Origin: an uncultured Flavobacteriales bacterium
Lineage (GTDB): Bacteria; Bacteroidota; Bacteroidia; Flavobacteriales_D; Crocinitomicaceae
Reading direction: 5' to 3'
DNA: 64,000 nucleotides
NCBI GenBank assembly: GCA_913054135.1
Contig: CAJXJK010000003.1
Span: forward strand, 62,001 to 126,000
Part shown: positions 1 to 64,000 of the stretch, piece after piece
Layout: every line of letters begins with the position of its first letter
Numbering within the stretch: the stretch's first letter is position 1
The notes under the pieces: generated by a model
Seen by the model: only the letters and a program-made list of their open reading frames with translations
The model's database searches: none
Told to the model about the DNA's origin: nothing
Position numbers and translations under genes: made by a program

Positions 1-490
1 AGTAGGCTCTGTAACCCGTATGATACTCTGAAAGCTTTTGACGCATCCAAAAGTTTTGAAAAAACGTTAGAAAACGATTGGCAATCCATTTATACCTTGG
101 CATTCCGCCTTTTAGCGCTCCCTTTCCAAGAATTCTAGATGCAATCACGCAAGGGTAAACATCATTGGCAATTAAGGATACCATTGGCACAATCAACTGC
201 GGGGTGTATTGATAATCTGGGTGTACCATTATTATAATGTCTGCTCCTACTTCTAGGGCTTTATTATAACATGATTTTTGATTACCACCATAACCACGAT
301 TTGTTTCATGGACTATTACATGGTTAATACCTAATTTCTTTGCTAATTCAACCGTATCATCAGTTGATCTGTCGTCAGTCAAAATCACCTCATCAACTAC
401 ATCCAAAGGAATTTCCCTGTACGTTTTTTCTAAGGTTTTGCCTGCATTATATGCTGGCATAATTACCGCAACTTTTTTACCGTTAATCAT
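1..490 (-). CDS. glycosyltransferase family 2 (DPM1-like), 3' end outside window
   Basis: Partial gene that runs off the left edge; about 163 N-terminal residues are visible after an ATG at 490. It starts with a GT-A type strand and PAYNAGKTL, then DDRSTDDT (nucleotide-sugar binding), NRGYGGNQK, and HPDYQYTP in the place of the usual DxD metal motif. This combination is seen in dolichyl- or polyprenyl-phosphate mannosyl/glucosyl transferase-like enzymes that act on the cytoplasmic face of the membrane. Donor and acceptor cannot be told from sequence. The visible part ends near HTGYRAY, so any C-terminal membrane anchor is outside the window. The next gene on the same strand, ndh, starts at 1808 and ends 46 bp away. 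Confidence 0.85.
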   Translation of the reverse strand, partial: MINGKKVAVIMPAYNAGKTLEKTYREIPLDVVDEVILTDDRSTDDTVELAKKLGINHVIVHETNRGYGGNQKSCYNKALEVGADIIIMVHPDYQYTPQLIVPMVSLIANDVYPCVIASRILGKGALKGGMPRYKWIANRFLTFFQNFWMRQKLSEYHTGYRAY

Positions 491-536
491 TGAGCGACTT
501 CAAAATTAGATGGCAAATATAAACAAGATAAAATTG

Positions 537-1808
537 CTAGCCCTTTTTCTTGCGATATGGTCTAATTATTAATCTCAAGCCATTGTTATATCTGAAGTAA
601 TTCCATGTCCAATTGACAAACACCACAACCCTATTTCTGAAGCCGACCAAAAGCATTAGATGAACAAACATCCATACGAACCAGGCCATTACTCCTTGAA
701 ACTTCAATTTCCCCGTTTCTACTACCGCCAAGTTTCTTCCGATTGTGGCCATAGTTCCCTTATCATTGTAGACAAAGGGCTTCCAACTTTTGTTTTTTGC
801 TTTTCTGTTTAACTGTTTGGCAAGGTATGCGCCTTGTTGCATAGCCACGGACGCCAGCATAGGCAATCCTTCAGGATATTTTTCTGAATTTATAAGTGCT
901 GTGTCTCCAAGCACGAAAGTGGCATCATCTAGTTGAAGATTCTCATCAACAATTATTCTATTTCCTCTTCCCACTTTATTTGAATCAATACCATTTGGAA
1001 ATTGTCCGGCAACTCCGGCAGCCCAAATTAAAGTATCGCATCTAAAATCTTTACCTACAGATGTTGTTACAAGATTTGATTCATAATTCTCTACAAAGGT
1101 CTCTGTATATATATGAACACCTAACTTTTTTAGATACTTATTCGCCTTTAAAGAAGATTTTTCACTCATTGCCGACAAGACCCTGGGAGCTGCCTCAATT
1201 AAATGAATCTTCATTTGGCGTAAATCTAGATCTGGAAAATCTTTGGGCAAAATCTTGTTTCTGAGCTCAGCCAAGGCTCCAGCAAGCTCAACCCCTGTTG
1301 GACCGGCACCAACAATTACAAAATTCATAAGTTCGTTTCTCTTATCTAAATCTTGTGTGTTCAATGCTCTCTCGAAATTCTCTAACATTTTAGATCTCAA
1401 ATCAAGGGCCTCTGTGAGCGACTTCATTGGAATCGCATTTTCTTCAATTGTTTCATTGCTGAAAAAGTTATTTCCGGCGCCACTCGCAATTACAAGGTAG
1501 TCATAGCTTAGCGTACCTATGTTGGTATGCAAAGTCTTTGTCTCAGAATCAAGACTCTTCACTTCGACCAAACGAAAAAATGTGTTCTTTTTCTTTCTGA
1601 GCGTTTTTCGAATTGGATAAGCAATTGAATCCGGCTCAAGACCTGCCGAAGCTACTTGATATAATAAAGGTTGAAAAGTGTGAAAATTGTTCTTGTCAAT
1701 AAGAACTAATTGGTGGTATTTGGTGTTGATTTGTCTGGCTAGTTTTAGTCCGGCAAATCCCGCGCCAATTACCACTATACGTGGTAAATCTATATCGGGA
1801 ATATTCAT
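537..1808 (-). CDS. ndh: type II NADH:quinone oxidoreductase
   Basis: 423 aa, the usual NDH-2 length. It passes electrons from NADH to menaquinone without pumping protons, as a peripheral inner-membrane flavoprotein. FAD-binding GxGxxG is at residues 15-20 (GAGFAG) and the NADH-binding GxGxxG at 167-172 (GAGPTG), each at the start of a Rossmann unit. LLYQVASAGLEPDSIAYP (about 48-65) is the NDH-2 signature near the flavin. The C-terminus has a hydrophobic stretch (MAWFVWMFVHLMLLVGF) followed by a basic tail ending RPYRKKKG, fitting a membrane-associating helix. It is transcribed alone, with no complex I gene nearby. Confidence 0.93.
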   Translation of the reverse strand: MNIPDIDLPRIVVIGAGFAGLKLARQINTKYHQLVLIDKNNFHTFQPLLYQVASAGLEPDSIAYPIRKTLRKKKNTFFRLVEVKSLDSETKTLHTNIGTLSYDYLVIASGAGNNFFSNETIEENAIPMKSLTEALDLRSKMLENFERALNTQDLDKRNELMNFVIVGAGPTGVELAGALAELRNKILPKDFPDLDLRQMKIHLIEAAPRVLSAMSEKSSLKANKYLKKLGVHIYTETFVENYESNLVTTSVGKDFRCDTLIWAAGVAGQFPNGIDSNKVGRGNRIIVDENLQLDDATFVLGDTALINSEKYPEGLPMLASVAMQQGAYLAKQLNRKAKNKSWKPFVYNDKGTMATIGRNLAVVETGKLKFQGVMAWFVWMFVHLMLLVGFRNRVVVFVNWTWNYFRYNNGLRLIIRPYRKKKG

Positions 1809-1889
1809 CTCAACTAATTTGAATACTAAAGATACGGATTAAGCTGATATGAATGACCTTAATAAATCACTATTCTAATCTCATCCTCT

Positions 1890-3014
1890 TTATTTCCAAA
1901 CTTTAAAATAAACGTGACCACTTTGTCCGTGATTTCCAGCTCTTCCCCTATTGCCGCAATTGCCGCTTCCGCCTCTATTTCCACATCCCTTGCCGCCTCT
2001 TCCGGCGTTTCCACCTTTTCCTGCAGCTCCACCTCTTCCAGCACTTCCTCCATTTCCGCCTGAATTATAAACTTTTACTTGGTCAGTAAAAAATCGAGCT
2101 CGTTCTTCGTAATAAATGTAAACGTCTCCTCCATTGCCGCCATCTCCTCCATTGCCTCCGTAACCACCATCTCCGCCACGTCCGCCATTACCACCCCAAC
2201 CTTCTCGGTCACAGCCCGGATTATCTTCAGTTCGTGGAGTTGCGAAAGCGCCATCTCCTCCACGTCCGCCGTTTCCTCCAACACCACCTTTGCCTCCATC
2301 TCCGCCATTTCCGCCATTATTGTGAATTTTAATACTTCCTGACTGGCCAATATATCTTGTCCAACATTTACCATTGGTGTAACAAGCTTCTACCTTCACT
2401 AATTCTGTATTGTCTCTTGGAAAATCAACCATAGTTAAATAGACATTTACTCTGTCTGCACTTCTTCCGTGATAGCCATCTCGTCCACTACCACCTCGAT
2501 CTCCCCAATAACCATTTTCACCATTACCTCTCGAAAAATCTGCTTTTCCGCAGTGTCCTTTAGATCCTCTTCGTCCGGCCGTGCCGTCAGAACCTGTTCT
2601 AGCATTGAAACCAAGGCTGAAATGTCCGTTAAAGTTTATTGGAATGGCCATTTCAAACTTGACATCTGGACGTTCAATCATTGAAGCTTTAATGTGAATG
2701 TAAGGGTCGTGAATAGCGTTATAAAAAGATTTTAATTGAAGTCTTCGTTTGCTGCGCCAGGTCTGTTTTCCACTTCCCCAAATCTTAATCTTAAAATCTT
2801 TGAAACCAAGTTTGCAGCCTTTATTTGAATAAACGGTTTCACCGTTATTTAGATCAAATTGCATCCAAGAATTCATAGAGTTGCCGGCCAAAATGCCGTT
2901 TCCATTGTAAACAATTTTGCAATTTTCAATCATTTCTAGTTGCTTCTTTTTTCTCATTGAAAAAGAAGAAATCGATAATCCAATAAATAAGGATAGGAGT
3001 AGAGGTTTAACCAT
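1890..3014 (-). CDS. secreted glycine-rich GGX-repeat protein
   Basis: I do not recognise a named family. The start is placed at the ATG at 3014, which opens with a clear signal peptide (MVKPLLLSLFIGLSISSFS); a longer frame to 3062 lacks one. The mature protein has a non-repetitive N-terminal part of about 120 residues with beta-strand character. Three glycine-rich blocks follow, separated by short strands (VNVYLTMVD, DVYIYYEE, QVKVYNSG, HVYFKVWK). Blocks two and three are long runs of GGX triplets (X mainly N, D, R, K, S) almost free of proline, so this is not a collagen helix. Known GGX proteins (snow flea antifreeze protein, phage S16 adhesin gp38) fold as bundles of polyglycine II helices, and I infer the same here. 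Likely surface or extracellular. Confidence 0.7.
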   Translation of the reverse strand: MVKPLLLSLFIGLSISSFSMRKKKQLEMIENCKIVYNGNGILAGNSMNSWMQFDLNNGETVYSNKGCKLGFKDFKIKIWGSGKQTWRSKRRLQLKSFYNAIHDPYIHIKASMIERPDVKFEMAIPINFNGHFSLGFNARTGSDGTAGRRGSKGHCGKADFSRGNGENGYWGDRGGSGRDGYHGRSADRVNVYLTMVDFPRDNTELVKVEACYTNGKCWTRYIGQSGSIKIHNNGGNGGDGGKGGVGGNGGRGGDGAFATPRTEDNPGCDREGWGGNGGRGGDGGYGGNGGDGGNGGDVYIYYEERARFFTDQVKVYNSGGNGGSAGRGGAAGKGGNAGRGGKGCGNRGGSGNCGNRGRAGNHGQSGHVYFKVWK

Positions 3015-3110
3015 GTTACTATTTTTTGCGTTCGGCAAAAAATTGTGCAAAATACATGCCAAGGCAAGCTCCTTAAACGTTTAGACGCTAATTAAAACGG
3101 TTTAGAAATG

Positions 3111-3473
3111 TCACAAAGTTGGGTAAAAAGCTTCTTCAATGTGCTTAATCTCCTTCTGTTTTTGGTTTAAAACAATCACTATCAAGTCGAATTGAACCTC
3201 TAAATCAATTTCGTTTTCTTGAATATAGTAATTGGCAGTTTTTACGATTCCGTTCTGCTTGGCTTTTGACACCAAATCTCTTGGATCCGTCAAGTAATCA
3301 CTTTGTCTAGTTTTTACTTCTGTTATTATAATCTTGTTTTCAAATTCGGTTACAATATCTATCTCTAGCTTCTTAAATTTGAAGTTTCGGTCAAGTAATT
3401 TATGTCCCTTTTTAATCAAAAAGTCTACAGCTAACTGTTCGCCTAATTCTCCTAATTCATTGTGATCTGCCAT
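3111..3473 (-). CDS. YraN family (UPF0102) nuclease-fold protein
   Basis: 120 aa, the usual length. It has the YraN signatures: an N-terminal GxxGEQLAVDFL helix (G11, E12), then DRNFKFKKLEIDIV with E37-I-D39, and ITEVKTR with E52 and K54. These form the E/D-(E/Q)xK core of a restriction-endonuclease-like fold. The canonical GEID is LEID here. Family members are thought to act on branched DNA, but the role is not settled. It lies upstream of the GGX-repeat gene on the same strand; nothing suggests a joint function. Confidence 0.88.
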   Translation of the reverse strand: MADHNELGELGEQLAVDFLIKKGHKLLDRNFKFKKLEIDIVTEFENKIIITEVKTRQSDYLTDPRDLVSKAKQNGIVKTANYYIQENEIDLEVQFDLIVIVLNQKQKEIKHIEEAFYPTL

Positions 3474-3544
3474 ACCAACGAAAATAAGTATTAATTTTGA
3501 AAGAGAAAACGTAACAAAAGTCGCTTAAATACTTATAACATAAG

Positions 3545-4435
3545 GTGAAGCAATTAAACATTGTCATATTACTTTCAGTATTGGTTTTTGGCCAGAATTC
3601 ATTTGGTCAGAACTATTCATACAAGAAAAAGTTTGGGACTCAAAAGAATGCAATGTATTTCTATTGGGGATATAACAGAGCTGCCTTCACAAGAAGTGAC
3701 ATCCATTTTGTGGGTGAAAATTATGATTTCACAATAATCAAAGCAGCAGCAAAAGATAGACCTGCCACAGAATTCAAAACATACGTTACACCTTCAACGC
3801 TAACTGTTCCCCAATTTAATGTTAGGGTTGGTTGGTATTATAAACATAGATGGGATTGGTCAATAGGTTATGATCACATGAAATATGTGATGCGAGATTG
3901 GCAGCAAGTTTACATTAACGGATACATTGATCCAAATTCAAATAGTGAACTAAATGGAGAGTTTACAAATGAAGACGGTAAGCTGTTTATTGATCCCGAT
4001 TTTATACATTATGAAAACACGAACGGATTAAATTACATTTCAGTTCAACTCAACAATACTGCTCCTATGTACAAAACAAACGACAGAAAGTTTGCAGTAC
4101 AAAGAAGAGTTGGTGGTGGAATTGGACCAGTAATCACACAAACAGATTTTGTTTGGGATTCAGAACAATATCATTCAGGAATGAAATTAGGTGGATGGGG
4201 AATATCTGCTCATATGGGAGTTCGTTTCGATTTCTTCAATCGCTTTTTTATTGAGAATACTTTTTCTGGTGGTTTCATTCACTTGCCAAGAAATGCTACT
4301 ATCGTTAGAGGAAGCACAAGAGATAATGACTATGCAAATCATAAATTCGTTTATGGTCAGTGGCAAATAACTGCAGGAGTACTTTGGTACTTAAGAAATA
4401 AAAATGGCTGCGGAACTTGCCCGGATTGGCATTAG
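3545..4435 (+). CDS. outer-membrane beta-barrel protein
   Basis: 296 aa. The start is the GTG at 3545, because an in-frame TAA lies at 3536-3538 and the signal peptide begins at once (MKQLNIVILLSVLVFGQNSFGQ). The mature part alternates aromatic and polar residues (AMYFYWGYNRAAF, VRVGWYYKHRWDWSIGYDHM, ITAGVLWYLRNK), as in a transmembrane barrel, and ends in a short GCGTCPDWH tail rather than a terminal phenylalanine. GGWGISAHMGVRFDFFNRFFIENTFSGG is typical of Bacteroidota outer-membrane proteins. The specific function is unknown. Element A lies directly downstream. Confidence 0.65.
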   Translation: MKQLNIVILLSVLVFGQNSFGQNYSYKKKFGTQKNAMYFYWGYNRAAFTRSDIHFVGENYDFTIIKAAAKDRPATEFKTYVTPSTLTVPQFNVRVGWYYKHRWDWSIGYDHMKYVMRDWQQVYINGYIDPNSNSELNGEFTNEDGKLFIDPDFIHYENTNGLNYISVQLNNTAPMYKTNDRKFAVQRRVGGGIGPVITQTDFVWDSEQYHSGMKLGGWGISAHMGVRFDFFNRFFIENTFSGGFIHLPRNATIVRGSTRDNDYANHKFVYGQWQITAGVLWYLRNKNGCGTCPDWH

Positions 4436-4506
4436 TTTTATTCGGGCCTTTGGGCCAGTAGAGCCTTATCGTAAATTTCAACTTCAATTATACTTTCATT
4501 GTTTGG

Positions 4507-4847
4507 GTTCGTTCACAAGAGCTACGCCTTGTTGTTCGTTCGGCGTCTCGTTTTGATAAATCAAAACTGACGCCTTTTCGTGCGTTCAAAGTTTGCCAAA
4601 GCAAACTTTTCTCTTTTCGTTTTCGAAATGACAAATGAATCCTAAGTTATTTTGTGAATGAGCATGGAGATTTGTTCTTAACATTCTCCAGATCTTCCAC
4701 TCTCGCACCCCAAAACATTTGTCCAACCGAAAATCGAAGAGTGAATCACTTTGGCTCAGCCAAATGATGAACGCACGAAAAGGCTTTGCAATTGCGCGAG
4801 CAATTGTATAAGCCGAACGAACAAGTCGGCGAAGCCCGACTGAACGA
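4507..4847. repeat. paired-hairpin element A (two inverted ~130-bp units)
   Basis: Left arm 4507-4637 on the plus strand and right arm about 4718-4847 on the minus strand are inverted copies of one unit. Read outside-in, a unit is GTTCGTTC, hairpin 1, T-GTTCGTTCGGC, hairpin 2, GCCTTTTCGTGCGTTC, hairpin 3, a C/T-rich run containing TTCGnTTTCG, then GACAAATG. In the left arm: hairpin 1 is ACAAG/CTTGT (4515-4532); hairpin 2 has TTTTGAT/ATCAAAA (4551-4566); hairpin 3 is a perfect 9-bp stem (4588-4609). In the right arm: hairpin 3 at 4745-4768, hairpin 2 at 4789-4806, hairpin 1 at 4824-4841. About 80 bp of unrelated sequence lie between the arms. The same design recurs at 18303-18634. No protein is encoded. 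Origin and function are unknown. Confidence 0.85.
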
Positions 4848-4922
4848 GTCTCCACCATGAAGCAAGAAATAACTAATTTCGCATCCACAACATTAATAAA
4901 AACCTCAACGCCTCGAACAAAA

Positions 4923-5693
4923 ATGAACCTAATCGATACACATACCCATCTCTTTGCAGAACAATTCAATGAAGATCGTGACGATATTATCAAGTCAGCT
5001 TTAGAGGCAGGAGTTTCAAAGATGTTATTGCCAAATATCGATTTAGACTCAATTGAAGCCATGCATCAGTTAGAGAAAGATTACCCTGAAAACTGCATTG
5101 CCATGATGGGATTACATCCTTGTTCAGTCACTGAAAATTGGGAGTCAGAACTTGAGGTAATTAAATCACATTTGTTCAGCAGAAAATATATTGCTGTTGG
5201 GGAAATTGGCATGGACCTTTATTGGGACAAGACTAGTTTGCCATTTCAACAAAAAGCATTTGCACAACAAATTGAGTGGGCCAAAGAATTGGGGATTCCG
5301 ATTGTGATTCACGTGAGAGATGCATTTGATGAGGCTTTTGAAATAGTGGACGAATTGAATGATGATAGCTTAAGAGGAGTGTTCCACTGCTTCACTGGTA
5401 ACATTGATCAAGCAAATCACATTTTAAATTATGGTGGATTTAAATTGGGGTTGGGTGGAGTCTTGACTTTCAAGAATTCTGGTTTGGATAAAACGATTTC
5501 TGATATAGGCATGAAACATCTGATTCTAGAAACAGACTCGCCGTACTTGGCTCCCCATCCAAATAGAGGGAAAAGAAACGAGACATCATTCATAACTTAT
5601 GTAGCATCTAAACTTGCCGAAGTAAAAGGGGTGAGTATTGAGAATGTGGCAGAAATCACCTCTCAAAATGCAATAGAACTTTTTAATTTATAA
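4923..5693 (+). CDS. tatD: TatD family metal-dependent hydrolase / 3'-5' DNase
   Basis: 256 aa from the ATG at 4923, where the family consensus begins (MNLIDTHTHLF); the frame is open upstream to 4857 but that stretch is unrelated sequence next to element A. Metal ligands of the TIM barrel are visible: H7 and H9 (DTHTH), Glu in VGEIGMDLYW, His in PIVIHVRDA, His in GVFHCFTG, Asp in LETDSPYLAPHPNRGKRNE. TatD enzymes are two-metal nucleases/deoxyribonucleases linked to DNA repair and turnover. It is not in an operon here, being bounded by repeats on both sides. Confidence 0.92.
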   Translation: MNLIDTHTHLFAEQFNEDRDDIIKSALEAGVSKMLLPNIDLDSIEAMHQLEKDYPENCIAMMGLHPCSVTENWESELEVIKSHLFSRKYIAVGEIGMDLYWDKTSLPFQQKAFAQQIEWAKELGIPIVIHVRDAFDEAFEIVDELNDDSLRGVFHCFTGNIDQANHILNYGGFKLGLGGVLTFKNSGLDKTISDIGMKHLILETDSPYLAPHPNRGKRNETSFITYVASKLAEVKGVSIENVAEITSQNAIELFNL

Positions 5694-5703
5694 TTCTATC
5701 AAT

Positions 5704-5730
5704 TGTCAGTCTGAGCCTGTCGAAGACTAG
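5704..5730 (-). repeat. GACA-hairpin repeat, left copy (minus orientation)
   Basis: On the minus strand this reads CT-AGTCT-TCGACAGGCTC-AGACT-GACA: a 5-bp stem around an 11-nt loop, followed by GACA. It lies 11 bp after the tatD stop and 43 bp before the broken GIY-YIG gene. The right copy at 6061-6086 has the same loop and GACA but a different stem that still pairs (ACACT/AGTGT). Repeats containing CTTCGACARGCTCAG are known to me from many bacterial genomes; that is recollection, not a search. Confidence 0.8.
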
Positions 5731-5772
5731 ATGAAGAGATACTCAGCCATTATTTATCCCTAACTTTAAGAG

Positions 5773-6051
5773 ATGCAAAAAGCTTACTTCGTTTAAATCT
5801 TAGAATGTTCTGATGGCTCTTACTATACTGGTGTTACGAATGACATTCAACGAAGACTAAAAGAACATCACATTGGCATTAACACTGAATGTTATACTTA
5901 CAAAAGAACACCTCTAGAATTAGTTTTTCAGGAAGTTTTTGCTGATGCAAATCAGGCAATCAAAGCAGAGAAAAGGCTAAAAGGATGGGGACGGAAGAAG
6001 AAGCAAACTCTAATAAATAAAGGTTGGGAAGCTATTAAGAACAATGAGTAA
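5773..6051 (+). pseudogene. GIY-YIG nuclease (UPF0213/YhbQ-like), nonsense-disrupted
   Basis: The frame from the ATG at 5773 to the TAA at 6049-6051 encodes a complete small GIY-YIG domain of 92 codons except for a TAA at codon 8 (5794-5796). Around the stop the translation is MQKAYFV-stop-ILECSDGSYYTGVTND. Normal members have Tyr there (VYIL), so one base change (TAT or TAC to TAA) explains it and destroys the first catalytic tyrosine. The rest looks intact: YTGVTND, RRLKEH, CYTYKRTP, QAIKAEKRLKGWGRKKK. There is no usable start between the stop and the second motif. The gene sits between two inverted GACA-hairpins, with only 9 bp from its stop to the right one. The otherwise perfect frame suggests recent inactivation, or less likely readthrough. 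Confidence 0.85.
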
Positions 6052-6060
6052 AATATCAGC

Positions 6061-6086
6061 TACACTTCGACAAGCTCAGTGTGACA
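6061..6086 (+). repeat. GACA-hairpin repeat, right copy (plus orientation)
   Basis: Reads CT-ACACT-TCGACAAGCTC-AGTGT-GACA, with the last G of CAGTGTGACA completing the foot. It is inverted relative to the copy at 5704-5730, so both GACA feet point away from the GIY-YIG gene. Three positions differ between the two copies within the stem strands and all are compensated, while the loop differs only at one purine. The remaining 185 bp to the asparaginase start (6087-6271) show no gene. Confidence 0.8.
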
Positions 6087-6271
6087 GGGCCTAGCGAACA
6101 AAAAACAGCTTGCTGTACTTCCATCAGAATAAATCAAACCCACCACAGAATCAATTGCCCCATTAATTTCATTATGTAAGTGTTTACTTTGTGATTGGTC
6201 TTTTGAAAGGCGCCTAAGCTTGAGAAATTGTTTTAATTTCGAATGTTTAATTTAGATAAAGACCGAACGTA

Positions 6272-7300
6272 ATGAAAAACCCACAGGTGTTAATCATATA
6301 CACTGGCGGAACCATTGGAATGATCAATGACCCAGAAACCGGTGCGCTTAAGCCATTTGACTTTGAGTCGCTTTATGCGAGTATACCAGAGTTGAAACAG
6401 TTTGATTATAAGATTGACACGTTTTCACTTGGAGAGCCAATTGACTCTTCAGACATGAATCCTAAATTGTGGGGGGACATTGCCACCACGATCTTTGACA
6501 ACTATGCTAATTATGACGGCTTTGTTGTGCTTCACGGCACAGACACAATGGCGTTTACAACAGCAGCCCTGAGTTTCATGCTTCAAGGCTTAAAAAAACC
6601 AGTAATTTTCACGGGATCGCAACTACCTATCGGACAAATTAGAACTGATGGTAAAGAGAACCTAATAACGGCTATTGAATTGGCCGGAATGAGTGATTCA
6701 TCTGGCAAGCCAAATATTCAAGAAGTTGCACTTTATTTCGAGTTCCAATTATATAGAGGAAACCGAGTTTCTAAGGTCAGCACCTTTAATTTTGAAGCAT
6801 TTAAAAGCTATAATTATCCGCTTTTAGCTCAGGCAGGAACTAACATTAAGGTCCACCACAATTCGCTATATCGATCGCAAAAAGAAGAAGTTAAATTGTT
6901 CACAGACTTTAATGCAAACATTGCATTAGTAAAACTATTTCCTGGTATGCCTATAGGGCCTATCAAATCAATGTTTGACGCTTCTAAGGTTGAGGGGGTA
7001 ATCCTTGAAACTTTCGGAAACGGAAACAGTTTTTCGTCTGTTGAATTTGAAAAGATGATCTCAGATTACATGGAATCGGGTGGTATTGTGATGAACATAA
7101 CGCAATGCACTCAAGGAAATGTTGTTTTAGGATTGTATGAGACATCTATTCATTTTAAACGACTCGAAGTTATTAGCGGACGCGACATTAGCACAGAAGC
7201 GGCCGTGGCAAAAATGATGTACGCTTTGGGCTTAACGCATGACCAAAATGAACGCATTCAATTGCTGACTGAAAACATTTGTGGTGAGGTAACGATTTAA
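6272..7300 (+). CDS. ansA: type I (cytoplasmic) L-asparaginase
   Basis: 342 aa. It hydrolyses L-asparagine to aspartate and ammonia. The first catalytic motif YTGGTIGM is at residues 10-17 (nucleophile Thr in TGGT), and the second, LHGTDTMAFTTAALSFML, has T90 and D91 as the catalytic pair. No signal peptide is present, fitting the cytoplasmic AnsA type rather than the periplasmic AnsB type. The C-terminal domain keeps IVMNITQCTQGNV and ISGRDISTEAAVAKMMYALG. Single gene; the upstream 185 bp may hold its promoter. Confidence 0.93.
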   Translation: MKNPQVLIIYTGGTIGMINDPETGALKPFDFESLYASIPELKQFDYKIDTFSLGEPIDSSDMNPKLWGDIATTIFDNYANYDGFVVLHGTDTMAFTTAALSFMLQGLKKPVIFTGSQLPIGQIRTDGKENLITAIELAGMSDSSGKPNIQEVALYFEFQLYRGNRVSKVSTFNFEAFKSYNYPLLAQAGTNIKVHHNSLYRSQKEEVKLFTDFNANIALVKLFPGMPIGPIKSMFDASKVEGVILETFGNGNSFSSVEFEKMISDYMESGGIVMNITQCTQGNVVLGLYETSIHFKRLEVISGRDISTEAAVAKMMYALGLTHDQNERIQLLTENICGEVTI

Positions 7301-7445
7301 TAACATCTAAATCCGCCGAAAAAAGCTGCTCTATATTAGTATGAGTAAGAAAATTTTGTACTTTAGCAAACGCTTTTTTAACGTCTGCATAAATCAATAA
7401 AGACAGAAAAGAAGTAAGAACTTTAAAAATAAAAACAATTTAAAA

Positions 7446-8237
7446 ATGAAAAAAGTATTAGCATTACTAGCTATCGTAGGTTTAATAACCTTTGGGATTT
7501 CTAACACAACCTATGCACAGGAAGGTGGCGAAGAAAACAACACTGAAGTGAATGAAGGCGAAGAAGGTGGAGAATCTGCATCAGCTGAATCAGGAGAAGG
7601 TTATTCAATGGTGACTGAATTAAAAAGAAGATTCATTGAAGGTGGACCTGGGTTCATGGGAATCGTATTATTATGTTTGATTTTCGGATTAGCATTAATC
7701 ATTGAAAGAATTGTTTATTTGAATTTAGCTTCAACAAACACTAAGAAATTGGTGCAAGACGTTGAAGATGCTTTAGCTTCAGGAGGAATTGAAGCTGCAA
7801 AAGCAGTTTGTAGAGACACAAGAGGTCCAGTAGCATCTATCTTTTATCAAGGTTTAGATCGTTCTGATGAAGGAATTGATCACGTTGAGAAAGCAGTAGT
7901 TTCTTATGGTGGTGTACAAATGGGATTATTAGAAAAAGGAATGTCTTGGATTGGATTATTCATTGCACTAGCACCAATGTTAGGGTTCATGGGTACAGTA
8001 ATCGGGATGATTAAAGCCTTTGATGATATCGCAAGTATGGGTACTATTGAAGCATCAGTTGTAGCGGTAGGTATTAAGATTGCCTTATTAACAACTGTAT
8101 TTGGTCTTATCGTAGCGATTATTCTTCAAGTATTCTATAACTACTTGTTAGCGAAAATTGATGGAATCGTAAACGATATGGAAGATGCATCTATCTCTTT
8201 GATTGATGTATTGATCAAGCATAACGCTTCAAAATAA
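7446..8237 (+). CDS. exbB: MotA/TolQ/ExbB proton channel protein
   Basis: 263 aa. First gene of a four-gene ExbB/ExbD operon that uses the proton gradient to drive TonB- or Tol-like work across the periplasm. It begins with a signal-peptide-like stretch (MKKVLALLAIVGLITFGISNTTYAQ) and an acidic Gly/Glu-rich linker (about 26-55), an extension common in Bacteroidota homologues. Three membrane segments follow: FMGIVLLCLIFGLALIIERIVYL, WIGLFIALAPMLGFMGTVIGMIKAF with the family signature, and IALLTTVFGLIVAIILQVFYNYL. The acidic cytoplasmic loop between segments 1 and 2 is normal for ExbB/TolQ. The promoter probably lies in 7301-7445. Confidence 0.92.
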   Translation: MKKVLALLAIVGLITFGISNTTYAQEGGEENNTEVNEGEEGGESASAESGEGYSMVTELKRRFIEGGPGFMGIVLLCLIFGLALIIERIVYLNLASTNTKKLVQDVEDALASGGIEAAKAVCRDTRGPVASIFYQGLDRSDEGIDHVEKAVVSYGGVQMGLLEKGMSWIGLFIALAPMLGFMGTVIGMIKAFDDIASMGTIEASVVAVGIKIALLTTVFGLIVAIILQVFYNYLLAKIDGIVNDMEDASISLIDVLIKHNASK

Positions 8238-8293
8238 ATTAGTAATAACACCTTTCTTTGAGTTCGCTCAAAGGGAACTAAAAACTTACAATT

Positions 8294-8785
8294 ATGAATG
8301 AAAAAGTAGTTGGATTAATAAGAACCGGTGGTGTGATATTACTAATGATAATTGGTACTATTTTCATTATCCAAGCAGCAGGCGCAAGTGATGTTGTTGA
8401 CTCAAGTACAGATGAGGCAGTAGCCAACTTTGGAAAAGTAGGAAGCGCAATCACGTTTGTGATTTGGTTAGCTTGGGCAGCACTTGGTGCAATTGTATTA
8501 TTCACCATTTGGGCTATTATTCAAAATCCTAAAAGATTTATTACACCAGCAATAAGCTTAGTTGTTTTCCTAGTATTAGGAGGATTAGCTTACGCTTTAG
8601 CTTCTGACGCTATTATCCCAGAATTAGTTGAACGTGGGGGTGAAGTTCACCCAGACATGACAGCTTCTTCTTTGAAATGGAGTGGAACCGGGGTAAAACT
8701 GACGTTTATCCTAGTGATTGTGGCTGTTGCCTTAATCCTGGTTTCAAGTGTAATGGGTGCCATGCGTTATTTTTCGTCAAAATAA
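8294..8785 (+). CDS. small membrane protein of the ExbB/ExbD operon
   Basis: 163 aa with no recognised domain. Four hydrophobic segments are visible: VGLIRTGGVILLMIIGTIFIIQAAG, AITFVIWLAWAALGAIVLFTIWAII, FITPAISLVVFLVLGGLAYALA and KLTFILVIVAVALILVSSVMGAM. It lies between exbB and the first exbD with short spacers (56 and 16 bp), a placement I know from other Bacteroidota, so a part in the same envelope motor is likely but inferred. The final residues RYFSSK are basic and probably cytoplasmic. Confidence 0.75.
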   Translation: MNEKVVGLIRTGGVILLMIIGTIFIIQAAGASDVVDSSTDEAVANFGKVGSAITFVIWLAWAALGAIVLFTIWAIIQNPKRFITPAISLVVFLVLGGLAYALASDAIIPELVERGGEVHPDMTASSLKWSGTGVKLTFILVIVAVALILVSSVMGAMRYFSSK

Positions 8786-8801
8786 TTTAAACACTTAAAT
8801 T

Positions 8802-9518
8802 ATGGCAAAAAGAGAAGTAGAAGAAATAAGTGCAGGGTCAATGGCGGATATCGCCTTCTTGCTTCTGATTTTCTTCTTAGTAACGACAACTGTTGAAGTT
8901 GATGCTGGTATCGGAAGAACTCTGCCTTTGAAAGTTGATCAGCCTGTTGATCAAGAACCCATTGATATTAGAGAAAGAGATATTCTTGAAATCAAAGCGA
9001 ACAGTCAAGATCAACTATTGGTTGAGAAAAAACTGACTCCAATTGAAGATCTAGAAGATATCGTAAGAGATTACTATACTGCCAATATTGATACAGAGAC
9101 AAATATTGACATGCCGGCTTATACTAAGATTGATCCGACAAGATGTCAAACTGAAATCTTAAAGTATCAGACATTGGTTGCTGAAAATGAAGAGAATGCT
9201 GCCGCACAAAAAGAGCTTGACAGTTGGAGAGCAAAATTAGAGTTGTGTCAGTCACTTCCTACTCAGCAATACTCTGAGATTTCTAAAATGGCAATTATCA
9301 GATTAGAAAATCAGGCAGGAACATCTTACGGTTTGTATATTCAAATTCAAAACATCTTGAAGAAAGTAGTGAACGAACAAAGAGTAAAGTATTGCACTGA
9401 AATTTGGGATAAAGATTACTTTGCTTTAGATAAGCAGAATTTAGAGGATCAAGAGATTATTAAAAAATTGAGAATCTTAGTACCTGAGCGTATTATAGAG
9501 GCTAAAATTGAAAGATAA
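8802..9518 (+). CDS. exbD: ExbD/TolR biopolymer transport protein, long form
   Basis: 238 aa against about 140 for E. coli ExbD. The single N-terminal membrane helix carries the protonatable aspartate, D16 in SMADIAFLLLIFFLVTTT. The periplasmic part begins with the TLPLKV strand region and includes a long insertion rich in Glu/Gln (about 110-150) with three cysteines (RCQTEI, LELCQS, KYCTEI) that could form a disulfide. The C-terminus IIEAKIER is near the exbD2 start, 2 bp away, so the pair is surely co-transcribed. Confidence 0.9.
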   Translation: MAKREVEEISAGSMADIAFLLLIFFLVTTTVEVDAGIGRTLPLKVDQPVDQEPIDIRERDILEIKANSQDQLLVEKKLTPIEDLEDIVRDYYTANIDTETNIDMPAYTKIDPTRCQTEILKYQTLVAENEENAAAQKELDSWRAKLELCQSLPTQQYSEISKMAIIRLENQAGTSYGLYIQIQNILKKVVNEQRVKYCTEIWDKDYFALDKQNLEDQEIIKKLRILVPERIIEAKIER

Positions 9519-9520
9519 TT

Positions 9521-9973
9521 ATGGGAAGATTTAATAAAGGAAAGAAAAGAGGAGTTCCTGGAGTAAATACTTCAGCACTTCCTGATATTATCTTCATGCT
9601 TTTGTTTTTCTTCATGGTTGCAACAACTATGAAAGAACAAGATTACTTGGTAGAGATTGACAAGCCTACGGCAAATCAAGCATTACCAATTGAAGATAAA
9701 GACAAAATTGATTTCGTTTATATTGGATTTCCAATTGACGCTAATCAAGGAACTGAACCTAGAATTCAGTTAAACGATCAATTAGCACCAGGCCCGGCAT
9801 CTGTTATTCCTTGGAAACTAGGAGCAGTAAGACCAGGAATGAGAGCATTTGATATTCCAACATCATTGAAAGTTCATAAGGATGTAGGAATGCGTGTTGT
9901 ATCTGACGTAAAAGAAAACCTAAGAGAAATTGATGCTATTAAAATCAATTACTCGGCAGACGCCAGAGACTAA
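9521..9973 (+). CDS. exbD: ExbD/TolR biopolymer transport protein, second copy
   Basis: 150 aa, normal length. A basic cytoplasmic start (GRFNKGKKRGVPG) is followed by SALPDIIFMLLFFFMVATT with the key aspartate D22, then a periplasmic domain that ends in a strand-rich region (MRVVSDVKENLREIDAIKINYSA). Two different ExbD proteins beside one ExbB suggest a heteromeric ExbB5-ExbD2-type motor; this is inference from gene content. Last gene of the operon, followed by a strong terminator. Confidence 0.9.
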   Translation: MGRFNKGKKRGVPGVNTSALPDIIFMLLFFFMVATTMKEQDYLVEIDKPTANQALPIEDKDKIDFVYIGFPIDANQGTEPRIQLNDQLAPGPASVIPWKLGAVRPGMRAFDIPTSLKVHKDVGMRVVSDVKENLREIDAIKINYSADARD

Positions 9974-9994
9974 ACACTTTTATTAATAAAGTTC

Positions 9995-10028
9995 AACCCT
10001 GATTTCATTTATGGAGTCAGGGTTTTTT
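9995..10028 (+). terminator. intrinsic terminator of the exbB-exbD operon
   Basis: An 8-bp perfect stem AACCCTGA (9995-10002) / TCAGGGTT (10017-10024) with a 14-nt loop is followed by T residues up to 10028. It lies 22 bp after the second exbD stop. The convergent CPBP gene ends at 10044, so the hairpin may serve both strands, but the T-run favours the plus strand. Confidence 0.85.
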
Positions 10029-10043
10029 TATGTCTTGAAGTTT

Positions 10044-10811
10044 CTAAGAGATCGTAGTCTCAGGAAAGAAGACCATTACAGTGAGTGTCGCAGCATTGAA
10101 TAAAGCATGCAGTATGATCGAATACCTTATGTCTTTAGTATGATGATAGATATAACCAAATAAGCCTCCCATAGCGATCATTGGAATCAGATTCCAAGGT
10201 TGGGTGTGCAATGCTGCAAATATCGTTGCTGAAGTCCAAATTGCGAAGTGTATTTTACCGTTACTTACTAGCGCTAACTTTTTAAACAACAAGCCTCTAA
10301 AAACCAACTCCTCAACTAATGCTGGCAATATTGAACTTGCCAATAAGAATATTGGAAAGAGCGAAGAATTCGCGTTATTGAATAAACCTGTATACAGCTC
10401 TTCACGTTCAATTTGCCTTTCTATCATTCCACTAGCCGGAAATTGCTGAATTATCCAGTGATTAAACATAGTAAGGCCATTCACAATAAACACCATGGGC
10501 ACGAAACCAAGTATGATGTAGAACAAATACTTGAAATTGAACTTTTGATAATCTAAGGCATCCTTAAACTTAACGTTTACGATTTTAAGATAAACCACAA
10601 ATGCCATCAAAAACATTCCCAATTGAGAAGACACAAAAATGGTTATTCCAATCTTTGGGTTTGATAGTTCAAAGGCCTCAAGTTCAGCAGGAGAAACAAT
10701 GAGAGTGAGAGCTAAGGACATTAAGATTCCTGCAACCAGATAAAGTCCTGCAAAAATGAGTAGCAGAAGCAATGACGTTTGCATTTGAGGGCTAAATTGT
10801 CTCTTCTCCAT
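10044..10811 (-). CDS. CPBP family intramembrane glutamic protease
   Basis: 255 aa with about eight hydrophobic segments. All conserved CPBP (Abi/Rce1-like) motifs are present: E167-E168 and R172 in PALVEELVFRGLLF, H202 in FAALHTQPW, and H235 with N239 in LHALFNAAT. The family includes eukaryotic CAAX prenyl protease Rce1 and bacterial proteins for membrane processing, bacteriocin self-immunity or stress. The substrate is not evident. It starts 3 bp after the rodA stop, so it is the probable last gene of the rod-shape operon. Confidence 0.9.
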   Translation of the reverse strand: MEKRQFSPQMQTSLLLLLIFAGLYLVAGILMSLALTLIVSPAELEAFELSNPKIGITIFVSSQLGMFLMAFVVYLKIVNVKFKDALDYQKFNFKYLFYIILGFVPMVFIVNGLTMFNHWIIQQFPASGMIERQIEREELYTGLFNNANSSLFPIFLLASSILPALVEELVFRGLLFKKLALVSNGKIHFAIWTSATIFAALHTQPWNLIPMIAMGGLFGYIYHHTKDIRYSIILHALFNAATLTVMVFFPETTIS

Positions 10812-10814
10812 TAT

Positions 10815-12185
10815 TTATTGTAAAACGATTTTTCGTTCAGAGTCTAATTTAATCAGAATAAACAATAAGAGTGAGAAGGTCAATACTGATGATCCTCCAT
10901 AACTAAATAGCGGTAGTGGTATACCAATTACTGGAGCAAGGCCAATTCCCATACCTACATTAATCATAACATGATAAAAGAAGATTCCGGCCACGCAATA
11001 AGCAAATATCCTTGTATAGCGCGACCTTTGCCGTTCGGCGACGGATACAATTTTAATGAGGAGCACACAGTAAAAAATCACTAAGAATGCTGAACCTAAA
11101 AAGCCCCGCTCTTCAGACCAAGTACAAAAAATGAAATCTGTACTCTGCATTGGTACGTGCTTTTGACTAGCGTTTGCCAATGTCGCCTTTTGGTAACCTT
11201 TGCCTGCAAATCCGCCAGAACCAATTGCCGCTTTGGCTCTGTTCACATTATAACCTTTCCCATCAGGATCTTCCATCTTACCTAAAAGCAATTCAATCCT
11301 CTCTTTTTGATGATCATCTAAAAATGTACCATATCCCCACTCAACAAAATTTACGAATAGAATAGAGACTATAATACTTCCGACAAGAGCTCTATATAAA
11401 CCTCCTCTGTTTCTCTTCAAAACAAAGTTTCTAATAAGCAAATAGAATGCGAGTCCGATAAATAATAACGCTAAAACAATCCCGAATTTACCGCCCATTT
11501 TAATCTTCAACAATGGAAGCATAAAACTAGAATCAGCAACAATCAAGGTGATCACAGCAATTATAACAGCTACCAACAAAAACAGAAGGACGTTACCTGC
11601 ATATCCTTCACGATAAAGAACAAGAATAAAAGAAGTGAAAATGATGAATGTTCCGGCATCTGGCTGAAGTAATACGAGTAATGAAGGGATAGCTAAAATG
11701 GTCACCGTTTTCCAATTCTGCGTTACAAGAGCCATTAAATAACTAATGCTTATCCTAGGAGTTAAAGGAGTTTTTGGTGGGGGATTCTCGGCCAAATGAG
11801 CAGAAAGGGCAAGACAGACGCCTACCTTGGCGACTTCAGAAGGTTGTATACCGAACGACCCAATTCCGAACCACGACTTTGCTCCGTTAATAGGTTCAGT
11901 AAAGAGCACAAGAACTAGCAAGAGCACCAATACACCATAGGCCCAAAAGGACAATTTTCTTATCAAGGAGCCGTCCACAATCATGATAATCACTCCTATA
12001 AAAAGTGCGATTCCTATCCACATGATCTGTTTTCCGTGCTCTGTTTCTAAATTGAACAGCCCTGGTTTCTCTGGATTGTAGACTGAAGAATAAACATTAG
12101 AAACACCTAATACTACCACAAGAAAATACATTCCTACAAGTACCCAGTCAACATCTGCCCATATTTTATCATTTCCACCTCTCAC
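10815..12185 (-). CDS. rodA: rod-shape SEDS glycosyltransferase RodA
   Basis: 456 aa, multi-spanning SEDS protein (FtsW/RodA/SpoVE). It polymerises lipid II into glycan strands during side-wall growth together with PBP2. Typical segments: GAKSWFGIGSFGIQPSEVAKVGVCLALSAHLA, LLVLLQPDAGTFIIF, GSGGFAGKGYQKATLANASQKHVPMQSTDFIFCTWSEERGFLGSAF, and IGIPLPLFSYGGSSVLTFSLLLFIL at the C-terminus. It shares one base with the mrdA stop (12185). Next to mrdA it is RodA and not FtsW. Longer than E. coli RodA (370 aa), with an extra loop and helices around 215-290. Confidence 0.95.
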   Translation of the reverse strand: MRGGNDKIWADVDWVLVGMYFLVVVLGVSNVYSSVYNPEKPGLFNLETEHGKQIMWIGIALFIGVIIMIVDGSLIRKLSFWAYGVLVLLLVLVLFTEPINGAKSWFGIGSFGIQPSEVAKVGVCLALSAHLAENPPPKTPLTPRISISYLMALVTQNWKTVTILAIPSLLVLLQPDAGTFIIFTSFILVLYREGYAGNVLLFLLVAVIIAVITLIVADSSFMLPLLKIKMGGKFGIVLALLFIGLAFYLLIRNFVLKRNRGGLYRALVGSIIVSILFVNFVEWGYGTFLDDHQKERIELLLGKMEDPDGKGYNVNRAKAAIGSGGFAGKGYQKATLANASQKHVPMQSTDFIFCTWSEERGFLGSAFLVIFYCVLLIKIVSVAERQRSRYTRIFAYCVAGIFFYHVMINVGMGIGLAPVIGIPLPLFSYGGSSVLTFSLLLFILIKLDSERKIVLQ

Positions 12186-14059
12186 TACTTCTTCTTTTGA
12201 TATCTAATTGGCATTAAATCAGCTTCCAAAATTCTGTTCTCTTTAATGGTATCCTTAATTTCACCTGTCAGATACTGTTCAATTAACAAACTTGCAATTG
12301 GTGCGGCCCATGTTCCTCCAAATCCTGAATTTTCAATGTAAACCGACACTGCAATTTTTGGATCATCTTTTGGGGCGAACGCAATGAAAATAGAGTGGTC
12401 AATTAGCTGATGTCTTTTGCCATTGTACATTTTGAAATTCTCGGCAGTTCCAGTCTTTCCACAAATGTCTAAACTGTCTACTCTCGCTCTTCTTGCTGTT
12501 CCTCCTGGTTCATGAACCACACGCCACATTCCATCCACTACAGGGTCAAAATATTTAGGTTCAACCTTCGTCTTTCGCTTGGTTGTATAGACCGAAGGAA
12601 CATCTCCATCTTCAATTTCTTTTACAAAATGTGGATAATAAAAATGACCTCTATTAGCCATCACACAGGCAATGTTTGCCATTTCAAGAGGGCTCACTAA
12701 AACTTCTCCTTGACCAATAGAATTTGAATAAATGGTACTGTATGCCCAGCCAAACTTTCCGTACGGGTTTGATTTTGAAGGGAACTCATTATCATAAAAA
12801 TCTGTGTTTGGAATAAATCCATATCTCATGGCCGGAAAATCAGTTTTCATATCTTCTCCCAATCCAAAACTGTGTAGATATTCAGCCCAAATATCTAGCC
12901 CGATCGCAGCATCTGCGAAGTGACTTTTGTTTTTTCCTTGCTGAATGATTTTACGCGTAACGTAGTAAAAATAAGGGTTGCAAGACATTTTTACTCCATC
13001 TGAAACTCCTCTAGCCGTAGGATGGTTATGACATCCTACTAAACTTTTTGTACAAGGGAAACTAGCCTCTTCGGTAATCACACCTTCTTGCATAGCAATC
13101 AAAGCCATCAAAGTTTTAAAAGTTGAGCCTGGTGGATAAGTTGAATTGGCCGAGCGATTTAACAAAGGCAAAAGGGTATCTTGAGCAAGCTCGCCATAGT
13201 TCTGGCCGAGACGTCTACCTACTAGCAAATTCGGATCATATGTTGGAGAAGAAATCATTGTTAAAACCTCTCCTGAAGATGGTTCAAGAACCACAATACT
13301 TCCACGTTTATTTCGCATCAATTCTTCACCATACTCTTGTAAATCAGCATCTATGGTTAAGGTGACACTTTTTCCTTGTTGCGCAATAGTATCATAGGCA
13401 CCATCTTCATAACGATCGGTTTCAATACCAATAGCATCTTGTAAGTAATACTTAACACCTTTCTCTCCTCTCAACACTTGCTCATAGCTTTTCTCGATTC
13501 CACTTTTACCAATCATATCACCTGATTTGTAATAAGCATCTCTCTTAATATCGCTTGAATCAACTTCAGACATATATCCTAAAACATGAGCAGCAATAGG
13601 CTTTGGATAAATTCTAAGTGTTCTTTCAACTTCGAAAAACCCAGGATATTTGTACATCTCTGGTCCAATATCTGCAAACTCATCTGGCGGAATTTGTCTT
13701 ACAACTTCTGATGATTTACGGTAAGAATAATCTCTTGCCTTGTTCATCTTCTTGGTGTACTCTTCAAGTGAAATATCAAGCAATTTGGCCAAAGAAACGC
13801 TATCAACATCTTCGTCCATTTGTTTGGGTATCACCCTAATATCGTAGTAAACTTCGTTTGAAATCAGTTTTTGTCCGTTACGATCATAAACAATTCCACG
13901 TGCGGGATAAGTAATTACTTTGTTCTCTGAAATTTGTGCTGCTCTCTCTTTCCATTTATCATCTACCACTTGCATGTAGAATAACCTTACCACAAAAATG
14001 AGCGGAATCATTATAAAAATGAGCGCAATGACATATTTCCTGTTGTCAATGTTTCTCAT
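12185..14059 (-). CDS. mrdA: penicillin-binding protein 2 (elongation transpeptidase)
   Basis: 624 aa. Monofunctional class B PBP that cross-links peptidoglycan in the elongasome. It has a short cytoplasmic start and one membrane anchor (YVIALIFIMIPLIFVVRLFYMQV), a dimerisation/pedestal domain (about 45-240), and a transpeptidase domain with the active-site serine S312 in PPGSTFK, SCN in KMSCNPYFYY, and KTG in ICGKTGTAENFK. The start overlaps the mreD stop by 4 bp. Its placement after mreBCD and before rodA fixes the role. Confidence 0.95.
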   Translation of the reverse strand: MRNIDNRKYVIALIFIMIPLIFVVRLFYMQVVDDKWKERAAQISENKVITYPARGIVYDRNGQKLISNEVYYDIRVIPKQMDEDVDSVSLAKLLDISLEEYTKKMNKARDYSYRKSSEVVRQIPPDEFADIGPEMYKYPGFFEVERTLRIYPKPIAAHVLGYMSEVDSSDIKRDAYYKSGDMIGKSGIEKSYEQVLRGEKGVKYYLQDAIGIETDRYEDGAYDTIAQQGKSVTLTIDADLQEYGEELMRNKRGSIVVLEPSSGEVLTMISSPTYDPNLLVGRRLGQNYGELAQDTLLPLLNRSANSTYPPGSTFKTLMALIAMQEGVITEEASFPCTKSLVGCHNHPTARGVSDGVKMSCNPYFYYVTRKIIQQGKNKSHFADAAIGLDIWAEYLHSFGLGEDMKTDFPAMRYGFIPNTDFYDNEFPSKSNPYGKFGWAYSTIYSNSIGQGEVLVSPLEMANIACVMANRGHFYYPHFVKEIEDGDVPSVYTTKRKTKVEPKYFDPVVDGMWRVVHEPGGTARRARVDSLDICGKTGTAENFKMYNGKRHQLIDHSIFIAFAPKDDPKIAVSVYIENSGFGGTWAAPIASLLIEQYLTGEIKDTIKENRILEADLMPIRYQKKK

Positions 14060-14571
14060 TTCTTAGATGGTTTGTAGAAGATGTATTGAAACAGAATTAT
14101 AAGTCCGATTGAAAAGATAAAGGACATGAATGTTTTGGCCAAAATTAATACGAAGAGGTCAAAACGAAGAATTTCGATAGAAAAGAACCAAAGATGATGT
14201 GCAAAAATGATAACCGACACATAAGCCAAGAACCATGTGGTTCCCATATCCTGAATAGAGGGTAAGAGGGATGTATCATATCCTTCTTTTGGTCTAATGT
14301 ATTTCATTATTGTTGGTCTCAAATAACCAATAAACAAGGCAGAAGAAGCATGTAAACCGAAAGTGTTTGAAAAGGCATCAACACTGACACCAAGAATTAG
14401 GGCAACTCCCATTGTGATTACCGCATTCAGCTCAAAAGGTAACATCATTATCATGATTGGATAAACCATTGGGTTGAAATATTCATTTATTTGAATATTG
14501 TTAACCACTAGCCCTTGAATGAGAACAATCAAGATAAAGATCAAACTATATTTTACCCACTTATTATTCAT
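14056..14571 (-). CDS. mreD: rod-shape-determining protein MreD
   Basis: 171 aa, five or six membrane segments, poorly conserved as usual for MreD. Identification rests mainly on position: it overlaps mreC by 8 bp and mrdA by 4 bp in the standard mreBCD-mrdA-rodA order. Segments include YSLIFILIVLIQGLVVNNIQI, AVITMGVALILGVSVDAFSNTFGLHASSALFIGYL (matching the small-residue-rich centre of MreD) and SFIFSIGLIILFQYIFY. Confidence 0.88.
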   Translation of the reverse strand: MNNKWVKYSLIFILIVLIQGLVVNNIQINEYFNPMVYPIMIMMLPFELNAVITMGVALILGVSVDAFSNTFGLHASSALFIGYLRPTIMKYIRPKEGYDTSLLPSIQDMGTTWFLAYVSVIIFAHHLWFFSIEILRFDLFVLILAKTFMSFIFSIGLIILFQYIFYKPSKK

Positions 14572-15397
14572 TATCCATCAAGTCGCCTTCGAGTTCGGCT
14601 TGCTCATCCTTTAAAAAGTTCTTTACCACATAAACATGATAGGCCGAATTGAAATTCACAGCCAAATCAATATTTACATTCAATGTTGGTTTACCATCAA
14701 TAGAGATCAGTTCCTTTACAGTTCCAACTAACTGACCTTCTGGGAATATTCCTTTATTCCCTCTGCTAACTATCTCATCTCCTTCTTGAATATCAATATC
14801 TCTTGTAACACCATTAATTTGTGCAATTCGGTTATCCTCACCACTCCATTTGAGTAACCAGTGTTCATTGTTTTTCTTCAGTTTTACCGAAATATTTATA
14901 TTCTCAGAAAGTAGCGTCTTAACTATTGAGTAGTGACTTGAGGCGTCTACAATAAAGCCAACAATCCCATCCTTGGAGATAACTCCCATTCCTTCACCAA
15001 CACCACTCTTAGTGCCTTTATTAATGGTGAAATAATTATCTCTTTTATTGTCAGATGAATTAATTACTGCTGCCGGAATGTACTGATACTGTTGCTCGTA
15101 GAGCGTGTCATTTACATAATAAACCTTGTCTTGAAGTTTGTAGAAACTCTCAGGTAAAAGCTCTCTTAATTCGGCATTCTCTTTAGCCAAACTATCATTA
15201 GCTTCTGATAGGCTAAAATGTTTAGAAATATTGTGTTTTTTCTCAACGAACCATCCTACCACAGATGAAGACGTATTCATCAAAGTCGCTTTGTGATAAT
15301 TTTTTGAGTTGAAGAATAAGCCTAATACAAATACCTGCAGCAAGAGAAAGATTATAAAATCTCTAAATTTCTTTAAGAATTGGAGCAGTCTTCGCAT
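14564..15397 (-). CDS. mreC: rod-shape-determining protein MreC
   Basis: 277 aa. Bitopic periplasmic scaffold linking MreB to PBP2 and RodA. One N-terminal membrane helix (FIIFLLLQVFVLGLFF), a coiled-coil stretch (about 55-85, SLAKENAELRELL), then two beta-barrel domains with the family signatures AAVINSSDNKRDNYFTINKGTKSGVGEGMGVIS and GDEIVSRGNKGIFPEGQLVGTV. It follows mreB after 27 bp. The acidic C-terminal tail (EQAELEGDLMDNE) extends over the mreD start. Confidence 0.95.
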   Translation of the reverse strand: MRRLLQFLKKFRDFIIFLLLQVFVLGLFFNSKNYHKATLMNTSSSVVGWFVEKKHNISKHFSLSEANDSLAKENAELRELLPESFYKLQDKVYYVNDTLYEQQYQYIPAAVINSSDNKRDNYFTINKGTKSGVGEGMGVISKDGIVGFIVDASSHYSIVKTLLSENINISVKLKKNNEHWLLKWSGEDNRIAQINGVTRDIDIQEGDEIVSRGNKGIFPEGQLVGTVKELISIDGKPTLNVNIDLAVNFNSAYHVYVVKNFLKDEQAELEGDLMDNE

Positions 15398-15424
15398 CTA
15401 TCATTTAGGCTGTTTGAGTTAAAC

Positions 15425-16453
15425 TTATCTCATTAAGAATTGGAATCTATCGATATTTTTAAGAGCGATACTTGTTCCTCTTGCAACCGCTCTCAATGGA
15501 TCTTCAGCAATGTGAACTGGCAATTTCGTTTTTTGCGAAATCCTTTTATCTAATCCTCTTAACATTGATCCTCCACCTGCAAGGTAGATTCCTGTTTTAT
15601 AAATATCTGCAGATAACTCTGGTGGAGTCATCTCTAATGCACTTAATATTGCTTCTTCAATCTTTGAAACAGACTTATCTAAAGCATGTGCAATTTCAGA
15701 ATAAGTAATTAAAATCTCTTTCGGAATTCCGGTCATTAAATCTCTACCACGAACGGCATATGGCTCTGGAATTTTATCTTCATCTAGTTCTGTCAATGCA
15801 GAACCAACTTGAATTTTAATTTGTTCAGCTGTACGTTCACCAACTAAGATGTTGTGCTGACGTCTCATGTACTCTTCAATGTCAGATGTGAAATCATCCC
15901 CCGCTACACGAATAGATTTATCACAAACAATACCTCCCAATGCGATTACTGCAATTTCAGAAGTACCACCTCCTATATCAATAATCATATTTCCCATTGG
16001 CTCTTCAACGTCAATACCAATACCTATGGCAGCTGCCATAGGCTCGTGAATCAAATACACCTCTTTTGCTCCCGCATGTTCAGCACTATCACGAACGGCA
16101 CGTTTCTCAACCTCAGTAATACCTGAAGGAATACAAATCACCATTTTAAGAGAAGGGTTGATAATTTTAGGACCAGAGGTAATCATCTTGATCATTCCTC
16201 TAATCATTTGCTCCGCGCTTTCGAAATCTGCAATTACACCATCCTTAAGTGGCCTAATTGTTTCAATCAACTTATGCGTTTTACCGTGCATTTGTTGAGC
16301 TGTCTTTCCGATAGCTACAATTTTCCCTGTTTGGATGTCTTTTGCCACAATTGAAGGTTCATCAACTACCACCTTATCATTCATGATAATTAGCGTATTT
16401 GCTGTTCCTAGGTCAATTGCAATCTCTTGCGATAAAAAGTCAAATAATCCCAT
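15425..16453 (-). CDS. mreB: actin-like rod-shape protein MreB
   Basis: 342 aa, the normal size. Membrane-associated actin homologue whose filaments direct side-wall synthesis. Phosphate 1 motif IDLGTANTLI (about 13-22), phosphate 2 IDIGGGTSEIAVIALGG, adenosine motif GIYLAGGGSMLRGLDKRI and the RPLKDGVIADFESAEQMIRGMI region are all intact. It is the first gene of the shape operon; purH lies 120 bp upstream on the same strand. That gap may carry an internal promoter, though I could not pick a convincing one. Confidence 0.97.
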   Translation of the reverse strand: MGLFDFLSQEIAIDLGTANTLIIMNDKVVVDEPSIVAKDIQTGKIVAIGKTAQQMHGKTHKLIETIRPLKDGVIADFESAEQMIRGMIKMITSGPKIINPSLKMVICIPSGITEVEKRAVRDSAEHAGAKEVYLIHEPMAAAIGIGIDVEEPMGNMIIDIGGGTSEIAVIALGGIVCDKSIRVAGDDFTSDIEEYMRRQHNILVGERTAEQIKIQVGSALTELDEDKIPEPYAVRGRDLMTGIPKEILITYSEIAHALDKSVSKIEEAILSALEMTPPELSADIYKTGIYLAGGGSMLRGLDKRISQKTKLPVHIAEDPLRAVARGTSIALKNIDRFQFLMR

Positions 16454-16573
16454 CTGTCTCCTTCTTGTTTGTTTTTGTACTTGGTCTAATCTATCTGTTT
16501 TACTGATTTTACAAGAAAATGTTTCTTTTTACTTCAATTAAAGACAGTTATTCTTTTGTCGTTGGTTAATAAT

Positions 16574-18103
16574 TTAGTGCTTAAAATGGCGATTTCCAGT
16601 GAAAACCATACTCACATTATTGTTGTTGCAGTAGTCAATTGAAAGCTCATCTTTAATTGATCCTCCAGGTTGAATCACTGCTGATATTCCCTCTAAATGC
16701 GCTATCTCAACACAATCTGGGAAAGGGAAGAATGCGTCAGAAGCCATAACAGCTCCATTCAAATCAAAGTCAAATGATTTTGCTTTATGAATTGCTTGTC
16801 TCAATGCATCCACTCTAGATGTTTGTCCAGTTCCGCTTGCTAATAATTGTCCGTTTTTTGCAAGAACAATTGTATTTGACTTCGTATGTTTCACCAATTT
16901 ATTAGCGAACTCTAAGTCAGTTAATTCAGATTCAGAAGGAGAGGTTTTTGTTCTCGTTTCAAAATCAGCTTTCTTGTCAGTAATTGCATCTTTGTCTTGC
17001 TCTAAAACTCCATTCAATATTGTTCTGAATTGTTTTTTCGGGAGCTCAACATCTTTCTGCACTAAAAGAACTCTATTTTTCTTCTCTTTTAAAATTGGAA
17101 GAGCTTGCTCTGCAAATTCAGGAGCGATTACTACTTCACAAAATAGAGAGTTAATTTCGTTAGCGGTAGCTGCATCAATTCTTTTGTTAGCTATCAATAT
17201 TCCACCAAAGGCAGATACTGGATCACCGGCCAAAGCTGCTACATACGCATCATGAATCGTATCTCTTGTCGCAAATCCGCAAGCATTGTTGTGCTTTAAA
17301 ATTGCGAAAGTTGGTTTGTCATCTTTAAAATCAGCCATCAAATTAACAGCCGCATCAACATCTAAAAGGTTGTTATAAGACAATTCTTTACCGTGCAGTT
17401 TGTCAAACATTCCATCCAAATCTCCATAGAAAACACCATTTTGATGAGGGTTTTCTCCATATCTCAAGGTCTTAGCCGGAAAATGACTGGCTTTAAATCC
17501 AGATACATTTTTCTCGGTGAAGTAATTGAAAATATGCGTGTCGTAATGCGAAGAAACATTAAAAGAAGCTGTAGCAAAATCTTTTCTCTGCCCTAAAGTC
17601 GTTTCGCCATTTCCGTTATTCAAAATCTCTAGAAACGGTTCGTACTGATCTTTTGATGGAATGATAACAACATCTCCATAATTCTTAGCAGCAGCTCTTA
17701 TTAATGATATTCCTCCAATATCGATCTTTTCAATAATATCAGAGTGAGATGCACCACTTGCAACCGTATCCTCAAAAGGATATAGGTCAACTATTACCAA
17801 ATCAATTTCTGGAATTTCAAACTCAGCAATTTGAGACTGATCATCTTCATTTGCTCTTCTATTCAAGATTCCGCCGAAAATTTTAGGATGTAAAGTTTTA
17901 ACTCTACCCCCTAGAATTGAAGGATAAGAAGTTAAGTCCTCAACTCTTTCAACTGAGATTCCCAAATCTTCAATAAAGCTTTGAGTTCCACCCGTTGAAT
18001 AGATTGTGACACCTAATTCGTTAAGTCTTTTGGCTATTTTATCTAATCCTTGTTTATCAAAAACAGAGATTAAAGCGTTTTTAATCGTTTTATTTTCAGG
18101 CAT
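16574..18103 (-). CDS. purH: bifunctional AICAR formyltransferase / IMP cyclohydrolase
   Basis: 509 aa. Catalyses the last two steps of de novo IMP synthesis. The N-terminal MGS-like cyclohydrolase domain (1 to about 195) shows ALISVFDKQGLDKIAKRL, YSTGGTQSFIEDLG and GGRVKTLHPKIFGGIL. The C-terminal transformylase domain shows LRYGENPHQNGVFYGD, AILKHNNACGFATRDT, DPVSAFGGILIANK and ASDAFFPFPDCVEIA. Adjacent to mreB as in many Bacteroidota. The other window gene of this pathway, purN, is far away at 51.9 kb. Confidence 0.97.
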   Translation of the reverse strand: MPENKTIKNALISVFDKQGLDKIAKRLNELGVTIYSTGGTQSFIEDLGISVERVEDLTSYPSILGGRVKTLHPKIFGGILNRRANEDDQSQIAEFEIPEIDLVIVDLYPFEDTVASGASHSDIIEKIDIGGISLIRAAAKNYGDVVIIPSKDQYEPFLEILNNGNGETTLGQRKDFATASFNVSSHYDTHIFNYFTEKNVSGFKASHFPAKTLRYGENPHQNGVFYGDLDGMFDKLHGKELSYNNLLDVDAAVNLMADFKDDKPTFAILKHNNACGFATRDTIHDAYVAALAGDPVSAFGGILIANKRIDAATANEINSLFCEVVIAPEFAEQALPILKEKKNRVLLVQKDVELPKKQFRTILNGVLEQDKDAITDKKADFETRTKTSPSESELTDLEFANKLVKHTKSNTIVLAKNGQLLASGTGQTSRVDALRQAIHKAKSFDFDLNGAVMASDAFFPFPDCVEIAHLEGISAVIQPGGSIKDELSIDYCNNNNVSMVFTGNRHFKH

Positions 18104-18130
18104 TTTTGGTTTTAAAAAGTGGTTTTCCTA

Positions 18131-18145
18131 TGCTGTGCAAAGTTA
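18131..18145 (-). promoter_or_regulatory. candidate purH promoter (-7 element TAACTTTGC)
   Basis: On the minus strand TAACTTTGC (18145-18137) matches the Bacteroidota -7 consensus TAnnTTTG and lies about 34 bp before the purH ATG. I could not find a good TTTG/TTG -33 element at the right distance, so this is only a candidate. Confidence 0.4.
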
Positions 18146-18302
18146 GAACATAAAAGGGATATATTAATTTTAAAGGCTTCAGAAAACCGTTTTTTTTAAT
18201 AAGTGTGGCCTTTTGTTAATTATTCGTGGTTGTTCGGGCGCAATGGAGTTGAATTTGGGCTGAAATTTCTTGTTGAAGTCTTGCCTTTTTTTGAATGTCG
18301 GG

Positions 18303-18634
18303 GTTCGTTCGTGCTAGCTTCGCAGCACTGTTCGTTCGGCTTTGCGAATTTCTTTGAAATTCTGAAGCCTTTTCGTGCGTTCAAAGTTCGCCTTAGGCAA
18401 ACTTTTCTCTTTTCGTTTTTCGACTTGACAAATGGGTTATTAGGAAAACCATGAGGTGGTGAAGTCTGGATATTCTGAATTCCAACCAAACCTTAATGCA
18501 ATTAACCAAGTCGAAAAACGAAGAGTGAGTCACTTTGGCAGAGCCAAATGACGAACGCACGAAAAGGCTTGCTCTTTGATTTATCAAAGTGTCAAGCCGA
18601 ACGAACAGCCCGGCGATAGCTCGGGCGAACGAAC
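18303..18634. repeat. paired-hairpin element B (two inverted ~130-bp units)
   Basis: Second copy of the element at 4507-4847. Left arm 18303-18434, right arm 18509-18634 inverted. Backbone blocks GTTCGTTC, T-GTTCGTTCGGC and GCCTTTTCGTGCGTTC are conserved in both arms and with element A. Hairpin 1 is GTGCT/AGCAC (18311-18328) on the left and GCCCG/CGGGC (right arm orientation, 18608-18626). Hairpin 2 is GAATTT/AAATTC (18346-18362) and CTTTGAT/ATCAAAG (18574-18589). Hairpin 3 is at 18383-18405 and 18529-18552. The loop of hairpin 1 is AGCT(W)CGC-like in all four arms. The element lies between divergent purH and the sigma-factor gene. The rest of 18104-18841 shows no gene. Confidence 0.85.
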
Positions 18635-18841
18635 TCAATCGCCCTCAGAATTATCAGACTTTGATTCAAACCCAAACATCCTAATCAAACCCAACGCCCA
18701 AATTTTAACACATCTTAACTGTTACCAAACAACAATCCTGGCATTACATGGTTAATTGAGGTAAGAAACTCATTCATTGATTAAAATTGTCACTTTGATG
18801 AAGTTTTAAAATATTACAGTAACATAAGCGTCTAAAGAGAT

Positions 18842-19414
18842 ATGCAGCAAGAAAGCAAAATACTAACGAAACAACTTACCGCATCTGATGTGATATTAGA
18901 AGAAGGTGGAAGATTGTTCAACTTTATAAAAAAGAGAGTCAAGTCGACACTTGACGCAGAGGATATATTACAAGATGTTTATTTCCAATTAGCCAAGATT
19001 TCAAATGACATTAGTTCAATTGAAAAGATGAGCGCATGGTTATTTCATATTGCAAGAAACAAGATCACTGACAACTACAGAAAGAAGAAGAACGTGAATT
19101 TTTCTGAAATGGGTAGAGTGAGTTATGAAGAAGAGTCTATCAATTTTGAAGATTTTATTTCAGATACTGAAGACTTGCAAGATGATTTGTTGACGAGAGA
19201 TAAGGTATGGGAAATGTTAGAAGAGGGATTAGATGAATTACCTGAAGAGCAAAGCAGTGTATTTAGAATGCATGAGTTTGAGGGAATGTCATTTAAAGAA
19301 ATCTCTGAGAAGACAGGACATCAAGTGAACACATTATTGTCAAGAAAAAGATATGCCACGGTTTTCTTGAGAAAAAAATTAAGTGGATTGTATAACGAAA
19401 TATTAGATAAATAA
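18842..19414 (+). CDS. RNA polymerase sigma factor, ECF (sigma-24) type
   Basis: 190 aa. Region 2 (LDAEDILQDVYFQLAKI, then MSAWLFHIARNKITDNYRKKK) binds core polymerase and the -10 element. Region 4 (LDELPEEQSSVFRMHEFEGMSFKEISEKTGHQVNTLLSRKRYATVFLRKKL) is a helix-turn-helix for the -35. An acidic linker (about 90-120) joins them. The stop touches the next ATG directly, so the sigma gene and the small membrane gene are one unit. No classical anti-sigma factor is adjacent; the membrane partner might serve that role, which is inference. Confidence 0.92.
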   Translation: MQQESKILTKQLTASDVILEEGGRLFNFIKKRVKSTLDAEDILQDVYFQLAKISNDISSIEKMSAWLFHIARNKITDNYRKKKNVNFSEMGRVSYEEESINFEDFISDTEDLQDDLLTRDKVWEMLEEGLDELPEEQSSVFRMHEFEGMSFKEISEKTGHQVNTLLSRKRYATVFLRKKLSGLYNEILDK

Positions 19415-19729
19415 ATGCGAAATAAATTTAATCCATACATGAAGGGATGGAAAAAAATGGCCTTTTTATTACCTGTTTTTATTATAGGTGCGGTTTTACT
19501 TACAGGATTCATTGTGATGACATTGTGGAACGGGATTATGCCTGAAGTATTCGGACTTGGAATACTCTCAATTTGGCAAGCAATAGGCTTATTTATTTTA
19601 GCAAGATTCCTTTTTGGCCGATCAAAAGGTTTTGGAAGAAGGAGAAGAAGACATCACTATGCGTACTGTAAAGTGCAATCTGATGAGGGTTCAGAGCAAA
19701 GCACGAAGGATTTCGATCCTGTTCAATAG
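19415..19729 (+). CDS. small two-helix membrane protein paired with the ECF sigma factor
   Basis: 104 aa. Two membrane helices (MAFLLPVFIIGAVLLTGFIVMTLWNG and IWQAIGLFILARFLF) flank the short loop IMPEVFGLGILS. The W-N-x-(L/I)-M-P ... WQA-x-GL ... FGR pattern recurs in small Bacteroidota proteins beside ECF sigma genes, from my memory of such loci. A highly basic patch (RSKGFGRRRRRHH) follows helix 2, then an acidic tail. Its ATG comes immediately after the sigma stop codon, implying translational coupling. A membrane regulator of the sigma factor is a fair guess without direct evidence. Confidence 0.75.
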   Translation: MRNKFNPYMKGWKKMAFLLPVFIIGAVLLTGFIVMTLWNGIMPEVFGLGILSIWQAIGLFILARFLFGRSKGFGRRRRRHHYAYCKVQSDEGSEQSTKDFDPVQ

Positions 19730-19842
19730 AACAAAGAGTAAAGCAGTCAATGTTTAAATGATTAAAACGACTGCGATTCATAGTAAGTAGGTTTAGTAAG
19801 TTGCTTCTGAGTACAAACAGAGCAACAAGTACACATAGTGAT

Positions 19843-19877
19843 TAAAGCCGATTTCGAAAGGGATCGGCTTTATTTTT
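19843..19877 (+). terminator. intrinsic terminator after the sigma-factor unit
   Basis: TAAAGCCGAT (19843-19852) pairs perfectly with ATCGGCTTTA (19863-19872) around a 10-nt loop and is followed by TTTTT at 19873-19877. It lies about 115 bp after the small membrane gene and before the DUF2911 lipoprotein gene. Confidence 0.85.
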
Positions 19878-19950
19878 ACGCTAATTTGTAAGGCTCTTTG
19901 AACAAGAACGATTCTATATTGTTACATTTATATTATAAATAAAGATCAAA

Positions 19951-20553
19951 ATGAAAAAGTCATCATTATTACTATTACCATTCTTTTTAATCGCCTGCGG
20001 AGGTGAAGAATCTACAGATGAACTCACAGATGCAGTTGATGAAGTTGTAGAGGAAGTGGAAGAAGTTGTTGAAAACGAAGAGAAGAAAATTGCGAGCCCA
20101 AGAATGCAAGTTGAAGACGAGATGAATGGAGTGACTGTTTCAATTGATTATGGATCTCCAAAAGTGAAAGAAAGAGTTATTTGGGGAGAGCTTGTGCCAT
20201 TTGATGAAGTATGGAGAGCTGGAGCAAATGCTGCTACTGCAATCACTTTCGGTTCTGACGCAATATTTGGCGGCGAAAATGTTGCTTCTGGCACCTATGC
20301 CTTATTCATTACACCGCACGAAGAAGGTGAATGGGATGTCATTCTTAACGAAGAATGGAGCCAAGAAGAACACGGAGTTTGGGGGGCCTATGATTATAAA
20401 GAAGATAAGAACGTATTAAAGCTGGATGTTTCACCAAACTGGAGTGAAGATAATGTTGAAGAAATGGGCTTTAGTTTTAAAGACGGAAACCTAATTTTTG
20501 AATGGGAAAAAGCATCATTCGAAATTTCTATAGCTAGTGCCGTTCCAGCATAA
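19951..20553 (+). CDS. DUF2911 family lipoprotein
   Basis: 200 aa. Lipoprotein signal with lipobox LIAC (cysteine 17), then an acidic linker (about 20-48) and a DUF2911 domain: PRMQVEDEMNGVTVSIDYGSPKVKERVIWGELVPFDEVWRAGANAATAITF ... GENVASGTYALFITP ... WDVILNEEW. This domain is frequent in Bacteroidota exported proteins and has no settled function. Monocistronic by position, after a terminator and convergent with the next gene, whose stop is 5 bp away. Confidence 0.9.
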   Translation: MKKSSLLLLPFFLIACGGEESTDELTDAVDEVVEEVEEVVENEEKKIASPRMQVEDEMNGVTVSIDYGSPKVKERVIWGELVPFDEVWRAGANAATAITFGSDAIFGGENVASGTYALFITPHEEGEWDVILNEEWSQEEHGVWGAYDYKEDKNVLKLDVSPNWSEDNVEEMGFSFKDGNLIFEWEKASFEISIASAVPA

Positions 20554-20558
20554 AGGAA

Positions 20559-21803
20559 TCAATCTTTCTTATTTAACCAAAATCCTGATTTAATGTCTTT
20601 CGGGTTTAGCATTAGGGTGCCTAAAAATATCCAAATGGGCAATGAGGTGATGATTAATCTATCTCTTTGACCGTAGGCAATACCGGTAATACACACCATA
20701 TACAGAAGTAACATGAAGATGCATAAGATCATTGCACTTCTTTGGGGGTTAGATTTATAGATCATTATTATCTGAAAGAATACCAAAACACCAATGACTA
20801 TAAGAAAGTAAAAAAGAGAGTTGTTGTATACCTTCATATACTGCACTGAACTCTTACTGCACTCTTCATCCTTATATACTTGCATGAACGGATCAGCTTG
20901 AATATTATCTTTAATGTTATAGCAAAAGGTTCTGATAGTTAGCTTCAGGTTCGAAGTTGCAAAGTCTTTCAACTCAGTTTCACTCATCTCGTTCACAGCC
21001 TGCATACTGTATGCTCTTGACATTTGATGTTTGTGGACATATACTTGAGAAAATAAGTAGTTCTTATAGGTGACCGCTCCAATCTTCGAGATTTTAAATT
21101 CTCCAAAATTTTGCTTCACAATTGCGGCTTGCCCAATCAACATCAATACAGAAATAGTGGCCGAGAAAATGATACTCTTTATAATCTTAAGCTTTCTTCG
21201 CAAGAGCATGTAAGCCGAAAGAACCAGCACTATTAAGGCAGGAATGAGGAAGACCGGTTTGACAAGAACAAGCAAAGAAATAGCTAAGATTATTAATGAC
21301 CAAAAACGCTCAGAAGATATCTCTTGGGCAATCCTTTTGGCAAGTATGTATATAATTATGCACAAGCCAAAAATGACTGTAGTTTCGGATAAGCCATGAA
21401 AAGTTAAACCTATCAATGTGAAATTTGAAAGGAAAAGGAAGCTTGCTAGAGAAGCTATGATGATTGAATTCGAAATCTTTTTCACGGCCATATGCAGTAA
21501 AAAATGTGCCCAGCAGTAGATCACAATGTGATAAACAAAAATCGCCCATGCTCCTCCTATCTCAAAAAGACTGATAAGAATAAATGGGAATAATACCGGC
21601 CTATATGCAAGATTTGGACTTGGTGTTTGATGATAAATCCATTGACCAACTTCAAAATATGAGTATGAATCAGCTTCAGGATGAAAATAATCGAACATCA
21701 CATTTTCTGTGAGTGAAACATCCAAGAATTGATGCAAGATTAAAAAGGAAATAAATCCTGTTGCAAAGACTACAAGGCGATATAGGTTTAATTTGTTTAG
21801 CAC
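20559..21803 (-). CDS. polytopic membrane protein, possible GT-C glycosyltransferase
   Basis: 414 aa with about ten to twelve hydrophobic segments. After the first helix, a loop with PEADSYSYFEVGQWIYHQTPSPNLAYRPVLFPF resembles the first extracytoplasmic loop of GT-C transferases, in which an acidic residue is catalytic. There is a soluble stretch (about 240-310) with KQNFGEFKISKIGAVTYKNYLFSQ. No precise family is recognisable. It could be a mannosyltransferase-like or O-antigen-related protein. No glycan genes are adjacent. Confidence 0.6.
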   Translation of the reverse strand: MLNKLNLYRLVVFATGFISFLILHQFLDVSLTENVMFDYFHPEADSYSYFEVGQWIYHQTPSPNLAYRPVLFPFILISLFEIGGAWAIFVYHIVIYCWAHFLLHMAVKKISNSIIIASLASFLFLSNFTLIGLTFHGLSETTVIFGLCIIIYILAKRIAQEISSERFWSLIILAISLLVLVKPVFLIPALIVLVLSAYMLLRRKLKIIKSIIFSATISVLMLIGQAAIVKQNFGEFKISKIGAVTYKNYLFSQVYVHKHQMSRAYSMQAVNEMSETELKDFATSNLKLTIRTFCYNIKDNIQADPFMQVYKDEECSKSSVQYMKVYNNSLFYFLIVIGVLVFFQIIMIYKSNPQRSAMILCIFMLLLYMVCITGIAYGQRDRLIITSLPIWIFLGTLMLNPKDIKSGFWLNKKD

Positions 21804-21846
21804 AAGATGTTTGATGAATACACTTACGTTTCCACCTCAATAAAAG

Positions 21847-23136
21847 TTAAACCTCTTCGTCTACAATATAAGGCGTGATTGGTAATGAATCCAGTCGCGC
21901 TTTTATTGGTTCAATGAACTTAAGGTAATCTGGAAGCAATGAGTCAGGCATTGGAATTGATGGCGGGAATTTCTCGGCTCTGTGATCAATTTGCTTACCA
22001 TTTTTCCAAAATCTATAACAAACGTGAGGTCCTGTTGCTAAACCTGTAGAACCTACATAACCAATAGTTTCACCTTGCATTACATGAACTCCTTTTTTAA
22101 TTCCAGGCGCAAAACCAGTCATGTGTAAGTACTGAGTGGTGTACACCTCATCATGCCTAATTTTCACATAATTACCATTACCTCCTGAATAAGAGGCAGC
22201 AATAACGTAACCGTCTGCAGTGGCTAAAATTGGAGTTCCTTTAGGTGCAGCATAATCTGTTCCTAAATGTGCTTTCCATCTTTTTTGAACTGGATGAAAA
22301 CGTCTGCCGCTAAAGCCTGAGCTAATTCTAGAATATTTCACTGGCGCCATTAAGAACGGACGTTTCATTTCTTTACCGTTCTCATCAAACATTCCAACTT
22401 TAGTTCCTGAAGTATCAATTGCATATTTAAACCCATAATAATCATGACCTTGATGTTTGAACCAGGCTGAACTAATTTCTCCTACAGCATAAGGTTCTCC
22501 CTCAACTGACTTTTCTTGGTAAATTACCTTAAACTCATCTCCAGGATGTAGCTTGAAGAAATCAATTGTCCAAGCGAATACTCCGGCAATATACTCAGCC
22601 ATTTCACCAGTCATATTAATGTCTTTGAGTTGTTGATCTAATGCAAAAGTCAAGTTTGAGTTTTGAATAATCTCGCCAGAAATTAACTGCTCTTTGACTT
22701 CAAAAGGCTTTTGTCTGCGTTCAACAATAGTTGAGTCCTGAGTGAAATCAAAAACGATATAATCAACTACGTTTTTTGGATAGATACAATACTGAATGTT
22801 CTTCGCGGTATCCTCCATGTCTTTCAACATGATAAAAGGAGTGCCTTCTTTAATGTATTTCAATCCGACTAAAGAGTCAGCTGCTCTGTCGGCGGCTACA
22901 TTGATGTCATATTGTGTCAGCCCGTAGCCCTGAAACATATGAGACATAGTCCATCCAGGTTGAACTGTGTCCCTAACAACATCAAAGGAATCCAACACGA
23001 AACCGTATTCAATTACGGGATCAGGAATCACAACTTCTTCAACAGCTTCTTCTTGTACTTCTTCTACTTCTCCGCCACAAGAGACAAAGAGAAAGGATAT
23101 AGTAAAAACAGAAAGGTATATTAAGGGTTTGAACAT
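21847..23136 (-). CDS. M23 family metallopeptidase lipoprotein
   Basis: 429 aa. Lipobox FVSC with lipidated C20, an acidic linker (about 24-42), a LysM/OapA-like middle region (about 43-240), and a C-terminal LytM (M23) domain. Zinc ligands H290 and D294 are in AHLGTDYAAPKG, and QYLHM carries H338. The usual HxH near the end is H371-V-C373 in TGPHVCYRFWKNG, so the final histidine ligand is cysteine. Such enzymes cut peptidoglycan cross-links or cross-bridges. The HVC form looks common in Bacteroidota relatives (memory), so activity is probable but not certain. Confidence 0.9.
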   Translation of the reverse strand: MFKPLIYLSVFTISFLFVSCGGEVEEVQEEAVEEVVIPDPVIEYGFVLDSFDVVRDTVQPGWTMSHMFQGYGLTQYDINVAADRAADSLVGLKYIKEGTPFIMLKDMEDTAKNIQYCIYPKNVVDYIVFDFTQDSTIVERRQKPFEVKEQLISGEIIQNSNLTFALDQQLKDINMTGEMAEYIAGVFAWTIDFFKLHPGDEFKVIYQEKSVEGEPYAVGEISSAWFKHQGHDYYGFKYAIDTSGTKVGMFDENGKEMKRPFLMAPVKYSRISSGFSGRRFHPVQKRWKAHLGTDYAAPKGTPILATADGYVIAASYSGGNGNYVKIRHDEVYTTQYLHMTGFAPGIKKGVHVMQGETIGYVGSTGLATGPHVCYRFWKNGKQIDHRAEKFPPSIPMPDSLLPDYLKFIEPIKARLDSLPITPYIVDEEV

Positions 23137-23283
23137 CCTACAAAATTAGTTCAGATTGTTAGTGAAATCAAGACAAAGTGTTAATGTTTATTAATAGTAA
23201 ACTGTTTAGAATTATCCGCAATCGTTTTGCACTTATTGAGGCAATGCGGTGGGCCTAAGCAATTAATTTACTACTTTGGGTAG

Positions 23284-25200
23284 ATGAAGATTTCATCACT
23301 GACGGCTCTACTTACATGTCTATCCTTCATTAGTTTCTCTCAAGCAGATAAAAAACTTAAGAAGCTGATAGGTAAACACTTTGTTGAGCTTGCCCCTACT
23401 GATAACTATTCTTGGAAACCTGAAGGTGAAATCATTTTCTATCACTCAAAAACGACTAAAGGCGACACCACGGGAGCAAGTAATAAAGGTGAATTCTTAA
23501 TGTTTAGAGATGATATTATTTCTCAAAGCGGAGAAGCTTTCAAAATGTTTAGACCCGGATTTGTGACGAATTATGAATATGAAAAATTCGTGATTTGGGT
23601 GCGAGACTCTACCATGCTTGAACATGTCTACCTAAACACAGACCCGACCGGGAATGACGCGATTGATGAGTATGATTTGGCTTACATGCTAGATTTTGAT
23701 GATATGTATTATAGCGAAGTCAATCAGGCATGGCAAGAGTTTGACCCCTCTCAACCTTTTATTAATAGAGAGCTATTTAACCTTTCATGGCGGATGAAAG
23801 GAATTAAGGACAATCAAATCATTCCGCTTATAAGCGACATGTATTTGAGGCCAGATGAGCGTTTTTACGATTTCAAAGATTGGGATGAACGAAAGTTTTT
23901 TTATGGCAAATATGGAAGCGGAAAAGAAGTACCGATTGCACCAGATAGAGATGTTTGGGCCCAAAAGTCTGAATACCCTTACGATTTATATTACAATTTG
24001 GCCAATTACTACTCACGCGAAGATGAAAGTAATGGCTATCCTGTTATCGGTTTGACAGGAACTCAAATTGAAGCATTTTTAGACCATGAAGAAATCAAAC
24101 TTCAAAAGAAATTGAATGAGGCAGAGTTTCCGTACACTGTGCATTTGTCGTTACCAACTGAAGAAGAAATCAAATTGGGTGACACTTCTGATTGCGATTG
24201 CAAAATGACTTTCTTATTAGAGTCAATGGATATGACAGAGCAATGGCAAATTACAAATGAAGAGTATTGGGAGTTTTTACTCTCTGTTCAGGATTCAATA
24301 TTGCGCGAGAACATTTATTACAATACCGACCCAACAGGAAAAAATGCAATTGAAGATGAAGATATAGGGGAAATGTTAAATCATGGTGATGTCTATTATG
24401 ATGAGGTGAATTTATCATGGCAAGAATTTGACCCTTCTCAACCTTATATAAATCGTGGCCTATTCCCAATGAGTCAAAGCTTTAATTGGAAAAAAACAAT
24501 TACTCCAGCCCAATATGTACCCATCTTTGAGAACTTTTTTCAGCATCCTGAAAAAATGGATACCATTAAAGGAAATGTTGATCACAAAGATTTTAAGTTT
24601 GAAGAATACACCTACAAATATTATTGGGAAGATTTAGGGAGAAGATCAAAAACGGGAGAGTTAGTTTGGAATGCAAGCAAAGAACGATATGACGCCAAGG
24701 ATGTTTGGAACGGAAAAGGCATAGACATGGACGAGAAATCTCTTATAGGTTTTGAATCGGGTATCAGAACTCACGCCAATTTAAGAGATTTTATTTTAGA
24801 AGAGTATGTAAGCGTGTACCCGGGCATAAACTGTACGGCATGTAATTGGAATTGCATGCATGAACATGGCGAAGAGTTAAATTTTGAAGAACAACAAGAA
24901 GTGTGTGATAAATGCCCGCTAGATTGGAACGAAAACGCCAAACCATATGACTTTTGGACACAGCCTGAAGAATTAATACAGGGTCTAACTTACTATCAAG
25001 CAATGGCATATTACAATTGGAAATATCATAGAAACACGCGTTCAAGCAAAAGTGAAACGAGATATCATGATGATTTAGTTCCTACTAAAGAGCAATTTGA
25101 AAAGGTACAAAAAGGCGAAAGTTTTGTTCTTGATGAGCAAAAACTAGAATTTCCTGACCCTTGGTTTAGATACGTAATTCACTTTTATCCAAAAAAGTAA
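23284..25200 (+). CDS. GldJ/GldK-related FGE-like (SUMF1 fold) protein with duplicated module
   Basis: 638 aa with signal peptide MKISSLTALLTCLSFISFSQA. It holds two FGE-like units in tandem. Each has a TN-x-EY-x-x-F start, DS-x-x-x-x-x-x-YxNTDPTGxxAIxxxD, then YYxEVNxxWQEFDPSQPxINRxLF (about 95-165 and 320-385). FGE-type PVIGLTGTQIEAFLDHEE ... LPTEEE in unit 1 and GLTYYQAMAYYNW ... VPTKEQ in unit 2 follow. A cysteine cluster INCTACNWNCMHEH ... CDKC (about 520-550) may bind metal or form disulfides. The catalytic cysteines of true FGE are not recognisable, so an enzymatic role is doubtful. A paralogue is encoded at 43991-45754. Confidence 0.75.
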   Translation: MKISSLTALLTCLSFISFSQADKKLKKLIGKHFVELAPTDNYSWKPEGEIIFYHSKTTKGDTTGASNKGEFLMFRDDIISQSGEAFKMFRPGFVTNYEYEKFVIWVRDSTMLEHVYLNTDPTGNDAIDEYDLAYMLDFDDMYYSEVNQAWQEFDPSQPFINRELFNLSWRMKGIKDNQIIPLISDMYLRPDERFYDFKDWDERKFFYGKYGSGKEVPIAPDRDVWAQKSEYPYDLYYNLANYYSREDESNGYPVIGLTGTQIEAFLDHEEIKLQKKLNEAEFPYTVHLSLPTEEEIKLGDTSDCDCKMTFLLESMDMTEQWQITNEEYWEFLLSVQDSILRENIYYNTDPTGKNAIEDEDIGEMLNHGDVYYDEVNLSWQEFDPSQPYINRGLFPMSQSFNWKKTITPAQYVPIFENFFQHPEKMDTIKGNVDHKDFKFEEYTYKYYWEDLGRRSKTGELVWNASKERYDAKDVWNGKGIDMDEKSLIGFESGIRTHANLRDFILEEYVSVYPGINCTACNWNCMHEHGEELNFEEQQEVCDKCPLDWNENAKPYDFWTQPEELIQGLTYYQAMAYYNWKYHRNTRSSKSETRYHDDLVPTKEQFEKVQKGESFVLDEQKLEFPDPWFRYVIHFYPKK

Positions 25201-25201
25201 A

Positions 25202-26239
25202 TTAGATTTTATCTTTCAATTTCGACTCTGTCTTCAGGCCATCAGCCAGCACTTCTTCTACCCATTTTTTACCCCATTCTGCAATCTCTTCTTCAGACCA
25301 TAATTCTGGATAAAAAATTCTTCTTTGAAATCTAGGAGGTAAATACTTTTGCCAGTTGGTTCCACCAGTTCCTTTTGATTCACCCTTTCCTCTTGCTAAG
25401 TAAGTCACAGCCGTTCTATAATGAACAAGTGGCCAATTAATGTTTACATTCACATCAATCTCCCTCATTTCTTTCAATAATTCAGGATCTTTTTGATCAG
25501 CTTCTGAAAGGCCTTTATACTTCTTCCATAAATTCATAGGTTGATATTCATCCGCGAATTCATGAAAATAATCTAGATACTTATTTTCGAAATCTCTAAG
25601 TGTTAAGGTTTTTTCTCCTGTTCCTTCAACAATGGCGCCTCTTCTCCAGTAAATGTTATCAAGCTGAGTATGATAATCAGAGTCCCATAATTGTTTTCTT
25701 TCGTTTTCATGAACAAGGTATTTCAAGTCAGTACACGAAATTTCAATTTTTCTATATGAAGCAGTTTGAAAACCACTTGCCGAAAGCAATGACATTCTAA
25801 ACTTAGTGAATTGGTCTTTCTCCATTCCCAAACGCATCACATCAAATGAACGCGTTAAAGTGTTGAAGTACATGTTGCACCTCTTTAATCGAGCAATAAA
25901 AAAGTCTTTGTCTAATTTGTCATTCCATCCTAAATCTTGACCAATCTCTGATATGATTTTTCCGTTTCGACAAATTTGATCCAGCTCATGTTGTATTAAA
26001 TAAAAATACAACTCTGTGATTTGATGATAGACTATGAAGATTTTCTCGTCCGGGAAATCAGTTTTGGGCTTTTGTAAACTCAACAATGCGTCCACCTCAA
26101 TATAATCCCAATATGCTAAAGGGTTAGCATATATCAACCCATCCAAATAAGAATCTAAGTCTTGCCCAATTGAGGCATACTTGTCTTTTAAAATTTGGAT
26201 TTTTTTTAATGTGTTCTCTGAAATCTCCATAATCTTCAA
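25202..26239 (-). CDS. tryptophan 2,3-dioxygenase family protein
   Basis: 345 aa. Haem enzyme that opens the indole ring of tryptophan to N-formylkynurenine. Family signatures: YANPLAYWDYIEVDALLSLQ, then IFIVYHQITELYFYLIQHELDQI with the distal-pocket histidine, RCNMYFNTLTRSFDVM, and WPLVHYRTAVTYLARGKGESKGTGGTNWQKYLPPRF with the axial histidine candidate and the GTGG loop. This belongs to the Bacteroidota-type branch. No other kynurenine-pathway gene is near, and it converges on the preceding FGE-like gene with 1 bp between stops. Confidence 0.88.
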   Translation of the reverse strand: MKIMEISENTLKKIQILKDKYASIGQDLDSYLDGLIYANPLAYWDYIEVDALLSLQKPKTDFPDEKIFIVYHQITELYFYLIQHELDQICRNGKIISEIGQDLGWNDKLDKDFFIARLKRCNMYFNTLTRSFDVMRLGMEKDQFTKFRMSLLSASGFQTASYRKIEISCTDLKYLVHENERKQLWDSDYHTQLDNIYWRRGAIVEGTGEKTLTLRDFENKYLDYFHEFADEYQPMNLWKKYKGLSEADQKDPELLKEMREIDVNVNINWPLVHYRTAVTYLARGKGESKGTGGTNWQKYLPPRFQRRIFYPELWSEEEIAEWGKKWVEEVLADGLKTESKLKDKI

Positions 26240-26374
26240 TTGAATGGCTAATATAATTAAAAGCCGACAGCCTAAAACTGATTCAAGTCATATAAGCTTA
26301 TTATATTAAGAGCGCACCCATGATTAAAAGGTAACCTTTCGTTTCTATCGACATATAGAACCGAAGCTGTTCAA

Positions 26375-27667
26375 ATGAAGACAAAGTTTTTAATATTCCA
26401 CTTTCTGATATTTGCGTCATTATGCTCTGCTCAAAAGCGAATTGATTATAGTAGGCAGATTCATTGTGAAAAGGTAACTAACAATAGAGCTGATGGCGAA
26501 ATCTACTCAGTTATCTACAATTCTCAAAAAGGAAATGCCTATCATTTTAAAATGGATGAGTTTCAAAACGGCCTTCTTCAAATTTCAGAATTTGATTGGC
26601 ATGACGAAAACGAAAGCAAGGGCGTGTCATACAGTATTAACCACGAAGAGAACGAAGAATCATTTGGCATGAATTGGTATTTCGTTGATCCCTCAACTTC
26701 ATTTATTTATTCGTTCAGTCTAGATGTTTTCAATGAAGAACTTGGAATTGATTCGAGGGCTACGATTGAATGTGATAAAGAAGGTTCTCAGTTTGAAAGA
26801 GAATTTGAAATAACCCCAGCATTAGTAAAACAAACTGAAAAGTTTGTTAAACATCATTTAGCCGACACGACTCCTTTTGACTTTGAATTTCCAATTTTCG
26901 ATTTATCCGTTTTAAATCAACCCATTTATGCATGGCATTCATCAGTAGAAGAGTTTGAAAACAACATTAAAATTCAATACAACATAGACAGTATCTTTGA
27001 AAAAGGCACATATATTATCGACTTTGACTCTTCATATGTGTGGGACAAAATTCAAGACGACAAAGTGCTTCATCACTTTCAGCACGGCAAACAGCTTCAA
27101 ATTTGGGAAGGTGAATTTCATGCAAAAAGCAAGTATGCCCGAATCATACTGACCTCAAACCTTAAAGACACAACCTACAAAATTGAGTACAGCAGAAACA
27201 AGCATAATGAAAAGCCATATCACGACATTGAAGTCACTCATTACTTAACCGAGCACACCGACAGCATTGATATTCAAAAAAGATACATTCATATTGAGTA
27301 CGATAAGTATCAGATTCCTATTTACAGAGAAATGAAAGCCGTCACCTTTGATGGTCAAGAAGTGTATTCTATTTGGGGGAAAAAGTTAAAAGAAGATCAA
27401 ATCATCAGCCAACTTTACGTCAAAGATGCTGAAGGGAAGTCACATTACATTGAGATCTATCCTCCCAATATTCAATTAGCAACATACACGGTTCCTTTAA
27501 CAAGGAAAAAATATCGTCCTAGAAGGATGTCCTCAAGAAAACGAAACCGTAAAACGCTCAAGAATATTAAACAGGAATACAAACTAGTTGAAAAGACCAG
27601 AGGGCACAAAATTTTTATTTCAGATAGAGGTGGCAACTTCTTGATTAAGGAGGTTTTTTATGAATAG
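26375..27667 (+). CDS. secreted protein of unknown function
   Basis: 430 aa, not recognised. Signal peptide MKTKFLIFHFLIFASLCSA. The mature protein is rich in acidic and aromatic residues with beta-strand-like spacing (YHFKMDEFQNGLLQISEFDWHDENES, KYARIILTSNLKDTTYKIEYSRNKHNEKPYHDIEVTHYL). The last 70 residues are strongly basic (KKYRPRRMSSRKRNRKTLKNIKQEY). No sorting domain is seen at the C-terminus, which ends ISDRGGNFLIKEVFYE. Probably periplasmic or surface-exposed. Confidence 0.6.
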   Translation: MKTKFLIFHFLIFASLCSAQKRIDYSRQIHCEKVTNNRADGEIYSVIYNSQKGNAYHFKMDEFQNGLLQISEFDWHDENESKGVSYSINHEENEESFGMNWYFVDPSTSFIYSFSLDVFNEELGIDSRATIECDKEGSQFEREFEITPALVKQTEKFVKHHLADTTPFDFEFPIFDLSVLNQPIYAWHSSVEEFENNIKIQYNIDSIFEKGTYIIDFDSSYVWDKIQDDKVLHHFQHGKQLQIWEGEFHAKSKYARIILTSNLKDTTYKIEYSRNKHNEKPYHDIEVTHYLTEHTDSIDIQKRYIHIEYDKYQIPIYREMKAVTFDGQEVYSIWGKKLKEDQIISQLYVKDAEGKSHYIEIYPPNIQLATYTVPLTRKKYRPRRMSSRKRNRKTLKNIKQEYKLVEKTRGHKIFISDRGGNFLIKEVFYE

Positions 27668-27828
27668 TCACTATCAAAAAACTTTCTTTATTCAATACGT
27701 TTTATTTATAACAAATTTGAATCTACTTTTTTAAAGTGCTGGCTGTGAGGTATTTTTTCCCTACTTTCGGCCTATCCAATAGAATTCTATAACCGTAAAA
27801 AGAGTTCTAGCGATTAAAAATTTTAAAC

Positions 27829-30087
27829 ATGAAAAAGATACTATTACTAGCTACCTCATTGATGTTGGGGTCAGTTTATTCATTGGCTGCCACAGGTGGC
27901 CCAGACGCATATGGATATACTTGGATTGATAGCAATGAAGGAGGAGGACCTACCTTTGGATGGATTGATATTACCGGAACCGGAACTTTGGTTACTGGCT
28001 TAACTGATGATAACTCAGTTGCGGCAATCTCAATGGGAATGGATTTTCATTACTATTGGGGTGATTATGGAAATATCAAGATTGGATCAAATGGATGGTT
28101 GAGTTTTGATAACCCAGCAAACATTGCACATTGTTTCCCAACAATTCCTACTCCTGGTGGAGCCTCAGACAATTTTTTAGCTCCTTTCATGACTGATTTA
28201 AATTTCTCAGGTGGAGGAAATATTGGTGAAGTATATTACTATCATGACGTAGGTAACGAGCAGTTTATTGTAAGTTATGAAAACGTGCCATGGTGGGTAA
28301 ATGCAGTACCAGACTACATTGGAGACAATTCGTTTCAAGTAATTTTAGATGCTACTGATTCATCTATTACCTTTCAATATCAAAATGCTGATGCACTTAA
28401 CTTCAATGACATTGCTGGTTGTGCTTCTGATTTAGTTATCGGAATTGAAGGTCCTACCGGAACTATGGGCTTAATGACGAATCAAGATGTCATGCCTTCA
28501 AATAACTACGCTATCAAGTTTGTTTATCCTAATCCTGTTTTAATTTCAGTACCAGATGTAACTCCATTCTGGACACTGAACCCTGAAAGAGGAGGAGACT
28601 TTCATTTTGATGGTCAAAGTGTTCAAATTCCAATAAACATCAAAACTGTTGGGAATGTTGACGTCACAACAGATATTGCTGTTGATGTGGTTGTTCAAGA
28701 TCAATTTCTTACAACTGTTGGAACTTTCAATACAACAATCATTGGTGGAATCACCATGGGTAATGACTCAACGGTTCAATACACTTGGGTACCATCAGGT
28801 TTAGGTCAATACTCGGTAAGAACGGTTGTGACTAACATAGATGATATTAATATTACGAACGACACCCTAATAACCGAAATCGAGATTTTAGATCCTTCTC
28901 CGGTTCCAGGTCGTTATTCATACATTAACGAAACGGATGTAATGCAAAGTACTATCGCATGGAATTCAGGTAATGATGACGGAGTAGGTTCTCGTTTTGT
29001 GCCTAACTCTTATCCAGTTGTTATTGATTCAATTGGTGGATTTGTTGGCGGAGTTGGAGATGTTGTCTTAGAGCTTTACGCAGATGACGGAGTAAATAAT
29101 TTACCTGGTACACTATTGCATACAGAGACATTCTTGTCTGGGTCTGTTAATATGAATGCCTGGATTACTTCTACTTTAACAGTTCCTGACACAATTTTCT
29201 CAGGAGGTTTTTATGTAGTTTGGATTCAACCAAATACTGCAACTACGAACTTAGGAACAATACTGACTCCTCCATTTTCAAGAAGAAATGTTGAGCTCGT
29301 TTCAGGATGGGAAGTTTATAGAGATAACGAAACACAAGAATTTATGTTAGAAGCTTGGGGTAATGGACTTTGTTCTTCTTTAACGTCTACTTCAACTTTT
29401 ACATCTGTAAGTTGCCCTGGTGGAACTGACGGATCAATTGATTTAACTCCAGTTGGAGGTCTACCTGGTCTTGCAGGTTATAGTTTCTCTTGGACGAATG
29501 GAGCTGGAACAGCTGAAGATCCAACAGGATTAGCGGCTGGAACTTACGAAGTGACAGTAACTGACTCTGTAGGATGTGAACACGTTTCAACAATCATTTT
29601 GACTGAGCCTGTAACGATCACAGGAAGTTCAACTACATCTGATGAAATTGGCGGATCTGACGGATCAATTGATTTGACTGTAATTGGAGGAACACCTCCT
29701 TATACTTATAGCTGGGACAATGGTGCCGGAACAGATGAAGACCCAACAGGATTGGCTGCCGGAATTTATACGGTAACAATTACAGATGATAACGGATGTA
29801 CCAATACGTACTCTGATACAGTTAACAGTCAGTTAGGATTGACAAATGAAAAACTTGATCAAAACTGGACCATCTTCCCGAATCCTTCTGAAGCTGATTT
29901 TGTTATCAGATTAGACAATGGTTTTGATACCAATGCTCAGATTGAGATTATGGATGTTCAAGGTCGAATTGTTTATAAAAGTACAGCCAAAGCTACACAG
30001 TCGGTAAGAATTAAAGAGGCTGGTGTTTACATGGTAGTTTTAAGTTCGCCTGAAGGTAAATCAGTCAAAAGACTGGTCATCCAATAG
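27829..30087 (+). CDS. T9SS type A cargo protein with SprB repeats
   Basis: 752 aa. Signal peptide MKKILLLATSLMLGSVYSLAA, an N-terminal beta-rich region (about 22-235, with GDYGNIKIGSNGWLSFDNPANIAHCFPTIPTPGG, NIDO/adhesin-like), a CARDB-like domain (about 240-345), a further beta domain (about 350-510), and two SprB repeats. The repeats are CPGGTDGSIDLTPVGG ... GTYEVTVTDSVGC and GSDGSIDLTVIGGTPPYTYSW ... GIYTVTITDDNGC. A T9SS type A sorting domain follows (WTIFPNPSEADFVIRL ... GVYMVVLSSPEGKSVKRLVIQ). The protein should be exported by T9SS and cleaved or attached at the surface. Monocistronic, ending in a strong terminator. Confidence 0.9.
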   Translation: MKKILLLATSLMLGSVYSLAATGGPDAYGYTWIDSNEGGGPTFGWIDITGTGTLVTGLTDDNSVAAISMGMDFHYYWGDYGNIKIGSNGWLSFDNPANIAHCFPTIPTPGGASDNFLAPFMTDLNFSGGGNIGEVYYYHDVGNEQFIVSYENVPWWVNAVPDYIGDNSFQVILDATDSSITFQYQNADALNFNDIAGCASDLVIGIEGPTGTMGLMTNQDVMPSNNYAIKFVYPNPVLISVPDVTPFWTLNPERGGDFHFDGQSVQIPINIKTVGNVDVTTDIAVDVVVQDQFLTTVGTFNTTIIGGITMGNDSTVQYTWVPSGLGQYSVRTVVTNIDDINITNDTLITEIEILDPSPVPGRYSYINETDVMQSTIAWNSGNDDGVGSRFVPNSYPVVIDSIGGFVGGVGDVVLELYADDGVNNLPGTLLHTETFLSGSVNMNAWITSTLTVPDTIFSGGFYVVWIQPNTATTNLGTILTPPFSRRNVELVSGWEVYRDNETQEFMLEAWGNGLCSSLTSTSTFTSVSCPGGTDGSIDLTPVGGLPGLAGYSFSWTNGAGTAEDPTGLAAGTYEVTVTDSVGCEHVSTIILTEPVTITGSSTTSDEIGGSDGSIDLTVIGGTPPYTYSWDNGAGTDEDPTGLAAGIYTVTITDDNGCTNTYSDTVNSQLGLTNEKLDQNWTIFPNPSEADFVIRLDNGFDTNAQIEIMDVQGRIVYKSTAKATQSVRIKEAGVYMVVLSSPEGKSVKRLVIQ

Positions 30088-30106
30088 CAACCGAACCAAC
30101 TTATTT

Positions 30107-30143
30107 AAACGGGAGTTTTCTTTTGAAGACTCCCGTTTTTTTT
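30107..30143 (+). terminator. intrinsic terminator after the SprB-repeat T9SS gene
   Basis: AAACGGGAGT (30107-30116) pairs perfectly with ACTCCCGTTT (30129-30138), 12-nt loop, followed by T residues to 30143. It lies 20 bp after the stop codon of the 752-aa gene. Confidence 0.88.
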
Positions 30144-30229
30144 GATTTCTAATAAATGCCTAATTTATGATTTGAACTACTAAAAGGTTGACGGGCACCA
30201 ATGATCTATAAAATAAAGCTTACCTAATG

Positions 30230-31054
30230 TTATTTTACATATGACATTGGATTAGCAAGACCTTCCCACTTTACTAAGTGCATTTTGATGGTTCCTACTT
30301 GAATCTTTGCCTTGGCCATAATCGGAATTTTATTTCCGTCATCAGTAATGTAAGCTACTAAGGCGTCATCACTTTTAAATACTCTTCCTTGTTCAACTAG
30401 AGGAGAGAACTTGTGACATCTGAACTTTCCTTTTCTAGTCTTGATTACTTCTTTTCCTAAGTACTTGATTTTAGTATCAAAGATTTCGTCATCTAAGAAA
30501 ATAGGCACTTCAAAAACGTCTCCTTTTTTAGCGTGAGTAAAGTCTAAAGTTCTAGCATAATAAAAGGCTGAGATCATGTCTTGTACTTTACTTGGTACGG
30601 CGAACTCTTTCCCTTTTTGAGTTTTTACTTTGTTCTTGTGTTGAAAGAAAGTATAATCTTGATTGATCTTGAATCCACCTTCATCTACTCTTCTTTTAAA
30701 AACCCAAGGAACTATTGATTTCTTATCTACATACGATTCGTAAACGTCATTCACTTTATAAAACCACTCAAAAGCTGATATGGTTTTTCCAACTCCTCTA
30801 ACTCTCCATAGTTGACGTCCTTTTACAGTTCGCTTGGTTGGTAATACTTGCAATGTTGCTTCACCGGCATCCCAAACGCCATATGTCATTCTATATACCA
30901 GTTTCTCACCTGGCTTAAATGCTTTTTGTTTTAAGTCTCTGAATGCATCACCATCTTCAACGATTTCGTTTTCTACCGTTTCATCTGTGATTGGATCTGC
31001 GTTTGCTATTGCTGCAAAACTCAGGGCCGTTAAGGCTAAAATTAGTTTTTGCAT
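30230..31054 (-). CDS. DUF3108 domain-containing exported protein
   Basis: 274 aa. Signal peptide MQKLILALTALSFAAIANA. It matches the DUF3108 pattern: FKPGEKLVYRMTYGVWDAGEATLQV near the start, WRVRGVGKTISAFEWFYKVNDVYESYVDKKSIVPWVFKRRVDEGGFKINQDYTF in the middle, and DGNKIPIMAKAKIQVGTIKMHLVKWEG near the end. Members are predicted periplasmic beta-barrel-like proteins with unknown function. It is separated from the upstream glycosyltransferase genes by 250 bp that hold several hairpins. Confidence 0.9.
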   Translation of the reverse strand: MQKLILALTALSFAAIANADPITDETVENEIVEDGDAFRDLKQKAFKPGEKLVYRMTYGVWDAGEATLQVLPTKRTVKGRQLWRVRGVGKTISAFEWFYKVNDVYESYVDKKSIVPWVFKRRVDEGGFKINQDYTFFQHKNKVKTQKGKEFAVPSKVQDMISAFYYARTLDFTHAKKGDVFEVPIFLDDEIFDTKIKYLGKEVIKTRKGKFRCHKFSPLVEQGRVFKSDDALVAYITDDGNKIPIMAKAKIQVGTIKMHLVKWEGLANPMSYVK

Positions 31055-31163
31055 GATATTGTGTTTTATGGTTATGTCTGTTGTAAATCAAATTCAATGC
31101 CAAACCCATTTTTTGGATTCCTTTAATACAAAGGGATAGCGGTCATTAATTGGTAGAAACTAC

Positions 31164-31259
31164 AAATGGCTCAACGAGAGAGCCATTTAAGTAAGAATCT
31201 CTACTAAAAATTTGCTTTAACAGAGAAATCTCTGTATATTTAAAACAGAGTAAGTAGTT
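31164..31259. other. intergenic hairpin cluster with alternative pairing
   Basis: AAATGGCTC/GAGCCATTT (31164-31188) forms a perfect 9-bp hairpin. Further on, ACAGAGA (31220-31226) can pair with TCTCTGT (31229-31235), and CTCTGT of that same strand can instead pair with ACAGAG (31245-31250), which is followed by TAAGTAGTTTTTTT. The two structures exclude each other, as in an attenuator. No plus-strand gene follows, so this may be a small RNA, a leader of the DUF3108 gene on the minus strand, or chance. Confidence 0.35.
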
Positions 31260-31275
31260 TTTTTCATTTCAAAAG

Positions 31276-31316
31276 TTGATGGGCTTAGCGTTTAGTTAAG
31301 CTCATCAATTTTTTTT
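31276..31316. terminator. terminator-like hairpin at the end of the GT9 gene
   Basis: TTGATGGGCTTA (31276-31287) pairs with TAAGCTCATCAA (31297-31308) with one G-T wobble. A run of eight T lies on the plus side and CTTTT on the minus side. It overlaps the stop codon of the GT9 gene at 31305, whose transcription it would end on the minus strand. The stronger T-run points to the plus strand. Confidence 0.6.
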
Positions 31317-32306
31317 AAGCCTATTTGTAATGGCTTTCTCTACTAAACGGACATCTATTTTCAAAGGTTGGGTCTCTTCTGACTTTTTTTCAGATTTCAA
31401 TATATCTACCTGAATGCCAAGTGGTTGCCAACGGCCAGAATGAATTGGTCTTCTCTCTTCGAATAATCCTACAGCTTGAATGTTACAAATTCCCGCAATA
31501 TGTAATGGACCTGTAGAAGCTGCTACCAAACTATCTGATTTTGAAATAAATGCAATCAACTCATCTAAGTTCATCTTACCTGAAAGATCATGAATATTTG
31601 GCTGGTTCGGAATCTTAGACCTGAAAAACTCGGCTTCTTTCTCTGTTCCGGTAATAAAAACTTCGTGATTGTTGGAATCCAATTGCACGGCAAGTTTCAT
31701 GAAATTATCTACTCCCCATTCAACCGCACTACCCTGAGATTTGGGATGTAAAATGACATTCTTTTTGGTTGATGATAATCTGTTTGCCAAGTCAGAACCC
31801 AATTCAGGAATCTTATTGAATCCTAAAAAATCAGTTAGATCAGCAAGAGAATAATCATTTGTGATACCAAGGGGAACTAGGAGCTTCACGTTCAGCTGCG
31901 ATTCATGCAGGTCAGAATTCTTTCGCGTAAAATTAGGCCTGTGGTTGCAGCTTAACAAATTATAAACCCTATGAGATGTTCCAATTCTGTGCTGTATGCC
32001 TGCTCGTTTTGCCAAGCGCGCTATTTCCTTTCTCGGAAAGACGTGAATGAAAGTATCTACCTCTTGCTCTTTCAACCATGAAACTTGTTTGTCATATGAG
32101 AGCTCATTGAGAATAGCCCATTCCCAAACCTCATCAACATGCTCTGAACATTGAATGATTGGTTTTGTGTAGGTGTTTCCTAAAAATACAATTTGAGCTT
32201 CAGGGAATTTCTTTTTAAGAATACCGGCTAATGGCAAAGTGAGAACAACATCTCCAATGCTGTCAGTTCTTGAAATGACTATTTTTTTAGGATTGATTTT
32301 AGCCAT
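31305..32306 (-). CDS. glycosyltransferase family 9 (heptosyltransferase-like)
   Basis: 333 aa. GT-B fold enzyme of the LPS heptosyltransferase type. The N-terminal domain has KIVISRTDSIGDVVLTLPLAGILKKKFPEAQIVFLG. The C-terminal nucleotide-sugar domain has VILHPKSQGSAVEWGVDNFMKLAVQL, FITGTEKEAEFF, and LIAFISKSDSLVAASTGPLHIAGICNIQAVGLF, the donor-binding signature. It overlaps the upstream GT2 gene by 8 bp, so the two act in the same pathway, most likely adding LPS-core or lipooligosaccharide sugars. The exact sugar cannot be told. Confidence 0.92.
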   Translation of the reverse strand: MAKINPKKIVISRTDSIGDVVLTLPLAGILKKKFPEAQIVFLGNTYTKPIIQCSEHVDEVWEWAILNELSYDKQVSWLKEQEVDTFIHVFPRKEIARLAKRAGIQHRIGTSHRVYNLLSCNHRPNFTRKNSDLHESQLNVKLLVPLGITNDYSLADLTDFLGFNKIPELGSDLANRLSSTKKNVILHPKSQGSAVEWGVDNFMKLAVQLDSNNHEVFITGTEKEAEFFRSKIPNQPNIHDLSGKMNLDELIAFISKSDSLVAASTGPLHIAGICNIQAVGLFEERRPIHSGRWQPLGIQVDILKSEKKSEETQPLKIDVRLVEKAITNRLKKN

Positions 32307-33057
32307 TTTCTTTATTCAATTTTCTAAGTGTTTTGTATTTCAAAATGTTTGATTTCGCAGAGATCTGAGCGACTTTGAAACCGGCCCATCCATCTAAGAA
32401 TCCTGCTCTGATAAAATACATTGAAAAGAAACGAGCAAAGGCTGAAAAATAGGGCTTCAATGCTCCTGCTTTCTTTCCTGCAGCATTCATTTTTTGTGCT
32501 GTTAACAAGGAGTATTTATCTGCCCTTTGCTTATGGTCTTTATAATCGTAATATGAATAATGATTAAGATGTCCTTTTATCAAAGTCTCAGCAACATCCT
32601 CTGAGAACTCTAATTCTTCATGAACGTACTCACCAACCCATTTGGCAATAGACTTCTTGAAAATTCTTATTTTCTTATCAGGATACCAACCAGAATGCTT
32701 AATCCAAGAACCGCAATAATTGGTCAATCGGTTTAGAATGTAAACCCCATTAAATCCATTCTTTTTGTGAGCTAAAACGTCAGTAATCATTTCAGCATCC
32801 AATTCTTCATCTGCATCTAACGAAAGTATCCAATCAAAAGAAGCTAAGTCGTTTGCAAAATTCTTTGATGCTGAGTAGCCCTTCCATTTTTCCTTTATAA
32901 ATCGAACATCATATTTAGAACAAATGGCCTCAGTATTGTCAGTTGATAAGCTATCCAAGACAATAATTTCATCAGCCACTTCAACCACAGATTTCAGAGC
33001 ACGTTCAATGTTGCGCTCTTCATTCAATGTGATTATGATGACAGATAATTTATCCAC
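32299..33057 (-). CDS. glycosyltransferase family 2, LPS core (WaaE/KdtX-like)
   Basis: 252 aa. GT-A fold: LSVIIITLNEERNIERALKSV, then IIVLDSLSTDNTEAIC and LSLDADEELDAEM with the DxD (about residues 87-89). GSWIKHSGWYPDKKIRIFKKSIAKWVGEYVHEELEF is typical of WaaE/KdtX inner-core glucosyltransferases. The C-terminus has a conserved amphipathic helix (FSAFARFFSMYFIRAGFLDGWAGFKVA). It overlaps the GT9 gene downstream. Confidence 0.9.
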   Translation of the reverse strand: MDKLSVIIITLNEERNIERALKSVVEVADEIIVLDSLSTDNTEAICSKYDVRFIKEKWKGYSASKNFANDLASFDWILSLDADEELDAEMITDVLAHKKNGFNGVYILNRLTNYCGSWIKHSGWYPDKKIRIFKKSIAKWVGEYVHEELEFSEDVAETLIKGHLNHYSYYDYKDHKQRADKYSLLTAQKMNAAGKKAGALKPYFSAFARFFSMYFIRAGFLDGWAGFKVAQISAKSNILKYKTLRKLNKENG

Positions 33058-33246
33058 GATTTAAAAGTAGTGATAATCGCAAACGAAGAAAGCTCAATTA
33101 TATTTAGTTGTAGACAGTTTGATGTTAGAATTCTTAGACATTAAACATAAATAACAAAACACATCTATCATTCCTTTAGCGGTCTTTCTAGGAAAAAGAT
33201 CATGACCGAACCAAAACACTAGGGTAACTTTTGTATTCCAAGACCT

Positions 33247-35025
33247 TTACATGTACTGATCTGATTTATAGTGCGTGATGAAAAACTCACGGTAAGTTGA
33301 TTTCTCATCCGTGTCACCGTTCCAAAAGAATAGTTTTATAGTGTCAGTGAAATTCTCATTAGGCTCAACTAAGAACTCCATATTCACCCATTCTTCTTCT
33401 TTAACAAACTCCTTAAAGTAGATTGGAAAGCTCACTTCTTGAAGATAATCTTCCCTCTTTTGTAAGACAACAACTGCCCTCGTTTCTTGAATTACAGACT
33501 GAGCTTTTACTTCAAATTTTACGACCAATTTACTTTCAGTGCTAACTGAACTTTCTCTCAAATATGTTTGGGCCACTGCACTGTAAGTGTTTTCTGATGA
33601 AACATCCGTTTCCCAATCAAACTTTGAATAATACTCATAGTTCTCTCCTTTTGTTGGTGGATTTTGAGATAGCGTCTCTTCTTCAAGTAATTGCCAATGC
33701 TCTTTTGGATAAACTCTTGCTTTCTTTTCAAAGACTAAAAAGTTATTCCAATACTGCTCTTGTGTGGCCGACCCAAATTGAATGATTCCGTTCTTGATTT
33801 GATAAGCCTGGGCAATATTGAAAAAGACGAACAAGACTGCTAAGCCAGCTGATACTTTTAGCAAAACCGGCTTGGAAAGCAAGAATTTTATGATTGTTGC
33901 CAATAAAAATGCCAGTAAAATGTAGTGATCAATCATGACTCTTTGGGACATGCCCGCTCCATAATACCAACACCACCAGCTCGAAAAGATGTAAATAGCC
34001 AGAAGGTAGAATACAACAGCAATTGCAAACTGTTTTTTGTTTTCTTTGAAAAGCAAATAAAGGCCGAAAATCAAAACCGGAATTACAAATGGCGTGTAGG
34101 TCATCCAACCTTTGGTGTAAGAGAAAATAAATTCAAAAAAATGAGGATGAGCAAAGTCAAAACCCTCTTCACCATATGAATAAACAATCCAATTCCCAGT
34201 TTGTGCTTTCCAAAGAAGAAAGGGTAAGGCAACCAAAGGCAAACCAATCAAGGCAAATTTCCAAATCTCTTTTGAGAATATTCGTTTAAAGATGGATTTA
34301 TAAAAATCAATTGACGGAAAGAAGAAGAAGATAAGACCAGCCACCAGGACATTTGTAGGTCTCGTGATGCCTATTAAAACAAGCAAGCCAAAAGCAATGA
34401 CAAGCCATTTGGTTTTCTCATCTGTTTTGAAATTTAATAGACACAAAAGCAATCCATTGATCATAAAGAAATTATGGATGTGAGTGACCGATTGATCATA
34501 GACTGTATAGAAGAAAATATTGGTAGATAGTGCAATCAAAAAAGTGGTAAAAAGCGCCGTTTTTGATGAAAAATTGAGTTTTTCGAGCACTTTTCGCATA
34601 AAAACGAGCCCAAAAAAGAAATAAACCCAAATTCCGATATCAAACCAAAGTTGGTAAATAGTTGAAAATCCATCAGCAGGTTTACCCAATATCATGGCCG
34701 AAAGATGGCCGGCAAAAAAGAAGGGAGAATAGAGAACTGCGACTCCGGGGAAAGTCTTGTTTACTTTCTCGCCATCAACATCCATTATGAAATCTTTGAT
34801 GTGGCCGGGAGCATAATGTTGCTTGGCATCTCTTTCAATGAAAGTATAATCTAAGTCTTGATAGATAAAAATTGCGGGCAAGTAAGAATAGTATGCCTGA
34901 GCGTCACCAGCAATTGGCCGTTCATAAGGGCTAGTGATATCCTTTGAAACCAAATGGATAACAAATAAGCCTATGACTAATAATAAAAGTGCTTTCTGGT
35001 TTTTGAGAAAATTGATCATTTCCAA
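33247..35025 (-). CDS. polytopic membrane protein, possible GT-C glycosyltransferase
   Basis: 592 aa: about ten hydrophobic segments in the first 415 residues and a soluble C-terminal domain of about 175. GDAQAYYSYLPAIFIY (about 40-55) sits in the first loop, where GT-C enzymes keep a catalytic acidic residue. HYILLAFLLATIIKFLLS and RVMIDHY occur in later loops. The C-terminal part looks beta-rich and resembles no family I know. It overlaps the 229-aa gene upstream by 10 bp. Confidence 0.6.
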   Translation of the reverse strand: MEMINFLKNQKALLLLVIGLFVIHLVSKDITSPYERPIAGDAQAYYSYLPAIFIYQDLDYTFIERDAKQHYAPGHIKDFIMDVDGEKVNKTFPGVAVLYSPFFFAGHLSAMILGKPADGFSTIYQLWFDIGIWVYFFFGLVFMRKVLEKLNFSSKTALFTTFLIALSTNIFFYTVYDQSVTHIHNFFMINGLLLCLLNFKTDEKTKWLVIAFGLLVLIGITRPTNVLVAGLIFFFFPSIDFYKSIFKRIFSKEIWKFALIGLPLVALPFLLWKAQTGNWIVYSYGEEGFDFAHPHFFEFIFSYTKGWMTYTPFVIPVLIFGLYLLFKENKKQFAIAVVFYLLAIYIFSSWWCWYYGAGMSQRVMIDHYILLAFLLATIIKFLLSKPVLLKVSAGLAVLFVFFNIAQAYQIKNGIIQFGSATQEQYWNNFLVFEKKARVYPKEHWQLLEEETLSQNPPTKGENYEYYSKFDWETDVSSENTYSAVAQTYLRESSVSTESKLVVKFEVKAQSVIQETRAVVVLQKREDYLQEVSFPIYFKEFVKEEEWVNMEFLVEPNENFTDTIKLFFWNGDTDEKSTYREFFITHYKSDQYM

Positions 35026-35705
35026 TTTCTAAATCTATCGTCAAAATAGATATTTTTTTTCTCAAGTATTTGAATTAGAGTATCTCTAAACTTTTCTTTG
35101 TCTTCGTCAGCTAATACGTTAGTTGGCAAAAACAATACTAAATTGTCTCTGTATTTGAAGCTTATCAAATCTGATTGATGAAGCTGCACCCTTTGTAGTC
35201 CCTCAAAAAAGTACAATTTGCTTTCTCTTCCAAAATGAGCTATCACCTTGTCTGATAAGCCTACTCTAAATCCTTTTCCTCCAGCCCAAATTCGGATAAA
35301 GTAAATCAAAGTTTCAACCAAAAGAACCAATAAAACAATGATCATTGGGGTCACAATTGCACTATCTAGCTTTGACATTCGAACGTAGAGCAAAATTGCA
35401 CCCGTAATGAACATAGCTTCAAGCAAAGTAAAGGATAATGCTCGTGCTTTAAACGTTTTGGAAACTGATGCTGAAAATTCAAAAGTGCTGAACTTTCTCA
35501 TATCATTCCAGCCTTGCCAACGATTCTTAATTCTCAAAGCGCCCACAAGAAGAACTAAGGCCGCAAAGCCAGGGAATATGTACTCTTGGTACTTTAACCC
35601 TCTCAAGTGTATGTTTGAAACTTCAAGGTCAAAAATAACCGTAATAGCCATCAAACTGAATGCAGCCAATAGTATAAAGGTCAATATGTTTACCGATTTA
35701 TTCAT
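35016..35705 (-). CDS. membrane protein of unknown function
   Basis: 229 aa, four hydrophobic helices in the first 140 residues (ILTFILLAAFSLMAITVIF, YIFPGFAALVLLVGAL, LLEAMFITGAILLYV, VTPMIIVLLVLLVETLIYFIRIW). A soluble C-terminal part follows (GFRVGLSDKVIAHFGRESKLYFFEGLQRVQLHQSDLISFKYRDNLVLFLPTN) whose strand pattern could be a small PH-like domain. No family assigned. It overlaps both neighbours (8 bp with the DUF349 gene, 10 bp with the 592-aa gene), so it is translated as part of this operon. Confidence 0.6.
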   Translation of the reverse strand: MNKSVNILTFILLAAFSLMAITVIFDLEVSNIHLRGLKYQEYIFPGFAALVLLVGALRIKNRWQGWNDMRKFSTFEFSASVSKTFKARALSFTLLEAMFITGAILLYVRMSKLDSAIVTPMIIVLLVLLVETLIYFIRIWAGGKGFRVGLSDKVIAHFGRESKLYFFEGLQRVQLHQSDLISFKYRDNLVLFLPTNVLADEDKEKFRDTLIQILEKKNIYFDDRFRNWK

Positions 35706-37491
35706 TTACTTCTGTCTCCTCACCTTCTTTAGCCTCTGTTTCAACTTCAGCCGCAGCTTTCTTTGAAGCATTTTCAGCTACATTCATCATTTTCAGCTGA
35801 GCCTTTAAGCCGTCAATTTCAGTTTTTGTCTTATTTATATTACCAATGACACTTTTAAACAATGGATTACTCTCATCAGCATTCGCGAAGAAAGCCATGT
35901 TCGTCTCATATTTAGCAATCTCAGCATTCAACTTTCCAATTTTTTGACGAATAAATGAACGTTCTTTATCTAAGTTGCGTTCTTGATTCGGTCCGCCCAT
36001 TAAAGAGTCTAATTTCGCACCAAAAAGCATCTGCGCCTTTTCATCCGCATCCATCTCAATAGCGTCATACTTGCTATCTAAAGCTGTTTTATAAGCTTTG
36101 TAAATCTTATCTTTTTCTTTGAATGGCACATTACCAATCTCAGCAAACTGTGTAGAGAACTCTTTCAATTTCTCAACTGCCTTTTTTGGATCTTTTACCG
36201 GCTTATACTTCTCAATTTGAGCAATCAACTTTTTCTTTGCATCTAAGTTTTCTTTACCGTCAGCATCTGCTTTTTCGTAGAAACCGTCTTTCGCAGCAAA
36301 GAAATGATCAATGTGAGATCTGAAGTTTTTCCAAAGCTTATTCTCATTTTTAGGTCCGGCTGAACCTAATTCTTTCCAACGCTTTTGAACAGCAATAATT
36401 TTTTGAGTTCCTTCTTTCCAATTGTTAGAATCTTTCAAGGCTTCAACCTCAGCAATTAGAGCTTCTTTCTTTTCTTTGATTCCGTCAAATTCTTGGTTTC
36501 TCTCACCGTAGAACTCTTTCTTCTTATCAAAAAACACATTGCAAACTCCTCTAAACTCTTTCCAAACTTTATTATTCTCTTCTTTTGGTCCGTATCCAAT
36601 TGTTTTCCACTCTTCTTGCAAAGCAATGATTGCGTCTGTAGATTTTTTCCAAATCTTGTGATCTGTCGGAACATTGTCAGCAAATTCTTGCGCTTTAACA
36701 ATTAGCGCCTTTTTCTTTTCTAGATTCTCAGCCTGCTCTTCTCTTCTAACCTGATAAAAAGCATGGATCTTTTCGTAGATCGCATTTACTGTTGACCAGT
36801 ATTCATCCTTAATTTTCTCCCACTCTTCTTGATGTGTACCACCAATGTTATTCCACTCTTCTTGATACGTATGAAGCTTTTCTTCAACTTCTTTGATTTT
36901 CTCTAGCTTTAATAAGGCCTTCAGATTCTCAATTAAATCTTTTTTCATTTTAAGATTACGATTCAAGTCGTGATCTTTAATGTCTTTATAGATGTTGATG
37001 TTATATCTAAAGCTTTCAACTAGGTTAGAGAATTCTTTTTGAACGTCTTGTCTCTTGTCTCTAGGAATCGCGCCAACCTCTTTCCAGCTCTCTTGAATAT
37101 CCTTGAATCTGCCAATGGCTTTACCTATATTTTCTTCATTTTGAATCAAATCGGTAAAAGCAGCAATCAAAGCTTTTTTCTTATCGTAATTTGCCTTTTC
37201 AATTTCTTTTAAGGCATTTACTTCAATCTTCTTTTTGTCTTTGAATAGCTGAGATAATCTTCTGAATTCTTGAAGCGATTCGAACACAGGCTTCTCAATT
37301 GCTTCTGGTTTTTCACCAGCCTCAATTCGCTCTGCTTTCGCAACTTCCCATTTATGTTCTTCTTCTTCTTGAAGTTTATAAAACTCAGTTACGAGCTCAT
37401 TAAATTCATTAGCATCTTTCAAGACAACATCTTGGTGTGCTAACTCATCCAGTCTCGCGATTATTTCTGCTTTCATAAGATTGGGGTTCAA
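35698..37491 (-). CDS. DUF349 repeat protein
   Basis: 597 aa, almost entirely helical and charged. It holds at least five DUF349 repeats, recognised by W-K-x-(I/L/V)-G-(x)-(V/I)P or similar: SWKEVGAIPRDKRQD, EWNNIGGTHQEEWEKI, EWKTIGYGPKEENNKVWKEFR, RWKELGSAGPKNENKLWKNFR, QFAEIGNVPFKEKDKIYKAY. The C-terminal third is a coiled coil followed by an acidic tail. Cytoplasmic; proteins of this family occur throughout Bacteroidota and their role is not known to me. It starts 4 bp after the PfkB gene. Confidence 0.9.
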   Translation of the reverse strand: MNPNLMKAEIIARLDELAHQDVVLKDANEFNELVTEFYKLQEEEEHKWEVAKAERIEAGEKPEAIEKPVFESLQEFRRLSQLFKDKKKIEVNALKEIEKANYDKKKALIAAFTDLIQNEENIGKAIGRFKDIQESWKEVGAIPRDKRQDVQKEFSNLVESFRYNINIYKDIKDHDLNRNLKMKKDLIENLKALLKLEKIKEVEEKLHTYQEEWNNIGGTHQEEWEKIKDEYWSTVNAIYEKIHAFYQVRREEQAENLEKKKALIVKAQEFADNVPTDHKIWKKSTDAIIALQEEWKTIGYGPKEENNKVWKEFRGVCNVFFDKKKEFYGERNQEFDGIKEKKEALIAEVEALKDSNNWKEGTQKIIAVQKRWKELGSAGPKNENKLWKNFRSHIDHFFAAKDGFYEKADADGKENLDAKKKLIAQIEKYKPVKDPKKAVEKLKEFSTQFAEIGNVPFKEKDKIYKAYKTALDSKYDAIEMDADEKAQMLFGAKLDSLMGGPNQERNLDKERSFIRQKIGKLNAEIAKYETNMAFFANADESNPLFKSVIGNINKTKTEIDGLKAQLKMMNVAENASKKAAAEVETEAKEGEETEVNE

Positions 37492-37495
37492 ATAA

Positions 37496-38422
37496 TCAGA
37501 TGACAGTTTCCATGTTGAAATCAGTCAACTTTACAAATTGATTAATTCTTCTGTCAATGTCAGCTTGCGTTAAGTTCATCAAAGCTTCAGTACCAAATTT
37601 CTCAACACAAAAAGATGCCATTGCAGATCCTGCAACGACTGCGCTCTTCATATTTTCAAATGAAATATCTCCTGATTTAGCTAAGTAACCAATGAATCCT
37701 CCAGCAAAAGTATCTCCTGCTCCTGTAGGGTCAAATACTGACTCTAGTGGTAAAGCTGGTGCGTGAAACACTGAATCATGATCAAAAAGTAAAGCTCCGT
37801 GCTCACCTTTTTTAATGATCAAGTATTTTGGTCCCATTCCCATGATTTTTTTCGCGGCAGTAACTAATGAATACTCACCTGACATTTGTCTCGCTTCTTC
37901 ATCATTGATAATTAGAACATCCACCATTTTCACAGTTTCCATTAAATCATCCCATGCGATATCCATCCAAAAATTCATAGTATCCATAGCGATAAGCTTA
38001 GGACGTGTAGATAATCTTTCGATTACTTGTCTTTGAACAGCAGGAGCTAAGTTTCCTAACATCACGAATTCTACTCCCTGGTAAGATTCAGGAACAATAG
38101 GGTCAAAGTTTTCTAAGACATTTAGTTCAGTCGCTAAGGTGTCTCTTGAGTTCATATCATTATGATATTTACCAGACCAAAAGAAAGTTTTCTCTCCTTG
38201 TTTGATTTGGATTCCTTCAATATCAACTCCTCTAGATTTTAAATCATCTAAAGTTGCTTGTGGAAAATCGTCTCCTACAACAGAAACAATTTTTTGGTCA
38301 TTAGTATAGTATGAAGATGATAGCGCGATATAAGTTCCGGCTCCACCAATAATTTTATCTGTTTTCCCAAATGGGGTTTCAATTGCGTCAAAAGCGACAC
38401 TTCCTACAGTCAATAAACTCAT
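37496..38422 (-). CDS. PfkB family carbohydrate kinase
   Basis: 308 aa. Ribokinase fold. Substrate-side GGAGTYIALSSSYY (about 26-39) and the C-terminal PfkB signature DPTGAGDTFAGGFIGYLA with catalytic base D237 in GAGD. Also IINDEEARQMSG, typical of the adenosine/ribokinase branch. It phosphorylates a sugar or nucleoside; the closest relatives I recall are annotated sugar kinases of unknown substrate. First gene of the minus-strand operon ending at 33247. Confidence 0.9.
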   Translation of the reverse strand: MSLLTVGSVAFDAIETPFGKTDKIIGGAGTYIALSSSYYTNDQKIVSVVGDDFPQATLDDLKSRGVDIEGIQIKQGEKTFFWSGKYHNDMNSRDTLATELNVLENFDPIVPESYQGVEFVMLGNLAPAVQRQVIERLSTRPKLIAMDTMNFWMDIAWDDLMETVKMVDVLIINDEEARQMSGEYSLVTAAKKIMGMGPKYLIIKKGEHGALLFDHDSVFHAPALPLESVFDPTGAGDTFAGGFIGYLAKSGDISFENMKSAVVAGSAMASFCVEKFGTEALMNLTQADIDRRINQFVKLTDFNMETVI

Positions 38423-38537
38423 TATTTGTTTTTTAAATCAGCTACAAATATACGGCTTTAAGGCAATTGACAAGTAGCAAAGGGGAATTATCAATTATTC
38501 GATAAATCTGTATATTCGTTAGAGATAAGAACAGAAC

Positions 38538-38900
38538 ATGAACATTGAAGAATACAGAGATTTTTGCTTGGCAAAAAAGGGAGTAAGTGAAGAGTCTCCT
38601 TTCGGTCCAGACACCTTAGTTTACAAAGTGATGGGCAAGATGTTCTCTCTTAGTGGAATTGAGAATTTTGAATACATCAATTTGAAATGTGACCCAGATA
38701 GAGCAATTGATTTGAGAGAAAGACATGAAGATGTAAGACCTGGGTATCACATGAACAAGAAGCTCTGGAATTCAGTTTACATCAATGGGGATGTTGAAGA
38801 TAAAATTGTTTTAGAATTGATTGACCACTCTTATGATTTGGTGGTTAAGAGCTTAACAAAAAAGTTGCAAGCTGAATTAGAAGGGATGTCGAATGACTGA
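38538..38900 (+). CDS. MmcQ/YjbR family protein
   Basis: 120 aa. Family signatures: IEEYRDFCLAKKGVSEESPFGPDTLVYKVMGKMFSL, then INLKCDPDRAIDLRERHEDVRPGYHMNKKLWNSVYINGDV. The CyaY-like fold is usually described as DNA-binding. First of four overlapping genes: it overlaps the next by 8 bp. The operon promoter must lie in the 115-bp gap with the divergent PfkB gene. Confidence 0.92.
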   Translation: MNIEEYRDFCLAKKGVSEESPFGPDTLVYKVMGKMFSLSGIENFEYINLKCDPDRAIDLRERHEDVRPGYHMNKKLWNSVYINGDVEDKIVLELIDHSYDLVVKSLTKKLQAELEGMSND

Positions 38901-39441
38901 AGAGGAAATGCAAAAACTAAAATTCCCGATTGGGATTTTTGATCGCAAGCAGGCGATTGGTTCACAAGAAATTGAGCAATGGATTTCGGAAATTGCCAGT
39001 TTTCCGAAAGAAGTAAGAAAAGCTGTTGCCGATTTAAGTGATGTGCAGTTAAGTTGGCGTTATCGTCCTGATGGTTGGACAATCGCGCAAGTCGTTCATC
39101 ATTGTTCAGACAGTCACATAAACTCATTAATGAGATTCAAGTTGGCCTTGACTGAAGATAACCCAAGCATAAGACCTTACGAAGAACAGCTTTGGGCCGA
39201 ATTGGCAGATTCTCAAACTTTGGATTTAACTCATTCTTTAGCGCTTTTAGAAAGCTTACATGCTAAGTGGGTTTTACTTTTGAAAAACTTGAGTGATGCC
39301 GAATTGACCAAAACCTTTCAGCATCCATCAGAAAAAGGCCCAACTACTTTGGCTCAAAATATTGGCATATACGCTTGGCATTGTAATCATCACTTTGCAC
39401 ATATAAAACAAGCGATTAAAGGAGGAGGCATTTATGGCTAG
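38893..39441 (+). CDS. YfiT/DinB-like bacillithiol-transferase family protein
   Basis: 182 aa. DinB four-helix fold with metal-binding histidines: VVHHCSDSHINS provides one (VVHH), and the C-terminal WHCNHHFAHI the other two. LKFPIGIFD at the start and WRYRPDGWTIAQVVHH match YfiT, which is annotated as a putative metal-dependent hydrolase or bacillithiol S-transferase. ATG overlap on both sides (8 bp each) places it firmly in the operon. Confidence 0.88.
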   Translation: MTEEEMQKLKFPIGIFDRKQAIGSQEIEQWISEIASFPKEVRKAVADLSDVQLSWRYRPDGWTIAQVVHHCSDSHINSLMRFKLALTEDNPSIRPYEEQLWAELADSQTLDLTHSLALLESLHAKWVLLLKNLSDAELTKTFQHPSEKGPTTLAQNIGIYAWHCNHHFAHIKQAIKGGGIYG

Positions 39442-39802
39442 GTTTGACAAATACATTTGGGCGGTTCGTCTTTTTAAAACAAGAAGCTTGGCCGCCAACA
39501 TGATAAAATCCGGAAAGGTTTTATTGAACGGAGAAGAGGTGAAAACTGCCAAAGAAGTAAAGGTTGGTGATCAATTCTCAGTCAAAAAAAATACAGCCAT
39601 TTTCTCTTATGAGGTGATAGATGTTTTAGAAAAACGAGTTGGCGCCAAATTAGTTGGTGATTATTTAAGAGACATTACTCCCATTGAAGAGGCTGAAAAA
39701 TATAAGGCTTACCAATTGGCTCAAAGTCAATATAGAGAAATGGGATATGGCAAACCGACAAAAAGAGATCGAAGAAAAATCAATAAATATTTAAACGATT
39801 AG
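39434..39802 (+). CDS. S4-domain RNA-binding protein (Hsp15-like)
   Basis: 122 aa. S4 domain in the first 60 residues: RFDKYIWAVRLFKTRSLAANMIKSGKVLLNGEEVKTAKEVKVGDQFSV. This is the HslR (Hsp15) arrangement; the E. coli protein rescues 50S subunits with stalled nascent chains. The basic C-terminus GKPTKRDRRKINKYLND also fits RNA binding. It overlaps the preceding gene by 8 bp and the following one by one base (TAGTG). Confidence 0.9.
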   Translation: MARFDKYIWAVRLFKTRSLAANMIKSGKVLLNGEEVKTAKEVKVGDQFSVKKNTAIFSYEVIDVLEKRVGAKLVGDYLRDITPIEEAEKYKAYQLAQSQYREMGYGKPTKRDRRKINKYLND

Positions 39803-40689
39803 TGCATTTTCCAATTCAATATCACGAGCCTCTTTTTAGGCCACCAAGTGAGGCCCGTTCACTGATTTTTCAAATCACATTGGGCTGCAGCTGGAACAAA
39901 TGTTCTTTCTGTGAAATGTATACTTCTAAGCAATTCTCGGCCCGAAAAGAAGAAGATATATTCAATGAAATTGAGGCTTTTGCGCCCTACGCAAGTCAAA
40001 TTAGGAGAGTGTTTTTAGCAGATGGAGACCCTTTGGTTTTGTCTAACCGAAGATTAATGCGCATTCTTGAAAAATTGAATAATACATTTCCCAATCTTCA
40101 AAGGATATCAACCTACGCCTCACCAATTAATTTGGCCAAAAAGTCAAATGAAGAACTTAAAGATCTCTTTGATGCCGGATTAAACTTATTATATGTTGGT
40201 ATTGAATCAGGAGACAGCAAGGTATTGGAATGTATTCAAAAGGGAGAAACCTTCGAGTCTACCATTGAAGGCTTGAACAAATCAAAGGCCGTTGGCATGA
40301 ATAGCTCAGTCATGATTATTAATGGGGTTGGCGGAGTAGAATTATCAAAACAACATGCTATCAATTCAGCAAAAGTATTGAACGAGACCCAGCCAAAATA
40401 TGCGTCAACTTTAGTGCTCACTACTCACAAAGGGCTCGATCATTACAAAGACAGATTTTTGGGCAACTTTGAACAACTTAACCAGCTGCAATTATTCTCT
40501 GAACTTAAATTATTTATGGAAGGGCTTGAACTAAAAGAGACGATCTTTAGGTCTGATCACGCCTCAAATAATTTGGTGCTAAAAGGAGTTTTGGGCAAAG
40601 ACAAACAGCTCTTTTTGAATCAGATTCAGCAGGCTATTGATCATCCTGAGCTAGCAAATTTGAGAAGCGACTTTACGAGAGGTTTTTAA
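39802..40689 (+). CDS. radical SAM protein
   Basis: 295 aa, starting at a GTG that overlaps the previous stop by one base (TAGTG). The Fe-S motif is C29-x4-C34-x2-C37 in LGCSWNKCSFCEMY, the spacing of the GCSxNKCxFC radical SAM subfamily and not the classical Cx3Cx2C. AFLADGDPLVL-like glycine/acidic region (VFLADGDPLVLS) and LLYVGIESGDSKVLECIQKG are the SAM-contacting segments. Substrate unknown. Last gene of the four-gene operon. Confidence 0.9.
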   Translation: MHFPIQYHEPLFRPPSEARSLIFQITLGCSWNKCSFCEMYTSKQFSARKEEDIFNEIEAFAPYASQIRRVFLADGDPLVLSNRRLMRILEKLNNTFPNLQRISTYASPINLAKKSNEELKDLFDAGLNLLYVGIESGDSKVLECIQKGETFESTIEGLNKSKAVGMNSSVMIINGVGGVELSKQHAINSAKVLNETQPKYASTLVLTTHKGLDHYKDRFLGNFEQLNQLQLFSELKLFMEGLELKETIFRSDHASNNLVLKGVLGKDKQLFLNQIQQAIDHPELANLRSDFTRGF

Positions 40690-40690
40690 T

Positions 40691-41911
40691 CTACTCTATT
40701 ACCAACTTCTCTTTTCTCAATTTACCGTCTTCATTTATTTGACAGATGTAAATTCCTGCCTCAAGATGTGATAAATCTAGAGCTTCGTTTGTTGTCACTT
40801 TTCCGTTCCATATCTGACTACCCTTAATATCAAGAATGCTCACCTCAGCTACATTTTCAATGTTTGAAATAGTTATTTCTCCTTTTGTAGGATTCGGAAA
40901 GATGGTGAATTCATTTTCTTTTTGACTGTCTTCGATACCAGCAAATCCCTCTATTTGAAAGCGCATTAAATCTCTTTTTACTCCAGCATCTGCTTCACCA
41001 CACATCATATAAACTCCACCGCTAATTATGAAAGAGCCTGGCGCCCATCTTCCTCCGTCAGGATGTGCAAGAAGTTCTGTCCATGAGTCAGTTCCAGGTT
41101 CATACTCCCAAAATTCACCCGTGTTCAGGTTTTGATGATTTTCTCCTTGACCAGATAAAAAGTAGCCCTTTCCGTCATAGGTGAATTGCGTACCCGCCAC
41201 TCTTCCTTGATCAGGTAAATCTCCCATTTGTGTCCAACTATCTAATTGAGGATCATATCTATAAAAGTCTTTAAAAATATTTAGCCCTGAATGCCCCATA
41301 CCAACATAAGCATATCCATCAAGTGCAAAATAATAAGGGTGGTGTCTATCACTACCTGGAAAAGTCGCTTTCTCTGTCCAAGTATCTAAGTTGATATCAT
41401 ATTCCCACCAATCTCCGAGATCTCCAAACTCGTTTCCCCCACATCCAACATAAATCTTGCCGTCAATTTCAACCATAGCCGGATGGATTCGTGCCGAACC
41501 AGGAAGATCAGTTAATTGTGTCCAACTGTCTGATAAGGGTTCATATTCCCATAAATCTTTCAAATACTCTTCTGAACTAGTTCCGGCATCATAGTTAATT
41601 CCGAATCCAACATAACCTTTTGTATTGGTTGAAAGTGCATAACCAAAACCTCTAGGCGGACCAGGATAATCTCCAAGGTCTGTCCAAGAATCAGCTAAAG
41701 GATCATAGGAATAGAAGTCGGTAAGTGCATTTGAATTTTCTTCTGCACCTCCCACGACATAACCTACTCCACCAATTGAAAAGGCCGCTGGGTGATGTCT
41801 AACAACCGCCGTTACAGGCATGCTTTGCAGTGCCTCCCAAGTTTGGGCAGATGAATTAATCGTCAATACTAAGGTAGTCGCACAGATTATTGTCTTAAAC
41901 ATAGTTGTCAT
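40691..41911 (-). CDS. kelch-repeat T9SS type A cargo protein
   Basis: 406 aa. Signal peptide MTTMFKTIICATTLVLTINSSAQ, then at least six kelch repeats (about 30-320). Each has a GG/GYVxGG strand, a tyrosine region (YSYDPLADSWTDLGDYPG, LWEYEPLSDSWTQLTDLPG, WWEYDINLDTWTEKATFPG, FYRYDPQLDSWTQMGDLPD, FWEYEPGTDSWTELLAHPD), together forming a beta-propeller. The C-terminal T9SS type A domain (EFTIFPNPTKGEITISNI ... AGIYICQINEDGKLRKEKLVIE) directs export. Convergent with the radical SAM gene, 1 bp between stops. Confidence 0.92.
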   Translation of the reverse strand: MTTMFKTIICATTLVLTINSSAQTWEALQSMPVTAVVRHHPAAFSIGGVGYVVGGAEENSNALTDFYSYDPLADSWTDLGDYPGPPRGFGYALSTNTKGYVGFGINYDAGTSSEEYLKDLWEYEPLSDSWTQLTDLPGSARIHPAMVEIDGKIYVGCGGNEFGDLGDWWEYDINLDTWTEKATFPGSDRHHPYYFALDGYAYVGMGHSGLNIFKDFYRYDPQLDSWTQMGDLPDQGRVAGTQFTYDGKGYFLSGQGENHQNLNTGEFWEYEPGTDSWTELLAHPDGGRWAPGSFIISGGVYMMCGEADAGVKRDLMRFQIEGFAGIEDSQKENEFTIFPNPTKGEITISNIENVAEVSILDIKGSQIWNGKVTTNEALDLSHLEAGIYICQINEDGKLRKEKLVIE

Positions 41912-42083
41912 TTTTATGAAGGTACAAACTTATAACTGTCGCAAAGTCCAATTGTTTTCAATAATCTCGATTGAATTTGATTGCTAAGCTGATCAGTAGA
42001 CGTTCTTAATGGCAATTGCTTTCAATTAACGCTAATGATTTTGCAGCTAATATTAGAGAAGTACATTTTGCTATATTAGAGGA

Positions 42084-43124
42084 ATGAAAGCTATTTACTA
42101 TTCAATCTTCTTTTTAGCCTTGACTGTATCATCTTGTTCATCCGAAGGAAATACTGAAACATCACAACAAAACTCAGATACGGATTCGAGCCTAGTATTA
42201 ATAGACACTATTGAGATTGATACATTTGATTACTCTAGTTGCCCAAAAGCTTGGGATTTAGAAGAAGCAATGGCTGCACCTGACAGTTTTTGTAGTTTGA
42301 AGCTTGGCGGTTATGAAAATCAAATTTCTGAGATACCGGATGACATAGCAGAAATGACTCACCTTCGGTCTCTTGATTTAGGAGCAAACCGCATTAACAA
42401 AATTCCGGGCTTTTTATCAAAACTTGAAGAGCTCAGTTTGTATAGTAATGTACTCAAAGAATGGCCGGCTGGTTTGTCTGAATTAACTGCCTTGAAAGAA
42501 CTAGACTTAAGCGGAAATCAATTGTCAGAATTGGATGAATCAGTCCTAAACATGAAAGAACTCGAAATTTTAAGAATTAGTGGGAATAACATTTCTGAAA
42601 TAGATCCCAGAGTTTTTGCCCTCCCAAATTTGAGAGAGTTCTTTTTCACTGAGAATTCTTTAGACGAAATTCCACAAGAACTCGCACAAATGAAAAAACT
42701 TGAGGTTTTGAGTTTGAGTGCAATGGAAGTTGATGATGAAACCTTCCCGGCAGATCATCAAATGAAATCGGTTCACACGGTTTATGCTGGTGCAATTTAT
42801 GCCAACTCTTTTGAAGGTGAAGGAAATAGTTTAACCACTATTCCTGAATGAATTTTAGAAATAGACTCATTGAAAAATCTCTATGTTGACTATGGCTTAA
42901 TTACAGAAATTCCAGACGATATTGACCGTTTAGAATTTTTAGAAGATTTGAATTTAGAAGGCAATAAACTAGAGAGTTTACCAGAAAGTTTAAAAAACCT
43001 CAAACATTTGAAAAGCATTTCATTAGGAGGGAATAATTTTTCAGATGAAGAAATTGAAAAAATCAAAAATTGGTTCGGTGAAGAAGTCAATGTTGAGTTT
43101 GAAGAAATGAATGTTGGATGTTGA
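42084..43124 (+). pseudogene. leucine-rich-repeat lipoprotein interrupted by an in-frame TGA
   Basis: The frame from 42084 is a lipoprotein (signal, lipobox VSSC) with leucine-rich repeats of the LxxLxLxxNxLxxIP type (LRSLDLGANRINKIPGFLSKL, LKELDLSGNQLSELDESVLNM, LREFFFTENSLDEIPQELAQM). A TGA stands at 42849-42851. Reading straight on, in the same frame, more LRRs follow (LEDLNLEGNKLESLPESLKNLKHLKSISLGGNNF) to the next stop at 43124. The text around the stop is TTIPE-stop-ILEIDSLKNLYV. LRRs often have Trp there (IPEWIL), so TGG to TGA is the simplest explanation. Either a pseudogene, a truncated but functional 255-aa protein, or readthrough. Surface protein by nature. Confidence 0.8.
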
Positions 43125-43174
43125 TTCACACACTAAAATCTTCATAGTTCAATTTCAATTATTAGATTTAGAAC

Positions 43175-43990
43175 ATGAAAAATATTGCTTTCCTATTACC
43201 CTTAAGTATTCTATTTATTCAATGCTCTGGTGAAGAGCAAACTGAAACTTCTCACGAAGAAATATCTACCGACACTATTGTAACTGATACAATTGCTGAA
43301 GAAGTGATTGAGGCAGAAGCTGAAAGGGTAGAGATTGACATTGATGCCTTATTTGCAAAAGCCGATACCACACTTAAAATTCCGTTTGTGGTTGACTCAG
43401 CTTTTATAGATAGCATTATGTATTTGGAAGGTGAATTAGATGAAAAAGCCCTCTCTAATGTTGAGGTTCAACATTTGGGTTTCAAAATGGTAGAAAGCGG
43501 ACCTACCATGATGGCGTCCTACTGCATTAATAGTTTTATTAAAATTGACTCATTGAAATTAAAGGGAGAATATGAAGATTATTTAGAGCAATTAGACATT
43601 GGTCAAACTAAAAGAGCTGGCGCAGCAGTAATTGGAAAAATCACTGAACTTGGAAGCACTCAATTCCTAATTTGGATGACCGACTACTCTACTTTAGAAG
43701 CCTGTCCGTACGGTAGTGGCACTTATATTTGGGCAACCATATTTGAAGATGAAAAGCCTACAAATACCATTTTACTTGGTGAGTCATCTGGTGGGGCTGA
43801 TGCTCCATATTGGGGAGACACATTCACAACGAGTGTGTTAGAAATTGGAAAGGTGACCACAAAAACAATTGAAGAATCAGGTGGAGATGAAGATCCTGAG
43901 ACTGGTGAAGAAATAGTTGATCATTCAGAAAATGAGTTTATCACTTGGATAACATTAGGCTGGTTTGAAGCTGAAGAGGGAGGTGAATAA
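43175..43990 (+). CDS. lipoprotein of unknown function
   Basis: 271 aa. Lipobox FIQC at the end of the signal MKNIAFLLPLSILFIQC, a Thr/Glu-rich linker (about 20-50), then a globular domain. GYL-like motifs do not identify a family. Notable segments are LKMVESGPTMMASYCINSFIKIDSLKLKGEYEDYLEQLDIGQTKRAGAAVIGKI and WMTDYSTLEACPYGSGTYIWATIF. The start is 51 bp after the interrupted LRR gene, and its stop is next to the stop of the convergent FGE-like gene. Confidence 0.7.
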   Translation: MKNIAFLLPLSILFIQCSGEEQTETSHEEISTDTIVTDTIAEEVIEAEAERVEIDIDALFAKADTTLKIPFVVDSAFIDSIMYLEGELDEKALSNVEVQHLGFKMVESGPTMMASYCINSFIKIDSLKLKGEYEDYLEQLDIGQTKRAGAAVIGKITELGSTQFLIWMTDYSTLEACPYGSGTYIWATIFEDEKPTNTILLGESSGGADAPYWGDTFTTSVLEIGKVTTKTIEESGGDEDPETGEEIVDHSENEFITWITLGWFEAEEGGE

Positions 43991-45754
43991 CTATCTATAA
44001 ATCGACCTCAAAACCAACCTGAACCCAACAGTTGAGAATGAACTATCCCTATCAGCAAATCTCTTAGGGTAAATTCCGCCGGTATTCACTTCGAAGGTGT
44101 TTTCATATCTTTCATCAAACCAATTAGAGCCCATAATTAACTGACCATCTTTGTCATTCTTAGTGATTTTGTTCATGTCTAGAGGCCTTTGGTATTGACA
44201 ATAATCAATATCTGCAAAGCAATTATAATTGATGTAGGCATCTAAGAGTTTTTCATAATCTTGATATTCCATATCCACCCATTCTGAAACATTGTTAGAC
44301 AAGAATTCGACTCCGTTTGAAAGCTTGTTTTGAGAATATCTCATAATCATTAATTGCTTAACATGACTGTGAAAGCTATTAGAAAAACTTGCTAGGTGTT
44401 CAACTCTTTTCATGCTCTTTTTCATTGCCTTAGCTTCGTCAGAATTATAGGGAGAATATACGCTTTCAGTGTAGTCCATAAAAAACCCTTTGATGAGCTC
44501 AACATATTTACCATCTTCGTCTCCTTCAAGACCAAAAGATAAGTCAGTGATCAAACTATTGTCAGACGTCACCATATTTGAAGGATAATGCGAATCAGAA
44601 TTAACGGCCCACTCAATTTCTTGAATATTTGGCAATGTTAATTTGTAATTCCTCATTAAGTCGGGAAACTCTTTTTCTAACTTTCTTTGCTTCCAATCAA
44701 TAAAAGCTAATACCTGTTCATACGAAAGCCCAACTACCGGATAATTATCATAAGCCGGATGCCAAAAGTACATATTGGCCATAGGGTCATTATTTGACAC
44801 CCAATTGATATCATTCCAACCCAAGGTGTCAGGGAAGATAGGGACTTCATGATGAATTATAAATCTGCTCCTATTAATATGAGACCGAATAGCTGAGTTT
44901 TGACCCTTTTCATTAATCGTGTCTCTCACAATTTCTTTCTTATCTATGGAATAATACCGATACACTAATTTTGAAACATCTGGATGCCTCCTGGTATAAT
45001 AACGTTCATTCGGACGCAAATACATCTCACTTATCACAGGTATGTATTGGTCGGGTTCTAATTCCTTTCTCCAATCAAAATCATAGTTGAACGAGAATAA
45101 TTCCCTGTTTTTTTCATAGTCTGACTCATCAAAGTCTACCCATTCCATTTCTTCCTCATCAAAATAGGCGTCTTCATGCTTTAACATTTGTGCAAGAACT
45201 TCATCTTCGATTTCTCCATTTCCGGTAGGATCAGAATTCAAATAAATTAGCTCTCGCATTATTGAATCTTTTACATACTCTACGAATTCACGATAATCTG
45301 CATTGGTTATCTCATAACGCGACATCATAAAAGGAGAAAAGTAATCATCCACTACCTCAGCATATTCCTTATCTCTGGTATAGCAAGCTCTGTTCTCAAA
45401 AGAATCTAATTTAGATTGGTTGTTCAAAGAGTCGACTCCGAATGCCCAGCTCACATAAATCAACTCATCCAAATCTATCAAGTGCCTTAAACTATTGGCT
45501 TGCACAAAGGTCAAGGAATCTTTCAAATAAGTTTGAGGTTGAATAAGCACATACTCCTTCAACGACTTGAGCTCTTTATTAGTAGGGAGAGGTCTGTTTT
45601 TCATTTTGACCTCGTATTCTCCTTCAATGGGATGATAATATCTTACATGAGAATTCTTCTTGCCTAACACCTCACAAGAGATGAATACTTTCTTGCTTTC
45701 TTGAGCAATCAAAAAATATCCTGACAAAAAGATTAGACTAATAAATAATTTCAT
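43991..45754 (-). CDS. FGE-like (SUMF1 fold) GldJ/GldK-related protein
   Basis: 587 aa with signal peptide MKLFISLIFLSGYFLIAQ. After an N-terminal region unlike the other copy, it has the same module as 23284-25200: EITNADYREFVEYVKDSIMRELIYLNSDPTGNGEIEDE ... HEDAYFDEEEMEWVDFD, MYLRPNERYYTRRHPDVSK. The FGE core follows: YPVVGLSYEQVLAFIDWKQRKLEKEF and KLTLPNIQEIEWAVNSD. SNNVSEWVDMEY and VGFRLVLRSIYR are typical of the FGE C-terminal half (NVxEW, GFRxV). Only one unit here, against two in the paralogue. Function unknown; export is clear. Confidence 0.75.
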   Translation of the reverse strand: MKLFISLIFLSGYFLIAQESKKVFISCEVLGKKNSHVRYYHPIEGEYEVKMKNRPLPTNKELKSLKEYVLIQPQTYLKDSLTFVQANSLRHLIDLDELIYVSWAFGVDSLNNQSKLDSFENRACYTRDKEYAEVVDDYFSPFMMSRYEITNADYREFVEYVKDSIMRELIYLNSDPTGNGEIEDEVLAQMLKHEDAYFDEEEMEWVDFDESDYEKNRELFSFNYDFDWRKELEPDQYIPVISEMYLRPNERYYTRRHPDVSKLVYRYYSIDKKEIVRDTINEKGQNSAIRSHINRSRFIIHHEVPIFPDTLGWNDINWVSNNDPMANMYFWHPAYDNYPVVGLSYEQVLAFIDWKQRKLEKEFPDLMRNYKLTLPNIQEIEWAVNSDSHYPSNMVTSDNSLITDLSFGLEGDEDGKYVELIKGFFMDYTESVYSPYNSDEAKAMKKSMKRVEHLASFSNSFHSHVKQLMIMRYSQNKLSNGVEFLSNNVSEWVDMEYQDYEKLLDAYINYNCFADIDYCQYQRPLDMNKITKNDKDGQLIMGSNWFDERYENTFEVNTGGIYPKRFADRDSSFSTVGFRLVLRSIYR

Positions 45755-45882
45755 GGTGAGAATATAAGAAAGATGTTTAAAAAGGTTTCAACCTAAACTC
45801 AAAGCAATTCATACAAGGGTTAATGTTGTTAATCGATTATTTTGCCGATATTCAGTCTAAAGATCGAATATTTACACCCTAA

Positions 45883-46848
45883 ATGTCGCAATTTAAATCC
45901 TCAGATAAAACTGTTTTAAAGTACACCTTATTCGGGGTCACTTTTGGTTTGTTGTTCCCTGTTTTCGCTTTATTGTTAGATTGCTGCTTCTTTAATGATG
46001 GTAACTTCTCTATGGATTCAATGACAGAGAGAATCGCGTCCAACCCAATTCATTACATCATTTTTTCTGCACCTATCTTTTTAGGATTGGCTTTCTTCAT
46101 TGCCGGAAGATTGGCTAGTAGGCAAAAACAACTCAACCAAAAATTAAATAAAGTAATTAACGAATTGAGAATTAGTAATGATTCGTTGGATTCATTCAAT
46201 TATCACGTTAGTCATGACCTTAAAACTGTTGTGAACAATACACAAGCCTTGACAAAAATGGCTACCAAGTATAATGAAAAAGAGAACAATGAAAAAGTAG
46301 CAGAAGTGCTAAAACGCTTGCAAAAAGTAGCGACCAATGGCAAAGAAACAGTAGAGTCTTTTTTAGAATTATCAAGCGCAGAACAGTACTTGAAAGAAAA
46401 AGACAGTGAGCCTATTGAAATTGAAACTGAAACCAGAAGACTATTAGACGAGCATAATATTTCAGAACAAGTCACTGTAACATTTATGGCGCAAGATTTT
46501 AACTCAATTCAAATGCACCCTAAAGCTTTTGAAAGTGTGATGATGAACCTTATCACAAATTCTATTAAGTATTGTGATAGTGATCCGGCTATTAATATAA
46601 CAATGGTGAGTAATGATGAACACAACATTATAGTTTACAATGATAATGGAATCGGAATGGACTTATCGAAAGACAAAACTAAGTTGTTTCAGCCCTTTGT
46701 CCGCTTAAAAAATGACAAAAAAGCGCCCGGAACAGGTGTTGGATTGTATCTTGTAGACAAGATTGTGAACTCTCATTCTGGTAAAATTGAGGTTGATTCA
46801 GAGTTAGGGAAAGGAACAAAGTTTAAGTTGTTTTTTCCGCGTAATTAA
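45883..46848 (+). CDS. sensor histidine kinase
   Basis: 321 aa. Two membrane helices (about 13-33 and 57-76) with a short loop between, then a coiled coil and the H-box FNYHVSHDLKTVVNNTQ with phospho-accepting H111; the usual proline after the box (HDLRxP) is missing. ATP-binding domain: N-box MMNLITNSIKYC, G1 DNGIGMD, G2 GTGVGLYLVDKIV, final GKGTKFKLFFP. The short input loop gives no hint of the signal. No response regulator is adjacent, so it is an orphan kinase; the NarL-type regulator at 63 kb is a possible but unproven partner. Confidence 0.93.
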   Translation: MSQFKSSDKTVLKYTLFGVTFGLLFPVFALLLDCCFFNDGNFSMDSMTERIASNPIHYIIFSAPIFLGLAFFIAGRLASRQKQLNQKLNKVINELRISNDSLDSFNYHVSHDLKTVVNNTQALTKMATKYNEKENNEKVAEVLKRLQKVATNGKETVESFLELSSAEQYLKEKDSEPIEIETETRRLLDEHNISEQVTVTFMAQDFNSIQMHPKAFESVMMNLITNSIKYCDSDPAINITMVSNDEHNIIVYNDNGIGMDLSKDKTKLFQPFVRLKNDKKAPGTGVGLYLVDKIVNSHSGKIEVDSELGKGTKFKLFFPRN

Positions 46849-46867
46849 ATTTCAGGTCTAAAGTCTT

Positions 46868-48805
46868 TTACCTTTTTTTACGACTTCTTCTTTTTTCCTT
46901 TAACCAATTAGGCACTTCCTTTTTAGATGAATGTTCCTTTTTATTGTTCGACCTTCTTCCTCCATCACCGGTCAATCTTTCTAACAAATCTCTTTTACCA
47001 GCATTTATTAATTTGTCTTTGACCCATTGTCTGTTTTCAGGTTTGTACCAAAAGAAAAACCTGTGTTGATCTTGTTTCTCCTTTTTGGTTTTAGGCGCAA
47101 ATGTAGGTTTCAAAGTATATGGATGAACTCCGGCATAATAGATCACAGTGGCAACAGTCATGGGAGTTGGTGTAAAGTCTTGAACCTGTTCTAATTGAAA
47201 ACCAAGTTCTTTCGTTTCAGCAGCCAAATTGGCCATGTCTTCTTCTTTACAACCTGGGTGAGATGAAATAAAGTATGGAATTAGCGGTTGATTCATTCCG
47301 TGCTTTGCTTGAATGCGATCATAACTTTCTTTGAACTTGTGAAAGTATTTGAATGATGGCTTTCTCATTATCCTTAAAGTATCATCAGCCGTGTGTTCAG
47401 GTGCAACTTTAAGTCTTCCTGAAACATGTCTGGTGATGACCTGTTCCATATACTCTTCGGCATCATTTGATTGCAATTGTTTATTGTAATCTGAAACCAA
47501 GAGGTCATATCTGATACCCGAGCCAACAAAAGCTTTTTTCACTTTAGGATGCTTGTCTACCTCTTTATAAATATCAGTTAATGGTTTATGTGTTGTGTCT
47601 AAATTAGAGCATATCACAGGATGAATACAAGATGGACTCACGCATTTTTCACAAATGGCTTCATCAATACCTTTCATCTTGTACATATTGGCAGATGGTC
47701 CTCCCAAATCTGAAATATATCCTTTAAACTCAGGATGCTCAGTCACAGCCTCAACCTCTTTCATAATTGACTCTTGAGAACGAGATGCAATGAATTTTCC
47801 TTGATGTGCAGAGATGGTACAAAAGCTACACCCACCAAAGCATCCTCTATGCATATTAATAGAGAATTTAATCATATCATAAGCCGGAATAACGCCACGC
47901 TTGTCATACTTAGGATGAGGTAATCTTGTATAAGGCAAATCAAATGACTGATCCATTTCTTTCTCAGTCATTGTTTTATATGGTGGATTTATAACCAATG
48001 TATTTTCACCTACATCTTGTGTTATTCTTCGGGCAATCAATTTATTTGACTCTACCTCAACAACTTTAAAATTTGATGCATAAGCCAATTTATCTTTCAA
48101 ACATTTCTCGTGAGAGGATAATGCAATGTCTTCCCAATTCTTATTCTTTGGCAAGTCTTCATGCTTTGACTGTAAAAAGGCTGTTTGCGGAATTGTTTTT
48201 AAAGATTCAAAGGGTACGCCCTTTTTCAATAATCCAATCATATCACGCAAAGGCTGTTCGCCCATTCCGTAAACCAACATGTCGGCGCCACTATCCTCTA
48301 AGATTGTCGGAAAGAGCTTATCCTCCCAATAATCATAATGCGTTACCCTTCTTAAAGAAGCCTCAATTCCACCTAAAACAACAGGCACATCCGGAAACAA
48401 CTCTTTTAAAATCTTACTGTAAACAGTGGTTGCATAATCAGGTCTAAAGCCTGCCTGTCCGCCTGGTGTGTATGAGTCGGTAGATCTTTTACGTTTACCT
48501 GCCGTGTAATGGTTCACCATTGAATCCATGCATCCTGCAGTAACTCCGAAAAACAACTTGGGTGCTCCAAATTTCTTAAAATCTCGCAAATCATCTTGCC
48601 AGTTTGGCTGTGGAATAATTCCAACTCGTAAACCTTCACTTTGAATGATACGCCCAATGGCAGCAGGACCAAAAGAAGGATGGTCAACATAGGCATCACC
48701 TGAAATAAGAACAACATCTAGCTCTTCCCAGCCATGATACTGCAATTCTTTTTTTGTGATTGGAAGCCAATCTTGATATGGTCTACGCTCTTGCATTGAC
48801 TGCAA
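46868..48805 (-). CDS. YgiQ family radical SAM protein
   Basis: 645 aa, the usual YgiQ length. It has an N-terminal cobalamin-domain-like region (DVVLISGDAYVDHPSFGPAAIGRII), the radical SAM motif C322-x3-C326-x2-C329 in NMHRGCFGGCSFC, VSPSCIHPVICSNLD with extra cysteines, GSGIRYDLL, and the C-terminal PxPMTVATVIYYAGVHPYT of the family. The very basic C-terminus (KEKRRSRKKR) is common. Function is unknown. Its stop is 20 bp from that of the convergent kinase gene. Confidence 0.93.
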   Translation of the reverse strand: MQSMQERRPYQDWLPITKKELQYHGWEELDVVLISGDAYVDHPSFGPAAIGRIIQSEGLRVGIIPQPNWQDDLRDFKKFGAPKLFFGVTAGCMDSMVNHYTAGKRKRSTDSYTPGGQAGFRPDYATTVYSKILKELFPDVPVVLGGIEASLRRVTHYDYWEDKLFPTILEDSGADMLVYGMGEQPLRDMIGLLKKGVPFESLKTIPQTAFLQSKHEDLPKNKNWEDIALSSHEKCLKDKLAYASNFKVVEVESNKLIARRITQDVGENTLVINPPYKTMTEKEMDQSFDLPYTRLPHPKYDKRGVIPAYDMIKFSINMHRGCFGGCSFCTISAHQGKFIASRSQESIMKEVEAVTEHPEFKGYISDLGGPSANMYKMKGIDEAICEKCVSPSCIHPVICSNLDTTHKPLTDIYKEVDKHPKVKKAFVGSGIRYDLLVSDYNKQLQSNDAEEYMEQVITRHVSGRLKVAPEHTADDTLRIMRKPSFKYFHKFKESYDRIQAKHGMNQPLIPYFISSHPGCKEEDMANLAAETKELGFQLEQVQDFTPTPMTVATVIYYAGVHPYTLKPTFAPKTKKEKQDQHRFFFWYKPENRQWVKDKLINAGKRDLLERLTGDGGRRSNNKKEHSSKKEVPNWLKEKRRSRKKR

Positions 48806-48835
48806 AGGTAGGGCTTTAAACCGTTAGTTTGTCTT

Positions 48836-49798
48836 CTACAAAAATTGTCCTAAATGAAATCTAAGCTTGATGTCTAAATAGGCATTGTTACCTGTTGAAT
48901 ATTTTGGCCCAGGTTTCACCCCAAGTTCAGCTATCCAAGAAACTCCCATTTTTTTCATAACGTAGTATTCATAGCCTATTGCGGCACCTACCGGGAAAAA
49001 ATTAGCGTTAGTTGAAATGTCATAGCGTGTGAATAAATCTAAACCTACCGTATTGGGAAAAGGAACCAGAACGTCATCTAATTTTTGACCAAAACCAACT
49101 AAGCCGTGAACATACAGTCTTGTATAATCTTGAACTGATTTTTTACCGAACAAGTCAGTATCCACTTTGAAACGAGCGGTTTTGGTTCTACTCGCTCCTA
49201 TTCTTAAAACATGCTGAGAAAAGTAAGATGAGATTGCATCATTTTCAGTCGCAGATTGAAGTGATGCCTGCGCGCCATCTTCATCTATTCCATCTAAAGT
49301 GGCATCTCCAAAATTGTAGTAAGAAACCCCAGATGAAAACCCTAAGTCGGCGCCGTATCTATACGAAACCTTAGCCGGAATGATCATAACTGTTTTAGAT
49401 CTGTTTCCTCCTTTGAGCCTCACTTCCTGTCTTTCAGTTTTGGTGTTTTCAGTAATAAAATAAGATCCATCAATGGCAAAATCTCGCGACTTTTCAGCCT
49501 CATAAACAGACTCAACTGACGGATGCCCGTTCATTGAAAAGTCAGTTAATGCCTCGGCAAGATGTAATCTAGAGTATATGTTGGCTCTGAACTTTTCAGA
49601 CATAAAGGTGGCGTCTACTCCGAAAGCCGCAAGTGTAAAATTATACGGGTTAACACTTATGTCATAAGACAAACCTGCTCCCCACCAACTATAAATTGGT
49701 TTGTCAGATAACATCTCATACCTCACTGTATCTTCTGAACTTTGAGAAAAGCCGTTTAGACTCAATAATAAAATCGCTAGTGATAAATACTTCTTCAT
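48836..49798 (-). CDS. outer-membrane protein, beta-barrel-like
   Basis: 320 aa. Signal peptide MKKYLSLAILLLSLNGFSQ. Long alternation of aromatic/polar strands (YSWWGAGLSYDISVNPYNFTLAAFG, RYGADLGFSSGVSYYNFG, FFPVGAAIGYEYYVMKKMGVSWIAELG, YLDIKLRFHLGQFL) ending in a terminal Phe-Leu pair as in barrel proteins. No family recognised. It is followed, 6 bp upstream, by the next gene of this minus-strand cluster (49805-50392), so the two are probably co-transcribed. Confidence 0.65.
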   Translation of the reverse strand: MKKYLSLAILLLSLNGFSQSSEDTVRYEMLSDKPIYSWWGAGLSYDISVNPYNFTLAAFGVDATFMSEKFRANIYSRLHLAEALTDFSMNGHPSVESVYEAEKSRDFAIDGSYFITENTKTERQEVRLKGGNRSKTVMIIPAKVSYRYGADLGFSSGVSYYNFGDATLDGIDEDGAQASLQSATENDAISSYFSQHVLRIGASRTKTARFKVDTDLFGKKSVQDYTRLYVHGLVGFGQKLDDVLVPFPNTVGLDLFTRYDISTNANFFPVGAAIGYEYYVMKKMGVSWIAELGVKPGPKYSTGNNAYLDIKLRFHLGQFL

Positions 49799-49804
49799 CT
49801 TTTC

Positions 49805-50392
49805 TTAATTAAATGAAACATTAAACCACTGAGTGCTACTTGGAGTTGTTTGCCCCCATTCATGAAAGCTATAATCACAAGAAGACATATTGTAAACTCC
49901 TGATGTGTATGTCACATATACACTACCTGACCCAATTCTATCACCATTACTTACATCAGAATATACAATGTCAACTTCATTTGATTCTACAAATGAAGTG
50001 CCTGAAACACCTGTATATGTTGTTGACACATTCGGTTTAGAAGAGAATATTAATTGTAAGTAGTTAATTGTGCCTCCACCGGTATAGGCAGTATAGGTCC
50101 AAGTTCCCGAGTTTTCAGTAACCTCAGTGCTAGTGACCGATTTCAATTGAGCAACCGGGCCTAAGAATAAGTAAACTTTGTTGTTCGGATTTGTACAAGG
50201 AGCAGCATTTTCAACACAAGTAGCACAGTCAACTCCGCCACAATCTGTTCCGATTTCGTCCTCATTAAATAAATTGTCTTGGCAATGAAGAGGACCAGCA
50301 TTGGAAGCTAAGTCAACATCTTTCTCAATTTTTTTTCGGCAAGATATCAAAGCCAAAGACCCCAGAAGGGCACAAAAAATGATTTTTTTCAC
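49805..50392 (-). CDS. lipoprotein with Cys-rich CGG motif
   Basis: 195 aa. Signal and lipobox SLALISC (cysteine 18). Residues about 36-60 contain CQDNLFNEDEIGTDCGGVDCATC, a short cysteine motif (CxDxxxNxxExxxDCGGxxCxxC) that recurs in Bacteroidota surface proteins and probably forms a small disulfide-knotted domain. The rest is a beta-sandwich-like region rich in Thr/Ser/Tyr with no identified family. Six base pairs separate it from the outer-membrane gene. Confidence 0.7.
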   Translation of the reverse strand: MKKIIFCALLGSLALISCRKKIEKDVDLASNAGPLHCQDNLFNEDEIGTDCGGVDCATCVENAAPCTNPNNKVYLFLGPVAQLKSVTSTEVTENSGTWTYTAYTGGGTINYLQLIFSSKPNVSTTYTGVSGTSFVESNEVDIVYSDVSNGDRIGSGSVYVTYTSGVYNMSSCDYSFHEWGQTTPSSTQWFNVSFN

Positions 50393-50448
50393 GGATTTAT
50401 TTTTTGAGGGTGAACCTCAAATATATCGATTGAAAACTACAAATCCTA

Positions 50449-51288
50449 TTAAAAGAATGGAGCCATCAGCTTCATTTCTTTCGCCTTAATCTCAGTATAT
50501 CCTTCTTCGAATTGTTTGGTGTAAATCATTTCACCTGTCAGGATATTGATTAGCGAAAGTTCAGTTCTTGTGTTGACTGAATAGTACAAAATGTAATGTG
50601 TTCTCTTGTTTGTATTCAACGCCTTAAAAAACTCATCCTTAGCATGAAGCCTATTTGTAAATCCAAATTTTGTCAAATGTTTTTCATCAATAAAGTGCAC
50701 CAAAAACTCTCGGTTCAAAATCAAAGTGTTTCCTAATAAACCTGCATGTTCAGCATTAATCTCTGCTGCAATTTGCTCATTCATTAATTCGTTTCTGTTA
50801 TGCAGCTTCTTTTCCTTGATTATAGATAAACCCTTGTTGAGTGATTGAATTACATATCTATTAAAATTATGCTCTTTATCATGATCAAGTAATTCAAAAA
50901 ACCCATTGTAATACATGTATCCTAATGTCTGATCAAAAGGAACGGTCTTGTCTTTCTTATAGAGTGCTGCAGGCTGTAAAACTAAAACATGCTGGTTTTT
51001 TCTATCCATTACATGCTTCTTTGTTTTTGTTTTGGTCGTTACGAACATTGCAGTAGTCTCTTTCGGAGGACGTTTATATCTCTCAACCGTTGACCACTCA
51101 GAAATCGTCCAATACTTATCAAGACTTTCAACCATTGTAGCGTCAAAGAGAGAGTCTCCAGTCTTCATGAAGCAAATTCCATTTTGCAACAGATTCTTGT
51201 ATGCAAGATCTTGATGACCATAGTTAAAGACCTGGGCATTTGCACCAAGTGTTATAAAACCTAAAAGTATAAGAAGTATCTTTTTCAT
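50449..51288 (-). CDS. exported protein of unknown function
   Basis: 279 aa, not recognised. Signal peptide MKKILLILLGFITLGANAQ. Lysine-rich helical/strand mixture, without cysteines forming any clear motif, without sorting domain. It starts 3 bp after the marC stop on the same strand and lies 56 bp from the lipoprotein downstream. Probably periplasmic. Confidence 0.6.
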   Translation of the reverse strand: MKKILLILLGFITLGANAQVFNYGHQDLAYKNLLQNGICFMKTGDSLFDATMVESLDKYWTISEWSTVERYKRPPKETTAMFVTTKTKTKKHVMDRKNQHVLVLQPAALYKKDKTVPFDQTLGYMYYNGFFELLDHDKEHNFNRYVIQSLNKGLSIIKEKKLHNRNELMNEQIAAEINAEHAGLLGNTLILNREFLVHFIDEKHLTKFGFTNRLHAKDEFFKALNTNKRTHYILYYSVNTRTELSLINILTGEMIYTKQFEEGYTEIKAKEMKLMAPFF

Positions 51289-51291
51289 AAT

Positions 51292-51900
51292 TTATGAAGT
51301 TTCAGAAAATGCGAAAAGCTCTTTGGCATTATCGGCAAACAGTTTCACTGCAATTGCTAACAAAATTATGCCAAACACTTTTTGAAGAATTGCAATACCA
51401 CCTTCTCCGAGCATTTTTTCAATCTTCCTTGTAAGCCTAAGTACCGTGTAAACAATGATCATATTTAGGAATACTGCGATTGCTATATTCATGACGTCAT
51501 AGTCTACTGTTAATGAAATCAATGTGGTCATTGTTCCTGCCCCAGCAATTAAAGGGAAAGCCAATGGGACAATAGAAACTACCTTATAGGTTGTAGCGTC
51601 ATCTTTAAATAATTCAACTCCAAAGATCATTTCAAAAGCAAGTGCAAATAGAATAAGTGAACCCGCAACAGCAAAGGCTTTAACGTTCACCCCAAGCACT
51701 CCTAGTAATCCTTCACCAGCAAAAAGAAAAACCAACATCAATATGAAAGCCACAATTGAAGCCTTCAGTGCATGGATTTCTCCTGCCTTTTCTTTCAGTT
51801 TAATGATAACTGGAATATTACCTACAATATCTATTACGGCGAAAAGGATCATAAAAACCTTTCCTATTTCTATCATGTGTTCTGTTAACGTCTTTCCCAT
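51292..51900 (-). CDS. MarC family integral membrane protein
   Basis: 202 aa with six hydrophobic segments, the family size. Characteristic: VIDIVGNIPVIIKLKEKAG near the N-terminus, GSLILFALAFEMIFG, and VPLAFPLIAGAGTMTTLISLT, the MarC signature (PLAxPLIAGPGxIx). The function of MarC/UPF0056 proteins is unclear; the early link to antibiotic resistance was not supported. It overlaps purN by 16 bp. Confidence 0.92.
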   Translation of the reverse strand: MGKTLTEHMIEIGKVFMILFAVIDIVGNIPVIIKLKEKAGEIHALKASIVAFILMLVFLFAGEGLLGVLGVNVKAFAVAGSLILFALAFEMIFGVELFKDDATTYKVVSIVPLAFPLIAGAGTMTTLISLTVDYDVMNIAIAVFLNMIIVYTVLRLTRKIEKMLGEGGIAILQKVFGIILLAIAVKLFADNAKELFAFSETS

Positions 51901-52472
51901 GATTCGCTAATTACGTTTTCAATACATTGAGCAAAATGCAAATGCTCTAATTTTAAGACTTTATCTGCCACCTCTGAGGCTGAATCATTTTCATTTAATT
52001 CAACTTCATATTGAGCAATGATTGCTCCCTCATCATAATTTTCATTCACAAAATGAATAGTTGGTCCAGAAACTTTTTCCTTAGCGTCAACCACGGCCTT
52101 GTGAACATTCATTCCGTACATGCCTTTTCCGCCATACTTTGGAAGTAAAGCCGGATGTACATTTATTATTTTATTGGGAAATGCAGAAATAAGATCATCT
52201 CCAATTTTTTTAAGATAACCGGCTAATGCAATGAAGTCAATTTGTTTTTCTTCTAATTTCTTCAATATCCCGCCATTATTAATGTCGTCTTGGCTGTGAA
52301 CCCAGCTTTCAATTTTATGGTTTTCTGCTCGCATTAAAACATGAGCCTCTTTTTTGTTTGCAACAATTAAAGTGACGTCAATATGTGGGTGATTATCAAA
52401 ATGTTGAATAATACATTCGGCATTTGAACCACCTCCAGAGGCAAAAATTGCTATTTTAATTTTTTCTGTCAT
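51885..52472 (-). CDS. purN: phosphoribosylglycinamide formyltransferase
   Basis: 195 aa. Transfers formyl from 10-formyl-THF to GAR in purine synthesis. SGGGSNAECII (about 12-22) binds the phosphate; catalytic N104 and H106 are in INVHPALLPKYGGKGMYG, and D147 in ENYDEGAIIAQ. Divergent to the nitroreductase-type gene. In many Bacteroidota purN is directly divergent from acpP (memory); here a 675-bp gene is interposed. Confidence 0.95.
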   Translation of the reverse strand: MTEKIKIAIFASGGGSNAECIIQHFDNHPHIDVTLIVANKKEAHVLMRAENHKIESWVHSQDDINNGGILKKLEEKQIDFIALAGYLKKIGDDLISAFPNKIINVHPALLPKYGGKGMYGMNVHKAVVDAKEKVSGPTIHFVNENYDEGAIIAQYEVELNENDSASEVADKVLKLEHLHFAQCIENVISESWERR

Positions 52473-52556
52473 TCTTCAATTAAGACTGCAAATGTAAAGC
52501 TATTCGTCATGAGAAAAACAAAATAAATCAATACATTTATTAAAAAATACAGCTAC

Positions 52557-53231
52557 ATGTCAACAGAAAAATTCGACTTTATACCCTACGAAAGAGAGAC
52601 TTATACCGAAGAAGAAATGAAAGAGCGTGCTTCTTCATTTTATAAATTCATGAATAAACGAAGATCTGTTAGGCAATTTTCTGATAAAGATATTCCAAAA
52701 GAAGTCATTGACAACATAATCAAAACTGCCGGAACAGCTCCTTCAGGGGCTCATAAGGAACCATGGACTTTTTGTGTAATTCGTAATTCAGACCTTAAAA
52801 AACAAGTGCGAGAATTAGCCGAAGAAGAAGAAAGAAAGAATTATGAAAGCCGAATGAGCGAGCGTTGGCTTAAGGATTTAGAGCCCTTTGGAACGGATGC
52901 CGTTAAAGAATTCATTGAAGATGCGCCTTGGATAATTATTGTATTAAAGCAGTCATATGGATATGATGAGGACGGCAGTAAAACACAAAATTATTACGTA
53001 AACGAATCAGTTGGAATCGCAGCAGGAATGCTCATAGCAGCTATTCACAATGCTGGCCTGGTAACCCTAACTCACACGCCGAGTCCAATGAACTTTATAG
53101 CAAAGGCTTTGGGACGACCAGAAAATGAAAAACCATACTTACTTATCCCGGTAGGACATCCTGCTGAAGATTGCACTGTACCTAAGCTTCAAAGAAAGGA
53201 TATTAAGGACATAGCAATTTATTACGAGTAA
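52557..53231 (+). CDS. iodotyrosine-deiodinase-like nitroreductase-family flavoprotein
   Basis: 224 aa. FMN-binding nitroreductase fold of the iodotyrosine deiodinase (IYD) branch. NKRRSVRQFSDKDIPKEVIDNIIKTAGTAPSGAHKEPWTF corresponds closely to animal IYD (TAGTAPSGAHTEPWTF). The lid that binds the zwitterion of halotyrosine in IYD has Glu, Tyr (+4) and Lys (+21); here E92, Y96 and K117 have exactly that spacing. LKQSYGYDEDGSKTQNYYVNESVGIAAGMLIAAIHNAGLVTLTHTP and GRPENEKPYLLIPVGHPAEDCTVPKLQRK follow as in IYD. It likely reduces a halotyrosine or related phenol, or is a broader flavin reductase. No membrane anchor, unlike mammalian IYD. Monocistronic, 65 bp before acpP. Confidence 0.85.
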   Translation: MSTEKFDFIPYERETYTEEEMKERASSFYKFMNKRRSVRQFSDKDIPKEVIDNIIKTAGTAPSGAHKEPWTFCVIRNSDLKKQVRELAEEEERKNYESRMSERWLKDLEPFGTDAVKEFIEDAPWIIIVLKQSYGYDEDGSKTQNYYVNESVGIAAGMLIAAIHNAGLVTLTHTPSPMNFIAKALGRPENEKPYLLIPVGHPAEDCTVPKLQRKDIKDIAIYYE

Positions 53232-53233
53232 AT

Positions 53234-53270
53234 TTTGATTTTCTAGTTATAAGTATTTTCTTTGCACACT
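53234..53270 (+). promoter_or_regulatory. candidate acpP promoter
   Basis: TTTG at 53234-53237 and TTTCTTTGC at 53257-53265 are 19 bp apart, the spacing of Bacteroidota sigma-ABfr-type promoters (TTTG ... TAnnTTTG, with one mismatch in the second element). Start of transcription would be near 53270, 27 bp before the acpP ATG. Confidence 0.45.
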
Positions 53271-53296
53271 GAATTAAACCATTAAAACAGATTATT

Positions 53297-53533
53297 ATGT
53301 CTGATGTAAAATCAAGAGTAATGTCTATTATCGTAGACAAATTAGGAGTAGCTGAAGATGAAGTTACTGCAGAAGCTAGCTTCACAAACGACTTAGGAGC
53401 AGATTCTTTGGATACTGTTGAGTTGATTATGGAATTCGAAAAAGAATTCAATATTGCAATTCCAGATGACCAAGCGGAAAAAATCCAAACAGTTGGAGAC
53501 GCTATCTCATACATTGAAGGTAACGCGAAGTAG
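53297..53533 (+). CDS. acpP: acyl carrier protein
   Basis: 78 aa, acidic four-helix protein. S37 in [15 protein letters not shown] is the site for 4'-phosphopantetheine. It carries growing acyl chains in fatty acid synthesis. It stands 47 bp before fabF, the standard arrangement, followed by rnc. Confidence 0.97.
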
Positions 53534-53580
53534 TCAAATACTTTTACACTATTAAGTTTTAAATTAATTAACGTCTATTC

Positions 53581-54834
53581 ATGGAATTGAAAAGGGTTGT
53601 AATAACTGGTTTAGGAGCTTTGACTCCTATTGGAAATACACTTGATGAATATTGGAATTCATTAAAGAATGGTGTAAGTGGTGCAGCCCCAATCGAGTCT
53701 TTTGACGCGTCTAAATTTAAAACACAGTTTGCTTGCGAACTTAAAAACTTTAACATTCAAGATCATCTTGATCGTAAAGAGGCAAGAAAACTAGACAAAT
53801 TTTCTCAGTATGCCATGGTTTCCAGTGCGGAAGCTATGGCAGACTCGGGAATTGATCTAGAAAAAATCAATCTCGACCGTGCCGGGGTTGTTTGGGGTTC
53901 TGGAATTGGAGGATTAAAAACTTTCCAAGATGAATCTCGTGATTTTTGGGCAGGTGATGGTACACCAAGATTTAACCCATTCTTTATCCCTAAAATGATT
54001 GTTGATATTGCTGCAGGGCATATTTCAATCAAATACGGATTTAGAGGGCCAAATTATGTTACTGTATCAGCATGTGCTTCTTCAAACAATGCAATGATTG
54101 ATGCCTTCAATTTAATTAGATTAAATAAGGCTGACATTATCATGTCTGGTGGATCTGAGGCTTGTGTTAATGAATCTGGAATTGGAGGATTTAACGCGCT
54201 TAAGGCATTATCTACTAGAAATGACGACCCAAAAACTGCTTCTCGTCCATTTGATGTGGATCGTGAAGGTTTTGTTTTAGGTGAAGGATCTGCTGCAATC
54301 GTAATTGAAGAATTAGAACATGCGAAAGCAAGGGGAGCCAAAATTTACTGTGAAATCGTGGGAAGCGGATTATCTGCTGATGCTCATCATATCACTGCAC
54401 CACATCCTGATGGAATTGGAGCAAAAAGTGTTATGGTTCAAGCTTTAGAAGAGGCAGGAATTCAACCTGAGGACATAGATTATATTAATGTGCACGGAAC
54501 ATCTACTCCATTAGGAGATATTGCCGAAACTAAGGCAATTAAAGAGGTATTTGGTGAGCATGCTTACAATCTGAACATCTCATCAACAAAATCAATGACA
54601 GGTCACCTATTGGGTGCTGCTGGAGCTATTGAAGCAATTGCTTGTATTAAAGCTATTGAAAACAATATTGTTCCTCCAACAATTAATCACTTTACTGATG
54701 ATCCTGATATTGACAACAAACTTAACTTCACATTTAACAAAGCGCAGGAAAGAACTGTAGATTACGCTTTGACGAATACGTTTGGTTTTGGTGGGCATAA
54801 TACCTCAGTTATATTTAAAGCATATAACGATTAG
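53581..54834 (+). CDS. fabF: 3-oxoacyl-ACP synthase II
   Basis: 417 aa. Condensing enzyme of chain elongation in fatty acid synthesis. Cys-His-His triad: C165 in VSACASSNNAM, H305 in NVHGTSTPLGD, H342 in SMTGHLLGAAGAIE. RVVITGLGALTPIGN at the start and FGFGGHNTSVIF at the end are family marks. Co-transcribed with acpP and rnc (3 bp to the rnc start). Confidence 0.97.
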   Translation: MELKRVVITGLGALTPIGNTLDEYWNSLKNGVSGAAPIESFDASKFKTQFACELKNFNIQDHLDRKEARKLDKFSQYAMVSSAEAMADSGIDLEKINLDRAGVVWGSGIGGLKTFQDESRDFWAGDGTPRFNPFFIPKMIVDIAAGHISIKYGFRGPNYVTVSACASSNNAMIDAFNLIRLNKADIIMSGGSEACVNESGIGGFNALKALSTRNDDPKTASRPFDVDREGFVLGEGSAAIVIEELEHAKARGAKIYCEIVGSGLSADAHHITAPHPDGIGAKSVMVQALEEAGIQPEDIDYINVHGTSTPLGDIAETKAIKEVFGEHAYNLNISSTKSMTGHLLGAAGAIEAIACIKAIENNIVPPTINHFTDDPDIDNKLNFTFNKAQERTVDYALTNTFGFGGHNTSVIFKAYND

Positions 54835-54837
54835 TAA

Positions 54838-55554
54838 TTGTTACAATTATTTCGTAGAAAAAAGAAAAGTCAGGGTAACCTTGAACTAGTTTCTTTCTTG
54901 TTAAAGAAATTTGGTTACAGACCTAAGAACTTAGCACTATTTGAGCAAGCATTGACTCATAAATCGTACAGTAATACGAAGAACAATGTTGAAAGCAATG
55001 AACGGCTTGAGTACTTAGGGGATACTGTTATTGACCTAATTGTAGCTGAATATCTTTTCGAAAAATTCCCTGATAAAGACGAAGGCTTTTTAACAAAAGT
55101 AAAGGCCAAAATTGTCAATAGAAAGATGCTATCAAGCATTGGAGCCGAGCTTGAACTTGAAAAGCATATCCGCTATAAAACAGGAAGATCAATTAGAATT
55201 GCGACCATTGAAGGAAATGCCTTTGAAGCAATAATAGGTGCTCTCTATTTAGATTCTAATTATGAAATGGCCAAGAAGGTTTTTAATCAAAGAATTATTA
55301 GAAACTACATTAACTTGAATGAAGTGCTTGAGCAAGAAATTGATTTTAAAAGTGCTTTACTTATTTGGGGCCAAAGAAATAAGCTTCAAGTGCAGTTCAA
55401 AATTGTTGAAGAAGCTGCCAAAGACAATAATTTCCAATATACTTCTTGTGTTATTATCAATGATAAAAAATGGGGAATTGGTAAAGGGAAGTCAAAAAAA
55501 GAAGCCGAGCAGCATGCTTCTAAAGAAACATTGGAGCTACTCGGCGTTCAGTAA
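54838..55554 (+). CDS. rnc: ribonuclease III
   Basis: 238 aa. Cuts double-stranded RNA (rRNA and mRNA maturation). Start at TTG 54838, 3 bp after the fabF stop; a later start would still keep the catalytic domain. Signature NERLEYLGDTVIDL (E55 to D62) and IEGNAFEAIIGALYLD with E130. The residue three before E130 is N127 where E. coli has Asp, a change I recall as usual in Bacteroidota. A C-terminal dsRNA-binding domain (about 165-238) ends WGIGKGKSKKEAEQHASKETLELLG. Converges with the 222-aa SprB-repeat gene. Confidence 0.95.
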   Translation: MLQLFRRKKKSQGNLELVSFLLKKFGYRPKNLALFEQALTHKSYSNTKNNVESNERLEYLGDTVIDLIVAEYLFEKFPDKDEGFLTKVKAKIVNRKMLSSIGAELELEKHIRYKTGRSIRIATIEGNAFEAIIGALYLDSNYEMAKKVFNQRIIRNYINLNEVLEQEIDFKSALLIWGQRNKLQVQFKIVEEAAKDNNFQYTSCVIINDKKWGIGKGKSKKEAEQHASKETLELLGVQ

Positions 55555-55577
55555 ACCTGATCTTACTCTTTACGACA

Positions 55578-56246
55578 CTAGTAATCCGACATAATTACCA
55601 TGTTATCTTCAAATCTGTTATTATCGTTTGTAATAATTGTAGGGTTAAGTTTTGACACCATAACCACTCTGTCGTTTTTAGACAAAATTCGCTTGCTTTC
55701 TTGAATTTCTGGCGCTTCATTGTCATCTATTACTTGAATAAATTGTTTTGATTGGCATGAGTTCACATCTGTTATTATCAATTCGTGAATTCCATTTCCT
55801 AATTGACTGATTTCAAGATCAGACTCTATTTGTTTACCATCTAATTCATAAGAATAAGGTGCATTTAGACCTCTGGCACTAGTAGTTAGCTCAAGCTCAG
55901 ATGTAGCGCTAGCATACAAAAGAGACTTTGTTGGGTCTTCAATTTTTATTGATTTAAAAAAGATTGAATCCAATGCGTCTTTTACTTGTACAAAATAAAC
56001 TCCGGCTTTTAGGTCACTTGCTTTTGGTGAAGATTGTGCTGGAAAAGTGTTCCATAAGAACGTATAAGGAGCTTGTCCTCCTTTAGCCTGAACTAAGGCA
56101 GATCCGTTATCGCCTCCATTACATGAAGGACTTTCAATCATTATAACTTCAATATTCAATTTTTTTGATGCTTCTAATTCATTAGAAAAAGAGATTGTAG
56201 ATAAACTAAATAAAACTACTGCTGAGATTGTGTGTAAAGTTTTCAT
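55578..56246 (-). CDS. secreted protein with SprB-type repeats
   Basis: 222 aa. Signal peptide MKTLHTISAVVLFSLSTISFS. It contains one good SprB repeat: SPSCNGGDNGSALVQAKGGQAPYTFLWN ... DLKAGVYFVQVKDA, followed by a second, weaker one (ASATSELELTTSARGLNAPYSYEL ... GNGIHELIITDVNSC). No T9SS sorting domain is seen at its C-terminus (ends NRFEDNMVIMSDY), unlike the large gene upstream, so export is by Sec only or the anchor is unusual. It shares an upstream palindrome with that gene. Confidence 0.75.
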   Translation of the reverse strand: MKTLHTISAVVLFSLSTISFSNELEASKKLNIEVIMIESPSCNGGDNGSALVQAKGGQAPYTFLWNTFPAQSSPKASDLKAGVYFVQVKDALDSIFFKSIKIEDPTKSLLYASATSELELTTSARGLNAPYSYELDGKQIESDLEISQLGNGIHELIITDVNSCQSKQFIQVIDDNEAPEIQESKRILSKNDRVVMVSKLNPTIITNDNNRFEDNMVIMSDY

Positions 56247-56457
56247 AAGACTAATTTTTGGGCCCGAAGGCAGTTTAGGTATATGGCCTTTTCTTGATTC
56301 TGATGTCGGTCAGATAATTCACAAGAAAAAGCTTTGTGTTTTTCGTTACTCACAAGTTAGGTCTATTTTCAGTTTGAAGTCAAGTTGTTTTCGACTAATA
56401 TAATTCAGTTCTAAACAGATTGAGGCAGCACAAAACCCCTGACACGAAGGGGTTTAA

Positions 56458-56482
56458 TTTATTATGCGAGCACATTAAACGA
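56458..56482 (-). promoter_or_regulatory. operator-like palindrome upstream of the 222-aa SprB-repeat gene
   Basis: Matches 60899-60923 at 20 of 25 positions, both upstream of minus-strand SprB-repeat genes (212 bp and 172 bp from the start codons). The half sites TTATTATGC and GCACATTAA pair imperfectly as a two-fold symmetric site, as for a dimeric helix-turn-helix regulator. The regulator is unknown. Confidence 0.5.
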
Positions 56483-56601
56483 TTGAGAAAATGGCTTTAG
56501 AATTTCGACAAAACCCCTATTTTCAAAGACGAATAAAAGGCTATATCTATTTGATGTTGAACTATTTATTCGTTTTTATAACGATTATGAAACTTTATAG
56601 C

Positions 56602-56639
56602 AAAAAAATGCCCCTAATTCTCTAGAAGAACTAGGGGCA
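56602..56639 (-). terminator. intrinsic terminator of the 1353-aa gene
   Basis: On the minus strand TGCCCCTA pairs with TAGGGGCA (plus strand positions 56609-56616 and 56632-56639) around a 15-nt loop, followed by seven T (56608-56602). It lies 27 bp after the stop codon. Confidence 0.88.
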
Positions 56640-56665
56640 GCAGGGCAATTATGAGGATTAATCGG

Positions 56666-59600
56666 TTATCTCAATAGGGTCACATGTCCTACCAATTCAT
56701 GTGGTTTCCCAACATTATCAGTGACAATAATTTTCCAAATATATACCCCGTCTCTGGCAATATCACCTAGGTATCTTCCATCCCAGGCACCTTCAAGATC
56801 TTCAGTGCTAAAAATAATTTCTCCCCAACGGTCAAAGATTAAGAACTCGTAATCGTCAATAACCACATCTCTCATGATAGGTTTGAAGCTATTGTTCAAT
56901 CCATTGCCATCAGGAGTAAAGGCATTTGGCACGTATACGGTATAACTACCAATCACCTCAATTAAGTGAATCATGGTGTCAGAACAACCGTATTCATTGT
57001 GAATGATCTGAGTTACTTCATATTCGCCTGTTTCTTCAAACACATGAGAAGGTCTCTCTTCAGTTGAAATAAAGTCTCCTTCTAAATACCATTCCCACTC
57101 TTGCGGATTACCATGAGAGATATCTACAAACTCTGTAACTTCTCCTTGCTGCGCAGGGTCTGGGTTGAAATAGAAGTTTGCTTCAGGGTTTTCATAAACC
57201 TCAACTCCAATTAACTCTTCAAAATTAAATGTACATCCATTTGAAAATGTCATGTGGGCAGTTGCAACAGTTACGTTTGAATAGGTTGAAACCAATGAAG
57301 GGTCTGCCTGATCATATAATTGTCCGTTAATTGTCCATGTTACTCCTTCTAAAGAATAGTTGTATTCTTCATAAGAATATCCGAAAGCCGTCTCAACACT
57401 TTCACAACCTTCTGTTCCGTTTCCAAAAACATAAGCAGTTGGAGGCATAAAGACATCAATCATAGTTGACGCACTCAATTGTTCCCCACACATGTTTTCA
57501 ATGGTATATGTATACAAAGTAGGTTGGTTAGGAGTCACAACATGAGGTCCGTTTCCATCAAGTGAAGTATCGTTCCAATATGAATTCACCAAGTATGAAG
57601 TGTCTTGAATGATACCTTGAATCATTGCAGATCCACCAAAACAGATTGTATCTGGAGTGCCAATCACACTTAAATTATTAGGGTCCATAAAAATTGGTCC
57701 CATCCATACTGTATCTGAAACGGTAGGGCAATTACCTGTGTTTACTAATTGAATAGAGATTTCTAAAGAGTCATTAATCGGATATTCAAAGGTGTTTTCT
57801 TGACCTTGAAATACCTGATCTACCAACCAGAAATAATCATATTGATTGTTTAAGCCATTGGTTAAGACATTAAAGGTTACCGAATCACCAGGGCAAAAGC
57901 CTTCATCAAAATTGATTTGAGCTGTTACTTGGTCATATTCAATTATCTCAACGTTCTCTATTGCATTACATCCATTATCATCAGTAACAGTCACGAAATA
58001 ATGACCTTCGCTAAGTGAATCTACTAATTGAGTTGTGTCACCATTTGACCACATATAAGTGTATGGAGCTGTTCCGCCTTGCGGCTGAGCAGATGCAACA
58101 CCAGCACTATCTCCAAAACAAATTATGTTTCCTAATATTTGAGTGTTAGGGTCAAGAACATCTGGCTCGCTTACATTCACATCTACGTCAGAAACACATC
58201 CGTTATCATCAGTGATTGTTACCGTATAGTCACCAGCCGAAATATTGTTCACGTCCGGAGTAAATTCTGGTGGATTAGTATTCCATACATATGAATATGG
58301 AGCTGTTCCTCCTGTTGAAGCTGTTTGAATTTGACCATTAGCTTCTCCATTACAAAGCGGTGAAGAAACTGAAATGGCGTTAATATTTAAAGGCGCTATT
58401 TCTTGAATTTCAAAATTGAGCGTGTCAATACAACCATTGACATCTGTAACTTCAACCCAATAATAACCTGCGTCTAATCCTGTTAAATTTGATTGATCGG
58501 GACAAACACAATTCCAGTTATAATTGAAAGGGGCAGCACCTCCTGTCATCATAATGTCTACAGTTCCGTCATTTCCGTTTTCACAACTTACTGGTGTCGA
58601 GTTTCCAACTGAGGCCACCCCTGTTGGGTTGTCAATTAGAATCATAGAAGCAGTGTCTTGACATCCATTTTGATCAATAGCTGTTACCGAATAATTACCT
58701 GCGTTCAAGTTTGTGATTGCAAATGTAGTTTCGTTATTCGACCATAAATAATCGATCTGACCAATACCATTTGTAACGTCTGCCATCAAGTGACCATTTA
58801 CGTCAGAACATAATTCTTCTTGAATTAGAACTACATCAACAAAGAAAGTATCTGGCTGATTGATGTTCACCACAACCGAAGCAAGGCATCCATTATTATC
58901 AGTTATCTCAGCAACATAACCTCCTGCTGGCAAGCCATCCATAAAAAATGCGTCATTTTGTAATGTAAGCCAGTCGATTGTATAGTTTGGAGTTCCACCA
59001 TTAACCGCAACAGTTACAGAACCATCAGCCAGGCCAAAACAGCTCACATTAGCTTGAGAACTAACATAAGGACTTAAAGCAGGTGGGTTATTCAAATGTC
59101 CGTCATCTGTGATAATACATCCATTGGCATCAGTAACAATAACTTCATGGTTTCCTGAACCTACATTCATAAGTGGGTTTCCATAATAATTTTCATCTGG
59201 CCAAAAGAAAGTGTACGGAGCTGTTCCTCCGTTTACAATTGCCTCAACTTGTCCGTCTTCATCATCATGACATAAAGGGTCAGTTTCGTTAAACTGCAAT
59301 GCAAGTACGTTTGGCTCCTCAATCACAAAGAATTGAGTATCAAGACAACCAATTGTGTTTGTTGCCTCTGCCCAGTAATTACCTAAAGCTAAATTAGCAA
59401 TGGCGTTTCCTGATTCATTAGTGCTCCATTGATATCCATAGTTTGGTTCAGTTGAACTGGCCAATGCGCTTCCATCAGATAATCCATTACAAGAAATTGA
59501 ATCGATATTTAAGTTAAAGTTGACTGGGTTCTCAATTTGTAATTGATATTGAATGGTATCAGCACATTCTAATCCTTTTTCAACTATTAAAGTGATATCA

Positions 59601-60727
59601 TAAGTCCCAGGATTAGGGAAAGTGAATGAAGGTTCAAAATTTAATGAAGTATCTGCAGGATTAAGCGTTCCGAAATCCCAAAAATAATCATTGATGAGTC
59701 CTGTACTTGTATTCAAAAAGTCAACATTAAGACCATTACAGTTCGTTACAATATCAATTCCGGCTTGATTTGGAGGTGGACAATTGAGAACGTTAAATTG
59801 AAAATCTCTTGTGATTCTTCCAATAAGAACTCCGTTTCGGTATTCGTCTATCATCACGCCCACAACATATTGGCCAGGCATAGTTGGTGTACCTGTGATT
59901 AATCCTCCATTTGAAATTGCCAAACCTGGAAGTAATCCTGGAGCTGGATCTAATGGGTCTGTTGCTCCAAAACCTCCCTGCCAATTAACAGTAGAAATAT
60001 TAATGTTGTTTGGTGGTGGAACTCCTCCATATGTGATTCCGCCATTATTTTGACCGTCAAATGGGGTATAAAATGAATAAACTAATTGATCTCCATCATA
60101 ATCTGAAGCAGAGAAATTTAAATTCAAGTCTTCTCCTGCACACACATAAACCGGTGGTACGTCATTAAAAAATGGACTTGAGTTGTTTAAAATCGCAAAT
60201 CTATCTGGTACATACGCATAAAATGTTTCTTGCGCGTTGAGTGGATTAGTAATGTTTTGAATAGTTCCGTTTCTACAGCAAATAGTGTAGTATAAATGAT
60301 AACCACCTATTCCTGCTGGCAAAGTCACAATTGCTTGATAAATTGCCTCTTCAACACAAATTCCCGGATCAAAAGTACACGAAGGTGCGTCAGGAGATAG
60401 TGTGTCTCGGCTAATTCTTGGTAAAACAAAATTTCCGAATGGCGCAGGGACTGAACCATCTGGTCCTCTTCTGCACATCACATTTACATTATTAGGGATA
60501 TTCGCCGTATTCGGTGAGCAATCAGCATAAAGCTTAACAGTTAATAAATAATTGTCATTCTCTAATTGCTGATAAGTGATTCCGCCACCTACTACGTGCG
60601 TAGCAGAAGCACTGATTGCAAAACTCATTGTAAAAATGATTAGTGCAAAAAATTGTTTGATTTTATTATTGGGGTAAAGTTTACTGCATTCTTCTTCTTT
60701 TACCATTTTGGTGGTGACTAATTTCAT
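56666..60727 (-). CDS. large T9SS type B cargo protein with PKD domains and seven SprB repeats
   Basis: 1353 aa. Signal peptide in the first 45 residues (FFALIIFTMSFAISASA). An N-terminal region (about 46-315) with paired cysteines is shared by many Bacteroidota adhesins. A PKD-like domain (about 325-400, YFWDFGTLNPADTSLNFEPSF) precedes seven tandem SprB repeats, each of about 65-85 residues (about 410-945), recognised by C-x2-x-x-DG ... GGTAPY ... W ... GxYxVTVTDxNGC. Further beta domains and a second PKD (EWEWYLEGDFISTEERPSHVF) come next. The C-terminus is a T9SS type B (gliding-type) sorting domain: YVPNAFTPDGNGLNNSFKPI ... FDRWGEIIFST ... DGVYIWKIIVTDNVGKPHELVGHVTLLR. SprB is the mobile surface adhesin of gliding flavobacteria, so a surface adhesin is likely. 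Confidence 0.92.
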   Translation of the reverse strand: MKLVTTKMVKEEECSKLYPNNKIKQFFALIIFTMSFAISASATHVVGGGITYQQLENDNYLLTVKLYADCSPNTANIPNNVNVMCRRGPDGSVPAPFGNFVLPRISRDTLSPDAPSCTFDPGICVEEAIYQAIVTLPAGIGGYHLYYTICCRNGTIQNITNPLNAQETFYAYVPDRFAILNNSSPFFNDVPPVYVCAGEDLNLNFSASDYDGDQLVYSFYTPFDGQNNGGITYGGVPPPNNINISTVNWQGGFGATDPLDPAPGLLPGLAISNGGLITGTPTMPGQYVVGVMIDEYRNGVLIGRITRDFQFNVLNCPPPNQAGIDIVTNCNGLNVDFLNTSTGLINDYFWDFGTLNPADTSLNFEPSFTFPNPGTYDITLIVEKGLECADTIQYQLQIENPVNFNLNIDSISCNGLSDGSALASSTEPNYGYQWSTNESGNAIANLALGNYWAEATNTIGCLDTQFFVIEEPNVLALQFNETDPLCHDDEDGQVEAIVNGGTAPYTFFWPDENYYGNPLMNVGSGNHEVIVTDANGCIITDDGHLNNPPALSPYVSSQANVSCFGLADGSVTVAVNGGTPNYTIDWLTLQNDAFFMDGLPAGGYVAEITDNNGCLASVVVNINQPDTFFVDVVLIQEELCSDVNGHLMADVTNGIGQIDYLWSNNETTFAITNLNAGNYSVTAIDQNGCQDTASMILIDNPTGVASVGNSTPVSCENGNDGTVDIMMTGGAAPFNYNWNCVCPDQSNLTGLDAGYYWVEVTDVNGCIDTLNFEIQEIAPLNINAISVSSPLCNGEANGQIQTASTGGTAPYSYVWNTNPPEFTPDVNNISAGDYTVTITDDNGCVSDVDVNVSEPDVLDPNTQILGNIICFGDSAGVASAQPQGGTAPYTYMWSNGDTTQLVDSLSEGHYFVTVTDDNGCNAIENVEIIEYDQVTAQINFDEGFCPGDSVTFNVLTNGLNNQYDYFWLVDQVFQGQENTFEYPINDSLEISIQLVNTGNCPTVSDTVWMGPIFMDPNNLSVIGTPDTICFGGSAMIQGIIQDTSYLVNSYWNDTSLDGNGPHVVTPNQPTLYTYTIENMCGEQLSASTMIDVFMPPTAYVFGNGTEGCESVETAFGYSYEEYNYSLEGVTWTINGQLYDQADPSLVSTYSNVTVATAHMTFSNGCTFNFEELIGVEVYENPEANFYFNPDPAQQGEVTEFVDISHGNPQEWEWYLEGDFISTEERPSHVFEETGEYEVTQIIHNEYGCSDTMIHLIEVIGSYTVYVPNAFTPDGNGLNNSFKPIMRDVVIDDYEFLIFDRWGEIIFSTEDLEGAWDGRYLGDIARDGVYIWKIIVTDNVGKPHELVGHVTLLR

Positions 60728-61027
60728 AGGAGTAGGATTTTGTACAGCTAATCATGTTTGAAAAGTTTTTATTAGTTGTAATTGGTTTCCATATAAGTTA
60801 GCGAATTAATCAGGTACGAGTCAAGTCTTTTATTCTCTCAAACCCCTTATTATCACTGAATTTGAGCTAAAAATAATTTCAAAGTAGGTTTGCTTAGGTT
60901 TATTATGCGTGCATACTAAACCGTTTTAGGAGGGTTGCCTCACTTACCGAAAAAAATCACCTTTTTTTTTGAAAAAAATTGAAATTAACCCTGTTTTAAA
61001 GCAGATATTGGCCAAATGTTAGCGCTT
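60728..61027. other. 300-bp intergenic region without a gene
   Basis: AT-rich. It holds the palindrome at 60899-60923 and a run of nine T next to a run of seven A around 60962-60978. It is the promoter region of the large T9SS gene and the downstream flank of the yqaA-like gene. I see no coding sequence in it. Confidence 0.5.
60899..60923 (-). promoter_or_regulatory. operator-like palindrome upstream of the 1353-aa SprB-repeat gene
   Basis: Half sites TTATTATGC and GCATACTAA are symmetric at most positions (TTAnTATGC/GCATAnTAA). It lies 172 bp before the start codon on the minus strand; a TACTTTG element (a possible -7 box) is found about 16 bp further toward the gene. Shares 20 of 25 bases with 56458-56482. 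Confidence 0.5.
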
Positions 61028-61468
61028 TTAGCCCAGCGCTTGAAGATAAATCCAGGTTAAAATGGCGTATCTGGCAAATTTTCCGATCAAAATCATAATC
61101 GTTAATGGCCAGAACTTGACTCTAAGTATACCAAGAACCACTACCATTGGATCCCCAATGAAAGGTAACCAGGCTAAAAGACCAAGTAAATAGCCATGTT
61201 TTGAAAATCGTGCTTCCCATTTATTTAAGCGTTCAGGATTTAGTTTGAATTTTGCTATTACCCAATCAGAACTACCAAATCTTCCTAATCCGTAATTCGT
61301 TAGTCCGCCTAAGGTGTTTCCAATGGTTGCAATGAGCAGGCAATAATAGATTGGGTAATCCATTTCATAAAAAGCAATCAAAAGGCCTTCAGACGGAAAT
61401 GGAATGATGGTAGCTGAAAGGAAACTCCCACTAAACAATCCTATTAAACCCCAGCTAATTATATCCAT
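61028..61468 (-). CDS. YqaA family (DedA/SNARE-associated) membrane protein
   Basis: 146 aa from the ATG at 61468 (MDIISWGLIGLFSGSFLSATIIPFPSEGLLIAFYE). A TTG at 61486 is in frame but its codons fall within the metK terminator hairpin, so the internal ATG is preferred. It has about five hydrophobic segments and the YqaA pattern: IPFPSEGLL, LIATIGNTLGGLTNYGLGRFG, and LLAWLPFIGDPMVVVLGILRVKFW. Such proteins belong to the DedA/VTT fold superfamily; the transported lipid, if any, is unknown. It lies 54 bp downstream of the metK stop. Confidence 0.88.
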   Translation of the reverse strand: MDIISWGLIGLFSGSFLSATIIPFPSEGLLIAFYEMDYPIYYCLLIATIGNTLGGLTNYGLGRFGSSDWVIAKFKLNPERLNKWEARFSKHGYLLGLLAWLPFIGDPMVVVLGILRVKFWPLTIMILIGKFARYAILTWIYLQALG

Positions 61469-61500
61469 AAAAAAAGCCTGATTCAAATGAACCAGGCTTT
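61468..61500 (-). terminator. intrinsic terminator of metK
   Basis: On the minus strand AAAGCCTG pairs with CAGGCTTT (plus strand 61493-61500 and 61473-61480) around a 12-nt loop; the T-run continues to 61469. It ends exactly at the ATG of the yqaA-like gene, so that gene probably needs readthrough or a start within the T-run. Confidence 0.85.
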
Positions 61501-61522
61501 AAATGTATCTCGAATTTGGTTA

Positions 61523-62776
61523 TTATAAACCGAATGCCGCTTTTACTTTGTCAACGTAATCAAGTTTCTCCCATGTGAAAGTTTCTACTTCAACATTTTT
61601 GGTAACTCCTTGATTAGTGAATGAAACCGTTTTAATCTCAGGTGTTCTTCCCATGTGACCATAGGCAGCAGTTTCTGAATAAATAGGGTTTCTTAATTTT
61701 AATCTTTGCTCAACAGCAGCAGGACGCATATCGAAAATCTCTGTGATTTTCTCTGCGATTTCACCATCTGTCATATCAACTTTTGCAGTACCATAAGTAT
61801 CTACAAATATTCCCATTGGTTCAACAACCCCAATTGCATAAGAAACTTGAACTAAAATTTCACTAGCTACACCTGCAGCTACTACATTCTTTGCAATGTG
61901 TCTTGTTGCGTAAGCACCAGATCTATCTACTTTAGAAGGATCTTTTCCTGAAAATGCACCACCACCGTGAGCACCTTTACCACCATATGTATCTACAATA
62001 ATTTTTCTACCTGTTAAACCAGTATCTCCGTGAGGACCACCAATAACAAATTTACCTGTTGGGTTAATGTGGTAAGTGATTTGATCATTAAACAATGATT
62101 GAATGTTTGCCGGTAATTTTGCAATAACTCTTGGCATTAACTTCTCTACAATGTCAGATTTGATTTTTGCTAACATTACCTCATCACTTGAATCAAAATC
62201 GTCATGTTGTGTTGAAACAACAATCGCATCAATTCTTTGCGGTACGTTATCATCAGAATATTCTATAGTTACTTGAGATTTTGCATCTGGACGTAAATAA
62301 GGAATATCAGTCATCTCTCTTCTCATATCTGCAAGTTCTTGCAAGATTCTATGAGAAAGATCTAAGGCCAAAGGCATGTAATTTTCAGTTTCAGTAGTTG
62401 CGTAACCGAACATCATTCCTTGATCACCAGCTCCTTGTTCCATAGGGTCAGAACGATCAACACCTCTGTTAATATCATCTGACTGCTCATGAATGGCAGA
62501 AATCACTGCACAAGATTTAGCATCAAATTGATACTCTGACTTTGTGTATCCAATTTTAGCAATAGTATCTCTTGCAATTTGTTGCACATCAAGGTATGCG
62601 TTTGATTTTACCTCACCAGCTAATGTCACCAAGCCAGTTGTTACCAATGTCTCACACGCTACTTTTGACTGTGGGTCAAAGGCCATGAAATAATCAATTA
62701 ATGCGTCTGAAATTTGGTCGGATACTTTATCCGGGTGTCCTTCTGAAACAGATTCAGATGTAAATAAATATGACAT
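61523..62776 (-). CDS. metK: S-adenosylmethionine synthetase
   Basis: 417 aa, standard length plus a short extension. It makes SAM from methionine and ATP. Signatures: [24 protein letters not shown] at the N-terminus, then [22 protein letters not shown] (ATP/metal region), and [30 protein letters not shown], the P-loop-like GGGAFSGKD. It is monocistronic with its own terminator. SAM would feed the two radical SAM proteins in this window as well as general methylation. Confidence 0.97.
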
Positions 62777-62806
62777 AGTTAAATTGTTTTCTTCTAATTA
62801 GAACGC

Positions 62807-62814
62807 CAAAAATA
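62807..62814 (-). promoter_or_regulatory. candidate metK promoter (-7 element TATTTTTG)
   Basis: TATTTTTG on the minus strand matches TAnnTTTG and lies 31 bp before the metK ATG. No clear -33 TTTG was found at 17-23 bp upstream, so the assignment is weak. No SAM riboswitch structure is apparent in the 76-bp gap. Confidence 0.35.
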
Positions 62815-62852
62815 ACTATTTTCTATTTGCCTTGAACTAAATAAGTCGAATA

Positions 62853-63512
62853 TTAACTAGTGAGGCCGTTTTTGAAAGCGAATCGAATTAATCCAGCCAC
62901 ATTTTTAACTTCCAATTTCTTCATCAAATTTGTTCTATGAGTATCTACTGTTCTATGGCTAATGAATAAAGTATCTCCGATCTCTTTGTTTGTTTTACCT
63001 TCAGCTACATTCTTGAGAATCTCAATTTCACGTTCTGTTAGGTGACTCAGAATAGATATGTCTGAAGAAGTCTCAATTTCACTTGATTTCTCACCTGCCA
63101 AAGACTCTTTTACATCCACCGAGAAATACGTCTCACCATTTAGCACCTGCTCTGCGGCTGAGAGAACCTCTATTTGACTGGAGTTCTTTAATAAATAACC
63201 ATCAATACCATAAGAAATAAGCTTTTTGATTAACTCTTTCTCTTTGTGCATAGAAACGATTATGATTTTTGTGTTGGGAAGTAATTTCTTAATCTCTTGG
63301 CTGGCTTGCATACCAGTCATTCCCGGCATTTCAATGTCCATTAAAATGAGGTTCGGCTCAAAAACGGTTGCCAATTTAATCGCATCCGCACCATTGTTTG
63401 CCTCTCCGACAATTTTATACTTAGGTTCAGTGTTTAAAAACCCTCTTAAGCCATCAATAATTAATTGATGATCATCTACCAATAAAACTTTAAGTGTTTG
63501 AGACTTAGTCAT
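62853..63512 (-). CDS. NarL/FixJ-type response regulator
   Basis: 219 aa. Receiver domain (about 7-122) with acidic pair D13/D14, phospho-acceptor D59 in LILMDIEMPGMTG and the conserved Lys in GYLLKNSS. A LuxR-type helix-turn-helix (about 150-215): LTEREIEILKNVAEGKTNKEIGDTLFISHRTVDTHRTNLMKKL. No kinase is next to it. Orphan two-component regulator that activates or represses promoters; targets unknown. Confidence 0.95.
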   Translation of the reverse strand: MTKSQTLKVLLVDDHQLIIDGLRGFLNTEPKYKIVGEANNGADAIKLATVFEPNLILMDIEMPGMTGMQASQEIKKLLPNTKIIIVSMHKEKELIKKLISYGIDGYLLKNSSQIEVLSAAEQVLNGETYFSVDVKESLAGEKSSEIETSSDISILSHLTEREIEILKNVAEGKTNKEIGDTLFISHRTVDTHRTNLMKKLEVKNVAGLIRFAFKNGLTS

Positions 63513-63660
63513 GTTGTAAATTTATTGATTTTCACTTACTTAAATTGATTCAGATAGCAGCAATTGTTCCGTTTTCGTAAACATTTAAATTCAGAAACTC
63601 TTAATGGTTGAGAATGTCAGAATCCAAATCAGTTATGAAAGACTTCAGGAGGTGAATATA

Positions 63661-64000
63661 CTAGAAATCACCAAATTGAGTGTTGTCGATTAGTCTCACT
63701 TCTCCACAATAAGCCGCAATACAAACTGTGCAGTCTTCGTTTACGGTTGTTACTTCTTGCAGGCTCTTATTGTCAATTATAGAAAGGTACTCAAGCTCCA
63801 AATTTCCTTTGTTAAAAAAAGCCTCCATATCTGATTTTAAAGATATAGTGCTCATTCCGTCTTTATAAATAGACTTACCAAAAGTCATGGTTTCATGAAT
63901 TATTAGAGCATCCTTCAATTCTTGATCAGAAAGCAGTGAGTTTCGTGATGACAATGCTAAGCCCTCAATGGATCGTTGAATGTCAATTCCGATAATTTGA
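63661..64000 (-). CDS. panC: pantothenate synthetase, C-terminal part (5' end outside window)
   Basis: About 112 residues are visible, continuing off the right edge. IDIQRSIEGLALSSRNSLLS contains the PanC motif GLALSSRN that closes the active site; EVTTVNEDCTVCIAAYCGEVRLIDN is the usual C-terminal beta region. The enzyme ligates pantoate and beta-alanine with ATP. An internal TTG in the SSRN motif can be mistaken for a start; the frame is open beyond it to the window edge. 148 bp separate its stop from the response-regulator start. Confidence 0.9.
   Translation of the reverse strand, partial: QIIGIDIQRSIEGLALSSRNSLLSDQELKDALIIHETMTFGKSIYKDGMSTISLKSDMEAFFNKGNLELEYLSIIDNKSLQEVTTVNEDCTVCIAAYCGEVRLIDNTQFGDF

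Follow-up and report, generated by a model that had tools for sequence, protein, structure and literature searches.

Two palindrome-shaped non-coding elements with sequence-held blocks and pairing-held hairpins, shared by two species of a Crocinitomicaceae genus

Introduction

REPINs consist of two inverted REPs and are moved by RAYT tyrosine transposases, and integron attC sites are folded single-strand recombination sites with an unpaired base in the stem and a box of the form GTTRRRY. At a smaller scale, d(GCGAAGC) is an unusually stable DNA mini-hairpin. REPINs are described in one account as conserved inverted blocks enclosing a middle of which only length and base-pairing are preserved and in which compensatory changes are common (PMC3116915), REP hairpins are reported to carry the tags GTAG / CGTC at their feet (PMC3733652), and the other attC box is given as RYYYAAC (PMC8632094).

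Here, we describe elements A and B, two non-coding, palindrome-shaped copies in the genome of an uncultured Flavobacteriales bacterium (GCA_913054135.1; Crocinitomicaceae), both located in a 64,000-nt stretch of contig CAJXJK010000003.1 (positions 62,001 to 126,000), hereafter the window. Each is an inverted pair of arms with near-identical blocks and with hairpin stems that differ in their letters yet pair. The elements are real and structurally constrained, and they match no named family among those tested.

Results

Read inwards, each arm runs P1, H1, P2, H2, P3, H3, P4, and each half of an element is built from a terminal repeat of ~14 bp, a free spacer of 52-56 nt, the series from P1 to P4 and a free centre (Table 1), for a total length of ~400-477 bp. 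The P blocks of opposite arms pair with each other, with Watson-Crick pairs at 172 of 184 inter-arm positions of P1-P4 in A, B and two elements of a sister genome (G109, below), and hairpins H1, H2 and H3 bud off between them on both sides. Because A and B are near two-fold symmetric palindromes, a ladder of four-way junctions can form from either strand. Blocks P2 (TGTTCGTTCGGC) and P3 (GCCTTTTCGTGCGTTC) do not vary among the four arms of A and B, as the original prediction had said of all the blocks; the first block, P1 (GTTCGTTC), departs from this with two differences in arm A2 (ACTCGTTC).

The terminal inverted repeat, near TTCGGGCSTTGAGG, lies 66-70 nt outside P1 in 8 of 8 arm flanks (A, B and the G109 pair). 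Its sites were chosen by eye ahead of a held-out profile test, in which a profile trained on A and B gave this site the top rank in all four G109 flanks (p 0.001, 0.001, 0.0015 and 0.0625), and the reverse profile, trained on G109, did so in 4 of 4 A and B flanks (p 0, that is 0 of 2,000 shuffles; 0.0075, 0.0215 and 0.033). Since these repeats lie beyond the arms, the full elements extend over ~4441-4917 and ~18233-18702, so that the first placement of element A at 4507-4847 picked out a real element and drew it too narrowly, the arms by themselves covering 4507-4849. To the left of A, a gene with no Pfam match stops at 4435, to the right tatD starts at 4923, and the element takes up most of the space between them. 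The mechanically called tatD frame (4857-5693) begins inside A; the TatD match and the aligned relatives fit the start at 4923, just beyond the terminal repeat.

The original prediction quoted all four H1 stems and loops correctly. On the opposite strand, the loops read GCGTAGC (A1), GCGAAGC (A2 and B1) and GCGATAGC (B2), with one unpaired base adjacent. Among the four G109 arms, GCGAAGC and the unpaired base occur together in two, and H1 is longer in the other two (by eye), and the H1 tip is at most one change away from GCTTCGC in 7 of 8 arms (by eye). The conserved tip with its unpaired base is plausible as a putative protein-recognition feature.

Table 1. Coordinates of elements A and B and their parts within the window
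Feature	Coordinates	Strand	Remark
Element A, whole	4441..4917	.	477 bp, terminal repeat to terminal repeat
A left terminal inverted repeat	4441..4454	+	TTCGGGCCTTTGGG; 66 nt from P1
A arm 1 P1	4507..4514	+	GTTCGTTC
A arm 1 H1	4515..4532	+	
A arm 1 P2	4533..4544	+	
A arm 1 H2	4545..4571	+	
A arm 1 P3	4572..4587	+	
A arm 1 H3	4588..4609	+	
A arm 1 P4	4610..4619	+	
A arm 2 P4	4735..4744	-	
A arm 2 H3	4745..4768	-	
A arm 2 P3	4769..4784	-	
A arm 2 H2	4785..4811	-	
A arm 2 P2	4812..4823	-	
A arm 2 H1	4824..4841	-	tip GCGAAGC on + strand
A arm 2 P1	4842..4849	-	ACTCGTTC, two differences
A right terminal inverted repeat	4904..4917	-	TTCGAGGCGTTGAG (minus strand); 68 nt from P1
Element B, whole	18233..18702	.	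470 bp, between divergent purH and sigma-70-type gene
B left terminal inverted repeat	18233..18246	+	TTCGGGCGCAATGG; offset 70 nt
B arm 1, whole	18303..18415	+	
B arm 1 P1	18303..18310	+	
B arm 1 H1	18311..18328	+	
B arm 1 P2	18329..18340	+	
B arm 1 H2	18341..18366	+	
B arm 1 P3	18367..18382	+	
B arm 1 H3	18383..18405	+	
B arm 1 P4	18406..18415	+	
B arm 2, whole	18519..18634	-	
B arm 2 P4	18519..18528	-	
B arm 2 H3	18529..18552	-	
B arm 2 P3	18553..18568	-	
B arm 2 H2	18569..18595	-	
B arm 2 P2	18596..18607	-	
B arm 2 H1	18608..18626	-	
B arm 2 P1	18627..18634	-	
B right terminal inverted repeat	18689..18702	-	TTTGGGCGTTGGGT (minus strand); offset 68 nt

Folded as DNA, A (4507-4849) reaches z -11.4 and B (18303-18634) z -14.3, with 0 of 100 shuffles as good in either case, and the six most stable of 1,273 segments of 350 nt across the 64 kb, allowing for G+C, all overlap A or B. 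Scaled to their own genome (3,940 segments from 400 kb outside the window), A has z -7.1 and B z -8.2, and the best background segment -3.55. Block P3 has four exact copies in the window and five matches at ≤3 mismatches against 0.38 expected, a number reached by 0 of 100 shuffles. A 400-kb sample from G107, a genome of the same genus with the elements absent at both junctions, has a best segment at z -4.9, a more extreme score than that of any segment in the host sample. Two clusters read in the G107 sample were rejected as relatives, one being tandem terminator-like hairpins and the other terminator-like or long plain hairpins, each with a different layout. In one G107 stretch (L153, ~3700-4000), an intergenic array of near-identical tandem units, ~113 nt long by hand count, has a strong terminator-like hairpin in every unit.

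The sister genome G109 (Bacteroidia bacterium 3_bin.27, same genus) has both elements, and with them four further arms, at the same junctions as A (gene without a Pfam match/tatD) and B (purH/sigma gene). Across the eight arms, 175 of 200 cells are paired and 18 of 25 pairs show two-sided changes, which 0 of 500 shuffles reach, these shuffle counts not being probabilities because the arms are related; for covariation the score is 0.646, where six slid versions give 0.064-0.141, the scored structure having been derived from the same sequences. Two of the eight H3 hairpins are shifted in the MAFFT alignment from which the covariance model (R1) and the pair counts derive. Further copies with stems that do not co-vary had been named as what would refute the original prediction, and the stems of the G109 copies co-vary too.

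Constraint differs along the arm. Between species, identity is 0.96 for P2 and 0.91 for P3, and stands at 0.60 for the spacer, 0.56 for H2 and 0.57 for the centre, against 0.59, 0.55 and 0.55 for shuffled letters. Despite this lack of residual similarity, H2 forms a better hairpin than chance in 8 of 8 arms (each p < 0.03); H1 does so individually in 4 of 8 arms and H3 in 5 of 8 (p < 0.05). Fisher chi2 values, from rows that are related and not independent, are 43.2 for H1, 76.1 for H2 and 54.4 for H3. The spacer halves show no overall hairpin excess (15.5 and 11.6 on 16 df), with 1 of 16 halves at p < 0.05. The best reading is that the blocks are held by sequence and the hairpins by pairing; the description of the repeat as conserved by structure and not by sequence thus applies to the hairpins, and the blocks are conserved by sequence. 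In G109, a T of P3 is replaced by G and P1 starts with C, each in 4 of 4 arms.

That covariation means selection on folding, as first stated, is too strong, since template switching can, as one study reports, create and maintain stems, and mutation of this kind can yield compensatory changes (PMC8794818). On such an account, template switching would mend the sides of the stems and recombination between arms or loci would even out the blocks, so that the hairpins are paired by mutation. Exchange among copies would agree with it, identity within a genome exceeding that between species for P1, H1, H2, H3, P3, P4 and the centre (the difference is ≤0.01 for P2, spacer and terminal repeat), as would a perfect 13-nt inverted match, rarer than chance (reached by 9 of 5,000 shuffles) and possibly a template-switch trace, that links positions 18172-18184 in the purH flank to 18360-18372 in B arm 1. 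We nevertheless judge this account quite unlikely: template switching should affect the spacers too, it cannot by itself hold P2 and P3 at their observed levels across species with spacers at random level, and the H1 tip is kept in nearly all arms. Template switching alone predicts neither spacers poor in hairpins nor cross-species conservation of the blocks; we therefore prefer selection acting on both blocks and pairing, with template switching perhaps supplying the compensating changes.

Both junctions are also present in G107 and G108, of the same genus, with the element absent at each, as would follow either from a gain on the branch of the carriers or from a loss on the other branch. The arm with the type-1 H3 faces purH in B and the sigma gene in the G109 counterpart, and this flip, together with the within-genome excess of identity, makes it seem that element copies exchange and flip parts.

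Relatives were sought at increasing distance. In the family (240 genomes), the exact gapped pattern matches the host genome only and R1 matches the host and G109; among 399 genomes of the order, R1 again matches these two only, and a DNA search finds them and one weak match; among 395 genomes of the class, R1 matches the host plus two weak matches (G493, E 5.1e-4; G683, E 0.0078) without the layout. The layout is also absent, by eye, from the weak DNA match G061 (E 7.1e-4) and from a match on the host's own contig C9 (E 0.027). A pattern scan of 84,980 species returned 19 stretches, two of them in G109 and 17 judged unrelated (ten from one Prevotellaceae palindrome family, seven isolated and judged chance by eye). 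In viral contigs, eight stretches with an exact P3 have no P2 block or hairpin layout in the ~180 nt around the match, and the gapped pattern occurs in five stretches, all of them near-identical copies of a single different sequence; blastn against plasmids and phages gave no match. Further relatives are thus absent from 1,675 genome visits (overlapping sets) and the one 84,980-species pattern scan, a result in which a strongly diverged relative could be missed, as R1 was built from eight arms of two genomes and stricter filters applied in the large searches. The covariance-model search of Bacteroidota genomes first proposed has accordingly yielded the same-genus G109 and no other relative with the layout, and as far as searched the element is lineage-restricted.

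Among described systems, REPINs share with A and B the inverted blocks, the pairing-only middle, the extragenic position and a predicted single-stranded DNA fold. A and B differ in having three hairpin tiers per side, terminal repeats, a length of several hundred base pairs and two copies in their own genome instead of many dispersed ones. GTAG/CGTC is absent from their hairpin feet, blocks ending in TTC or GGC/GGT preceding the hairpins in the eight arms (by eye), and RAYT (Y1_Tnp) occurs in the host genome but not in the carrier G109. On the best reading, the elements are REPIN-like in logic, but they fall outside the REPINs by their copy number, by the missing tag and by the lack of a RAYT in one of the two carriers. 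Like attC sites, they are imperfect palindromes in which the fold is kept rather than the sequence, but RYYYAAC/GTTRRRY is not shared by their eight end repeats (by eye) and they are far longer. They also differ from bidirectional terminators, as B lies between divergent genes and no T-run directly follows the outer stem of A or B (by eye).

The Prevotellaceae palindromes from the pattern scan (ten stretches, L070, L074, L075, L078, L082-L086 and L088, in two genomes) have a ~26-bp repeat near GGCTAAATCTTATTTTGAGGTGCTAT and inner hairpins. They resemble A and B in their internal hairpins and in TTCGTTCGGC...CCTTTTCGTTCG, for which the search pattern selected, and differ in a terminal repeat of other length and sequence and in hairpin layout; the likeness is probably chance. 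In a literature search largely limited to non-subscription papers, no title or abstract opening describes the element, and the earlier view that no named family has this layout stands for the families tested and for Rfam at gathering score.

MITEs and other fold-back elements are likewise non-coding, with terminal inverted repeats (8 of 8 flanks here) and element-free junctions in relatives, and these features would suit an ordinary decaying MITE-like palindrome without a present role, conserved through recent reinsertion or exchange. We find this improbable, since the same two sites are occupied in two species whose spacers can no longer be aligned and whose blocks and hairpins are kept, and since the searches made returned no further copies. 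The pairing-only constraint on the hairpins and the shared positions of both copies in the two species also set A and B apart from such elements. No target-site duplication is recognisable by eye in the four elements, the flanks of which have diverged, and a terminal-repeat pattern search of the host and G109 found no MITE parent element: at ≤1 mismatch, it gave 9 matches in the host (reversed control 2) and 4 in G109 (reversed control 5), and a facing partner within 1.5 kb at ≤2 mismatches was seen only for the known G109 element (L106/L108) and one overlapping palindrome (L113/L114).

Y1_Tnp (PF01797) matches number one in the host genome, three in G107, one in G108 and none in G109, which is 93% complete; with one carrier lacking Y1_Tnp and two non-carriers having it, a RAYT link is rejected. 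The five Y1_Tnp loci, tried as partners, hold one TTCGTTC, no P3 core and no GCTTCGC tip, and the Y1_Tnp profile found no linked transposase or HUH enzyme in these four genomes. A GIY-YIG domain (PF01541, E 1e-13) lies at 5700-6090, ~0.9 kb from A, in a frame with an in-frame stop that is bounded by inverted copies of a CTTCGACARGCTCAG-type repeat, different from the repeats of A; the same place in G109 has inverted CTTCGACARGCTCAG-type copies around ~100 bp with no GIY-YIG seen (by eye). The original prediction suggested looking for a linked nuclease or transposase gene; no partner enzyme was found within this scope. The segment that A and B flank contains purH and genes that by eye resemble mreBCD/rodA.

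The elements could instead encode a structured RNA of ~340 nt, transcribed from their own or a neighbouring promoter, with the fold selected in RNA. The strong covariation across eight arms would be expected of it, and on the strand with the type-1 arm first the long-range stems hold 6 G-T against 1 A-C, a bias that leans towards RNA, the events being few and partly shared by descent. Several observations make an RNA unlikely all the same. Near two-fold symmetry lets both strands fold, G-U accounts for only 3 of 175 paired cells, and the hairpin mismatches on the type-1-first strand show no strand preference (5 G-T to 6 A-C, or 4 to 4 without the H1 unpaired base, scored three times as a mismatch). 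The type-1-first strand is reversed relative to the neighbouring genes between B and its G109 counterpart, and 0 of 4,227 Rfam families match over the window at gathering score (3 and 5 sub-gathering matches up to E 5, the best at E 0.14). By simple pattern, no TANNTTTG box occurs inside A or B; the sole one in two scanned stretches is that of purH (18138-18145), kept in four aligned genomes. As B lies between divergent genes and upstream of this box, A and B share no transcription context. A DNA role is weighed above an RNA role, without certainty, so that, of the two candidates first offered, a folded DNA fits somewhat better than a structured RNA.

Discussion

We see about an even chance that A and B are an old, non-autonomous fold-back DNA element of mobile-palindrome descent that works as folded DNA read by a protein. 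A mobile palindrome would have entered the ancestor of the two carrier species, and the element would work as a cruciform or as an exposed single strand. The protein would read the P blocks and the H1 tip, with H2 and H3 needing only to pair, and parts would be swapped and evened out by recombination of the arms with one another and of A with B. Old idle insertions should decay, so the upkeep of the element suggests a present local role, and the retention of the same two sites in sister species speaks for a DNA structure that is being preserved and against ordinary junk in decay. A more specific and doubtful proposal is that of a domesticated 'junction ladder', a lineage-specific folded DNA with a dedicated putative protein reader at two fixed places, in which the block would serve as address and the hairpins as scaffold.

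Covariation statistics alone cannot separate selection on folded DNA, RNA function and template-switch mutation. Within 340 bp, the arms combine two kinds of constraint, blocks held letter by letter and hairpins held by pairing only, and the elements are a compact test case for setting these three explanations against one another.
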